44,547 nt of DNA from Candidatus Hydrogenedentota bacterium. Its GTDB lineage: Bacteria; Hydrogenedentota; Hydrogenedentia; Hydrogenedentales; GCA-2746185. Below are positions 1 through 44,547 of the stretch, piece by piece; position 1 is the first letter of the stretch; every line of letters starts with the position of its first letter. The position numbers were made by a program, and so were the translations under genes. The stretch lies in the NCBI GenBank assembly GCA_947486375.1, contig CANKTP010000004.1, positions 1-44,547 on the forward strand, given 5' to 3'. The notes below the pieces were generated by a model. That model was not told where the DNA came from and ran no database searches. It saw only the letters and a list, made by a program, of their open reading frames with translations.

Positions 1-410
1 CCGATGACCTGCCGCGAGATGCTGCCGACGCCGTGGCCCGTGCCGTGGGTGCCGGTGCTGACGGCGCCCGCGATGGCCTGCCGGTCGATGTCGCCCATGC
101 TGTCCATCGCCATGCCCGCCTCGCGCAGCGGATCGCCGAGCTGCCAAATCTTCGTGCCGCCCCAGACGGTCGCCTTCAGGTTGGGCAAGTCGGTCGAGAT
201 GATCCCCTGCATTCCGTCGAGCGAAATCAGCATACCGTCGGTCGCGCAAAGCGGCGTGAACGAATGCCCCGTGCCCGTCACGCGAATCGGCTGCTTCGCC
301 TGCGCGGCCTGTTTCACCAGCGCGATCAGGGCCTCTTCGGAGTCCGGGGTCTCGATGCGCGCGGGGGTCGCGGTGACGCCGCCCGACCAGTTTTTCCATG
401 TTTCAGCCAT
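1..410 (-). CDS. FAD-binding sugar-lactone oxidase, N-terminal part (runs off left edge)
   Basis: The first 136 residues of an FAD-linked oxidase of the L-gulonolactone / D-arabinonolactone / alditol oxidase family. These enzymes oxidise sugar lactones or alditols through a PCMH-type FAD domain at the N-terminus. Seen here: RVTGTGHSFTPL at residues 43-54, in which H49 aligns with the histidine that carries covalent flavin in many members, and the FAD-loop motif STGTHGTGHG at about 118-127. The ATG at 410 has AGGA seven bases upstream. About two thirds of a usual 430-residue protein lies outside the window, so the substrate-binding domain cannot be judged. It reads in the same direction as the D-threonine-aldolase-like gene, 149 bases upstream across a spacer that holds a 31-bp repeat. 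A cytoplasmic location is likely, since no signal peptide is visible. The family call is firm; the substrate is not known. Confidence 0.88.
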   Translation of the reverse strand, partial: MAETWKNWSGGVTATPARIETPDSEEALIALVKQAAQAKQPIRVTGTGHSFTPLCATDGMLISLDGMQGIISTDLPNLKATVWGGTKIWQLGDPLREAGMAMDSMGDIDRQAIAGAVSTGTHGTGHGVGSISRQVI

Positions 411-464
411 GTGATGTCCTTGTGTAGCGACTTAAAATTATGCCGTTGTAACGCCCCAAGCCTA

Positions 465-495
465 CATCCCCCTTGATCCCCCTTCAAAGGGGGAC
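465..495 (+). repeat. 31-bp G5/C5 palindromic repeat, copy A
   Basis: First of four near-identical 31-bp copies in the window (others at 5927-5957, 8501-8531, 30740-30770). It has two C5 runs followed by a G5 run, so CCCCCTTCAAAGGGGG can fold into a hairpin. It sits in the spacer between the two minus-strand genes at 560-1789 and 1-410. Confidence 0.85.
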
Positions 496-559
496 AATTT
501 ACGCGATTCCACGCGTGCCGTAGTTTGAAGATGCGTTGCCAACAGCAGGAATCAATTTC

Positions 560-1789
560 CTACTGCGATTTGCCGCGGGCGGCAATGGGCCAGAGTTCCT
601 CGACCTTGCCGTTGCGGAAGGGGTGGTACACGTCGTAGAGGTTGACCGTTGGGTCGCAGTGGGAGACGATCATGGGCAGCTTGTCGCCCAGCTTCACCGG
701 CCTCGACGGGTTTTGCAGGATGCAAATGCCGTGTTCGTCGCCACCAAAGCGGTATTCGATGCCGGTCACGTCGAGAAACTGGGGCGTGACGCTGTCGGAC
801 GCGAAGGCCTTGTAGCCGCCGTCGACCGTGATCAACTGTTCTGGCACGGGCTGGCTGATCGCCGTGACCAGCACCTGCAATGCCGGCCCGAAGGTGTCGA
901 AGACTTCGCTGTCGACATCGCCGATCATCCGGTACTGCACGTCCATGAAGGGATACGAGCCGAGCTGCATGTCGGTGAACTCGGGGATGTCGCAATCGAT
1001 GTCGAAGGTGCCCGTGCCGCCGCCGGAGAAGACACCCACCTCGTGTCCCGCCTTCTCCATCTGGTGCATCGTCTCGATGCAGGGCGCGAGCGATTCGAGC
1101 GACTTTGCCTTGCGCGCCTCGAATCCCGTCACATGCATCACATGCCCGGAATAGGCCTGGAGTCCGTCAAATTGCAGCGAGGGGCAGTTCTTCGCGATGT
1201 GCGCCACCAGATCGAGCGCGGGCTGTCCCGGCGCAATCCCCGTCCGCTTCGTGCCCGTGTCCAAGTCAATCAGCACCCGCTGCTTCACGCCCGCCGCCTT
1301 TGCCGCGTCATTGAAGTCCGTCGCCGTCTTCTGGTTATCGATCACCATCTGGACGCCCGCGCTCTTCTTGGTCAGCGCGATGACGCGGTCGATCTTTTCC
1401 TTCGTCACGACCGGCGAGGTAATGAGCACGTTCCCGACGCCCCCATCGACCATCACCTCCGCCTCGCTCACCTTCGCGGCACACACGCCGATGGCGCCGA
1501 GCGCAATCTGCTTGTGCGCGATGATCGGGCATTTGTGCGTCTTCGTGTGGGGACGCAGGCCCTTGCCCTTCGCCTTGAGGTGCTTGGCCATCTTCGCGAG
1601 GTTCGCCTCGAAGAGGTCGAGGTCGATCAGCAATGCGGGCGTGTTCAGGTCCGCGAGGGCGATGGGTTTGTCGAGTCGGATGGGTTCGTTCGCGTTTGAT
1701 ACCGCCGCATGTGCCGAAGTAGTAGTCGCCATGATCGCGGCACCCGCCGCCGCCCCTCCCATGAAACCGCGTCGTGATACTGAGTTCAT
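560..1789 (-). CDS. D-threonine aldolase-like PLP enzyme with Tat signal
   Basis: A fold-type III PLP enzyme of the D-threonine aldolase / D-serine dehydratase (DSD1) family, 409 residues. It has an alanine-racemase-like TIM barrel followed by the C-terminal DSD beta domain. RPHTKTHK at about 79-86 holds the PLP lysine (K83). SHCDPTVNLYD near residue 376 gives the metal pair H-x-D (H377, D379), the D-threonine aldolase arrangement, whereas D-serine dehydratases have H-x-C. The N-terminus carries a twin-arginine signal (SRRGFMGG, then an Ala-rich stretch ending SAHA), so an exported, folded enzyme is predicted. Family members usually cleave D-threonine or other D-beta-hydroxy amino acids to glycine and an aldehyde. 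I chose ATG 1789 because GAGGTG lies six bases upstream; a GTG at 1795 is the in-frame alternative. The next gene downstream is an FAD oxidase. The exact substrate is inferred. Confidence 0.87.
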   Translation of the reverse strand: MNSVSRRGFMGGAAAGAAIMATTTSAHAAVSNANEPIRLDKPIALADLNTPALLIDLDLFEANLAKMAKHLKAKGKGLRPHTKTHKCPIIAHKQIALGAIGVCAAKVSEAEVMVDGGVGNVLITSPVVTKEKIDRVIALTKKSAGVQMVIDNQKTATDFNDAAKAAGVKQRVLIDLDTGTKRTGIAPGQPALDLVAHIAKNCPSLQFDGLQAYSGHVMHVTGFEARKAKSLESLAPCIETMHQMEKAGHEVGVFSGGGTGTFDIDCDIPEFTDMQLGSYPFMDVQYRMIGDVDSEVFDTFGPALQVLVTAISQPVPEQLITVDGGYKAFASDSVTPQFLDVTGIEYRFGGDEHGICILQNPSRPVKLGDKLPMIVSHCDPTVNLYDVYHPFRNGKVEELWPIAARGKSQ

Positions 1790-1820
1790 TTTCACCTCGT
1801 CTGATGTTGCCCTAATTCCT

Positions 1821-1970
1821 CGTTCCCAAGTTGTACTTGGGAACGCAAATGCTCGCGAAGTTGCACTTCGCAGCCTCCACCTGAGTCTCGAACTTTAATC
1901 AGGTCCTTGCGTCCAACCCACAAAGCACAGCTTTTAGCTCAAGCCCGTTCCCAAGTGCAACTTGGGAACG
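1821..1970. repeat. Cluster of short palindromes, outer pair inverted
   Basis: Palindromes at 1821-1845 (CGTTCCCAAGT/ACTTGGGAACG), 1855-1871 (GCGAAGT/ACTTCGC) and 1946-1970 (again CGTTCCCAAG...CTTGGGAACG). The third is the reverse complement of the first with one base changed, so the two bracket a 150-bp segment. The segment fills part of the 390-base gene-free spacer 1790-2179 upstream of the D-threonine-aldolase-like gene. No coding potential is apparent. Confidence 0.75.
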
Positions 1971-2044
1971 AGAATAACTCTCCGTACTACTACCCGTCGA
2001 AATCTTATATTCTTTCGCGGATTTTCATGCGGTCGACGGTTCTT

Positions 2045-2173
2045 TTCTTTGCGCTCTATGCGTTCTTTGAGGTTCATTCGTTGTTTTTTTGTATCCGTGC
2101 CATCCGCGTTATCCGTGGTTGATCTTTTGGTTGCGGCCATGCCGCGCTGTGTCCTCTGTGCCTCTGTGGTGAA
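2045..2173. repeat. Low-complexity intergenic repeat (CTCTGTGCCTCTGTGGTGAA type)
   Basis: A pyrimidine/G-rich run with the near-repeats CTTTGCGCTCTATGCG, ATCCGTGCCATCCGCGTTATC and CCTCTGTGCCTCTGTGGT. Similar strings are familiar as dispersed intergenic repeats in environmental genomes; that recognition is from memory. It ends just before the stop of the WD40 gene (2180). I see no gene in 1796-2179. Confidence 0.45.
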
Positions 2174-2179
2174 TTCGTT

Positions 2180-5100
2180 CTACTCCGCTTTCTCCTTCGC
2201 CACCATCGCCGCATCCGGCGCAATCTTCAGCCGGATCGGATCGCCCACGAACACCGGGTTCGTCGCCGAGGGCGTCTCGATGCGCGCCTGGATGTAGATG
2301 GGACGATCAATCGCCGTCACCCAAGGCTCGACGTAGAGTTCCATGCCGCGTTCGTATTCGCCCTCGCGCACGAGGATGCCGTTCAGGCCCGTATCCATTA
2401 CCCGCACGCCGTACGGCAGGTTCAACACGTCAATCGGAACCCGCCCGTCAAACCCATTCGCCCGGTCCAATTTCACCGAAATCTTGCCTGATTGCCCCGG
2501 CGCGATCGCGACTTCGAGTTCCCCGTTATTGACGACCAAGTCCGGCGGCATCTCGCTCACCGTGATCGCGCCAATACGGTTCTCGCGAACGACCGGCTTG
2601 CCGTCGAGTTCCGCCTCGGCCGATATGACGAAGGAAGCCTCGACAAAGGTCGACTGCGCATCGGATCCGGCGAAGATCGGAATCCGGACGTCTTCCTCGC
2701 CCGCGAGGACGGTATCGGGTTGCGTCGTGAAGCCTGCGGGAAGTCCCACGATCTGCACCTTCACCGGACCGTCGAATCCGTCCTTGCGCTGAACGCTCAC
2801 CTCGACCGTCTTCTTGCTCCCGCGCGAGATGTTCAATCGGCCCACGCCGCGCAGCGAGAAATCCGGCTTCAACGGACGCACCATCAACCGATACGCCCCG
2901 CCGTCGCCACCCGCGCCTAGCGCATCGGTCACACGCACAAGGTAATTGCCATCGGCGGGCGCCACGAAGTCGAGCCGCGAATCGCCGCCGCCGTCCGCCT
3001 CGCCGAGAAATCCGTCGTCGTTCCGCCAGAGCAATGTATGCACCGGCATGCCGTTCGTGGCGAACGCCGTCCCCGGCGGATGGACCTCGACCTTGTAGGC
3101 CTTGCTGTCCACCGCGTGGTGCTCGGGCGTCGTTCCGAAGAAGGTCTTGCGCTGGCCGTTCGCGTAGGTCGCGAAGCCCACGTCCTCGTCGCCGTAGTCC
3201 GGCAGATCGTCGACCATGATGATCTCGGAGCCCATCATCATGTAGTCGTTCATCTTGATGTCGCGCCAACTATCCAGCCGGAAGCCGCCGCTCCGCGAGT
3301 CGCGTCCGTTGAGCGCGAGGTGGGTCTGCGCGACGCTCCGCACCACGCCCAATTCAAGCGGCTTGCCACTGGTATCGAGAATTTCGATCAGCGAGTCCAA
3401 CCCAACGCCCAGCCGCGATGCCAGCGTCTCGATGACATACGTCTCGCCCTTGGTCGCGGCGAAGCGATACACATCCGAATCGCCCCCGGCAACGGATGAA
3501 TCGATTTGTCCATTCGTCGTCGACGGAAACGCCACCGTCATCGCGCTCGCGGGGTCGTTGTTCGGCTCCGCCTCGAAGGCCTCGGGGAACGGCCCGACCG
3601 CCACGCGCGGCACCGGCACCGGGTTCCATTCCGCATACGAAACAGGCAGCTCGGCGCGCGTGGTGACGTCCGCAGTTTCGGGCGGCGTGACGCGAAGGAC
3701 TTCCGTCCCGCCCAAGTTGAATCCCTTGGCATGCACATCCGTCGCGATTCCAGCGGGCACCCCGAGCGGCGAGACTTCCGTCACAAAGGGAAACCGGCCC
3801 ACGTTCAGCCGGTAGTACAGCCCGGCCCGCAATTCCTTGTCCTCGATCTGCAACACATAATCGCCGTCCGTGGCCGTCTTGAACCCGAGGAACATTCGGC
3901 TCTTCGGCCCGTGATCGGCGTTCGTCGCAATCACGATACCCGCGCCATCAAAGGCCTTCATCGCTGGACTAATCGTCGTGTCGGTCAGCACGAACACAAT
4001 CTCGTCGCCCGCCTTCGCGGCCACCTTGTAGCGATCCACGTCACCCGCGATATTGAATTGCCCCACCATAATCGTCGGCCACGCGAGCGCCTGCGCCGTC
4101 TCGACGGTATCGTTTGGTTCCGTCTCGCCCCCGTCGGCCTGGTCGGCCACGGTGAACGACTGCCCGTTGCTCAGGCCAGTCGGCGTCCGGAACAAAATCT
4201 CGTGCCGCCCCACGGCGATGTCCGCCGCGATGGTCAGTTTCAATTTCAGTTTGTACGGCCGCGCATTGTCGATGATTTCCCCCGCCGTGCCGCGCTTGCC
4301 GTCGTCGAAATCCAAGTCCACCTCGGGCCCCGGCTCGACCGACAGAATCTCCGCCTTGATTCGGCCGTCGCTCACGACGACCTCGGCCTTGTCGAGGTTC
4401 TTGCCGTCGACCGTCACCTCGACCTCTGTGCCCTTCGGCGCGCGGTCGGGGCTCATCGAGCCAAACGACGGGGGCACCGTCGCGCGGAGGATGACTGGAG
4501 GCACGGCGAGCGGGCGCGGCTTCTTGCCCTTGTCCGTCTCCACCGCCGCCACCGTGGTTGTCCCGTCCAGCGGCTTCCCGGTCGCCGCTGCATACAACGC
4601 GCTCGACGCATCGTAACGTCCCGCGGCAAGCAACGCGCCATCGGGGCTCAACGCCAGCGCGGACACCCAATCGGCCTGTGGCTCGAAGACAATCCCTTCC
4701 GCCAGCGTCGCCGCGTCCCATGCCTTGATGCGCTGGTCCTCGCCGGTCGAATAGATCGTCTTTTCGTCGGGCGAATACACAATTTTCAAAATCGGGCCAT
4801 CGTGTGCAAACGTCGACGCCGCCAGTTGGCCCGCCGTCGATCCCGATTGCTGTATCGGCTCGCCGCCGGTGTCCATCCGCCACACGCGAATGCTCTTGTC
4901 CGCCCCCGCGCCCGCGAGGAATTTCCCCGACGGCGAGAAGGCGATGCTGTTGACCGTATCGAGCGAATCGCTAATCGTCAGCAGCAGCATGCCCGTCGCC
5001 GCATCCCAAATCTTGACGGTCCTGTCGCCCGCGCCCGAGGCGATCATCTTTCCGTCCGGCGAATAGTCGAGCGTGTACACCGCGTCGACGTGGTTCTCGA

Positions 5101-5998
5101 GCAGCATCCGTTGCGTGCCCGCCGCCACGTCCCAGATCGCAATCATCCGGTCGTAGCTCGATGTTGCCAGGCTCTTGCCGTCGGGACTAAACGCCACATC
5201 GAGGATATTGTCCTTGTGTCCATCGAGCGTGCGCAGCAAGGTCCAGTCGGCGGTCTTCCAAACCTTCACCTCGCCCGCGCGTCCCGGAAGTCCGCCCGCC
5301 GCCGCCAGCAACGCGCCATCGGGAGAAAACGCGAGTCCCCGGACCGTCTCCGCATGGCCCGCGAGCGTCGCCTTCGCGGTCGACAATCCCGTCACCGAAT
5401 CGACTACGAACACCTCAACCGTGTGCAGTTGCCCCCGCGCTAGCAACAATTCCCCATTGACCGTGGCAAATGCCTGCGACGCGATGGGCGCGACGCCGGT
5501 CGTGGCATGGGCATCTTGCCCATGTGCCCCCGGCGGCGATGTCGGCAACGCGACAGGTGCCCCGCTCGACTTCGCGCCTCCCTCGATCCACAAACGGATG
5601 ACCTCGATCTGTTCCGGCTTGAGCTGCTCGAACTTCTCCGGCGGCGGCATGTGCGGCTCGGCTTTCCACTCGAGCATCCGGATCAGCTTGCTCTCCCGGG
5701 CATTCCCCGGCAGGATGCTCACCCCGCTCTCCCCGCCCGCCAACATTGTCGCCGCCGTCGAAAGATCGAGCTTCGACTTCACCTTCTCCGTCCCCGGAAA
5801 ATGACATCCGGAACATTTCTTCTGGAGAATCGGGTAGACATCGGCCTCGAAGGTCACATCGGCCGCATACACGGGCACCAAAGCGATTGCGGCAATTGTC
5901 AGCCCACGAAACCAACACCAGGACAAGTCCCCCTTATAAGGGGGATCAAGGGGGATGTCAGCGCGGTATATCGGCCACGCCCAGCGGTCAAGCATCAT
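2180..5998 (-). CDS. PSCyt1 cytochrome - WD40 - PPC multidomain exported protein
   Basis: A 1272-residue multidomain protein of the planctomycete-type family. Order: signal-like hydrophobic segment (RGLTIAAIALVPVYAA, about 31-46); PSCyt1 cytochrome-like domain with heme motif CSGCH (62-66) and a likely distal Met in MPPP (117); WD40 repeats from about 170 to 490 (several 'SPDGK.LA' and 'I.IWD' units); a TIG-like beta domain near 505-600; then two pre-peptidase C-terminal (PPC) type segments, each opening with 'EPN[DN]', and further beta-rich domains. Probably periplasmic or surface-bound. It is the last gene of a three-gene minus-strand set with 6016-8460 and 8561-9928; such genes co-occur in Planctomycetota, where their role is unknown. 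Start: ATG 5998 has GAGG upstream, but the first 25 codons include a 31-bp repeat read in frame (IPLDPPYKGDL). A TTG at 5926 just after the repeat, with AAGGGGGAC as ribosome site, is a real alternative. Confidence 0.86.
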   Translation of the reverse strand: MMLDRWAWPIYRADIPLDPPYKGDLSWCWFRGLTIAAIALVPVYAADVTFEADVYPILQKKCSGCHFPGTEKVKSKLDLSTAATMLAGGESGVSILPGNARESKLIRMLEWKAEPHMPPPEKFEQLKPEQIEVIRLWIEGGAKSSGAPVALPTSPPGAHGQDAHATTGVAPIASQAFATVNGELLLARGQLHTVEVFVVDSVTGLSTAKATLAGHAETVRGLAFSPDGALLAAAGGLPGRAGEVKVWKTADWTLLRTLDGHKDNILDVAFSPDGKSLATSSYDRMIAIWDVAAGTQRMLLENHVDAVYTLDYSPDGKMIASGAGDRTVKIWDAATGMLLLTISDSLDTVNSIAFSPSGKFLAGAGADKSIRVWRMDTGGEPIQQSGSTAGQLAASTFAHDGPILKIVYSPDEKTIYSTGEDQRIKAWDAATLAEGIVFEPQADWVSALALSPDGALLAAGRYDASSALYAAATGKPLDGTTTVAAVETDKGKKPRPLAVPPVILRATVPPSFGSMSPDRAPKGTEVEVTVDGKNLDKAEVVVSDGRIKAEILSVEPGPEVDLDFDDGKRGTAGEIIDNARPYKLKLKLTIAADIAVGRHEILFRTPTGLSNGQSFTVADQADGGETEPNDTVETAQALAWPTIMVGQFNIAGDVDRYKVAAKAGDEIVFVLTDTTISPAMKAFDGAGIVIATNADHGPKSRMFLGFKTATDGDYVLQIEDKELRAGLYYRLNVGRFPFVTEVSPLGVPAGIATDVHAKGFNLGGTEVLRVTPPETADVTTRAELPVSYAEWNPVPVPRVAVGPFPEAFEAEPNNDPASAMTVAFPSTTNGQIDSSVAGGDSDVYRFAATKGETYVIETLASRLGVGLDSLIEILDTSGKPLELGVVRSVAQTHLALNGRDSRSGGFRLDSWRDIKMNDYMMMGSEIIMVDDLPDYGDEDVGFATYANGQRKTFFGTTPEHHAVDSKAYKVEVHPPGTAFATNGMPVHTLLWRNDDGFLGEADGGGDSRLDFVAPADGNYLVRVTDALGAGGDGGAYRLMVRPLKPDFSLRGVGRLNISRGSKKTVEVSVQRKDGFDGPVKVQIVGLPAGFTTQPDTVLAGEEDVRIPIFAGSDAQSTFVEASFVISAEAELDGKPVVRENRIGAITVSEMPPDLVVNNGELEVAIAPGQSGKISVKLDRANGFDGRVPIDVLNLPYGVRVMDTGLNGILVREGEYERGMELYVEPWVTAIDRPIYIQARIETPSATNPVFVGDPIRLKIAPDAAMVAKEKAE
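5503..5528. repeat. GGGCATCTTGCCCATG palindrome inside the WD40 gene
   Basis: The palindrome TGGCATGGGCATCTTGCCCA continues to 5528 and is read as HGQDAHAT (about residues 159-166) of the PSCyt1-WD40 protein, in the linker between the cytochrome and WD40 domains. The same coding repeat occurs twice in the gene at 13291-14040, so it is a dispersed DNA element tolerated in linkers. Confidence 0.75.
5927..5957 (-). repeat. 31-bp G5/C5 palindromic repeat, copy B (coding)
   Basis: Same element as at 465-495 in the opposite orientation, with TATAAG in place of TTGAAG/TTCAAA at the centre. It lies inside the open frame at the 5' end of the WD40 gene, where it is translated as DIPLDPPYKGD, or it forms the leader and ribosome site if translation starts at TTG 5926. 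Confidence 0.82.
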
Positions 5999-6015
5999 TT
6001 CAAAAACCTCGACAA

Positions 6016-8460
6016 TCAGTGATTAAACAAAAATTCCTTGCTCGTCAGCACCGCCCAAGCCACGTCCTCGAACCCCAGCCGCCGCTCCTCGGGCGACACC
6101 GCCGCGGACGCCAGCAATGGCAGGGCCTTGTCCATCTCCCCCGGCGAGGGAAACCGTCCCAACGCCCGGAGGTAAATGTCCTCCAACGCGCCCTTGTCGT
6201 CGAGCCCCTTCGCCAACAGGTGCGACACCATCGAGTTCGCGTCGCGCAGCTTGCCGTTCAGGGTATCGCCGTTCGCGATGTGCAGCGCTTGGGCCACGCT
6301 CGAGTCCTCGGTGCGTTCGCAGGAACACGTCTGCTCGCGTTCCGGACGGCCGAACGCGGTCAGGAAATAGGACCCCACCTGCGAGTCGGGCAACTGGAGC
6401 GCCCGGAACCCGCCCGGATAACCATCAAAGGCCGTCGGCACCGCCGTCACGGCGGAATAGGCATCGAGAATCACCTCCGCGTCCAAGCGCCGGATGATAT
6501 ACGCCGAATAATATTTCTCGTCCGCGACATTCGGATCGGCGGACTGGGAGGAGCGTTGATACGCCGCCGAGTTCATGATCGTGCGAATCAATTGTTTGAC
6601 ATCGAACTTTTTCTCGACGAAATCGGCTGTGAGCGCCTCGAAGAGCGGCTGGTTGGTCGCGGGGTTCGTCAGCCGCAGATCGTCGACCGGCTCGACCAAT
6701 CCCCGGCCCATGAAGTTCTTCCAGACCCGGTTCACGATGGCCCGCGTAAAGTAGGGATTGTCGGACGAGGTGAGCCATTTGACCAAGGTCTCGCGGCGGT
6801 CCCCCGGCTGATCCAGCGGTATCGCCTCGCCGTCCAAGGGCTTCGGCGGCACCGGCACCCCCAGTCTCGGGTGCGGGATATTGCCAAAGGGATCGGCCAA
6901 CACATCGATGTCCCCGCCGTTCTTCCCGTTCTTCAACTTCACCTGCGAGAACAGGTTGGCCATCCCGTAATAATCGTCCTGGGTCCACTTCTCCAGCGGA
7001 TGGTTGTGGCAGCGCGCACAGGTGATCGACATCCCGAGAAACGCCAGCGAGGTCGTCTCCGTCAAGTCGATGGTCTCCTTGTGCATCGCGAAGTAGTTCG
7101 CCGCGCCGTTTTCCTGGGTGCTTCCCGTCGCCGTCAGGAGGTCCCGGGCGAACTGGTCCCAGGGCTTGTTGGCAGTTACGCTCTCGCGGATGAAACGGTT
7201 AAATGCCGTCAAGTCCTCTCGGCGCGGCAAGTTACGCGATGAAACGAGCAACAGGTCGGACCATTTATAGGACCAATAGTCGACGAACTCGGGCCTCTCC
7301 AACAAGGCGTCCACGAGCCGCGCCTGCTTGTCAGGACGGTTGTCCATGACAAACGCGAAACTCTCGTCGCTCGTCGGAAGTACCCCAGTCGCATCGAGAT
7401 ACGCACGCCGCACGAACTCAGCGTCGCTCGCCTTCGCCGCTGGGGCGATCCTGAGTTGAGAGAGCTGCGCGAGGACATGCTCGTCGATGAAATTCGCGCG
7501 GGGTGCCTTGGCAAAGACCTCGGGGGAAATCGCATCCGCCCGGGGCACAACCACTTGCGCGGCATTCACCCGGCTCGAATACCACACCGATATCGCCGCC
7601 GCGCCGGGACCCTGCACCGTCACCCCGCCCAGGTCGTCGACGATCACCACCGATTCGTCCGTGGTGCTGAACTTAGCCCAGCGGGTCACGTCCGCGTAAG
7701 TGCCGTCGGAATAATGGGCTTGCACAAGAAGCGGTTGCTTCACCCCCGCGCCAAGCGTCACGTTCGGCGGGTACACCGCGATGCGCTCGATCCGGGGATC
7801 GTCTTCCTTCGCCTTCGGGGCACCGGCGATAATCCACTCGCGGATGAGGGCGTAGGGCTCGCTATCCTTCTCGAAACGCTCGCCGCCTTCATGGGGAATG
7901 GACATCGTGGGCTTCAGAAGTATCAGGCTCGCCTCGGGTTCCGCTAGGGACACCCGCCGACCCTTCGCCTGCCGCGTCAACGCGCGATGATCGAGGTCAT
8001 GGTCGAATCCGCGGAGCGACAATTTAAATCCGTTCTTGCCCGCCGCCGCCCCGTGGCACGCACCGGTGTTGCACCCCATCTTGTACAAAACTGGCTGAAT
8101 ATGGTTCCGAAAACTGGGTTGGAATGATTGTGTTCTACCTGAAACACGCACTTTCGCCTCGACCGTCTCCCCATTTGCGGTCGCCTTGATCGTCGTTTCC
8201 CCATCCCCAACGGCGGTCACTCTTCCCAGCGCATCCACCGTTGCCACTGCCAGATTTGCGGAGCTAAACTCGACCCCGCTCGGCACGCCCAAGATCGTCG
8301 CGCCCTCCACCTCCTGGACCAACAACCCGTGGATCGCCCCCACCCGGTTTAGCGCGATCTCGTCCGGAAACGCCCGCAACTCGGCGTACGCTGAAATTGA
8401 AGTGGCTGCCACAGCTAGGAACACGGAAAGAACCGAACGGCAATAACTTACGGCAAACAC
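6016..8460 (-). CDS. BIG2 / PSCyt2 (DUF1549) / PSD1 (DUF1553) exported protein
   Basis: 814 residues with an N-terminal signal peptide (hydrophobic 10-24, cleavage near AYA-EL). Order: BIG2 Ig-like domain at about 27-108 ('VATVDALGRVTAVGDGETTI'); a short cysteine segment GCNTGACHG (129-137), which is CX4CH rather than canonical CXXCH; a second Ig-like region at about 205-305; DUF1549/PSCyt2 at about 320-520 with a canonical heme motif CARCH (481-485) followed by NHPLEKW; and DUF1553/PSD1 at about 555-800. These proteins are abundant in Planctomycetota, Verrucomicrobiota and relatives, are presumed periplasmic c-type cytochromes, and have no settled function. Its stop is 17 bases before the ATG of the WD40 gene, and a 31-bp repeat lies between it and the DUF1501 gene upstream, so the trio is probably co-transcribed. 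The role is inferred only from company: extracellular polymer breakdown or electron transfer. Confidence 0.9.
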   Translation of the reverse strand: MFAVSYCRSVLSVFLAVAATSISAYAELRAFPDEIALNRVGAIHGLLVQEVEGATILGVPSGVEFSSANLAVATVDALGRVTAVGDGETTIKATANGETVEAKVRVSGRTQSFQPSFRNHIQPVLYKMGCNTGACHGAAAGKNGFKLSLRGFDHDLDHRALTRQAKGRRVSLAEPEASLILLKPTMSIPHEGGERFEKDSEPYALIREWIIAGAPKAKEDDPRIERIAVYPPNVTLGAGVKQPLLVQAHYSDGTYADVTRWAKFSTTDESVVIVDDLGGVTVQGPGAAAISVWYSSRVNAAQVVVPRADAISPEVFAKAPRANFIDEHVLAQLSQLRIAPAAKASDAEFVRRAYLDATGVLPTSDESFAFVMDNRPDKQARLVDALLERPEFVDYWSYKWSDLLLVSSRNLPRREDLTAFNRFIRESVTANKPWDQFARDLLTATGSTQENGAANYFAMHKETIDLTETTSLAFLGMSITCARCHNHPLEKWTQDDYYGMANLFSQVKLKNGKNGGDIDVLADPFGNIPHPRLGVPVPPKPLDGEAIPLDQPGDRRETLVKWLTSSDNPYFTRAIVNRVWKNFMGRGLVEPVDDLRLTNPATNQPLFEALTADFVEKKFDVKQLIRTIMNSAAYQRSSQSADPNVADEKYYSAYIIRRLDAEVILDAYSAVTAVPTAFDGYPGGFRALQLPDSQVGSYFLTAFGRPEREQTCSCERTEDSSVAQALHIANGDTLNGKLRDANSMVSHLLAKGLDDKGALEDIYLRALGRFPSPGEMDKALPLLASAAVSPEERRLGFEDVAWAVLTSKEFLFNH

Positions 8461-8500
8461 TTTGGCGATTCTCCTAACCTACCTTGTCCCGTTGGCTAAA

Positions 8501-8531
8501 GTCCCCCTTTGAAGGGGGATCAAGGGGGATG
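8501..8531 (-). repeat. 31-bp G5/C5 palindromic repeat, copy C
   Basis: Same orientation as copy B and, read in reverse complement, identical over 31 bases to copies A and D. It occupies the 100-base spacer between the DUF1501 gene and the PSD1 gene of the minus-strand set, so it would lie in the shared transcript and could act as an RNA hairpin (CCCCCTT-TG-AAGGGGG). Confidence 0.85.
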
Positions 8532-8560
8532 TTATGCGTAACTCAACCTATGAGCACCGC

Positions 8561-9928
8561 TTACAACAACTCCCCAATCACCTTCGTCCCATAATCCACC
8601 ACCGGTATCGGGCGCTGTCCCGGGCCCGGCAATTCCGTCTCGATATCAATCCCGAGGCAATGGTACACCGTCGCCACCACCTCTGCCGGGGTCACGGGCC
8701 GTTCCACGGGGTAAGCGCCTATCGAGTCAGTCCTTCCGACGACGCGCCCGCCTTGGATGCCCCCGCCCGCCATCAAGATTGACCACACCTGCGGCCAATG
8801 GTCGCGCCCGCCCGCCGGGTTGATCTTCGGCGTCCGCCCAAACTCGCCCATCGCGACCACGAGGGTGTTCTCGAGCATCCCGCGCTGGCTAAGGTCTTCC
8901 AGCAAAGTGCTATACGCATGGTCGAACATCGGCCCGACGAGGTCGGTATAGCACTCGATGGGACTAAACGGCGCCGAGCCGTGAATGTCCCAGGTGATCT
9001 CGTTGAAGACCGTCTCGAACATATTGACCGTGGCAAACCGCACGCCCCGCTCGATTAACCGGCGCGACAACAGGCAGCCGTGTCCGAACTTGTTGTAACC
9101 ATAGGCTTTGCGGAGTTCTTCCGGTTCCTGCTTGAGGTCAAAGGCCTCGCGCGCCAGAGGCGACGACATCAGGGTGTAGGCCTGCTGGAAATTCTCGTCG
9201 AGCAGCCGCGCGTCGGCGCTCTTCTCCAGTTGCGCGACCGATTGGTCCACCATGTCGCGCAACGCACGGCGACGGTCAAGCCGCGACGCGGAAATATAAT
9301 CCGGCGGCAAGAGGTCCGGCACGGCGAAGTCCGGCTTCTGCGGCTCGTCGTTTAGGATGAACGGGTCGTGCGTCTTCCCGAGGAACCCGGCGTTTTGGCC
9401 GTGGGGCATGTTCCCCCCCGTGTTGCCGATGGGACGCGGGATCACCACGTGCGGCGGCAGGCCGTTCCGGCTCCCCTTGAGGTACCCGAGGACGCAACCC
9501 GCGTGCGGGTGCTCCATGCCGTTCTGGAAGAGCCGCCCGGTCTGCATCATCTGGTGGCCCGTGTCGTGGACCCCGGCGGCCTTGTGATGCAGCGTCCGGA
9601 TGATGGAGAACTTATCCGCTTGCTTGGCGATGTTCGGGAAGATTTCGGAGATTTGGATGTCCGGGCTGTTCGTGCGGATGGGCTTGTACGGCCCGCGAAT
9701 CTCGGCGGGCGCGTCCGGCTTCATGTCGAAGGTGTCGAGCTGGCTCGGCCCGCCCACCAGGAACAGGAAGATGCAATTCATGTCCTTCGACACCGCCCCC
9801 GCCTTCTTCAGTCCCATGAACGACGGCAACGTCAATCCGAGCGTCGCCAGCGAACCCGCGTGCAAAAAGTCCCGCCGCGTCATCCCGTCGCAGAAATGGA
9901 CCGGCTTCTGGGCATCGATACGATACAT
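8561..9928 (-). CDS. DUF1501 family Tat-exported protein
   Basis: 455 residues of the DUF1501 family, which is related to the alkaline-phosphatase/sulfatase fold. Twin-arginine signal TRRDFLHAGSLATLGL at about 18-33. Family marks: FLFLVGGPSQLDTFDMKP (about 55-72), HHKAAGVHDTGHQMMQTG, and near the C-terminus GEFGRTPKINPAGGRDHWP (about 366-384), whose Asp/His residues correspond to metal ligands in the alkaline phosphatase superfamily. Its own catalytic activity is not established. First gene of the trio with 6016-8460 and 2180-5998; DUF1501 and PSCyt2/PSD1 genes are neighbours in most planctomycete-like genomes, so a joint export or degradation role is likely. The ATG at 9928 has GGAG eleven bases upstream. 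Confidence 0.92.
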   Translation of the reverse strand: MYRIDAQKPVHFCDGMTRRDFLHAGSLATLGLTLPSFMGLKKAGAVSKDMNCIFLFLVGGPSQLDTFDMKPDAPAEIRGPYKPIRTNSPDIQISEIFPNIAKQADKFSIIRTLHHKAAGVHDTGHQMMQTGRLFQNGMEHPHAGCVLGYLKGSRNGLPPHVVIPRPIGNTGGNMPHGQNAGFLGKTHDPFILNDEPQKPDFAVPDLLPPDYISASRLDRRRALRDMVDQSVAQLEKSADARLLDENFQQAYTLMSSPLAREAFDLKQEPEELRKAYGYNKFGHGCLLSRRLIERGVRFATVNMFETVFNEITWDIHGSAPFSPIECYTDLVGPMFDHAYSTLLEDLSQRGMLENTLVVAMGEFGRTPKINPAGGRDHWPQVWSILMAGGGIQGGRVVGRTDSIGAYPVERPVTPAEVVATVYHCLGIDIETELPGPGQRPIPVVDYGTKVIGELL

Positions 9929-10011
9929 GTCAAGGTCTCCACTGGGGCGCGCGAAACCGGCGCCCCTCGGAAGACGATTCTAGACCTTTCGTCGCAAAAC
10001 AACAATAGTAG

Positions 10012-10030
10012 AAGCGACGTCCCGTCGCTT
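10012..10030. repeat. Short hairpin AAGCGACG/CGTCGCTT
   Basis: A perfect 8-bp stem with a 3-base loop, upstream of the DUF1501 gene (start 9928). It has the look of a dispersed short palindrome. The spacer 9929-10177 also holds the inverted-repeat element at 10084-10174. Confidence 0.6.
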
Positions 10031-10083
10031 TATGTCCTGCCCGGTTGCCCCGACGCTCTCCCGCGATCCAGCATCATCAGGCT

Positions 10084-10174
10084 AATTCGGGGACGGGCTA
10101 CGAAATTCCCCAAAGTTCCGTGCGGGAAGGAGCGAGTTCGCAAGGCCGGGAAATTCGTAGCCCGTCCCCGAATT
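10084..10174. repeat. Inverted-repeat element, GGGGACGGGCTACG family, copy 1
   Basis: Two 27-base arms (10084-10110 and 10148-10174) are reverse complements apart from two mismatches at AAATT/AATTT. Core AATTCGGGGACGGGCTACGA. The spacer between the arms is 37 bases. The arms match the element at 31714-31810. It begins three bases after the stop of the DUF1186 gene (in that gene's direction) and could serve as its transcription end. It looks like a REP/MITE-type non-autonomous element. Confidence 0.85.
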
Positions 10175-10177
10175 TCC

Positions 10178-11110
10178 CTACCCCTTCCCCTCGCAACATT
10201 TCTTATATTTCTTGTCGCTGCCGCAAGGGCAGGGTTCGTTGGGGTAGCGCTTTCCCATGTCCGTGAATTGACGGGGCAGGATGGACGCCCGAGCGGTGGG
10301 GGCGTTCTTCGGTGCCTGATCCCATATCGGGGTGGCCTTGGTCTGCCGAAAGTACGCCCACGATTCAATTTCACGTACTACGTTCCCGATATAGCCCTTC
10401 TCATGCCGTTTCGCTTCCCTCAATACCGCTTCCCTGTCCTGCTTCAGGGCCCGCTCCACCTCCATCGGGCTCACACTCCACCTATCGATAAGCCTCTCTG
10501 AATACGCCATCTCAATGCGCCCGGCGACTTCCGCGGGATGGAGGCTCGTGGCGCAATTGATCAAGGCACCCCAGACTGGCGACGGGTAGCGATCCAGTTT
10601 CCCATCGAACAGCTCGACAAAGTAGGCCATCAATTCGTCCCGCGCCATGTCCCCCTCAAGTACCAATATCAGCAGCGAACGAAGCGCCGCGCAGCGCACC
10701 CACGGGTCAAGGGACGGGTCCTCGATTATTGCCTTGATAGGGGCTGTGTCGTCGCCGCATACGGACGCCAGGACTCGCCTCAAGTCCTCCGTGACAAAGT
10801 CCCCGGTGAGGGCATCCAAGGTATCGATATGCAGTCGCGCAAACCGGATCATCAACGGGTATGCGCGGCGTTCCCTGAACTGAGCCAGCAAGTAAATCGA
10901 GTACAGATGGGCCATGTTGTCGCCGTCCGGGTCCTCGGCGACAATCTCCGCAGCCCTGTCAACGGTATCCTCGACGATACGCAACAACTCGGGCGTGATT
11001 TCTTCGCGCGCTTTGATCGCCGCCTTGACGGCCTCCCGCGGAAATTTCCCGTTTTGCCGCTCGAGCGCGGCCAGAATCTCTTCTACTGTCATTGCATTGC
11101 CGTCGCTCAC
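10178..11110 (-). CDS. DUF1186 protein with C-terminal SEC-C zinc motif
   Basis: 310 residues. An all-helical body with HEAT-like character (for example 'DPWVRCAALRSLLILVLEGD') matches DUF1186, and the last 20 residues form a SEC-C motif (CPCGSDKKYKKCC), the small zinc-binding tail found in SecA and in many stand-alone proteins. The function of DUF1186/SEC-C proteins is unknown; some lie near toxin-antitoxin or defence genes. Start chosen at GTG 11110, because GGAGGAG lies five bases upstream; the ATG at 11092 has no ribosome site, and the frame open to 11179 lacks one too. It follows hicA by 79 bases on the same strand and may share the hicBA transcript. No signal peptide or membrane segment; probably cytoplasmic. 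Confidence 0.82.
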   Translation of the reverse strand: MSDGNAMTVEEILAALERQNGKFPREAVKAAIKAREEITPELLRIVEDTVDRAAEIVAEDPDGDNMAHLYSIYLLAQFRERRAYPLMIRFARLHIDTLDALTGDFVTEDLRRVLASVCGDDTAPIKAIIEDPSLDPWVRCAALRSLLILVLEGDMARDELMAYFVELFDGKLDRYPSPVWGALINCATSLHPAEVAGRIEMAYSERLIDRWSVSPMEVERALKQDREAVLREAKRHEKGYIGNVVREIESWAYFRQTKATPIWDQAPKNAPTARASILPRQFTDMGKRYPNEPCPCGSDKKYKKCCEGKG

Positions 11111-11189
11111 AACTACTCCTCCTACGGGCGATTTTCTGGGTCCGGTTCGATGGGTCGCAATAGCCGCCTTGTCCTGCAAATCCGGGAAG

Positions 11190-11420
11190 TCACTTCGACT
11201 CCAGTCGACAGAAGTATTCTTCCCGGGACAGCCCGGCCGTCTTCAGGTTATTTCGGATGATCGAGACAGGCACCATGCCATGTGCGGGAACCACGATGGG
11301 GCGGGGCGAGCCCTCCTTCACATGGGAACGGTGGCCGCCCTCCTGACGCGCAAACCGGCACCCCGCTCGCAAGAATACCTGTTCCAAGTCGCGCCAATGT
11401 AGCGGGACGATCCGGGGCAT
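11190..11420 (-). CDS. hicA: HicA-type mRNA interferase toxin
   Basis: 76 residues with the HicA/YcfA double-stranded-RNA-binding fold: RDLEQVFLRAGCRFARQEG at about 10-28, the catalytic-type histidine in GGHRSHVK (28-35), and the C-terminal VPVSIIRNNLKTAGLSREEY. HicA toxins cleave mRNA and are neutralised by HicB. Its ATG (11420) comes three bases after the hicB stop, so the two are translationally linked in the order antitoxin-toxin, the reverse of the classical hicA-hicB order but common for HicB-like/YcfA pairs. A little longer than E. coli HicA (58 residues), normal for the YcfA subgroup. Confidence 0.88.
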   Translation of the reverse strand: MPRIVPLHWRDLEQVFLRAGCRFARQEGGHRSHVKEGSPRPIVVPAHGMVPVSIIRNNLKTAGLSREEYFCRLESK

Positions 11421-11423
11421 GAT

Positions 11424-11711
11424 TCACGATTCGGATATGGAAAGCGAGTGACGCTCGACACTCACCGGTGACGGGCTCATCCATTTGGAACCGTCATACG
11501 TATAGCCCGATTCCTCCAAGACGTCATGCAGCGTTCCCATGTCTTGGGCTGTATTGAAGAAAAGCGAAACCGCCTCATCGACGGCGTGCCGGGCCTCCTC
11601 CGGAGTATCGCCATGGCTCATGATATCCAGCGGCATGGCGTGCGCGACAAAGGTCCTGGATTCTTCCCATACGTGTACGGTGTAGTCGATTCGAAAAGTT
11701 ACATCGGCCAT
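11424..11711 (-). CDS. hicB: HicB-like antitoxin
   Basis: 95 residues with the partial-RNase-H HicB fold: TFRIDYTVHVWEESRTFVAHA followed by 'SHGDTPEEARHAVDEAVSLFF', the typical beta-beta-beta-alpha pattern of type II HicB antitoxins, then a helical region (TLHDVLEESGY). The C-terminus lacks an obvious helix-turn-helix or ribbon-helix-helix segment, so DNA binding and autoregulation are not evident. It precedes hicA by three bases on the same strand. The upstream spacer to the divergent MNT gene (11815) is about 100 bases and must hold promoters for both directions. Confidence 0.85.
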   Translation of the reverse strand: MADVTFRIDYTVHVWEESRTFVAHAMPLDIMSHGDTPEEARHAVDEAVSLFFNTAQDMGTLHDVLEESGYTYDGSKWMSPSPVSVERHSLSISES

Positions 11712-11814
11712 CCGTCGTTCCTAAGTTGCGTCGTGTCCCTGAGCTTTCTCCACAGTATACGCCTTAAGTCGCCCGATTCGTGATGCGTTATAATGCGACC
11801 CTCGGGAGAGCAAC

Positions 11815-12119
11815 ATGGCGACGACAGCCGTAACCATACCGCGCAATTCGATAACCGAGTACTGCAAGAAATGGCGAATCAAGGAGCTTTCCTTGTTCGG
11901 GTCCTTCATTCGTCCCGACTTTGGGCCTGATAGCGACATCGATGTACTCGTCGAATTCGCCGCCGACGCGGACTGGAGCCTCTTCGATTGGGTGGACATG
12001 GTCGACAAATCACATGCATGTTCGACCGCAAGGTCGACCTCGTCGCCAAGGAAAGACTGCGAAATCCGTTCCGCCGGAAGGCGATCCTGTCCGGGCGCGA
12101 GATTGTTCATGCGACCTAA
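11815..12119 (+). pseudogene. MNT-domain nucleotidyltransferase (MntA-like), frameshifted
   Basis: The first 65 codons encode a minimal nucleotidyltransferase: LFGSFIRPDFGPDSDIDVLV (27-46), with GS at 29-30 and catalytic-type D41/D43. MNT proteins of this kind are antitoxins (adenylyltransferases) of HEPN toxins. After 'FDWVDMVDK' (about 12009) the frame runs into unrelated sequence, while the next frame restores a typical MNT tail (MFDRKVDLVAKERLRNPFRR ... EIVHAT, stop at 12119). One lost base near 12010-12020 explains this. ATG 11815 has GGGAG upstream. No HEPN partner gene follows; the next gene starts 28 bases later and encodes a GIY-YIG nuclease. Either a real decayed antitoxin or a single-base assembly error; if intact it would be 101 residues. 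Confidence 0.8.
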
Positions 12120-12147
12120 TTCAGGCGGCATACATTGAGGAAAAGCA

Positions 12148-12948
12148 ATGACAGAATTCAGCCCAGAGACGATTGAAGCCATCGGTGCCTACGTTTATGC
12201 GCTGATTGACCCGCGCTTGCCTCCGACCGACCCGAGACGGGTTTTCTACGTCGGTAAGGGAACCGGGCAAAGATGCTTTCATCATTCAGCCGAAGAGGTC
12301 GGTGACGAGCCGAATCCAAAATTGGAACGGATCCATGAAATTCGCCTCGTCACGGGTGCTCCCCCTCCAATTGAAATCATCGCGCATCACTTAAAAGACG
12401 AGGAATCCTTTCGGCTGGAGGCAGCCCTGATAAGCGTGCTACAACCCAATGGAAATCTTGCGTCCGGGAAATACGCGGCTGACTACAGGCTGTCAGTGGA
12501 CGAGATCGAAGGCCGCTACTCAAATCCACTGATCGAGTCGGCCCTCGGTCATCGAGTGCTTCTTGTGAGTCTGAACGGCGGTGCCGATTTGCGGCCATTC
12601 CCGGACATTTCGGAATCCGAAATGCCCGAACGTATTCTCCAATTGTGGCGGCTATCTGAAGAACGCGCAGATCAAGTTCAGTACATTATTGGGGTTTATG
12701 AGCAGGTTACACGGCGCGTATTCAAGGTACATCAGACCAAGGATGGTCGTGCGATCCACGACAAGAAAAACGATGGAGTGGCGAAGAACGGCCACACCCT
12801 ATGGAGACGGGCGTTCCACGGCGAGCGATGCTTGGAAATGGAGCCACTTTGGATCAATCGACGAATTGTCAGTTCAGTTGGGGAAGTGCTGACGAAATTT
12901 CGGCCCCAGGAGGCTTGCCGACTTATCGGCACGCATTCTGTACGCTGA
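12148..12948 (+). CDS. LEM-3-like GIY-YIG nuclease
   Basis: 266 residues. The N-terminal GIY-YIG domain is of the LEM-3/ANKLE1-like type: YVYALIDPR (15-23), FYVGKGTGQRCFHH (33-46) with R42 and the H45-H46 pair, and a distal acidic helix (LEAALISVLQPNGN, about 91-104). In animals such enzymes cut branched DNA; bacterial homologues are uncharacterised and are often found among mobile or defence genes. The C-terminal half (about 130-260: HRVLLVSLN ... LWRLSEERADQVQYIIGVYE ... VFKVH ... LWRRAFHGE) resembles a conserved domain that follows this nuclease in other bacteria, though I cannot name it. ATG 12148 has GAGGA at good distance, 28 bases after the broken MNT gene; the pair may form one transcript. 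No signal peptide. Confidence 0.82.
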   Translation: MTEFSPETIEAIGAYVYALIDPRLPPTDPRRVFYVGKGTGQRCFHHSAEEVGDEPNPKLERIHEIRLVTGAPPPIEIIAHHLKDEESFRLEAALISVLQPNGNLASGKYAADYRLSVDEIEGRYSNPLIESALGHRVLLVSLNGGADLRPFPDISESEMPERILQLWRLSEERADQVQYIIGVYEQVTRRVFKVHQTKDGRAIHDKKNDGVAKNGHTLWRRAFHGERCLEMEPLWINRRIVSSVGEVLTKFRPQEACRLIGTHSVR

Positions 12949-13290
12949 AAAATAGACCCCATTGGCAATTTTCTGGAATCGGTCGTAGCGGTTGAAAATT
13001 GCGGCCTGATCGATCCACGCGAGTACCAGCAACCGTAGCCCGCTTGTTTGATGTCTAACATGTCACATGGCTACCGCTCGATCCCGATCATGTTTTTCTG
13101 CGGGGGAACTCCTCCAAAAAACCAGTTCCCTCGTCGCCGACAATTCCGCCCGGGGTAGAACAGACACCCTTGTCTGTTCCTGAGATTCCTACCAATGAAC
13201 AGACAAGAGTGTCTGTCCTACCCTGGTCGCCACGCAACGCCCGATGCTATATATAGGGGACATCGATCCAACCCACGGAGAAAAACCCCC
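12949..13290. other. Gene-free spacer with hairpins
   Basis: 342 bases without a convincing gene. It contains a small hairpin (13104-13110 with 13124-13130, GGGAACT/AGTTCCC) after the nuclease gene and the inverted-repeat element 13153-13223. AT content is higher than in the flanking genes. The last 60 bases should contain the promoter of the gene at 13291; no clear -35/-10 pair stands out. Confidence 0.6.
13153..13223. repeat. Inverted-repeat element, ACAGACACTCTTGTCTGT family
   Basis: Arms 13153-13179 and 13197-13223 are 27-base reverse complements with two mismatches (GGGTAGAACAGACACCCTTG and its partner ending GTCTGTCCTACCC). The loop is 17 bases. A REP-like element of a different family from the others in the window; each arm also contains its own small palindrome (ACAGACA...TGTCTGT). 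Confidence 0.8.
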
Positions 13291-14040
13291 ATGAAAAGCC
13301 TCGCCCTCCTCCTCGCCCGTTTCGTCACGACCTTCCGCATCGAACCCGGTTCCGCCGACGCCGTCCTCTGCGCCGAGACCATCGACGCCCTGGCTGGATT
13401 CTACGGCGACGGCCCGGTGCCCGCGTTCGAGATCCCTTTCATCGAGGAACTGTTTCTCAACCGTTTCCTCGCGGCGCGTTTCGAGGCCCACCTTGGCGAG
13501 TGCGGGCTGTTCGTAAAGAAGGGCGACGACCCACACGGCGCGGTACACCCCGCCGTCAACGCCGCTATCCGCGCGCGGGGACGCTACGCGAAGATCATGC
13601 GCGATCTTGCAAAGCGGCACCTTGCCGCAGTTCGTGGCACGGGCGTCCCGCCCGTGGAGCACGCCGTTGAATCCGCACGTTCTCAAGCACTCCGCAGCGC
13701 CGTTGCCGCGCCTGCGGCGCCGCCACAAGAACATGGGCAAGATGCCCATGCCACCGTTCGTGGCACGGGCGTCCCGCCCGTGGAGCACGCCGTTGAATCC
13801 GCACGTTCTCAAACACCCCCCGGTGCCGTGGCCGCGCCTGCGACGCCGTCGGAGGAACATGGGCAAGATGGCCATGCCACTTCTCCGTGCCCATCCGAGC
13901 CAGTCCACCCCGCGCCGAATGGCCACGCCGTTGCGCCGTCGCTAGACCTCGAGCCCGCCGAAGCCCCAACACGCGCCCCGATCTTCATGAACCGCGCGAT
14001 GCGCCGCCTCGCCGAACGCAATGGCGCTCGTTCCCGCTAA
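13291..14040 (+). CDS. Unknown protein carrying two 42-residue repeat-derived inserts
   Basis: 249 residues, not assigned to a family. Residues 1-113 look like a helical domain (MKSLALLLARFVTTFRIEP ... GLFVKKGDDPHGAVHPAVNA ... YAKIMRDLAKR). The 'HPAVNAAIRARGRY' part faintly recalls P27-type phage terminase small subunits, but nothing phage-like surrounds it. Residues about 114-197 are two tandem 42-residue units (GTGVPPVEHAVESARSQ ... EHGQDAHAT) encoded by a 126-bp duplication of a DNA repeat. The Pro/Ala-rich tail ends FMNRAMRRLAERNGARSR. The ATG at 13291 has GGAG eleven bases upstream. The stop TAA overlaps the stop TAG of the convergent flippase gene (14037-14040). Function unknown. Confidence 0.65.
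   Translation: MKSLALLLARFVTTFRIEPGSADAVLCAETIDALAGFYGDGPVPAFEIPFIEELFLNRFLAARFEAHLGECGLFVKKGDDPHGAVHPAVNAAIRARGRYAKIMRDLAKRHLAAVRGTGVPPVEHAVESARSQALRSAVAAPAAPPQEHGQDAHATVRGTGVPPVEHAVESARSQTPPGAVAAPATPSEEHGQDGHATSPCPSEPVHPAPNGHAVAPSLDLEPAEAPTRAPIFMNRAMRRLAERNGARSR
13631..13882 (+). repeat. Tandem 126-bp coding repeat (GTGVPPV/HGQDAHAT)
   Basis: Unit 1 is 13631-13756 and unit 2 is 13757-13882, 126 bp (42 codons) each. The first halves (TTCGTGGCACGGGCGTCCCG onward) are identical for over 50 bases, while the second halves diverge (ALRSAVAAPAAPPQ versus TPPGAVAAPATPSE). Each unit contains two palindromes, CACGGGCG/CGCCCGTG-like and CATGGGCA/TGCCCATG. The latter palindrome also lies in the WD40 gene at 5503-5528. 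Confidence 0.88.
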
Positions 14041-15488
14041 TTTCGCCGCCGAAACAGTCCCGCGACGATCGTGCGTTCGTCGGCGTCCAGCATGCGCAGG
14101 ATGAAGACGAGCGCCGCGTAGGCCGCGGCCCCCGCAGCGACAGCGGCCCATAGCGACCACGGCGCGAGCGCCCAAGCCAGGCCGGCCATGGCAGCGGAGG
14201 CAAGCATCAGTTTCGCCAGCAACGGTCCCAGCCCCAGGGCCGCGAGGTCATGCCGGATTGCGGGGACGAACAGGAGGCTAATCGACGCGTTGACGGCGAC
14301 GGCGATCCATGCGGCGCCGATGGCGCCATGGCCGGGCGCGAAGGCGATGTTCGCGGCGACCGATATCGCCGCGGCCGCGCCGTAACAAACGGTGACGTAC
14401 CAGTTGCGCTGGACGGCGTAGAGGAACTCGAGGGCGACCCCATTGAAATAGAAGAACGGAGTCACGAGGGCGGACACCCGGAGCGCGGTGACGGCGTCGG
14501 CGTAATCGCCTGCCTGGGCCCCCACGAGCAGGCGGATGATTGGCTCGGCGAGCGCGGCCAACCCAAACGCCATCGGGAACGCCCCGATGAGCGCCAGCCG
14601 CGCCGACGATCGCTTCAACATCGCGAAGTGGGCGCCGGGTTGCGCCGATAAGCGGCTCATGGCGGGAAAGATGGCCGTGCCCCACAGGCTCGACAGCATC
14701 ATGAGCGGCTCCATGATGCGTTGCACCGGGGTGTACATCGCGGCTTCGCCGGGGCCGGCCACCGCGTTCAACACGACCATGTCGGCGCGGAAATAGAGGG
14801 CGGAGAATATCATCGAGAGCAGCAACGGCATGCACTCGCGAAGCTGCGCGATGGCGAGACCGATCCGGACGCGCGGCCGTTCCCAACCCGCGACGCGGAC
14901 GACCCATCCGACGCACAGGAGGAACGCGGCGAGGTTTGCCGCCGCGATCGCCCCGTGCGCCATCGCGCTCGTGGGGCTGTATCGCATGGCGATCGCGACG
15001 GCCGCCAGCTTGAGCACGGCGGCCGCGACGTTCACGACGGCCACCCCGCTCATTTCCTCGCGGGCCGTCAGCATCGCCTCGAAGGGGCGCTGCAAGGCCC
15101 AGAGCACGATGGTCGACAACGCCGCGTAAAATACCGCCGACCGGCTGGCCGCGTCTTCCCCCGCGAGCGCCGTCCCGGCCATGGCGATGCCCAGGGTGGC
15201 GAGCGACAACCCCGCGACCAGCGCGGCCGCGGTCCACACTTGCGTCCAGGCGGTCGAGGGGTCGCGCGCGATATCGCGCACCAGGAGCCGCTGGACGCCG
15301 AAAGTGGCGAACACGTTGAAGACGCCGGTGTAGGCCAGCGCGTGGCCGAACTGGCCCGTGCCCTCGACATCGAGCGCGCGAAACACGATCGCGCTCTGCG
15401 CCAGCGTCAACGCCATGCCCACGACGCGTGACACGAACAACGCCGCCATGTTCAGGCCGATACGCTCGCTTGTCGATCCCTTCTTCAT
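14037..15488 (-). CDS. Oligosaccharide flippase (MOP/Wzx-type) membrane protein
   Basis: 483 residues with about twelve to fourteen hydrophobic segments spread over the whole length, starting with MNMAALFVSRVVGMALTLAQ-like sequence at about 13-30 and ending with paired helices (WALAPWSLWAAVAAGAAAY...). Pattern and length match the polysaccharide biosynthesis / Wzx flippase branch of the MOP superfamily, which moves lipid-linked oligosaccharides across the inner membrane. Features such as 'FRALDVEGTGQFGHALAYTG' and 'YFRADMVVLNAVAGPGEAAMY' are typical. Its ATG overlaps the TGA of the upstream glycosyltransferase gene (15485-15488, ATGA), so the two are translationally coupled, which supports a role in surface glycan assembly. 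Its stop overlaps by four bases the stop of the convergent gene at 13291-14040. The substrate is unknown. Confidence 0.86.
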   Translation of the reverse strand: MKKGSTSERIGLNMAALFVSRVVGMALTLAQSAIVFRALDVEGTGQFGHALAYTGVFNVFATFGVQRLLVRDIARDPSTAWTQVWTAAALVAGLSLATLGIAMAGTALAGEDAASRSAVFYAALSTIVLWALQRPFEAMLTAREEMSGVAVVNVAAAVLKLAAVAIAMRYSPTSAMAHGAIAAANLAAFLLCVGWVVRVAGWERPRVRIGLAIAQLRECMPLLLSMIFSALYFRADMVVLNAVAGPGEAAMYTPVQRIMEPLMMLSSLWGTAIFPAMSRLSAQPGAHFAMLKRSSARLALIGAFPMAFGLAALAEPIIRLLVGAQAGDYADAVTALRVSALVTPFFYFNGVALEFLYAVQRNWYVTVCYGAAAAISVAANIAFAPGHGAIGAAWIAVAVNASISLLFVPAIRHDLAALGLGPLLAKLMLASAAMAGLAWALAPWSLWAAVAAGAAAYAALVFILRMLDADERTIVAGLFRRRN

Positions 15489-16624
15489 CCCGCAATGTTC
15501 CGGTATGCCGCCGCTAGGATATCCGCGCTATGCCCCCACGTAAACGTCTCCGCGCGGGCGCGCGCCCTCTCCGCGCGCACCCTCGCCGCCTCGGGCTTCG
15601 CCAGAAGTTCCTCGATTCCGGCCGCGATGGACTCGACCGATTCCGGTTCCACCATCAACGCGGTGTCGCCCACGACTTCCGGCAACGACGACACATTCGA
15701 CGTCAACAACGGCACCCCCGCTGCCATCGCCTCCAACGCGGGAAGCCCGAAGCCCTCGTATAACGACGGATACAGGCACGCCATCGCCCCGCGCAACAGC
15801 ATCACGGTTTCCGCGCGCGGAAGATAGCCCACGAGGATCAGCTGCGGCCCCAACTTCAGCCGTTCAATCGCCTCGTCGAAGGCCTCCGTCTTCCACCCGG
15901 GCCGTCCGGCGATCACGAGCGGCGGAATCTCGCCAAGACGATCTCGCACCACCGCGTATGCCTCGATCAGGCGGACCAGGTTTTTCCTCGGCTCGATGGT
16001 GCCGAGGTAGATGAAATACGTTTCCGGGATACCCAGGCGCACGCGAACCCCGGCGTCGAACGGCGTCGAGAATTCATCGAGATCGACCCCGCCGGGGACG
16101 ACATGGATGCGGTCGGGATGTGCGCCGAGTAGCTCGACCAAGTCGTTCCGGCAGCTTTGCGACATGGTGACAATCGCGTCCGCCCGGCGGGCCGCATGGG
16201 AGAGCATCGCCGTGTGAAGCGCCGTGCTCCGGCGCGTGTGCGTCTCGGGAAATCGGAGCCCGGTCAGGTCGTACACCGTCACGACGCGCTTGGCATGACG
16301 CGCCGCAGGTAGCAGGTGGAACATCCCGTGCGCGATGTCGATTGGCCCCGTGAAACGCTCCATCGGCGGCCACTCGAGGCGCGTCCACATGGGCGTCTTC
16401 AAGCGAGTCGGCCACCATGCCGTGCGCCGCGCCGCAGCCCCATCGAATCCCTCCAGCGCATGCGCCGCCGAACGTCCCGAACTAGCGAACAATCGCAACT
16501 CGAGCGGACCCCCGCGCTCGATCAACGCCCGGACATAGTTGCTCGCGGCATACCCGACCCCCGTCAACGGATGCGGCACGAGACAACTGAGGTCGATGCC
16601 GATCCGGAGCACGTCGTCAGCCAT
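15485..16624 (-). CDS. GT4-family glycosyltransferase
   Basis: 379 residues, a retaining GT-B glycosyltransferase of family GT4. N-terminal Rossmann half with VLRIGIDLSCLVPHPLTGVG (5-24); a donor-side half with YLGTIEPRKNLVRLIEAY (206-223) and the E-x7-E motif E290/E298 in SLYEGFGLPALEAMAAG, followed by 'LTSNVSSLPEVVGDTALMV'. Such enzymes add mannose, glucose or rhamnose-type sugars to lipid-linked or LPS-like glycans, on the cytoplasmic face of the membrane. ATG 16624 was chosen because AGGTGG lies upstream. The open frame continues upstream but reads antisense through the YkgJ-type gene, so that extension is spurious. It overlaps the flippase start by four bases. Donor and acceptor are not known. 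Confidence 0.92.
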   Translation of the reverse strand: MADDVLRIGIDLSCLVPHPLTGVGYAASNYVRALIERGGPLELRLFASSGRSAAHALEGFDGAAARRTAWWPTRLKTPMWTRLEWPPMERFTGPIDIAHGMFHLLPAARHAKRVVTVYDLTGLRFPETHTRRSTALHTAMLSHAARRADAIVTMSQSCRNDLVELLGAHPDRIHVVPGGVDLDEFSTPFDAGVRVRLGIPETYFIYLGTIEPRKNLVRLIEAYAVVRDRLGEIPPLVIAGRPGWKTEAFDEAIERLKLGPQLILVGYLPRAETVMLLRGAMACLYPSLYEGFGLPALEAMAAGVPLLTSNVSSLPEVVGDTALMVEPESVESIAAGIEELLAKPEAARVRAERARARAETFTWGHSADILAAAYRNIAG

Positions 16625-16723
16625 CGATCCACCTGGGTTGCGAGAATTCGCGTTCACGTCACGCGCCGCCGGATTGTAATCGAAGCGCCCGCGGCGCGCC
16701 AATTGGATCCGGTCGCCGACAGG

Positions 16724-16773
16724 GACTGACTCCGCCTTTTGCCCGGCGGTTTGGGCAAAACGCGGTGTCTGTC
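16724..16773. repeat. Inverted-repeat hairpin with TTTTGCCC core
   Basis: Arms 16724-16744 and 16753-16773 are 21-base reverse complements with three mismatches; the inner 8 bp TTTTGCCC/GGGCAAAA are perfect around an 8-base loop. It lies in the 222-base spacer between the divergent glycosyltransferase and YkgJ-type genes. REP-like in size and shape. Confidence 0.72.
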
Positions 16774-16846
16774 GCTCACCCTCCCGGCCCCATCCCCTCG
16801 ATTTCACCTTGCCCAGCCTACCCAAAAACAAGTATGCTCCCGGCCT

Positions 16847-17422
16847 ATGGGAAAAGACATCGTTCACTTCAAATGCCATCACTGCAATCATTGTTGCACC
16901 GACGTGATTTGCCTGCCGACACCCTGGGACGTCAAGCGCATCGCCAAGATGACGGGCAACAACCCCAAGGACTTCCTCGAATTCCTGACGGCGGAAGACA
17001 TCGACGGTGCCGACGAGGACGACCCGACCTGGCTCGAGGTCGGCGACCAACGCTACCTGATGGCCCTCAAGCGCGACGCCAAGACAGGTTGCTATTTTCT
17101 CAACCAGAAGACGCGCTACTGTTCCATCTACGAGGCGCGTCCGCTCTTGTGCCGGCTCTATCCGTTCAAGGTCGTCGAGTCGCGCAGCGGCGAATACAAG
17201 GGCTTCGTCCTCCACGACGACGTGGGTTGTCCCCGCCACCGCGATGGGGCAGTGACCACCAAACCGCTCTACGATCTCTACATTCAGGACGAGGTCAACC
17301 AGGACGATTACCGCGAACTCGTCGAGGTCTTCAACGCCCGCGAGTATCCAAGGAAAAAGCCCGGCGACTTCATCAAGATGTTCATGAACGGCTTCCAAAG
17401 CTTCCTCCAGAAAGCCGAGTAG
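16847..17422 (+). CDS. YkgJ-family cysteine-cluster protein
   Basis: 191 residues of the YkgJ (CxxCxxCC) family, probable iron-sulfur or zinc proteins of unknown function. Metal motif CHHCNHCC at 10-17 plus C22, then C82, C92, C102 within the family hallmark ARPLLCRLYPF (97-107) and C128 in VGCPRH. All ligands expected for the family are present. The ATG at 16847 is the first that begins directly before the cysteine domain; ribosome-site support is weak. The uronate-isomerase-like gene follows after 17 bases in the same direction, so the two are probably co-transcribed, although no functional link is known. Cytoplasmic; no signal peptide. Confidence 0.87.
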   Translation: MGKDIVHFKCHHCNHCCTDVICLPTPWDVKRIAKMTGNNPKDFLEFLTAEDIDGADEDDPTWLEVGDQRYLMALKRDAKTGCYFLNQKTRYCSIYEARPLLCRLYPFKVVESRSGEYKGFVLHDDVGCPRHRDGAVTTKPLYDLYIQDEVNQDDYRELVEVFNAREYPRKKPGDFIKMFMNGFQSFLQKAE

Positions 17423-17439
17423 GCGCGGGCGCGGGACCG

Positions 17440-18711
17440 ATGGCGGCGACTTCGACCGGAGCGACCTACGGTCGCGATCAAGCGGATGCGCTCCGCGCGG
17501 CGGTTACTCGCATCGTCACCGATACCCCCGTCACCGACATCCACACGCACCTCTACGCGCCGCCCTTCGGCGAGCTGCTTCTCTTCGGCATCGACGAGTT
17601 GCTCACCTACCACTACCTCGTCGCCGAGCTCCTCCGCGTATCGAATGTCTCCTACGACGCCTTCTGGGCCATGCCCAAGCCCGCGCAGGCCGATCTCGTC
17701 TGGAAGGAACTCTTCCTCGAACGCTCGCCGATCAGCGAGGCATGCCGCGGCGTCCTCACCGCGCTCGACCGGCTCGGCCTCGACACCGCCTCGCGCAGCC
17801 TCGGCGATTATCGGGCATGGTTCCGCGACCGCGATCCCAACGCCCACATCGACGCCGTCTTCGCCCGCGCAAACATCTCCAGCGCTGTCATGACCAACGA
17901 CCCCTTCGACGATCTCGAACGGCCCACATGGGAGGCCGGATACGCGGGCGATCCGCGCTTCCACGCCGCGCTACGGATCGATCCCCTCCTCAACGCCTGG
18001 CCCGCCGCGAATCGCCGGCTCAGCCAGTTTGGCTACGATGTCGGCGGCTCCATCGACACGCCGACAATCAACGGCGTCCGAAAATTTCTCGACGACCGAA
18101 TCACGCGCATGAAGGCCCTCTACATGGCCGTGTCATTGCCGCCGGACTTCGCGTTCCCCGAGGACTCCGCCCGCGCCAAGCTCCTCGAACACGCCGTGCT
18201 CCCCGCCGCGCGCGACCACCACATCCCCTTCGCGCTCATGGTGGGCGTCACTCGCCAAGTCAACCCCGCCCTGCGCCTCGCGGGCGACGGCGTCGGTTAC
18301 GCGTCGCTCGCGCCGCTGCACCACCTCTGCGCGCATTTCCCGGACAATAAATTCATGACGACCTACCTCGCGCGCGAAAACCAGCACGAACTCTGCGTCG
18401 CCGCGCGAAAGTTCCGCAATCTCCTCGTCTTCGGTTGCTGGTGGTTCCTCAACAACCCCAGCCTCATCGACGAAATGACCCGAATGCGCATCGAGATGCT
18501 CGGCCTCTCCGTCGTCCCCCAACACAGCGACGCCCGCGTCCTCGAACAGGTCATCTACAAATGGGACCATTCGCGCACGGTCATCGCCCAAGTCCTCGCC
18601 GACAAATTCGCCGACCTCGTCCGCAGCGGCTGGACCGTCACCGAGGACGAAATCCGCCGCGACGCCGCCACCCTCCTCGGCGGCGCCTTCTGGGATTTCG
18701 CGAGGCGGTAG
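17440..18711 (+). CDS. Uronate isomerase (UxaC)-like amidohydrolase-superfamily protein
   Basis: 423 residues. Begins with a helical segment, then the metal motif DIHTHLY (33-39; H35, H37) of the amidohydrolase/uronate isomerase superfamily, and keeps the long alpha-helical insert after strand 1 (LLLFGIDELLTYHYLVAELL) typical of glucuronate isomerase-like proteins. Later marks: FALMVGVTRQVNP, 'HFPDNKFMTTYLARENQHEL', 'FGCWWFLNNPSLIDEMTRMR', and a late Asp/His region (VVPQHSDARVLEQVIYKW). True UxaC interconverts glucuronate and fructuronate. This protein is on the short side and no hexuronate pathway gene (uxaA, uxaB, kdgK) is near, so it may have another hydrolase or isomerase role. It follows the YkgJ-type gene by 17 bases; the sdh operon begins 169 bases downstream. 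Confidence 0.78.
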   Translation: MAATSTGATYGRDQADALRAAVTRIVTDTPVTDIHTHLYAPPFGELLLFGIDELLTYHYLVAELLRVSNVSYDAFWAMPKPAQADLVWKELFLERSPISEACRGVLTALDRLGLDTASRSLGDYRAWFRDRDPNAHIDAVFARANISSAVMTNDPFDDLERPTWEAGYAGDPRFHAALRIDPLLNAWPAANRRLSQFGYDVGGSIDTPTINGVRKFLDDRITRMKALYMAVSLPPDFAFPEDSARAKLLEHAVLPAARDHHIPFALMVGVTRQVNPALRLAGDGVGYASLAPLHHLCAHFPDNKFMTTYLARENQHELCVAARKFRNLLVFGCWWFLNNPSLIDEMTRMRIEMLGLSVVPQHSDARVLEQVIYKWDHSRTVIAQVLADKFADLVRSGWTVTEDEIRRDAATLLGGAFWDFARR

Positions 18712-18880
18712 GGGCAAGGCGCACATTGCCGCAGTTCTACTCGCGGCAGGGTATTTCGTTGAGTTTGAGCGGATGCTACGGTAGACTCTCCGTGACTTCG
18801 CGGCGGGTCGAAGCGACCGTAGCTGTCACGCGGGACCGTCTAAAACCGTCTTTTGTACGCAATGTTTTAAGGACCAGGCA

Positions 18881-19579
18881 ATGAGCGCAGGAATAGGCCG
18901 GTATCTCGGGTCGTCGGTGTTGCGCAAGCAGCTGGTGGCGATCACTGGATTGGTCATGGTGGGCTTCGTGGTGGCCCATCTCAGCGGGAACCTGCTGATT
19001 TACGGCGGCCCCGATGTCTTCAACGCCTATGCGCAGAAGTTGCAGGACATCGCGCCGCTGCTCTGGGTCATGCGCGTGGGGCTGATTATTTCGACGGCGC
19101 TGCACATCGTCTTGACCATGACGCTCGTCCTCGAGAACAACGCCGCGCGGGGCCGCAGTTACCAAGTGGGCCGGTCGAAAGAACCGCGTTCGTTCGCGAC
19201 GCAGACGATGCGGTACTCGGGCATCCTGATTATCTTGTTCGTCGCGCTTCACCTCTACGACTTTACCTTCGCGAGCAAGACCGGCCCCGGATCGGTGGTG
19301 GCCGGTTTGAACGACGGCAAGAGCCTCGAGCTGTTCGGCCTCGTGTGGAACGGCTTCAAGCAGGGGTGGCGCTCGGTCATCTATGTGCTCGCGGTCAGCT
19401 CCGTGGGACTGCACCTGAGCCACGGCATCCAGAGCGTGTTCCAGACCGTCGGCTTCAACCACGAACGCTATACGCCCATCATCAGGAAGGCCAGCATTGC
19501 GGTCGGCGTCCTCGTCGCGCTCGGGTTCGCGTCCCTTCCCATCTACGTGCTGCTGGCCAAAGTGCCATTCGGAGTCTAG
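18881..19579 (+). CDS. sdhC: Succinate dehydrogenase cytochrome b558 subunit
   Basis: 232 residues with five membrane helices, the single-subunit diheme cytochrome b type (as in Bacillus, Bacteroidota, Chlamydiae and planctomycete-like bacteria) rather than the SdhC+SdhD pair. Axial-ligand-type histidines lie in [10 protein letters not shown] (H33), [19 protein letters not shown] and [10 protein letters not shown]. It anchors the complex in the inner membrane and passes electrons from SdhB to the quinone. AAGGA lies upstream of ATG 18881. First gene of sdhCAB, with only four bases before sdhA. A weak promoter-like pair TTGAGT (18759) and TAGACT (18783) sits in the upstream spacer; that is only a guess. 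Confidence 0.94.
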
Positions 19580-19583
19580 ACGC

Positions 19584-21494
<1,911 letters not shown>

Positions 21495-21496
21495 TC

Positions 21497-22264
21497 ATGG
21501 GCAAGAAAATCAACCTGACCCTGAAGGTCTGGCGTCAATCCGGACCGGCCGCCGGCGGCGGCTTCGAGACCTACAACGCGCCGGGCGTCGACACCGACAT
21601 GTCCTTCCTCGAGATGCTCGACGTGGTCAACACGGGCATCGAGCGGGCGGGGGCCGATCCGATTGCCTTCGACCACGATTGCCGCGAGGGGATTTGCGGA
21701 TCGTGCGGCGCGGTGATCAACGGCCAGGCCCACGGACCCGACGGCGGCACGACGCTGTGCCAGCTCCACATGCGCCGCTTCAAGGACGGAGACACGCTCG
21801 TCATCGAGCCGTTCCGGGCAAAGGCATTCCCCGTCGTGAAAGACCTCGCGGTGGACCGTTCTTCGTTTGACCGCGTGATCATGGCGGGCGGCTTTATCTC
21901 CGTCCGCACGGGCTCGGCCCCAGAGGCCCATTCGGTCCCGGTCCCCAAGGACAATGCGGAAAAGGCCTTCGACGCTGCGGCGTGCATCGGCTGCGGCGCC
22001 TGCGTGGCCGCGTGCCCGAATGCCTCGGCGATGCTCTTCGTTTCGGCGAAGGTCAGCCACCTCAACCTGTTGCCACAGGGCCAGCCGGAAAAAGATCGCC
22101 GGGCCGCGCACATGGTGTTGCAGATGGACAAGGAAGGCTTCGGCAACTGCTCGAACGAGTATCAGTGCGAAGCGGCCTGCCCCAAGGAAATTAGCGTCGG
22201 GAACATTGCCCGGATGAACCGCAACTTCCTATGGTCGGCGATCAAATCGGCGTTTAGCGCCTGA
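21497..22264 (+). CDS. sdhB: Succinate dehydrogenase iron-sulfur subunit
   Basis: 255 residues. N-terminal ferredoxin fold with the [2Fe-2S] motif [10 protein letters not shown] (about 59-68) and a fourth cysteine in TTLCQLH; C-terminal bi-cluster domain with the [4Fe-4S] motif [12 protein letters not shown] (about 163-174) and the [3Fe-4S]-type cysteines [15 protein letters not shown] (about 218-232). It carries electrons from the SdhA flavin to the SdhC hemes. The start follows the sdhA stop by two bases, so the three genes form one operon. Next comes a convergent gene, whose stop lies 18 bases beyond. Confidence 0.96.
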
Positions 22265-22282
22265 GGTTCGACGGCGGCGCGA

Positions 22283-22897
22283 TTAGAACGACGATTTCGT
22301 CCGCGCAGGCTTGCCGATCGGCTTCGCAAACAGCGCGACCACTCGCTCCATCAGATCAGCCATGCCGAAAGGTTTGCGCAGGTAGTCGTCGAATCCGTAT
22401 TTGCCCAGGTCCCGCGCCTCGCCGTCATCGATGTAACCCGAAATCGCCAGGACCCGTGTCGAACGGGTCTCCGGGCGCCCCTTGACCCGTTCGCACACCA
22501 TCCGCCCGTCCATGTCGGAGAGATGAATGTCGAGGACGATCACCTGGGGATTGTGTTCCACCACCAGGGCCCCCGCATCGAATCCCGTCGAGGCGACCGC
22601 CACCTTGTAGTCGCCGTGCTTGGCGAGGATCGCCGGAATGATGTCGAGGTAGTAGGGGTCGTCGTCGACCACAAGGACGCGCTGTTCGTTCTCTTCAAGT
22701 CGATCCAGCGGAATTCCATGGGCCAACATAAACTTGCGCAAGTTCCCGAGGGGAATGCGCCGGTCGCCGCCCGTGCCAATCCGGTATCCCTCGATCTGGC
22801 CCGAATCGAACCAGCGGGCGACGGTGTCCGCCGAGACCCCGCAAATCTGCGCCGCATCCCCGCTGGTGAAGACTTCGCCGTTCGATTTTCCGGCCAT
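22283..22897 (-). CDS. Response regulator with N-terminal excisionase-type helix-turn-helix
   Basis: 204 residues with the domain order reversed from the usual response regulator. Residues about 8-60 form a MerR/excisionase-like helix-turn-helix (FTSGDAAQICGVSADTVARW ... GYRIGTGGDRRIP), and residues about 72-195 form a receiver domain with the acidic pocket DDD (78-80), phospho-acceptor D123 in VIVLDIHLSDMDG, Ser/Thr-type ISGY and K in LRKPF. It should bind DNA when a histidine kinase phosphorylates it; no kinase gene is in the window, so it is an orphan here. Start taken at ATG 22897; an open extension to 22978 has no ribosome site and no domain. It is convergent with sdhB and divergent from the halohydrin-dehalogenase-like gene, with a 171-base shared spacer, so it might regulate that gene; this is inference. 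Confidence 0.85.
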   Translation of the reverse strand: MAGKSNGEVFTSGDAAQICGVSADTVARWFDSGQIEGYRIGTGGDRRIPLGNLRKFMLAHGIPLDRLEENEQRVLVVDDDPYYLDIIPAILAKHGDYKVAVASTGFDAGALVVEHNPQVIVLDIHLSDMDGRMVCERVKGRPETRSTRVLAISGYIDDGEARDLGKYGFDDYLRKPFGMADLMERVVALFAKPIGKPARTKSSF

Positions 22898-23068
22898 CGT
22901 TTTTCGGTTCTTTCGCGTCCCCGGTCCCACGGCAATCCGGCAGAACAATATTTCCGGGTGCAGGGACCGCCATGACATGTTGAATTGCGCTACCTATTCG
23001 ATAACTATATGGGCACGGGGAGTGGGTGTCAATCCCGTGTAATCCAGCGCAGGTGGAGTCGTTTAATC

Positions 23069-23758
23069 ATGTCCCGTCGATTGGAAGGCAGGCGGGTCCT
23101 TATCACCGATATCGATCGGTATATGGGCCGTCCCATCGCGGAGCTCTTCTCCGCGGAGGGCGCCGTGGTTATCGAGAATGGGGACGACCTGCGGCAGCCC
23201 GGCGCCGCCGAGCGCGTCGTGGCCGAGGCCGGTCCCCTCGACGTGCTCGTCGCCAACCTCGCCGAGGCGGACGAGAAAATGGAACTCCTCGAAAATATAC
23301 GCGACGAGGACTGGCACGGCTTCTTCGATCGCCTGGTCCATCCCCTCATGCGGCTCGTGCGCGCCGCCGTCCCGCCCATGTGCGCACAGGGCCACGGCAA
23401 AGTCGTCGCCATCACCAGCGCCGCGCCGCTCCGGGGCGTCCCCAAAGCCTCGGCCTATTGCGCCGCGCGGGGCGCTCAGAATGCCTTCATCCGCGCGGTG
23501 GGCCTCGAGGTGGCGCGGCACAACGTGCAGGTCAACGCCATCGCCCAGAACTACGTCGAGAACGTGACCTATTACCCTCCGGAGATGATTGCCGACGCCG
23601 CCATGATGGAACGCATCCTCAAGGTCGTCCCGGCAAAACGGTTGGGCAAAGGCCGCGAGACGGCGGAGCTGGCGCTGTTCCTCGCATCGGAGAACAGCGA
23701 TTTCATCGTGGGACAGGTCATTCCGTTTTCGGGGGGATGGGCGACGACGACGGGGTGA
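23069..23758 (+). CDS. Halohydrin dehalogenase-like short-chain dehydrogenase family protein
   Basis: 229 residues of the SDR fold. Two features set it apart from ordinary NAD(P)H reductases. The N-terminal glycine motif TGxxxGxG is replaced by TDIDRYMG (13-20), which fits the T-x4-[FY]-x-G motif of halohydrin dehalogenases, where the lost cofactor site becomes a halide pocket. The catalytic set is S117-x12-Y130-x3-R134, with Arg in place of the SDR Lys. The later segment NAIAQNYVENVTYYPPEM also resembles HheC-type enzymes (NY...YFYP). Halohydrin dehalogenases turn vicinal halo-alcohols into epoxides without cofactor and also open epoxides with azide, cyanide or nitrite. ATG 23069 has AGGTGGAG upstream. 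It stands alone between a divergent response regulator and a convergent penicillin acylase gene. Activity is inferred from motifs; a non-redox SDR of another kind is possible. Confidence 0.78.
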   Translation: MSRRLEGRRVLITDIDRYMGRPIAELFSAEGAVVIENGDDLRQPGAAERVVAEAGPLDVLVANLAEADEKMELLENIRDEDWHGFFDRLVHPLMRLVRAAVPPMCAQGHGKVVAITSAAPLRGVPKASAYCAARGAQNAFIRAVGLEVARHNVQVNAIAQNYVENVTYYPPEMIADAAMMERILKVVPAKRLGKGRETAELALFLASENSDFIVGQVIPFSGGWATTTG

Positions 23759-23788
23759 GGGGACGGGGGAACCCCGATCAACGAAAAC

Positions 23789-23819
23789 CGGGCACGGACG
23801 AGGTTCCCGTCCGTGCCCG
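23789..23819. terminator. Bidirectional hairpin terminator
   Basis: A perfect 12-bp stem (CGGGCACGGACG, 23789-23800, with 23808-23819) around a 7-base loop, in the 89-base spacer between convergent genes. No long T run follows on either side, so it would be a factor-assisted or bidirectional stop. The following bases (ATTCGTGTGCATTCGTGTT) are a small direct repeat. Confidence 0.65.
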
Positions 23820-23847
23820 ATTCGTGTGCATTCGTGTTAATTACAGC

Positions 23848-26022
23848 CTATTCCTTGTGCTGTTCGCCGGGGTGATAGACGCTGACGGCCTGGCGCTCGA
23901 CGTCGTCCCAGTAGAACCATGCGGGCTTGAACTGTTGCTTTGACATCAGCTCGGCCTGGTCGAAGAAGTGGGGCGACTTTGGATCGCCGCTCTGGCCGTA
24001 GTGGAGAAAGCTTCCGGCCTTAATCTTTTCACCGAACTCGTAGACGCCCATGAACGACGCGCCGACCACGGCGTATTCCTTCTTACGGTTGGGCATGGGC
24101 GTCGATGGGGTGTGATATACCGTGAAAGCCACGCCAAGGGGTCCCGGCACGCCCACCTGGGGGAGGCTGGGGAGGGTGTCGTTGAAGGGGACGGTCGCCG
24201 GGCCCGCGTGATCGGCGAAGCGTTGCAGGCGGTGTACGTCGCCGTAGGGGACCTTCCAATCGCCGAAGCGCTTTTTGAGGCCGTCGGCCGCGGCGATGAG
24301 CGCCTCGAACCGCGCGTCGGGATTGTCCTGAAACTCCTTCTTCAGCGTCTCGACGGGATAGCCGCGTCCGTACAATTGCTCGTACCACTCGACGCAAAGT
24401 TCGGCCTGGGTGGATGCCGCGGTGCTCTTGTAGTCCCAATCGAGCAAGTGATCGAGATAGGGCTTCACCTTCGCGGCCAATTCCGGGTTGCGCGCCTCGA
24501 GCGCCTTGTGCTCCTTCGCGTAACGCGGGAGCTCGGTCATGGGCCAGTACATCGTCGTGTCATACGCGAGCTTCGACCAATCCTCGAACGTGAGGTCGTC
24601 CGCCCCGCGCAGCAGGTATCGCGAGATCTTCGAGCGCCGCTTGTCGTCGTCCTTGTCCTCGACCATGTAGGGCGGGAAATCCGTCTTCGAGGGATTGCCG
24701 TCGTCGGTGGCGAGGAAGGGCGTCGCGTTGCAGCTTTGAACATAGCCGGAAGCCGGGTTCAAGGCCTGGGGCAGCTCGGCCATCGTGTGAAAGTCGCCCC
24801 ATTCGTTCTTCGGGTCGCCGCCGTCGACGGGCTTTTCCCAGTCGACCGAGGGGTCCTTCTTGGCCACGGTGCCGTTGTAGATGTAGAAGATGTTGCCATC
24901 CACGTCGGCGTAGACCGTGTTGAACATCTGCAGGTTGAGCATCCCGAAGGCGGCGCTCCATTCGTCGAAATTCTTGGACTTGATCATCGCCATCGTCTGC
25001 ACCATGCGGCTGCCCTCGAAGAGCTTGGCGATCTTGACGGCGAGGTAGTGCGTGTCGTCTTCCTTCGCCATGATCGGCCCGTAGTGTGACTTGCGGAAGG
25101 TGTACTCGCGCGCCTCGAGCGCGCCGTCCTTGCCCTTCACCTTGATGGTCGCCTTCCACTCGGTGGCGTCCTTGTAGCCCTCGCCATACTTGTACTTCAG
25201 CTTGTCCGTCGGGTGATCGAAGGTGAGGCGGTACACGTCGCCGATGTCCGGTTCGTTCACTGTGTAGGCCCAGCCGAGATATTCATTGTGGCCCATCGAG
25301 GGGATCGGCCCGCCGGGAAACGTCGCGCCCGACATGTGCAGGCCCTCGCCGCTGCGGACGTGGACCTCTGTCCAGCTCCCCGTGCCGTACCAAGGCTGGT
25401 GCGGGTTCGCGAACAACATGGCCGTGCCGTTCTTGGTCTTCTCGGGGCCGACGGCCCAGGCGTTCGATCCCGTGGCGGCCTTCACCTCCGACTCGAGCAT
25501 CGTCTTAAGTTTGTTCGAGGGCGCATGGGCTTGGCCGAGCAGGCGCTGGAGCATCAGGCCGCGTTCCCACGCGAGGAAGGCCCAGGGCTCGAGTTTCGTG
25601 AGCAGTCTCGGCTTCACCAGGGGATTCTTCTCGAGAAAATAGTTGTACCCCGCGGACGCCGCATCGCACATGGCCTTGGTGTCCGGCGCGAGCTTCTCGT
25701 AGTCTTCGATTGCGCGCGGGACGATCTCGAACAAGGCCATCTGCATGTCGGTGTCGAGGCCGGCTTCGCCAACGACCTCGGACAAGCGTCCCATGCACTC
25801 GATGTAGGTCTGCTCGACCTGCCAGAAGTAGTCCTCGCATTGGGCGTACACCGAACCGAAACCGACGCTCGCGTCGGTCGGCCCGTCGATGTGGGGCACG
25901 CCCCATTCGTCGCGGTAAATCTTGACTTGGCTGGCCCATTCGGCCGCGCCGGCGAAGGCGAGGCCTGGCGCGGCAAGGAGCAGAAGGGCCAGCGTGGTGC
26001 AATGGCGGAGATGGTGTCGCAT
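23848..26022 (-). CDS. Secreted penicillin acylase-family Ntn hydrolase
   Basis: 724 residues with a Sec signal peptide (hydrophobic 9-24, cleavage near LAFA-GA). N-terminal alpha-chain start VKIYRDEWGVPHIDG (33-47) and the self-processing site TGSNAWAVG (184-192), where S186 would become the N-terminal nucleophile of the beta chain; FANPHQPW follows. This is the penicillin G acylase / acyl-homoserine-lactone acylase family; members in the periplasm hydrolyse amide-linked acyl groups, including quorum signals. Length and motif spacing are normal and nothing is missing. The gene is convergent with the SDR gene and divergent from the M6 protease gene (start 26312). The substrate cannot be read from sequence. 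Confidence 0.93.
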   Translation of the reverse strand: MRHHLRHCTTLALLLLAAPGLAFAGAAEWASQVKIYRDEWGVPHIDGPTDASVGFGSVYAQCEDYFWQVEQTYIECMGRLSEVVGEAGLDTDMQMALFEIVPRAIEDYEKLAPDTKAMCDAASAGYNYFLEKNPLVKPRLLTKLEPWAFLAWERGLMLQRLLGQAHAPSNKLKTMLESEVKAATGSNAWAVGPEKTKNGTAMLFANPHQPWYGTGSWTEVHVRSGEGLHMSGATFPGGPIPSMGHNEYLGWAYTVNEPDIGDVYRLTFDHPTDKLKYKYGEGYKDATEWKATIKVKGKDGALEAREYTFRKSHYGPIMAKEDDTHYLAVKIAKLFEGSRMVQTMAMIKSKNFDEWSAAFGMLNLQMFNTVYADVDGNIFYIYNGTVAKKDPSVDWEKPVDGGDPKNEWGDFHTMAELPQALNPASGYVQSCNATPFLATDDGNPSKTDFPPYMVEDKDDDKRRSKISRYLLRGADDLTFEDWSKLAYDTTMYWPMTELPRYAKEHKALEARNPELAAKVKPYLDHLLDWDYKSTAASTQAELCVEWYEQLYGRGYPVETLKKEFQDNPDARFEALIAAADGLKKRFGDWKVPYGDVHRLQRFADHAGPATVPFNDTLPSLPQVGVPGPLGVAFTVYHTPSTPMPNRKKEYAVVGASFMGVYEFGEKIKAGSFLHYGQSGDPKSPHFFDQAELMSKQQFKPAWFYWDDVERQAVSVYHPGEQHKE

Positions 26023-26311
26023 GAGTGTTTCCCTTTCCCGTTCGGGCCCGATACCCGTGAAGGCTTGAGCATACCGGACGGGAGAGGCGATGGCAACGCC
26101 GGGAATGGTGACCGAAGGTGTACCCCGATGTGGGGGGGAGGGGGCAAATCAGGATTCAGGCCAGTGCATTGAATCTATACAGGTAATTGGTTACGGGCAG
26201 CCTATAAAATTTCGTTGCGGATTTTGAAGCAATGCTTTAAACTGGATATCGGGTAGATTCGGATTGGGCTGTAGTCAATCATCGATTGGCGAAATGAACG
26301 AGGGTGTATCC
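26023..26311. promoter_or_regulatory. Divergent spacer between acylase and M6 protease genes
   Basis: 289 bases between two divergent start codons. The right half (26160-26290) is clearly AT-richer than the surroundings (for example CCTATAAAATTTCGTTGCGG and GCTTTAAACTGG), which suits promoters for the protease. No palindromic repeat of the kinds seen elsewhere occurs here. No operator recognised. Confidence 0.4.
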
Positions 26312-29300
26312 ATGTGTTTCCGTAAAAGGGTATCGCCGCATTTTTCCTTTGTAGTTCCTGCATCGCATTTCGTTTCATGGGAGTTGGCGACGAGATGCTG
26401 GTTGAGCGCAATCGCGCTGGTGTGCGTCCTTTCGCAGGGCGTGGCCTCGGCGGTGACGGCGAGTCCGCATCCCTTCGACGTGACCCAACCGGACGGATCG
26501 TCGATCACGTTGCGCATCAAGGGGGACGAGCGGTATCACTGGATGGAAGATAGCCAGGGATACACTGTCGTCAAGGCCCAGAATCGGTACGTCTATGCGA
26601 CAGTCGATGCGGCGGGAGCCCTGACACCGACGAACTTGGAGGTGGGCAAGGTCGCGCCGGGGGCGGCGGGTCTCCAGCCTGGGGTGCAGCCGTCGCCGGC
26701 GATACGTTCGGGATTGGTGGCCAGATCGCTCCCAGCAATGACGAATGCGCCGAGACCGATCGCCCCGCAGGGAACGCTCAAGAATCTCGTCATCCCGATT
26801 CGTTTTGCGAATCACGGATCTCGGACCCTTCCGTCGACGGCGAACCTGAACACCCTGTTCAATGCGGTCGGCGGCGCCCCCATTCTCGCACCGACCGGGA
26901 GCGTGCGGGATGTCTATACCGAGAATTCGTACGGCCAGATGACCCTGGATTCGATCATTAACAACTGGGTCACGGTCAGCGGCACGGAGCAGTTTTACGC
27001 CGATGGCCAGTCCGGCCTTTCGACCTCGATTTGGGGGGCGCTGACCGAAGCCTTGGATCAAGCGGACGCGACGGTCAATTTCGATGACTACGACTCGGAT
27101 AACGACGGATACATCGACGTGATCACTTTCCTGCATTCGGGTTATGGCGCCGAGTGGGGCGGAACCGATCAGTTTGGCACGGATTCCGCCGACCGCATTT
27201 GGTCGCACCGCTGGTCCATGACGGACTTCACCTCGAACGAGGGGGTGAAGGTGTCTGCGTACCACATTAGCCCCGCGGTCTGGGACACAAGCGGGAGCGA
27301 TATCGGTCGCATCGGGGTGATCGCGCACGAGATGGGACACTTCTTCGAGTTACCGGACCTTTATGATTATGACGACGATATCGGGGGCGCGGGGGCGGGG
27401 CTCGGCTCGTGGTGCATGATGGCCAATTCATGGGGTTTCGACGGATCTCAACTGCATCCTCCGCACTTCAGTCCGTGGTGCAAGATATCCTTGGGTTGGG
27501 TCGTGCCGACGACGATCGTGTCCCCGGGCATCTACTCGGTGGCCCCGTCCGCCACCGAGCCGGAAATTTTCAAGGTCAGCGCGAACTATGCCTCAGGCGA
27601 GTATTTGCTAATCGAAAACCGCCAGCCGCTTGGTTTCGAGACGATTATCCCGGGCGACGGTCTCATGGTGTACCACATCGACGAGGCCGGGGATTTCAAC
27701 ATCCAAGGCTATCCGGGCCAATCTGGGTGGCCCCAGAACGGGCTCCATTATCGGGTCGCGTTGCTCCAAGCGGACGGAGAATACGGGCTCGAACAGAACT
27801 TCAGCTACGGCGACGCGGGGGATCCATACAACGAGGCCGGGGTCAACGCCTTAACACCCTCGACCGTGCCCAACACCAACGGGTACAAGGGCGGCACGAT
27901 CACGGTGACGGGGCACTCGCTGACCAACGTGGTGCAGGTGGGCGACAACATGCAATTTAGTTTTAACCAGGGGGCGTGCGATTTCAGCCTATCGAGCTCG
28001 AGTCTGGACGTCGGCATCGAGGGGACCAATTCGGGGCGCTTCGATGTTTCCGTGGCCTCGAGCTGCCAGTGGATTGCGGGGCCGTCGGCGCCGTGGATTG
28101 CGATCATTTCCCCGACTTTGGCGACATCGGGAAACCGCCAGGTCAAGTTCTCGGTGGCCCCGAACGAGGGGGCGGCGCGTTCGGGCTCGATCATCGTTGG
28201 GAACGAAATCTTCCACATAAGCCAAGAGGGCGATGGGGAATCGACCGACAACGACGACTTTTCCGGGAGAGTGTCGATCGTTGCCGATTTCGGGATCGAA
28301 TTCGCATCGAATCAGGGGGCATCCGAAGAACCCGGCGAACCGGACCACTACTTCAATCCGGGCGGACGTTCGTTGTGGTGGTCGTTTATCGCCCCGGGCG
28401 AAGGGACAATGATGTTCAACACGAACGGGAGCTACTTTGACACGCTGCTGGGCGTGTACACGGGATCGAGCGTGGGCGCGCTTACCGAGATTACCAGCGA
28501 TGACGACTCGGGGATCGACGTCCTAAGTTTGGTCTTCTTTGCAACGGTTCCCGGAATGGAGTACCAAATCGCCGTCGATGGATATTGGGGAGATTTCGGC
28601 GACATCGTCCTCAGTTGGGAGTTTACGCCGGACAGTGTCGATCCGCCGTTTAACGACGACTTCGCGAATGCGGGTCTATTGCCCCATGCGGAGGGAATTT
28701 TGACCGCGGTCAACGGCTTGGCCACGCTCGAGGCGGGCGAGCCCAACCATGCGGGGGATGCCGGGGCAGCGTCCTTGTGGTGGACGTTTACGGCGCCTTC
28801 GGACGGCTTGATGGCAATCGACACGATTGGCAGTAATTTCGACACCCTGCTCGCGGTATATACCGGCGCGGCGGTGAATTCGCTGGCGGAAGTGGCCAGC
28901 AACGACGATGACGTCTTTTTTACCCCACAAAGCTACGTGTCCTTTCCGGTAACCGGCGGAGCCGACTATCGGATTGCCGTCGACGGTTCCGGCGGCGCGA
29001 CCGGGACGGTATCGCTGGGGTGGTATTTCTCCCCCGTCCCGCAACCGCCGGCGAACGACGACTTCTTGGATGCGTATGTGTTGCCGGGGCCCGAAGTGGG
29101 GATACTGGGAACGACGGCGTTGGCGACGAAAGAAACGAACGAGCCGAACCATTCGGGTAATTCCGGCGGGGCATCGGCCTGGTGGGCAATCACCCTGGGT
29201 AGCGCCCAAGACCTAGAGATCAGCACCGCGGGCAGCGACTTTGACACCGTGCTCGGGGTGTACACGGGCAGCAGCGTCGACGCGCTGAGCGAAGTCGCGA

Positions 29301-29926
29301 GCAACGACGATTCGCATTCGACGGTAGCCAGTTCGGTGACGTTCGCCGCTGACGCGGGCGTCACGTATTACATCGCCGTGGACGGATACGATGGGGCGTA
29401 CGGGGACGTGGTGCTGAGCGTGGCGTCTCCCGATGCCGATCCGGCGAACAACTACTTTGCGGACGCCATCGCGCTGAACTACCCGGAAGACACCGCGTTC
29501 GGCTCGAACATGGGGGCCACATGGGAATCCGGGGAGCCCTATCATGCGGGCACCGGCGGGGGGGCCTCGGTGTGGTGGACGCTGGAGACGCCGGCGGACC
29601 AGGATGTCGACATCAACACGCTCGGCAGCGATTTCGACACCGTGCTAGCCGTTTACACCGGGTCGTACGTCGACGGGTTGACCGAGGTTGCGCGGGACGA
29701 CGACTCCGCCAAGTCACTCCAGAGCTCGGTCTCATTCAGCGCGACGGCGGGAGTGACTTACTATATCGCCGTGGACGGTTACGGCGGCGACACCGGGAGC
29801 ATCAGCCTCAATTACTTCGAGACCCCTCCCGTGCCGGTTGCCGAGTGGCCGGTCGCGGTTGCGCTGGGCGCGGTGGCGGTAGGGGTGTTGGGCTGGGCGG
29901 GCCGGCGGAAACGCGGCCGCGGTTGA
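26312..29926 (+). CDS. Secreted M6-family metalloprotease with beta-domain repeats and C-terminal anchor
   Basis: 1204 residues. Signal peptide in the first 45 (LSAIALVCVLSQGVASA). M6 (immune inhibitor A-like) peptidase domain with zinc motif HEMGHFFELPDLYD (339-352) and Met-turn-like WCMMANSWG. Then a BACON-like beta domain at about 555-640 ('CDFSLSSSSLDVG...', 'WIAIISPTLATSGNRQVKF'), then four related repeats of about 115-125 residues starting near 647, 780, 914 and 1045, each with N-D-D-F or N-N-Y-F, G-E-P-x-H, S-x-W-W, FDT-x-L-x-VYTGS and Y-x-IAVDG. The tail (about 1173-1204) is a hydrophobic helix after VPVAEWP and ends in RRKRGRG, shaped like PEP-CTERM or IPTL-CTERM sorting tails. Start ATG 26312 has GAGGGTG six bases upstream; earlier in-frame starts lack one. 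Probably an exported, cell-surface protease; substrates unknown. Confidence 0.9.
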   Translation: MCFRKRVSPHFSFVVPASHFVSWELATRCWLSAIALVCVLSQGVASAVTASPHPFDVTQPDGSSITLRIKGDERYHWMEDSQGYTVVKAQNRYVYATVDAAGALTPTNLEVGKVAPGAAGLQPGVQPSPAIRSGLVARSLPAMTNAPRPIAPQGTLKNLVIPIRFANHGSRTLPSTANLNTLFNAVGGAPILAPTGSVRDVYTENSYGQMTLDSIINNWVTVSGTEQFYADGQSGLSTSIWGALTEALDQADATVNFDDYDSDNDGYIDVITFLHSGYGAEWGGTDQFGTDSADRIWSHRWSMTDFTSNEGVKVSAYHISPAVWDTSGSDIGRIGVIAHEMGHFFELPDLYDYDDDIGGAGAGLGSWCMMANSWGFDGSQLHPPHFSPWCKISLGWVVPTTIVSPGIYSVAPSATEPEIFKVSANYASGEYLLIENRQPLGFETIIPGDGLMVYHIDEAGDFNIQGYPGQSGWPQNGLHYRVALLQADGEYGLEQNFSYGDAGDPYNEAGVNALTPSTVPNTNGYKGGTITVTGHSLTNVVQVGDNMQFSFNQGACDFSLSSSSLDVGIEGTNSGRFDVSVASSCQWIAGPSAPWIAIISPTLATSGNRQVKFSVAPNEGAARSGSIIVGNEIFHISQEGDGESTDNDDFSGRVSIVADFGIEFASNQGASEEPGEPDHYFNPGGRSLWWSFIAPGEGTMMFNTNGSYFDTLLGVYTGSSVGALTEITSDDDSGIDVLSLVFFATVPGMEYQIAVDGYWGDFGDIVLSWEFTPDSVDPPFNDDFANAGLLPHAEGILTAVNGLATLEAGEPNHAGDAGAASLWWTFTAPSDGLMAIDTIGSNFDTLLAVYTGAAVNSLAEVASNDDDVFFTPQSYVSFPVTGGADYRIAVDGSGGATGTVSLGWYFSPVPQPPANDDFLDAYVLPGPEVGILGTTALATKETNEPNHSGNSGGASAWWAITLGSAQDLEISTAGSDFDTVLGVYTGSSVDALSEVASNDDSHSTVASSVTFAADAGVTYYIAVDGYDGAYGDVVLSVASPDADPANNYFADAIALNYPEDTAFGSNMGATWESGEPYHAGTGGGASVWWTLETPADQDVDINTLGSDFDTVLAVYTGSYVDGLTEVARDDDSAKSLQSSVSFSATAGVTYYIAVDGYGGDTGSISLNYFETPPVPVAEWPVAVALGAVAVGVLGWAGRRKRGRG

Positions 29927-29940
29927 GCTAAATTCAGACG

Positions 29941-30005
29941 GGGGCAGACCTGCGGGTCTGCCCCAGCGCGTATCGGAAAGCTAGGGCGGACACATAGGTC
30001 CGCCC
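29941..30005. terminator. Two consecutive hairpins between convergent genes
   Basis: Hairpin 1: GGGGCAGACC (29941-29950) pairs perfectly with 29955-29964 around a 4-base loop. Hairpin 2: GGGCGGAC (29984-29991) pairs perfectly with 29998-30005. Both lie in the 103-base gap between the convergent protease and DinB genes and probably end transcription in both directions; no T tract. Each also looks like a dispersed GC-rich palindrome. Confidence 0.68.
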
Positions 30006-30029
30006 CTACGGGGTCCTACGTGCGGGGTT

Positions 30030-30569
30030 CTATGCCGGGAAACCCGCCGTGCCCTTCACGCGGCGCACTTGGCCGACGTGGACATTCGCGTGGAGGATGT
30101 TGAAGGCGCTCCATTGGCGGCAGTCTAGGGGGCCGAAGAGGGGGTGGGGGGACTTTGCGGTCATGTTGGGCGCGCCGCGCAGGCCGTCGGCGCCCTGGAT
30201 GGCCTTGTCGAAGGCCTTGAGCACGTTGGCGCGGATGGTGTCGAGGGAGCCGGGATCGGGATCGAGGACGCCCATCTTGATGTCTTTCGCTTCCTCAAGC
30301 TCGATGCCCTGGGTTAGGGCTTGGATGAGGGTGTCGCAGAGGCCGATTGCGTTCGAGACGTGCAGGCAGACTTCCTTGACTGACCATTGCTTCTCGCCGG
30401 GGGACCAACTCATCTGCGCTTCGCTGAGGCCGTTGACCTCGGCCATGAAGGCGTCGCGCGATTGGGTCATGAGGGTGGCGAGGCCGTCGGGGGTCTCTAC
30501 CTTGGTCTTTTCGATGTAGGCCATGCCCTTGATCAGGCGTTCCTGCATGGCCGGGGTGATTTCGGGCAT
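30030..30569 (-). CDS. DinB-superfamily four-helix protein
   Basis: 179 residues of the DinB/YfiT-like metalloprotein fold, a four-helix bundle with a three-histidine metal site. Likely ligands: H in VSVKEVCLHVSNAI-like sequence (residue about 72) and the pair in LHANVHVGQV (about 161 and 165). The central SWSPGEKQWSVKEV is a strong family mark. Some relatives are bacillithiol- or mycothiol-dependent transferases; most are uncharacterised. Cytoplasmic, no signal. ATG 30569 has GGAG upstream. Its upstream region consists almost wholly of repeat elements (30588-30722, 30740-30770) lying between it and the VOC gene on the same strand. Confidence 0.85.
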   Translation of the reverse strand: MPEITPAMQERLIKGMAYIEKTKVETPDGLATLMTQSRDAFMAEVNGLSEAQMSWSPGEKQWSVKEVCLHVSNAIGLCDTLIQALTQGIELEEAKDIKMGVLDPDPGSLDTIRANVLKAFDKAIQGADGLRGAPNMTAKSPHPLFGPLDCRQWSAFNILHANVHVGQVRRVKGTAGFPA

Positions 30570-30587
30570 TGGGGCGATCTCCGTTGA

Positions 30588-30722
30588 CCGGGAAAATAGG
30601 GACAGTCACCTATTATTCGATTTTGTTAGTGAGCCTCGATTTAGTGAATTCGCTGAAAGTTCGGATGAAACCACGGTGTACTGGATCAGTCGAATAATAG
30701 GTGACTGTCCCTATTTTCCCGG
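30588..30722. repeat. Inverted-repeat element, AGGGACAGTCAC family, copy 1
   Basis: Arms 30588-30620 and 30690-30722 are perfect 33-base reverse complements (CCGGGAAAATAGGGACAGTC... ...ATTATTCGA) around a 69-base centre. No open frame of note inside. A MITE/REP-like element; the 'GGGACAGTCAC' core is of the kind seen beside Y1-type (REP-associated) transposases in other bacteria, as I recall. The perfect arms suggest recent activity. It sits 18 bases upstream of the DinB start. Confidence 0.9.
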
Positions 30723-30739
30723 GCACCGAGACAGTGCGA

Positions 30740-30770
30740 CATCCCCCTTGATCCCCCTTCAAAGGGGGAC
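30740..30770 (+). repeat. 31-bp G5/C5 palindromic repeat, copy D
   Basis: Identical over 31 bases to copy A (465-495). It lies between the end of the VOC gene and the inverted-repeat element at 30588-30722, so two unrelated repeat types are neighbours here. Confidence 0.85.
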
Positions 30771-30796
30771 TTGTCTACTATTCCGGCGCATTGAGT

Positions 30797-31573
30797 CTAG
30801 TTCCCTTGGACGAGCTCGATCTTGACGCCGTCGGGTCCCTCGATGAAGGCGAAGGTGATGGCGGGGGTCTTGACGACGTCGGCGACGACCTTGACGTTCT
30901 TGGCCTTGAGCTCTGTCATCGAGGCGGGGAGGTCGGGGAAACTAAACCCGAGATGGTCAATGGCGCGCTTGTCGGTCGGGGCCTTGGCTTCGGCGGTCTT
31001 TTGCACAATGAGCCACATATTGCCGTACTTGATCGCCGGCAGAATCGGGATGTTCTTGAACTTCGTCACTTCGCCGCCGAAGGTGTCGGCGTACCACTTG
31101 ATCGTGGCGTCGGGGTCGGGCGAGTGCAGGTGGACGTGATGAAATCCCTTCGTCTCAGGGTCGTCGAGAATCTCAATCTTCGTGCCCCAGGGGTCCTCGA
31201 TGAAAGCGTACTTCATCCCGCCGGGCAGCGGCTTGGGCTCGGCCACGATCTTCACGCCGGCCGCCTTGAACTTCTCGATGGCGGCGTCGGTGTTGTCCAC
31301 CGAGAACCCGATGTGATCGACCGAGCTGCCCTCGCTAGGTACATTCTCAGCGACCTTGAAAAAGGCGATTGTCGTGCCGCCGGACATCGCCACGTCTAGG
31401 TTACCGAACTTCACGGCCTGTCCGCCGAAATTGTCCACGTACCACTTCGCGGCGGCGGGCGTGTCGGTGGCGCTCAAGTGCAAGTGGTGCCACTTTCCGG
31501 CGTGGGCCGGCGCGGCCAACAGACCCAATCCGGCGACCATGGCGGCGCAGGCGAATGACGAAATCGTTTTCAT
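30797..31573 (-). CDS. Exported double-VOC (glyoxalase/bleomycin-resistance) protein
   Basis: 258 residues. Sec signal peptide MKTISSFACAAMVAGLGLLA, cleavage near AHA-GK (about residue 24). Two vicinal-oxygen-chelate modules follow: about 27-130 (HHLHLSATDTPAAAKWYVDN ... DHIGFSV ... AFIEDPWGTKIEIL) and about 137-255 (HHVHLHSPDPDATIKWYADT ... DHLGFSF ... AFIEGPDGVKIELV). Each has the His near the first strand and the Glu near the last strand that usually hold the metal. VOC enzymes are usually cytoplasmic lyases, isomerases or dioxygenases, so a secreted tandem form is less common; its substrate is unknown. Start at ATG 31573 is set by the signal peptide, with AAGGGA upstream; an open extension to 31666 carries no domain. 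Divergent from lptF. Confidence 0.85.
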   Translation of the reverse strand: MKTISSFACAAMVAGLGLLAAPAHAGKWHHLHLSATDTPAAAKWYVDNFGGQAVKFGNLDVAMSGGTTIAFFKVAENVPSEGSSVDHIGFSVDNTDAAIEKFKAAGVKIVAEPKPLPGGMKYAFIEDPWGTKIEILDDPETKGFHHVHLHSPDPDATIKWYADTFGGEVTKFKNIPILPAIKYGNMWLIVQKTAEAKAPTDKRAIDHLGFSFPDLPASMTELKAKNVKVVADVVKTPAITFAFIEGPDGVKIELVQGN

Positions 31574-31713
31574 GCGAGGAATTCCCTTTGTGTTGACATG
31601 GTCCCGCCACGCCGGATCGCGCAGCATAAGCCGGGTACTATGGGCGCGGGGCACGGGCCGTGTCAAAAAACGTCCCGGGTTCCTGCAATGGGGGACGGGA
31701 AGCGGGTATAATC

Positions 31714-31810
31714 GGGTAATTCGGGGACGGGCTACGAATTACGCGACCTTGTATCGAAGGACCTCACTGCATCCCGAGGGCGTAATTCGTAGCCCGTCCC
31801 CGAATTACCC
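31714..31810. repeat. Inverted-repeat element, GGGGACGGGCTACG family, copy 2
   Basis: Arms 31714-31743 and 31781-31810 are perfect 30-base reverse complements around a 37-base centre. The arm core AATTCGGGGACGGGCTACGA is the same as in the element at 10084-10174. It lies between the divergent VOC and lptF genes and ends only 14 bases before the lptF start, so it occupies the lptF leader. Confidence 0.92.
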
Positions 31811-31824
31811 CCCTTGGAGTTTTT

Positions 31825-32919
31825 GTGACCCGGCTTGACCGCTATATCCTGCGCAATATCGCATTCCCGTCGCTGCTGGCGTTTGGCGTGGTGAATTTCC
31901 TTGTGGTTGCGAACGAAATCCGGACGTACATGAAGGAGTTGCCGATGGGGCTCGTGGGCCTGGGCGACATATCTCGGCTGAGCGCCTATTTCCTTCCGTA
32001 CCTCATTTCGTATGTCCTTCCGATTACGTATCTCCTGGGCGTGTTGATGACTTTCGGGCGGCTGGCCCAGCAGGGGGAGATCACGGCGATCAAGGCGGCG
32101 GGCATCCCGCTCAAGCGCGTCGTGGCCCCGGTGATCGCGGTGGGCGGGCTGTTGAGCCTCGCCTGTTTTTTTGTGCAGGACAAGGTCCAGCCGTGGGCGC
32201 TCGAGCGGGCCTTTCACATTATCGGAGTGGAATTGCCGATGCGCGCGACCCTCGATGCGCTCCCGGCCGGCGTCATGCACCAATACGGCGATTGGCAGGT
32301 GTATTTCTCGGGCAAGGATTCGGAGCGGGGGGAATTGACCGACATATCGATCGTGGCCCCGTCGGACGACGGCGGCGAACAGGTGTATCATGCTCGGTCC
32401 GCGCGGCTGACGACGGGGCCGTCGGGGCATGAAATTGTCTTGACCCAGCCCCGGGTGATACGGGCGGATGGATCGCGGATTGGGGCCGAGACGTTGACGA
32501 TTCCGGTCGCGCCTCCCACCCCCAAGTCGGTCCGGGGCGAACGCAACGCGCGGAGCCTTCGGGAACTGCTCGCTGGGGAGGCCGAGCTTACCCAGGAATA
32601 CAACACCACCCACACGGACTCCGCGAAGACCCGGCTGCGGAAGGAGCGCAATGAAATTGCCGAGCGCGTCAGCCTGCCGTTCGCGGCATTGGCGGTCGCG
32701 TTCGTGGGGGCGCCGCTGGGGGTCCGCATGCGCCGGACGGGCCGGTCGCACACCTTCGCCACGGCGTTCTTCGTCATCCTTGCGTATTACTTGTTGCAGA
32801 TCGCGTTCGACACGAACGCGATAAAAATGCTGCGGACGGTCGTCCTCAACGCGTGGGTGCCCAACCTCGCGATCATGCTGGCGGGGTCCGTCTTGCTGTG
32901 GCGGGTCGACCGCGTATGA
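31825..32919 (+). CDS. lptF: LptF/LptG-family permease of the LPS export system (first copy)
   Basis: 364 residues of the YjgP/YjgQ family. Layout: three N-terminal membrane helices (about 13-125), a periplasmic beta-jellyroll region (about 130-265), and three C-terminal helices (about 280-360). Motifs: MTRLDRYILRNIAFPSLLAF start, FLPYLISYVLPITYLLGVLMTFGRLAQQGEITAIKAAGI (the coupling-helix region, from about residue 52) and LPFAALAVAFVGAPLGVRMR near the third-last helix. With LptG and the ATPase LptB it pulls LPS out of the inner membrane. Start GTG 31825 with GGAG upstream. It overlaps the next gene by four bases (ATGA). Which of the two tandem permeases corresponds to E. coli LptF or LptG is assigned only by order. 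Confidence 0.9.
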   Translation: MTRLDRYILRNIAFPSLLAFGVVNFLVVANEIRTYMKELPMGLVGLGDISRLSAYFLPYLISYVLPITYLLGVLMTFGRLAQQGEITAIKAAGIPLKRVVAPVIAVGGLLSLACFFVQDKVQPWALERAFHIIGVELPMRATLDALPAGVMHQYGDWQVYFSGKDSERGELTDISIVAPSDDGGEQVYHARSARLTTGPSGHEIVLTQPRVIRADGSRIGAETLTIPVAPPTPKSVRGERNARSLRELLAGEAELTQEYNTTHTDSAKTRLRKERNEIAERVSLPFAALAVAFVGAPLGVRMRRTGRSHTFATAFFVILAYYLLQIAFDTNAIKMLRTVVLNAWVPNLAIMLAGSVLLWRVDRV

Positions 32920-34007
32920 TCCCGCTGCTTGATCGGCATTTCGCGCGGAGACTTGCCGGGACCTATTTCCGGACGCTATTGGTATTGGTCGCGCTCTTCG
33001 TGTTTGTCGACCTGATGACCCGCCGCCGCAACCAGATTTTGGAATTGAACGTGCCGTTGGGCACGGTGGCCGAATACTACCTTTGTTACATCCCGGGCAT
33101 CCTGAACGAATTCCAGATTGCCTCGCTCGCCATGCTGGTCTCGGTGCTGATGGTGTATGGAGGCGCGGCCCAGCGCCACGAAATCACCTCGATGCTGGCC
33201 GCGGGCGTGGGGCTTCGCCGAATCGCGCGGGTCCCACTCGCGGCGGGACTCCTGGTCACGGGATTGTTGTTCGGCATGACGGAGACGATCGGGGTCGAGG
33301 CCTCTCGCCGGTCGGCGGAGTTGGAGGAGCGCTACTTCATGCGCATCGACAAGGCGGACCGGCGTACCGTGAGCTGGGCGAATCTCGAGGGGGATTGGAG
33401 CGTCCACATCATGAAGTTCAACCGCAAGGCGTTCACGGGGGAGAACGTGCTGATGCTGGCGTTTCGCGACGATGTCGAGGAGCAAATCCGCGCGAGGCGG
33501 ATATACTGGGACCAGGACGCCGGAAACTGGGTGGTCGAGGACGGGATACGGTCGAAGTTTCATCTCGACGGCGAGCGTCCCGAGGAGCATGTTCGCATCC
33601 GGCAGGCAGTAGCGCCCATTCGAGAGGATCCGGGTGCGTTGTTCGCCGCCGACCGGCCTTCCGCCGCCCAAACGATCGCGCAGTTGTCGGCCACCGCGGC
33701 CATCGCCAAGGGCCGGGGGATGGCGGTCGATTCGTTGAATGTCGACTGGCATGGGAAGTTCGCCAAGCCGGCGCTTTGTTTTGTCATGGTGTTGATCGCC
33801 ATACCCTTCGCGATGCGGCTGCGCAGCGGCGGCCTCGGCGTGGGCCTCGGGATTAGTATCGCGCTGGGGCTTGCCTACCTCATGGTGTTCGCGATCGCCC
33901 AGGCCTTGGGATACATCGGGCGGATCGAGCCGTTCGCGGCGGCGTGGTTCGCCAACGCGGCGTTTGCGATCGCCGGGGTGGTGCTGTTCGCGCGGACGCC
34001 GACCTAA
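32916..34007 (+). CDS. lptG: LptF/LptG-family permease of the LPS export system (second copy)
   Basis: 363 residues, the partner of the preceding permease with the same architecture: MIPLLDRHFARRLAGTYFRT start, helices around 18-40 and 55-125 (IPGILNEFQIASLAMLVSVLMV, 'RHEITSMLAAGVGLRRIARV'), a periplasmic beta domain of about 130-270, and C-terminal helices (FAKPALCFVMVLIAIPFAMR ...). The ATG overlaps the upstream stop (ATGA, 32916-32919), so the pair is translationally coupled. Together they form the membrane part of the LptB2FG extractor in the inner membrane; lptB, lptC and lptA are not in the window. A diverged inverted-repeat element follows and probably separates this pair from mtaB. 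Confidence 0.9.
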   Translation: MIPLLDRHFARRLAGTYFRTLLVLVALFVFVDLMTRRRNQILELNVPLGTVAEYYLCYIPGILNEFQIASLAMLVSVLMVYGGAAQRHEITSMLAAGVGLRRIARVPLAAGLLVTGLLFGMTETIGVEASRRSAELEERYFMRIDKADRRTVSWANLEGDWSVHIMKFNRKAFTGENVLMLAFRDDVEEQIRARRIYWDQDAGNWVVEDGIRSKFHLDGERPEEHVRIRQAVAPIREDPGALFAADRPSAAQTIAQLSATAAIAKGRGMAVDSLNVDWHGKFAKPALCFVMVLIAIPFAMRLRSGGLGVGLGISIALGLAYLMVFAIAQALGYIGRIEPFAAAWFANAAFAIAGVVLFARTPT

Positions 34008-34059
34008 TCGGGCCCGCGAGCGCTTGAGCCCCGCTGCGGGCGATTCGGCGTCGTCCGGA

Positions 34060-34185
34060 GAATTAGGGACGGTCGCTTATTATTCGATATGCTTACGGTG
34101 CCTGAATCTTCGTTTAGCCCTTGCCAGTGTCTCAACCCTTCACTACTCGTCATGGATCGAATAATTAAGTGACTGTCCCTAATTC
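34060..34185. repeat. Inverted-repeat element, AGGGACAGTCAC family, diverged copy 2
   Basis: Arms 34060-34088 (GAATTAGGGACGGTCGCTTA...) and about 34156-34185 pair with a few substitutions and one indel around a 67-base centre. Arm core and size match the element at 30588-30722. It fills most of the 161-base gap between lptG and mtaB, and its right arm overlaps the mtaB open frame, including the GTG start codon at 34169. Confidence 0.82.
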
Positions 34186-35497
34186 CCTCGGCAAGCGCGC
34201 CTCGCTGCACACGCTTGGGTGCCGCCTGAACCAAGCCGAGACGATCCTCATCCGCGAGAAACTCGAGGCGGATGGATACGAAATCGTTGCGTTCGGCGAG
34301 CCGGCGGACTTGGGTATCATCAACACCTGCACGGTGACCAACGAGGCGGACGCGAAGTCGCGCAAGCTGATCCGCTCGTTCATTCGCACCAATCCGGAGG
34401 CCTATGTGGCCGTGATTGGTTGTTACGCGCAAATGGGTGCGAAGGCGATCGCGGAGATCGAGGGGGTTGACCTGATCGTCGGCAACCAGGAAAAGCTGAA
34501 CGTCCTCGAGTATGCGCGGCAGGGGAGGAACCCGGAGCCGCTGATCGTACGGGACCGGATCGACCGGGATGGATTCACCATCGACACGGCGGGCGTTTCG
34601 CCACTGTCGCGACGGGCGAATTTGAAGATTCAGGATGGTTGCGACTTCATGTGTTCGTTTTGTGTCATTCCGTTCGCACGCGGACGCGCCCGCAGCCGGG
34701 ACTTTCAGAATCTCCTCGTCGAGGCGCGGCAACTCGCCGATAGGGGAGTCCGCGAGCTCGTCTTGACCGGGGTGAACATTGGCACCTATGCGGATGGGGG
34801 TCATGATTTAGTCGACGTCTTGGACGCGTTGAACGCGATTGAAGACATCCGGCGGGTCCGCATCAGCTCGATCGAACCGACGACGGCACCCGAGGCGCTC
34901 TTCGAGCGCATGAGCGACCCCGGCCACTCGTTGCTGCCGTACCTTCACCTTCCGTTGCAGTCGGGATCGGGCGCCGTGCTCGAAGGCATGCGGCGGCGCT
35001 ACACGCGCGCGGACTACCTGGATTTTGTCGAGCGCGCCGCGGTTGCCGTGCCCGAAATCGGCATTGGTACAGACATCCTCGTGGGCATGCCGGGCGAGAC
35101 GGACGTGGACTTCGAGGACACCTGCACTGTGCTCCGCGATAGCCCATTGTTCTACGCGCATGTGTTCAAGTTTTCCGAGCGCGACGGCACTGCCGCCGTG
35201 CGCATGGCGGACAAAGTTTCGCCCCAGATCAAGGACGCCCGGGGGGCCGTCATTCGGCGGCTCAGCGCGGAAAAACTACGTCAGTTTCATGCGCGGCATG
35301 CGGGGCGAACCCATGAAGTGCTCTTCGAGGAGCAGGAAAACGGCTTCTGGACCGGATATACCGGGAATTTCATTCGTGTGGCCGCGTGTTCCGATGATAT
35401 ACTCGAAAACGAAGCCCGCTCCGTCCGCTTGGGGCAGTCCTTGGGCGACATGATGATGGGCGAAGTAGTGGCCGAACACGCCGGGAACCTTGTATGA
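34169..35497 (+). CDS. mtaB: tRNA threonylcarbamoyladenosine methylthiotransferase MtaB
   Basis: 442 residues of the methylthiotransferase family, which turns t6A37 of tRNA into ms2t6A. Three auxiliary-cluster cysteines: C18 (HTLGCRLNQAE, which marks MtaB against MiaB), C54 (INTCTVTNEAD) and C85 (VIGCYAQMG). Radical-SAM cluster CDFMCSFC (C158, C162, C165). C-terminal TRAM-like region ends FIRVAACSDDILENEARSVR .... All catalytic cysteines are present. The only usable start ahead of the first motif is GTG 34169, which lies inside the right arm of an inverted-repeat element and has no good ribosome site, so the 5' end appears rebuilt by the repeat. Its stop overlaps the larE start by four bases (ATGA). 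Cytoplasmic. Confidence 0.93.
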   Translation: MTVPNSLGKRASLHTLGCRLNQAETILIREKLEADGYEIVAFGEPADLGIINTCTVTNEADAKSRKLIRSFIRTNPEAYVAVIGCYAQMGAKAIAEIEGVDLIVGNQEKLNVLEYARQGRNPEPLIVRDRIDRDGFTIDTAGVSPLSRRANLKIQDGCDFMCSFCVIPFARGRARSRDFQNLLVEARQLADRGVRELVLTGVNIGTYADGGHDLVDVLDALNAIEDIRRVRISSIEPTTAPEALFERMSDPGHSLLPYLHLPLQSGSGAVLEGMRRRYTRADYLDFVERAAVAVPEIGIGTDILVGMPGETDVDFEDTCTVLRDSPLFYAHVFKFSERDGTAAVRMADKVSPQIKDARGAVIRRLSAEKLRQFHARHAGRTHEVLFEEQENGFWTGYTGNFIRVAACSDDILENEARSVRLGQSLGDMMMGEVVAEHAGNLV

Positions 35498-36354
35498 CCA
35501 CCGAAACCATGACGCTCGAATCGATTGCCGAGATCAAAGAGCTTCGCCTCAAGGCCATCCTCGCGGAATACCCGACCATCGCCGTGGCCTTTTCCGGGGG
35601 CGTGGATTCGACGTATCTCGCGGATGTGGCCCACGAGGTCCTAGGCGCGAAGTCGTGCATGATCATCGCCGACTCGCCGAGCATCCCGCGCTCCGAGCTT
35701 CGCGAGGCCGTCGGCCTTGCCGAGGGCCGGGGCTGGGGCCTGCGCGTCGTCAACACGACGGAGTTCGAGAACGAAAGCTACCTCGCGAACGACGGGCGCC
35801 GGTGTTACTTCTGCAAGTCCGAACTCTTCAAGCGGATGAAGGACTACGCCGACAGCAGCGACGTCGAGGTCCTCGCCTACGGCGCGATGGCCGACGACAA
35901 GTTCGACCCGACCCGGCTCGGGCATCTCGCCGCGACGGAACACCGTGTGGTGGCGCCGCTCCAGGAAGCGGAGCTCGGCAAGGACGAGATTCGGCACCTG
36001 AGCCGCCGCCGTAATTTGCCGACCGCGGCGAAGGCCTCCTTCGCGTGCCTTGCCTCGCGTTTCCCCACGGGAACGCGCGTGACCCTCGAGGACATCCAAA
36101 AGATCGAACAGGCCGAGGAAGTGCTCAAAGCCGAGGGCTTCTACCAGTACCGCGCCCGGCACCACGGCGACACCTGCCGCATCGAAGTCGACCAGGACGA
36201 CATCGCGCGCATCCTCGATCCCGAGGTGCGCGACCGCGTTGTCAGCGGCGTCACCGCCGCCGGGTACAAACACGTCACCGTCGACCTCGCCGGATACCGC
36301 ACCGGAAGCAGCGCGACAATGACGCCCGCCGCGAATCTCCTTCAGCCGAAGTAA
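35494..36354 (+). CDS. larE: LarE-type PP-loop sulfur transferase
   Basis: 286 residues of the LarE family, which makes the nickel-pincer cofactor of lactate racemase by sulfurating the nicotinate ring, using ATP. PP-loop AFSGGVDSTYLA (32-43) for AMP formation. Cysteines: C104 and C107 in RRCYFCKSE, and C185 in FACLASRFPTGT. C185 sits where the sacrificial Cys of Lactobacillus LarE lies; the extra CxxC pair gives the three-cysteine pattern I associate with LarE forms that hold a [4Fe-4S] cluster and work catalytically. The window has no larA, larB or larC, so the consumer of the cofactor is unknown. Coupled to mtaB by a four-base overlap, both being sulfur-transfer enzymes. No membrane segment. 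Confidence 0.88.
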   Translation: MTTETMTLESIAEIKELRLKAILAEYPTIAVAFSGGVDSTYLADVAHEVLGAKSCMIIADSPSIPRSELREAVGLAEGRGWGLRVVNTTEFENESYLANDGRRCYFCKSELFKRMKDYADSSDVEVLAYGAMADDKFDPTRLGHLAATEHRVVAPLQEAELGKDEIRHLSRRRNLPTAAKASFACLASRFPTGTRVTLEDIQKIEQAEEVLKAEGFYQYRARHHGDTCRIEVDQDDIARILDPEVRDRVVSGVTAAGYKHVTVDLAGYRTGSSATMTPAANLLQPK

Positions 36355-36475
36355 GGCTGATGGCTCTACAAATCGCTGCTACAACCCCACCCTCACGCAT
36401 CATCAATCAGTCGTTTGCGATGCCGAATACCCATCGCTATGATTGTTGGCGGTGCATACGCTAGGAGGATCGGCA

Positions 36476-36772
36476 ATGAACATCGACTTGGGCAAGGAAT
36501 GGGAGTCGTTCATTGAGGAACAAGTCAATTGTGGCCGGTACCGGTGCGCAGATGACGTAATCCGTGATGGGCTCCGTCTTCTTGTCACAATCGAACCGAC
36601 TGTGGAAGAATCCGGGGAGGCATTCCTCAGAGCCGTGGACGAAGGTGTCGATGCCTTGAATCGCGGGGACTATGTCGAAATTGCCCGGGAAGACTTGCAG
36701 GAATATTTTGACCGGATCAAGGCACGCGGACGCGAGCGGCTTTCTGGTGCGAATTCCCTGCCATCGCAATGA
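36476..36772 (+). CDS. parD: ParD-like antitoxin
   Basis: 98 residues. N-terminal ribbon-helix-helix (NIDLGKEWESFIEEQVNCGR, then YRCADDVIRDGLRLL) of the CC2985/ParD family, followed by a flexible acidic tail that would bind the toxin (NRGDYVEIAREDLQEYFDRI). It should repress its own operon and neutralise the ParE toxin. ATG 36476 has a perfect AGGAGG site. Its stop overlaps the parE ATG by four bases. Located 121 bases after larE and not obviously linked to it. Confidence 0.9.
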   Translation: MNIDLGKEWESFIEEQVNCGRYRCADDVIRDGLRLLVTIEPTVEESGEAFLRAVDEGVDALNRGDYVEIAREDLQEYFDRIKARGRERLSGANSLPSQ

Positions 36773-37071
36773 GCTATCGGTTATCGTCCCTGGCCGAACG
36801 CGACCTTGATAGAGTTTGGCTCTACATTGCACAAGATAATTTCGACGCCGCTAACCGTGTGATTGAATCGATTCATCGGGCACTTCATTTACTTGACTCG
36901 AATCCCGGCATGGGCCGCCCGTTCAAGGGCAAACGTGGCGGACTATACCGATTCCCCGTCGCAAACTACATCGTAGTCTGCCGAAGCGAGTCTTCGCACA
37001 TTGAAATCGCTCGTGTGCTGCATGGAGCGCGAAATATCGACACGTTGCTCGATAAGGCAGGCGATAGTTGA
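36769..37071 (+). CDS. parE: ParE/RelE-superfamily toxin
   Basis: 100 residues with the typical small ParE fold: LSSLAERDLDRVWLYIAQDN (5-24), a helical hairpin region (AANRVIESIHRALHLLDSNP), and the strand part GLYRFPVANYIVVCRSESSHIEIARVLHGARN. ParE toxins act on DNA gyrase and RelE relatives on ribosomes; the conserved Arg/Tyr positions look intact, so it should be active. Coupled to parD by ATGA. A plain type II toxin-antitoxin module, probably an accessory insertion. Confidence 0.9.
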   Translation: MSYRLSSLAERDLDRVWLYIAQDNFDAANRVIESIHRALHLLDSNPGMGRPFKGKRGGLYRFPVANYIVVCRSESSHIEIARVLHGARNIDTLLDKAGDS

Positions 37072-37124
37072 CGTGATTTTCAAAGATCATCGCTTTTCTC
37101 TGAGTTAGAGAGGTCCAGCCTCGA

Positions 37125-38180
37125 ATGTCCCCTTCCAACATCCTCATTTACGGGTCCTACGGCTACACCGGCACGCTCATCGTCCCGCTCGCCGTCGAGG
37201 CGGGTATCCGCCCTATCCTCGCGGGGCGATCTGCCGACAAAGTGCGGCCACAAGCGAAAGCGCACGGCCTTGAGTATCGCGTCTTCGACCTGGACGACCC
37301 CTCGAAGGTTGACGCTGGGATCGACGGCGTCGGTGTGGTGCTGCATTGCGCGGGGCCGTTTTCGCGGACGGCGCGCCCGATGGCCGAGGCGTGCATCCGG
37401 AAGAAGGTGCATTACCTGGACATCACCGGCGAGATCGAAGTCTTCGAGACGATGGCAGGGCTGGGTAAGACCGCAGAGGCGGCGGGGGTGATGCTGATGC
37501 CGGGCACGGGCTTTGACGTGGTTCCGAGCGATTGTCTTGCGGCGCACTTGAAGCGTCGGTTACCGGGGGCGACCGATCTGCGGCTGGCGTTCAAGGCCAT
37601 CGGAAGGCCCTCGCGCGGCACGGCGACGACGATGATCGAGAACCTGCACAAGGGCGGGATGATTCGCTCGGAGGGGAACCTGGTCACGGTGCCGGCGGCG
37701 TGGAAAACGCGAGAGATCGATTTTGGCGATGGCCCGGTGACCGCGATGACGATACCGTGGGGCGACGTGTCGACGGCGTATTACAGCACTGGCATCCCGA
37801 ACATCATGGTGTACATGGCCGCGCCCCCGGAGATTCGGTTCATGTCGATCTTCGGGCGCTACTTCGGGTTTGTGCTTGGGTCGGGCCCGGTCCAGTCGTT
37901 CCTCAAGAAGCAGATTCAGGCAGGCCCGCCGGGTCCTTCGGATGCGGAGCGCGAATCGGGCAAGTCGCTGCTCTGGGGCGAAGCGCTCGACGACAACGAC
38001 AACTTTGTCGAGTCGCGCCTGATCACTCCCGAAGGGTATACCTTGACGGCGAAGACGGCCCTCGAGATCTCGCGGCGCGTGTCCGAAGGTCAGTTCCGCG
38101 CTGGTTTCATGACGCCATCGATGATGTTCGGGGCGGACTTCATCCTCGAGTTCGATGGCGTGACGCGGACGGATATCTGA
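37125..38180 (+). CDS. Saccharopine dehydrogenase-like NAD(P)-binding oxidoreductase
   Basis: 351 residues. N-terminal Rossmann domain with GSYGYTG (10-16) and 'LAGRSADKVRPQAK', then the 'VLHCAGPFSRTARPMAEACI' and 'HYLDITGE' segments typical of the saccharopine dehydrogenase NADP-binding family, the branch with 'trans-acting enoyl reductase' relatives, followed by an alpha/beta C-terminal part. Bacterial members of this branch are mostly uncharacterised; some reduce polyketide or lipid intermediates. No lysine-pathway gene is near. Start ATG 37125, with AGAGG about a dozen bases upstream; the gene begins 53 bases after parE. Soluble, probably cytoplasmic. Confidence 0.87.
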   Translation: MSPSNILIYGSYGYTGTLIVPLAVEAGIRPILAGRSADKVRPQAKAHGLEYRVFDLDDPSKVDAGIDGVGVVLHCAGPFSRTARPMAEACIRKKVHYLDITGEIEVFETMAGLGKTAEAAGVMLMPGTGFDVVPSDCLAAHLKRRLPGATDLRLAFKAIGRPSRGTATTMIENLHKGGMIRSEGNLVTVPAAWKTREIDFGDGPVTAMTIPWGDVSTAYYSTGIPNIMVYMAAPPEIRFMSIFGRYFGFVLGSGPVQSFLKKQIQAGPPGPSDAERESGKSLLWGEALDDNDNFVESRLITPEGYTLTAKTALEISRRVSEGQFRAGFMTPSMMFGADFILEFDGVTRTDI

Positions 38181-38350
38181 GGCATTTTGCATCGGTCCAG
38201 CGAACCGGGGAATTTCCCTCGATGCGCTTGCCCAAACCTGATTGGGGGACTATGCTTGGGGCGTGGAACGGGAGGAGCATTCTTGCGCGAGGGTGCGTTC
38301 TCAGTTCGTACGGGATGCCAATTTTTGTCGATAGTAAGAAGGGATTTTTC

Positions 38351-40342
38351 ATGCGAAAACGAGGGTTCATGAGGCGACCTTACGGTCTCGTTATTGGGGC
38401 CGTGTCGATGATGCTGTTCGTCGCGGCGAATGCACAGCCCGCCGCGCACGAGGCGCAGGACGCGGCGCCGGCGACGCGCGAGGCGCAGGAGGCCGCGCAG
38501 GCGGGACTCCCCTTCGCCGACGCGATCGATTTTGACGACGCGAAGCGTGGCCGAATCGCGCCGCTCCCCTCCGCGCCGATTACGACCGCGGATGGCCGCG
38601 TGGTGTGGGACCCGGCGGCCTACGCATTCCTCGACACGGAAATGGCCCCGCCGACGGTGCATCCGGCCTTGTGGCGACAGGCGCGGCTGAATGCGATCGC
38701 GGGGCTCTTCCGGGTTGCCGACGGCGTGTACCAAGTGCGCGGCGCCGATTTGTCGAACATGACGTTCATCGAGGGCGACAATGGGCTCATTCTGATCGAT
38801 GTGCTGACGACGGTCGAGACGGCGCGCGCGGCCATTGCGTTGTACGCGGCGCATCGCCCGATGAAGCCTGTGGTGGCGGTCATTCTTACGCACAGCCACG
38901 TGGACCACTTCGGCGGCATCAAGGGCGTGATCGAGGAAGCCAACGTGAAGTCGGGCAGGGTGAAATTGATCGCGCCGGAGGGGTTCCTTGAACATGCGGT
39001 GAGCGAGAACATCTTCGCGGGCAACGCGATGGCGCGCCGCGCGGCGTACATGTTCGGCGTGCCGCTTCCGCGGAACGATCGCGGCCAAGTGGACGGGGGT
39101 CTGGGCAAGGGGACTCCGCCGGGGACGATCACACTCATCGCGCCGAACGACATCGTCAAGGCCACGGGCGAAACGCGGACCATCGAGGGGATCGAGTTCG
39201 TCTTCCAGATGGCCCAGAATACGGAGGCACCCGCGGAGATGCTCGTGTACCTGCCTCATGTCAAGGCCCTGTGCGCGGCGGAGGTCATGACTCACACGTT
39301 CCACAATCTCTACACCATACGCGGCGCTCAGGTGCGCGACGCCTCGGCTTGGTGGAAGGCGATCCACGAGGCGATCACCTTGTTTGGCGACAAGACCGAG
39401 GTCGTGTTCGCGACGCACCACTGGCCGGTTTGGGGAAATGACCGGGCCAACGCATTCATGAAGAACCAGCGCGACCTCTACAAATATATCCACGATCAAA
39501 GCCTGCGCCTGATGAACCAGGGGTACACGATGGTCGAGGTGGGGGAGATGCTCGAGTTGCCGGAGACGCTTTCCGGCCCGTGGTACAACCGCGAGTATTA
39601 CGGCACGGTCAATCACAACGCGAAGGCCGTGTACCAGCGTTATCTCGGATGGTATGACGGCAATCCCGCGACGCTGCATCCGCTGCCGCCGGCCGAGTCC
39701 GCCGCGAAGTACGTCGAGTTCATGGGCGGGGCCGCCGCGGTCATTGCGAAGGCGCGCGAGTCGTACGCGAAGGGCGAGTACCGCTGGGTGGCCCAGGTGT
39801 TGAACCATGTGGTCTTCGCCGATCCGGCCAACGCGGAGGCGCGGGCCCTGGCGGCGGACGCGCTCGAACAACTCGGCTACCAGGCCGAGTCCGCGCCCTG
39901 GCGCAATGCGTATCTCGTCGGCGCGGGGGAACTGCGCAACGGTCCGCCGTCTAGCCCGGGGGCCATTCCGTTCAGCGCGGACACCATCAAGGCGATGACG
40001 CTGGACATGTACTTCGACTTCATGGGCATCCGCCTGAACGGGCCGAAGTCCGCAGACAAGAGGCTCCGGCTCAATTGGAATTTTACGGACACCGGGGATC
40101 AGTATCTTCTTGAACTGGAGAACAGCGTTCTTGTCTACACGAAGGGCCAACAGGCGGCCGATGCCGACGCTACCCTGAACCTCACGCGTGCGGTTCTGGA
40201 TGCCGTCGCCCTGCAACAGACGGCCTTCCCGAAGGAGTTGGCGGCGGGCACGGTCAGCATTACGGGAAACCCGGCGGCCTTCGGGCAGTTGATGGGATTG
40301 ATGGATACGTTTGATCGGACGTTTCCGATTGTAACGCCCTGA
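38351..40342 (+). CDS. Secreted SdsA1-type alkyl sulfatase (metallo-beta-lactamase fold)
   Basis: 663 residues. Signal peptide MRKRGFMRRPYGLVIGAVSM..., with cleavage near ANA-QP. Metallo-beta-lactamase domain with THSHVDHFGG (180-189; H181, H183, D185, H186), then NTEAPAEMLVYLP, 'CAAEVMTHTFHNLYTIRGAQ' (Glu and His zinc ligands) and 'FATHHWPVWG'. The dimerisation domain has RDLYKYIHDQSLRLMNQG and YLGWYDGNP, and the C-terminal about 120 residues form the SCP2-like domain. All SdsA1/BDS1 marks are present. Such enzymes hydrolyse primary alkyl sulfates such as dodecyl sulfate to alcohol and sulfate, usually in the periplasm or outside the cell. Start ATG 38351 is set by the signal peptide and AAGGGA upstream. 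A GH172-like gene follows after 48 bases in the same direction. Confidence 0.94.
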   Translation: MRKRGFMRRPYGLVIGAVSMMLFVAANAQPAAHEAQDAAPATREAQEAAQAGLPFADAIDFDDAKRGRIAPLPSAPITTADGRVVWDPAAYAFLDTEMAPPTVHPALWRQARLNAIAGLFRVADGVYQVRGADLSNMTFIEGDNGLILIDVLTTVETARAAIALYAAHRPMKPVVAVILTHSHVDHFGGIKGVIEEANVKSGRVKLIAPEGFLEHAVSENIFAGNAMARRAAYMFGVPLPRNDRGQVDGGLGKGTPPGTITLIAPNDIVKATGETRTIEGIEFVFQMAQNTEAPAEMLVYLPHVKALCAAEVMTHTFHNLYTIRGAQVRDASAWWKAIHEAITLFGDKTEVVFATHHWPVWGNDRANAFMKNQRDLYKYIHDQSLRLMNQGYTMVEVGEMLELPETLSGPWYNREYYGTVNHNAKAVYQRYLGWYDGNPATLHPLPPAESAAKYVEFMGGAAAVIAKARESYAKGEYRWVAQVLNHVVFADPANAEARALAADALEQLGYQAESAPWRNAYLVGAGELRNGPPSSPGAIPFSADTIKAMTLDMYFDFMGIRLNGPKSADKRLRLNWNFTDTGDQYLLELENSVLVYTKGQQAADADATLNLTRAVLDAVALQQTAFPKELAAGTVSITGNPAAFGQLMGLMDTFDRTFPIVTP

Positions 40343-40390
40343 ATGCATGTTGCATCGGGCGTCGCCACGGACGAAAAGGAGGCAATTGGT

Positions 40391-41887
40391 ATGAAGGCAG
40401 TTCGATGGATTACGGCGATTGTGTGCGTTTTTGGTGAGGGTATCGCGGCGGGCCAGGTATCGGGCGACCTTGCGGGATTGACGATGCGCAGGGAAGGCGA
40501 GGCCTTTCGAGCCAGCAGTTCCGCCGAGGATATGGAGAGCAACGGCGACGATGTACCCATCGTGCCGGGCGGGACGTTGACGTTGCTCGATGTCGACGGA
40601 CCGGGAATGATTACACATTTCTGGAACACCATCGCTGCGTTCGATCCGTTTTGCGGACGCTCGGTCGTATTGCGAATTTATTACGACGGCAACGAGCGCC
40701 CGAGCGTCGTCTCGCCGCTGGGCGATTTTTTCGGCGTGGGACACGGGGCGGAGAAGTCATTTAGCTCGACGCCGGTGGCGGTTTCGTCGGAGGGTTTATC
40801 TCGGTCGTGCTATTGGCAAATGCCGTTTCGCAAGCACATCAAGGTAACCGTGTCGAACGAATCGCCGGTCTATCCCGTGGCGTCGTTTTACTACTACCTT
40901 GACTGGCGCAAATTCGAATCGCTTCCCAAGGATACGATGTATTTCCATGCCCAGTACCGGCAATCCATGCCCGCCGCTCCGGGCCACTACACCATCCTGG
41001 AAACGGCGGGACGTGGACAGTATGTGGGCACCGTATACTCGGCCCAGCAAGTGGAATTGGGATGGTTTGGCGAGGGCGACGATTTTATTTACATCGACGG
41101 CGAAACGGCACCGCGTCTACGGGGCACCGGCACCGAGGATTACTTCAACGATGCCTGGGGGTTCCGCGAGTTTTGCACCCCCAACCACGGCGTGACAATC
41201 TACGAGGGGGTATACCCGAGCGATCGGGTGACGGCATATCGTTGGCATATCGCCGATCCCATTCCCTTCGACAAGTCCATCCGGTTTACGATCGAGCATC
41301 GCGGCAGCGCTTTCGACGAAACCGCCGGTGCGGAGTCCATGCAGTTGACGAGCTCGTCGGAGCGCCCCGATTGGGTTAGTTCCGTTGCGTTTTGGTATCA
41401 GGACCCGCCGGTCACGTTTGACGGCGCGTTGCCGCCGGCGGACAAACGGATAGCACCGTACCGCGTGCTGCCGGTGTCCAAGCTGACGCATCGGGCCGAG
41501 CCCACGGAGCGCGTCACCCCGTCGTTCGTGGGCGTGAACTATTTCACGAAGCCGGGTGCCGCGGCCATCGAGTTCGATTTCGACGTGGACAAGCCGGGCC
41601 GGTATCGCATCCAAGGGATATTCGAACATTCGATTTTGGGCGCGGTCTGGCAACCGCTGTTGGACGGCAAACCGGCCGGACCCCCGATTGACATGGTCAA
41701 CCAGGACGGCCATCGCATGTGGGACGATCTCGACCTGCACGATCTCGATGCAGGAAAACATACACTGCGGTTCGTCAAAGTGGACGCCGTTATCCCCGGC
41801 CCGCCGCTCGATCGGGTTTCCGGAGTCAACGTTCACCGTCGAGTATTTCACCCTGCTTCGGCTCGAGGATATGGCCGGGTATCATGA
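40391..41887 (+). CDS. DUF2961 / GH172-like secreted protein, frameshifted near the 3' end
   Basis: 498 residues as read. Signal peptide MKAVRWITAIVCVFGEGIAA. Family DUF2961, now glycoside hydrolase family 172 (alpha-D-fructofuranosidase, difructose-anhydride and arabinofuranosidase activities). Marks: GPGMITHFWNTIAAFDPFCG (about 69-88), 'LRIYYDGNERPSVVSPLGDFF', 'SFYYYLDWRKF', and GTGTEDYFNDAWGF (about 244-257) with the catalytic Glu; a C-terminal beta domain (about 390-485). After 'HTLRFVKVDAVIPGPPLD' the frame gives an unusual tail, while the next frame continues the expected last strand (ESTFTVEYFTLLRLEDMAGY) to TAG 41921. One extra base near 41790-41825 would explain it. Either a recent lesion or a sequencing error; only the last strand is affected. 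ATG 40391 has AGGAGG. Confidence 0.86.
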   Translation: MKAVRWITAIVCVFGEGIAAGQVSGDLAGLTMRREGEAFRASSSAEDMESNGDDVPIVPGGTLTLLDVDGPGMITHFWNTIAAFDPFCGRSVVLRIYYDGNERPSVVSPLGDFFGVGHGAEKSFSSTPVAVSSEGLSRSCYWQMPFRKHIKVTVSNESPVYPVASFYYYLDWRKFESLPKDTMYFHAQYRQSMPAAPGHYTILETAGRGQYVGTVYSAQQVELGWFGEGDDFIYIDGETAPRLRGTGTEDYFNDAWGFREFCTPNHGVTIYEGVYPSDRVTAYRWHIADPIPFDKSIRFTIEHRGSAFDETAGAESMQLTSSSERPDWVSSVAFWYQDPPVTFDGALPPADKRIAPYRVLPVSKLTHRAEPTERVTPSFVGVNYFTKPGAAAIEFDFDVDKPGRYRIQGIFEHSILGAVWQPLLDGKPAGPPIDMVNQDGHRMWDDLDLHDLDAGKHTLRFVKVDAVIPGPPLDRVSGVNVHRRVFHPASARGYGRVS

Positions 41888-42020
41888 GGTGTTCGACAAG
41901 GCCCGCAATCCGAAGCCATAGGCGCGCCCCGGCGCGGTCCGCGTCTTTCCCGGCCGCTCGCGATGTGGTACCCTAGCGTGACATTCGGGAACGGGTAGGG
42001 CACTTGCGGGAGCATCTGGC

Positions 42021-42377
42021 ATGTGGGACTTCATATTTAACAAGGTCCTCTACTGGACCCTTCGAATCGTCCTGCGGAGCCTGTCTGGCGCGGGCGCGGG
42101 GTTGTATACGTTTTGGATTCTGCTGACCATCCCCGACCGGCACGGGGGCGATCTTTATGCGGTCGGCACGTGTCCCCCCGAATACTACTGGGTGTCCGCG
42201 GGGATAGCGGCCTTGGTCGTCATCTTCCCGGCGCAAATCATGGAGTTCATCTCGGCGGCGCTGCCCAAGGACCGGACTTCCTCGATGACCGTGCAGAAAC
42301 ACAGGCCGCTGGACATTCCGAGCGGCGCGATCCGCCCAATCCGCCCTTCCGTCCCCGGTCGCGGTAGCCGGGCCTAA
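42021..42377 (+). CDS. Small unknown membrane protein
   Basis: 118 residues, no family recognised. Two hydrophobic helices (about 12-37 and 56-80, the second WVSAGIAALVVIFPAQIMEF) joined by a short polar loop with one cysteine, then a Pro/Arg-rich soluble tail. ATG 42021 with GGGAG upstream. It precedes the MsbA-like gene by 36 bases in the same direction, so it may be co-transcribed with it. Probably an inner-membrane protein; role unknown. Confidence 0.68.
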   Translation: MWDFIFNKVLYWTLRIVLRSLSGAGAGLYTFWILLTIPDRHGGDLYAVGTCPPEYYWVSAGIAALVVIFPAQIMEFISAALPKDRTSSMTVQKHRPLDIPSGAIRPIRPSVPGRGSRA

Positions 42378-42413
42378 ATCGGGCCGACTCGCGCCCACTG
42401 GAGTTCCCCCCAC

Positions 42414-44225
42414 GTGTCCGACCCGAAAAAGAAGAAGAAGACCGATTACAAGAATGCATGGGCGGAGGCGCGCGACATTATCTGGCGCCATCGCAAGCGT
42501 CTCGGGTTGGGCTTATTGTTGATGTTGATCAACCGGCCCGCGGGGTTGGTGCTGCCGTTCTCGACGAAGTTTTTCATCGACCGGGTCATTCCCAACCGCG
42601 ACATGGACCTTCTCACGCTTATCGTGATTGCGGGCGGGATCGCGACGGTTATCCAGGCCATCACCTCCTTCGCGCTCGCGCAGATATTGGGCGTGGCGGC
42701 GCAGCGGGCGATCATGGACATGCGCAAGACCGTGCAGCAACACGTCATGCGATTGCCGACGAGCTATTTCGACTCGACCAAGTCGGGGATCCTCATCTCG
42801 CGAATCATGAGCGACGCCGAGGGCATCCGTAACTTGGTGGGCACGGGCCTCATCCAGATTGTGGGGGGGCTTCTCACCGCCGCAGTCTGCCTTTGTTATC
42901 TCTTTTATCTGAACTGGATCTTGACGACCTTCGTGATTCTCGTGCTCGCCGTTTTCGGCGGCGGCATGGCCTATGCCTTCAATACGCTACGGCCCTTGTT
43001 CCGGCAGCGCGGCGAACTCAACGCCGTCGCCACGGGACGCTTGTCGGAGTCGCTCGGGGGCATCCGGGTCGTGAAGGCGTACACGGCGGAGAAGCGCGAG
43101 GACATTGTCTTCGCGCACGGAATCCACAACCTGTTTCGCAATGTTGCCAAGGCGATGACGGGGGTGTCCGCCATTGGGGCCTTTAGCACGGTGGTGATTG
43201 GGGCGATCGGCCTCACGAGCATGATGATCGGCGGCCGGTCGATCATGAATGGCGACATGACGGTCGGGGAGCTCTTCAACTACATCCTGTTTACGGGGCT
43301 TGTCGTGGCCCCCTTGGTCAACATGGCCAACATCGGCACGCAGATTACGGAGGCCTTCGCCGGTCTCGACCGCATCCGCGAGATTCGCCGCATGGCCACC
43401 GAAGGCGAGGCCGAGGACGGCTTCGAGCCGCTTCCGGAGGTCCGGGGAGAAATCCGCTTCGAGGACGTGGTCTTCGAGTACGAGCCCGGCAAGCCGGTGT
43501 TGAAAGGCGTTTCCTTCGAGTCCCCCGCCGGCGGCACCACCGCCCTCGTGGGATCGAGCGGATCGGGAAAAAGCACGCTTATCGGCCTGGTCATGGCCTT
43601 CCACTATCCGAAGAGCGGCCGTATCATGGTCGATGGCCGCGACCTGCGCGCGATCCGGCTGAACGACTATCGCTCGCGTTTGGGTGTGGTATTGCAGGAC
43701 AATTTCCTGTTTGAAGGCACCATCGCGGACAACATCCGGTATTCGTCCCCGAATGCCACGGAGCAAGAAGTCCGCGCGGCGGCCGAAATTGCCCATTGCA
43801 CGGAGTTCGTCGAGGCCTTTGAGCTCGGGTTCCAGACGGTGGTGGGGGAGAGGGGGGTGAAGCTTTCCGGCGGGCAACGGCAGCGCGTGGCGATCGCGCG
43901 CGCGATCCTGGCCAACCCTCGCATACTCATCCTTGACGAGGCGACCTCGAGCCTGGACAGCGAGAGCGAGGCGTTGATTCAGGACGGGCTGAATTCGCTG
44001 CGCGTGGGACGGACGACCTTCGTGATCGCGCACCGGCTGTCGACCATCCGGAGCGCGGAGCAAATCCTCGTCATCGAGGGCGGGTTGATCGTCGAGCGCG
44101 GCACCCATGCCGAGCTCCTCGCGCTCGACGGGCGCTACAAGCAGCTCTACGACAAGCAGTACAAATTCGAGATGAACCGCTTCATCAATCCCGGCGAGGA
44201 GTTTGTGCTGGAGACGACCGCGTAG
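42414..44225 (+). CDS. MsbA-like ABC exporter (fused permease-ATPase)
   Basis: 603 residues. Type IV (ABC-exporter) membrane domain with six helices across about 25-320, then the nucleotide-binding domain: Walker A GSSGSGKST (about 379-387), Q-loop VVLQDNFLFEGTIADNIRY, signature LSGGQRQRVAIARA (about 484-497), Walker B ILILDEATSSLD (about 505-516) and H-loop VIAHRLSTIRS. All ATPase motifs are intact. The N-terminus is Lys-rich and cytoplasmic (KKKKKTDYKN). Members flip lipid A or lipid-linked molecules or export peptides; with lptFG 8 kb upstream and a diderm envelope, an MsbA-like role is plausible but not proven. Start GTG 42414 with GGAG about a dozen bases upstream. Confidence 0.92.
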   Translation: MSDPKKKKKTDYKNAWAEARDIIWRHRKRLGLGLLLMLINRPAGLVLPFSTKFFIDRVIPNRDMDLLTLIVIAGGIATVIQAITSFALAQILGVAAQRAIMDMRKTVQQHVMRLPTSYFDSTKSGILISRIMSDAEGIRNLVGTGLIQIVGGLLTAAVCLCYLFYLNWILTTFVILVLAVFGGGMAYAFNTLRPLFRQRGELNAVATGRLSESLGGIRVVKAYTAEKREDIVFAHGIHNLFRNVAKAMTGVSAIGAFSTVVIGAIGLTSMMIGGRSIMNGDMTVGELFNYILFTGLVVAPLVNMANIGTQITEAFAGLDRIREIRRMATEGEAEDGFEPLPEVRGEIRFEDVVFEYEPGKPVLKGVSFESPAGGTTALVGSSGSGKSTLIGLVMAFHYPKSGRIMVDGRDLRAIRLNDYRSRLGVVLQDNFLFEGTIADNIRYSSPNATEQEVRAAAEIAHCTEFVEAFELGFQTVVGERGVKLSGGQRQRVAIARAILANPRILILDEATSSLDSESEALIQDGLNSLRVGRTTFVIAHRLSTIRSAEQILVIEGGLIVERGTHAELLALDGRYKQLYDKQYKFEMNRFINPGEEFVLETTA

Positions 44226-44295
44226 GGCGTGCCGCCGAACATGGCGATGGGGTCGGCGGCCCGCGCCCGCGTTTCGCCTATTCCGCCGCGGCGTG

Positions 44296-44325
44296 GCCCC
44301 GTCCAAACCTGGCATAAGACGGGGG
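44296..44325 (+). terminator. Weak hairpin after the ABC exporter gene
   Basis: GCCCCGTC (44296-44303) can pair with GACGGGG (44318-44324) across a 14-base loop; no T run. It lies in the 233-base spacer before the partial hsdM gene. The rest of that spacer shows no other recognisable element. Confidence 0.35.
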
Positions 44326-44458
44326 CGATGGAATCGGTTCGAGGATGGCCCAAGCCATCGTGCATTCGAATTCGCGTCAAATTGACCCCACCACCCCAAT
44401 GCTGCACCATAGCGGTTCTGGCCAAAATCAACGGACACACGTTAGGGGCGAATACCGC

Positions 44459-44547
44459 ATGGCGCGAAAAGCGAAGGAATCGGGCAAGGCCACGAACAAC
44501 ACCGGCGCGAATGTCGGCTTCGAGGCCAAGCTGTGGGCGGCGGCGGA
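44459..44547 (+). CDS. hsdM: Type I restriction-modification DNA methylase subunit, first 29 codons
   Basis: Only the N-terminus is inside the window (cut by the right edge): a Lys-rich start, then NTGANVGFEAKLWAAA and the next base pair of codons. 'GFEAKLWAAAD.LRGNM' is the highly conserved opening of type I restriction M subunits (N6-adenine methylase), which with HsdS and HsdR protects or cuts DNA. ATG 44459 is preceded by AGGGG a dozen bases upstream. The catalytic NPPF motif lies outside, so integrity cannot be judged. It suggests a restriction-modification locus begins here. Confidence 0.8.
   Translation, partial: MARKAKESGKATNNTGANVGFEAKLWAAA

Follow-up and report, generated by a model that had tools for sequence, protein, structure and literature searches.

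The 44,547-nucleotide stretch of Hydrogenedentota DNA analyzed here (the window) very probably carries a gene for a fairly divergent new halohydrin dehalogenase (HHDH). It would add to an established family of industrial value and not represent a new type of system. HHDHs interconvert halogenated alcohols and epoxides without a cofactor. The gene is an uninterrupted frame of 229 codons (Table 1), with the coordinates and length given in the preliminary description of this DNA, which had proposed an HHDH on the basis of its letters. We preferred the ATG start to a longer TTG start at position 22985 because a GGAG sequence ends 10 bases upstream of the ATG and the homologues begin at the same residue. 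Sequence and profile searches, a phylogenetic tree and structure prediction all agreed with the proposal and make a convincing case for membership in the family. With high confidence, we place the gene in the B/D branch of the HHDHs, in a clade of its own that is possibly the published E subtype. We infer the protein's catalysis, lack of cofactor binding and natural substrate, as well as its assembly, presumably the homotetramer (a pair of dimers) of HHDHs.

Table 1. Coordinates of the dehalogenase gene, its motifs and the divergent regulator gene, counted from the first nucleotide of the window.
Feature	Coordinates	Strand	Basis
Halohydrin dehalogenase-like SDR-fold protein, 229 aa	23069–23758	+	Frame, homology, tree, AlphaFold model
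Motif 1, T13-x4-Y18-x-G20 (TDIDRYMG), replacing the NAD(P) glycine motif	23105–23128	+	Alignment
Motif 2, catalytic triad S117-x12-Y130-x3-R134	23417–23470	+	Alignment
Nucleophile-binding loop Q160-N161-Y162...Y168-Y169-P170, where SDRs have the PG motif	23546–23578	+	Aligned with HheC P175-N176-Y177...F186-Y187-P188
Divergent orphan response regulator, HTH_17 (excisionase/MerR-like) N-terminal to receiver domain	22286–22897	-	Pfam

The best matches among all PDB sequences were HheB (E value 2e-55), HheD8 (9e-53) and HheD2 (6e-52), followed by the dehalogenase 6a41 (1e-33) and then by NAD(P)-dependent reductases at about 1e-23. The nearest solved relatives are HHDHs, ahead of NAD(P)-dependent SDRs by more than 90 bits. 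The AlphaFold model of the 229-residue protein (pLDDT 91.4, pTM 0.90) has a Rossmann fold, and a Foldseek search of the PDB with this model returned dehalogenases at ranks 1 to 10 and NAD(P)-dependent SDRs, more weakly, after them. The closest relatives by PDB search, tree and Foldseek are therefore HHDHs and not NAD(P)H-dependent SDRs. Family databases gave a general SDR label only: the protein matched adh_short_C2 and adh_short in Pfam, and in NCBIfam it matched general SDR models with scores far below their cut-offs.

The residues that define HHDHs were found in the expected columns of the alignment. HHDH motif 1 (T-x4-[FY]-x-G, versus T-G-x3-[AG]-x-G in NAD(P)-dependent SDRs) lines the halide or nucleophile pocket, and the catalytic triad is S-x12-Y-x3-R instead of Y-x3-K (PMC4989007; PMC11976700). 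For 19 selected enzymes that were identified through both motifs, HHDH activity has been confirmed (PMC4989007). The residues of motif 1 and of the triad all lie where the preliminary description had placed them, and the glycine motif is lost as it had claimed, with motif 1 in its place. The match goes beyond chance, because both motifs occupy aligned HHDH columns. The NY...YYP stretch that had been likened to the halide loop of HheC is also present, at the column of the PG motif of NAD(P)-dependent SDRs. Residue-by-residue alignment pairs HheC F12, N176, Y177, F186, Y187 and P188 with Y18, N161, Y162, Y168, Y169 and P170; HheC P175 is matched by Gln160, and Gln is likewise found in HheB and HheD. 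The residues on the substrate side (E66, A67, D68, M71 and V124) are unlike those of HheC and HheB, so the substrate range of the protein cannot be predicted.

The HHDH mechanism is established for HheC (PMC4989007; PMC11976700), and homology with HheC and HheB suggests how the new protein would work. Ser117 would hold the hydroxyl oxygen of a vicinal haloalcohol while Tyr130, its pKa lowered by Arg134, would act as the base that deprotonates the hydroxyl. The resulting alkoxide would attack the adjacent carbon and expel the halide to yield an epoxide. The halide pocket would correspond to the NAD(P) site of other SDRs and be lined by T13, Y18, G20 and the Q160-N161-Y162 loop. In the reverse direction, an epoxide would be opened by halide, azide, cyanide or nitrite.

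The position of the protein within the family was examined in a quick tree, built without bootstrap and with one B-type and no HheE sequence. Despite several long branches, this tree separated the HHDHs, including the window's protein, from the SDRs of the same genome (SH-aLRT 98) and joined it to two proteins from the same taxonomic family (support 92). Its neighbors in the clade are proteins from Chloroflexota and from mostly marine Gammaproteobacteria; a cultivated bacterium, Exilibacterium tricleocarpae (L042), also carries a member of the clade. HheB grouped with HheD2 and HheD8 (SH-aLRT 94) to the exclusion of the window's protein, which argues against a B-type grouping. The D-type enzymes are 57–95% identical to one another (PMC4989007), as illustrated by the 61% identity between HheD2 and HheD8, and the window's protein falls outside this range with 42% identity to HheD2 (7b73) and 46% to HheD8 (8xxb). 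The clade is thus not HheD and not clearly HheB, and it is perhaps the E subtype. As a lead for this placement, HheE enzymes presumably come from bacteria such as marine Gammaproteobacteria and Halieaceae. Marine Gammaproteobacteria, including Halieaceae, also dominate the clade around the window's protein, a likeness of taxonomy in a comparison that held no HheE sequence.

Comparison with characterized enzymes revealed a mixture of shared and distinct features. The B-type HheB of Corynebacterium sp. N-1074 (4zd6/5b12) is nearly equal in length (227 aa), 47% identical over 224 residues, and shares the motif-1 Tyr, the Ser-Tyr-Arg triad and the fold (TM about 0.91–0.94). However, the loop reads QNYVENVTYYP in the window's protein and QHWTQNKEYFWP in HheB, and the catalytic Ser is preceded by T116 in the former and by Gly in the latter. 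HheD2 and HheD8 share the QN[YF]V[ED]N loop and the triad (TM about 0.87–0.94) but have Phe in motif 1 where the window's protein has Tyr. HheC of Agrobacterium radiobacter AD1 (1pwx) has both motifs and the NY...[FY]YP loop. Hence, the likeness to HheC drawn in the preliminary description holds for the loop and the motifs, whereas overall identity to HheC is only 29% and HheB and HheD are closer. The window's protein also lacks the C-terminal extension of HheC with Trp249 and about 20 HheC residues before the alpha-helix at residue 46. The HheC and HheA2 sequences used here were verified by full-length matches to 1pwx and 1zmo. Separately, the N-terminus of a gammaproteobacterial-sample frame (genome G330, locus L119, 7143–7823) reads identical to that of HheD2 (7b73), and this genome seems to be the source of HheD2 or a near relative of it; it gave no match to the epoxide hydrolase family described below, and no pathway neighbor was evident by the frame.

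Four genomes carry the dehalogenase among the 68 examined from the window's uncultured phylum (one order), and in the three other than the window's own the protein is 60–68% identical to the window's. This patchy spread suggests transfer or loss. A conserved operon was not found around the gene in the phylum when the neighborhoods in G004, G005 and G063 were compared: upstream of the dehalogenase lies a GlcNAc 2-epimerase-family gene in G004 and, with one gene between, in G005, and in G063 ABM and MBL-fold genes take its place. In the window, no gene of a haloalcohol pathway was recognized adjoining the dehalogenase. We rejected a dehalogenation operon there, the neighbors being succinate dehydrogenase genes, the response regulator, a penicillin amidase and a protease-like protein. 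The penicillin amidase family protein (23851–26022, minus strand; PF01804, E value 1e-124) has a longest frame of 724 aa and a signal-peptide-like N-terminus. Elsewhere on the minus strand of the window are three long frames resembling Planctomycetes-type DUF1501 and cytochrome-c/PSD1 proteins (2180–9928) and a secreted-looking glyoxalase/VOC-family protein with two stretches matching PF00903 (30800–31666).

The response regulator had been suggested to control the dehalogenase from across a divergent gap of 171 bases. The gap is correct, provided that the regulator starts at 22897, but control is unsupported. Orthologues of the regulator (61–75% identity) occur, amid differing neighbors, in four of the five further genomes from the taxonomic family: two of these genomes (G002 and G003) have no dehalogenase, and in the two that do (G004 and G005) the orthologue lies on another contig. 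In G001 we found only paralogues with 31–36% identity. We rejected control by the regulator on the grounds that its orthologues are unlinked to the dehalogenase in relatives.

Because HHDHs make epoxides, we also searched for epoxide hydrolases, the enzymes expected to act next. The EHN family (PF06441) was present in 5 of the 68 genomes of the phylum, including three of the four dehalogenase carriers (Fisher p about 8e-4, with kinship ignored). In one of these carriers, G063, the two genes are about 6 kb apart. The window's own genome (88.7% complete) had no EHN match and one LEH-like match of 34 bits. More broadly, EHN was found in 32 of 41 genomes carrying relatives of the dehalogenase. We sampled 245 genomes evenly from one gammaproteobacterial order and found EHN in 13 of the 22 genomes with a dehalogenase match (E <= 1e-45, a cut that also admits B/D-type enzymes such as the HheD2-like one in G330) and in 47 of the 223 without (p 3e-4). 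When the matches were limited to those with 45% identity or more, 10 of 11 came with EHN. The EHN p-values are inflated by kinship, and EHN had already been seen in G063 when the test was chosen. Both genes lay within 6–10.5 kb of each other in 5 of the 13 genomes; three of these five share gene order and represent one lineage.

In that lineage, glyoxalase-family and glutathione S-transferase genes follow the dehalogenase on the same strand. This arrangement was seen in three gammaproteobacterial loci (L110, 10621–12710; L111, 11118–13721; L112, 1810–4594), where an EHN epoxide hydrolase is encoded about 10 kb away. Relatives in L029, L032, L034, L037, L051, L052 and L064 (also L035, L043, L050 and L061) are near a DsbA/HCCA-isomerase-like gene and a set of opposite-strand genes resembling a CoA pathway (CoA-transferase, MaoC, acyl-CoA dehydrogenase, thiolase and HMG-CoA synthase), all named by eye. 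The enrichment of EHN in genomes of the clade is suggestive and fits a role with epoxides, though not as an operon; the link is interesting but unproven. It is conceivable, if rather unlikely, that the clade is a distinct HHDH subtype, transferred among Gammaproteobacteria, Chloroflexota and the window's phylum, that detoxifies epoxides or halohydrins together with EHN hydrolases and thiol-dependent enzymes.

The same neighborhoods bear on another reading, in which an enzyme of the HHDH fold serves the metabolism of non-halogen epoxides or other electrophiles. Such an enzyme would add or remove some other small anion at a vicinal alcohol and release halide only as a side activity. We consider this a plausible minority reading. 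The family accepts many anions and other physiological functions are possible, according to a review (PMC4989007). Moreover, no haloalkane pathway was recognized around the relatives' loci, which instead hold the glutathione S-transferase and glyoxalase (L110–L112), EHN (L085, L110–L114) and CoA-pathway (L029–L064) genes. However, the halide-pocket motifs are fully retained, the closest solved relatives were crystallized with chloride (8xxb and 4zd6), and characterized members release halide. The two readings overlap, as a protein with such a role would still show HHDH activity in vitro.

Conservation among homologues separates the HHDH assignment from the remaining readings. The genome of the window has 18 matches to the protein, including itself. 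The position of R134 is occupied by K in all seven of the aligned SDR paralogues, which also keep the PG motif and a G-rich cofactor motif, though the latter is degenerate in one of them. A pattern-based scan of genome contigs recovered 55 relatives; with the frames of the same-family genomes and the window's own, 57 frames were inspected. The triad S-x12-Y-x3-R was present in 57 of 57 and T-x4-[FY]-x-G in 52, a motif-1 count slightly favored by the scan's use of short exact peptides, one of them spanning this motif. The five exceptions have Ser replacing Thr, Asp replacing Gly, or an unread base. Almost all homologues at 47–64% identity retained the motifs. Furthermore, an alignment of 34 homologues had 40 invariant columns, among them G20, S117, Y130, R134, Q160, N161, Y162, Y168 and P170. 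This invariance of triad and pocket across phyla, together with the intact reading frame, makes a degenerate, non-catalytic SDR-fold protein very improbable, even if such a protein would be in keeping with the absence of conserved operon partners from the window's phylum. A chance resemblance of an ordinary NAD(P)-dependent SDR to HHDHs would account for the two Pfam matches and for a fold common to all SDRs, but is scarcely credible given the loss of the glycine and PG motifs, the K to R replacement, the bit-score lead of the HHDHs and the conservation of HHDH residues in more than 50 homologues.

Few HHDHs are available, and they serve in the synthesis of chiral beta-substituted alcohols and epoxides. 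The 229-residue candidate, divergent and intact, is worth expressing given the Tyr in its motif 1: the F12Y substitution improves the activity, stability and selectivity of HheC with several substrates (PMC11976700). If the clade is indeed a detoxification subtype, it would provide a handle on the natural role of HHDHs. The review leaves the natural function of HHDHs open (PMC4989007), and the homologues with recurrent epoxide hydrolase neighbors offer concrete loci in which to examine it.
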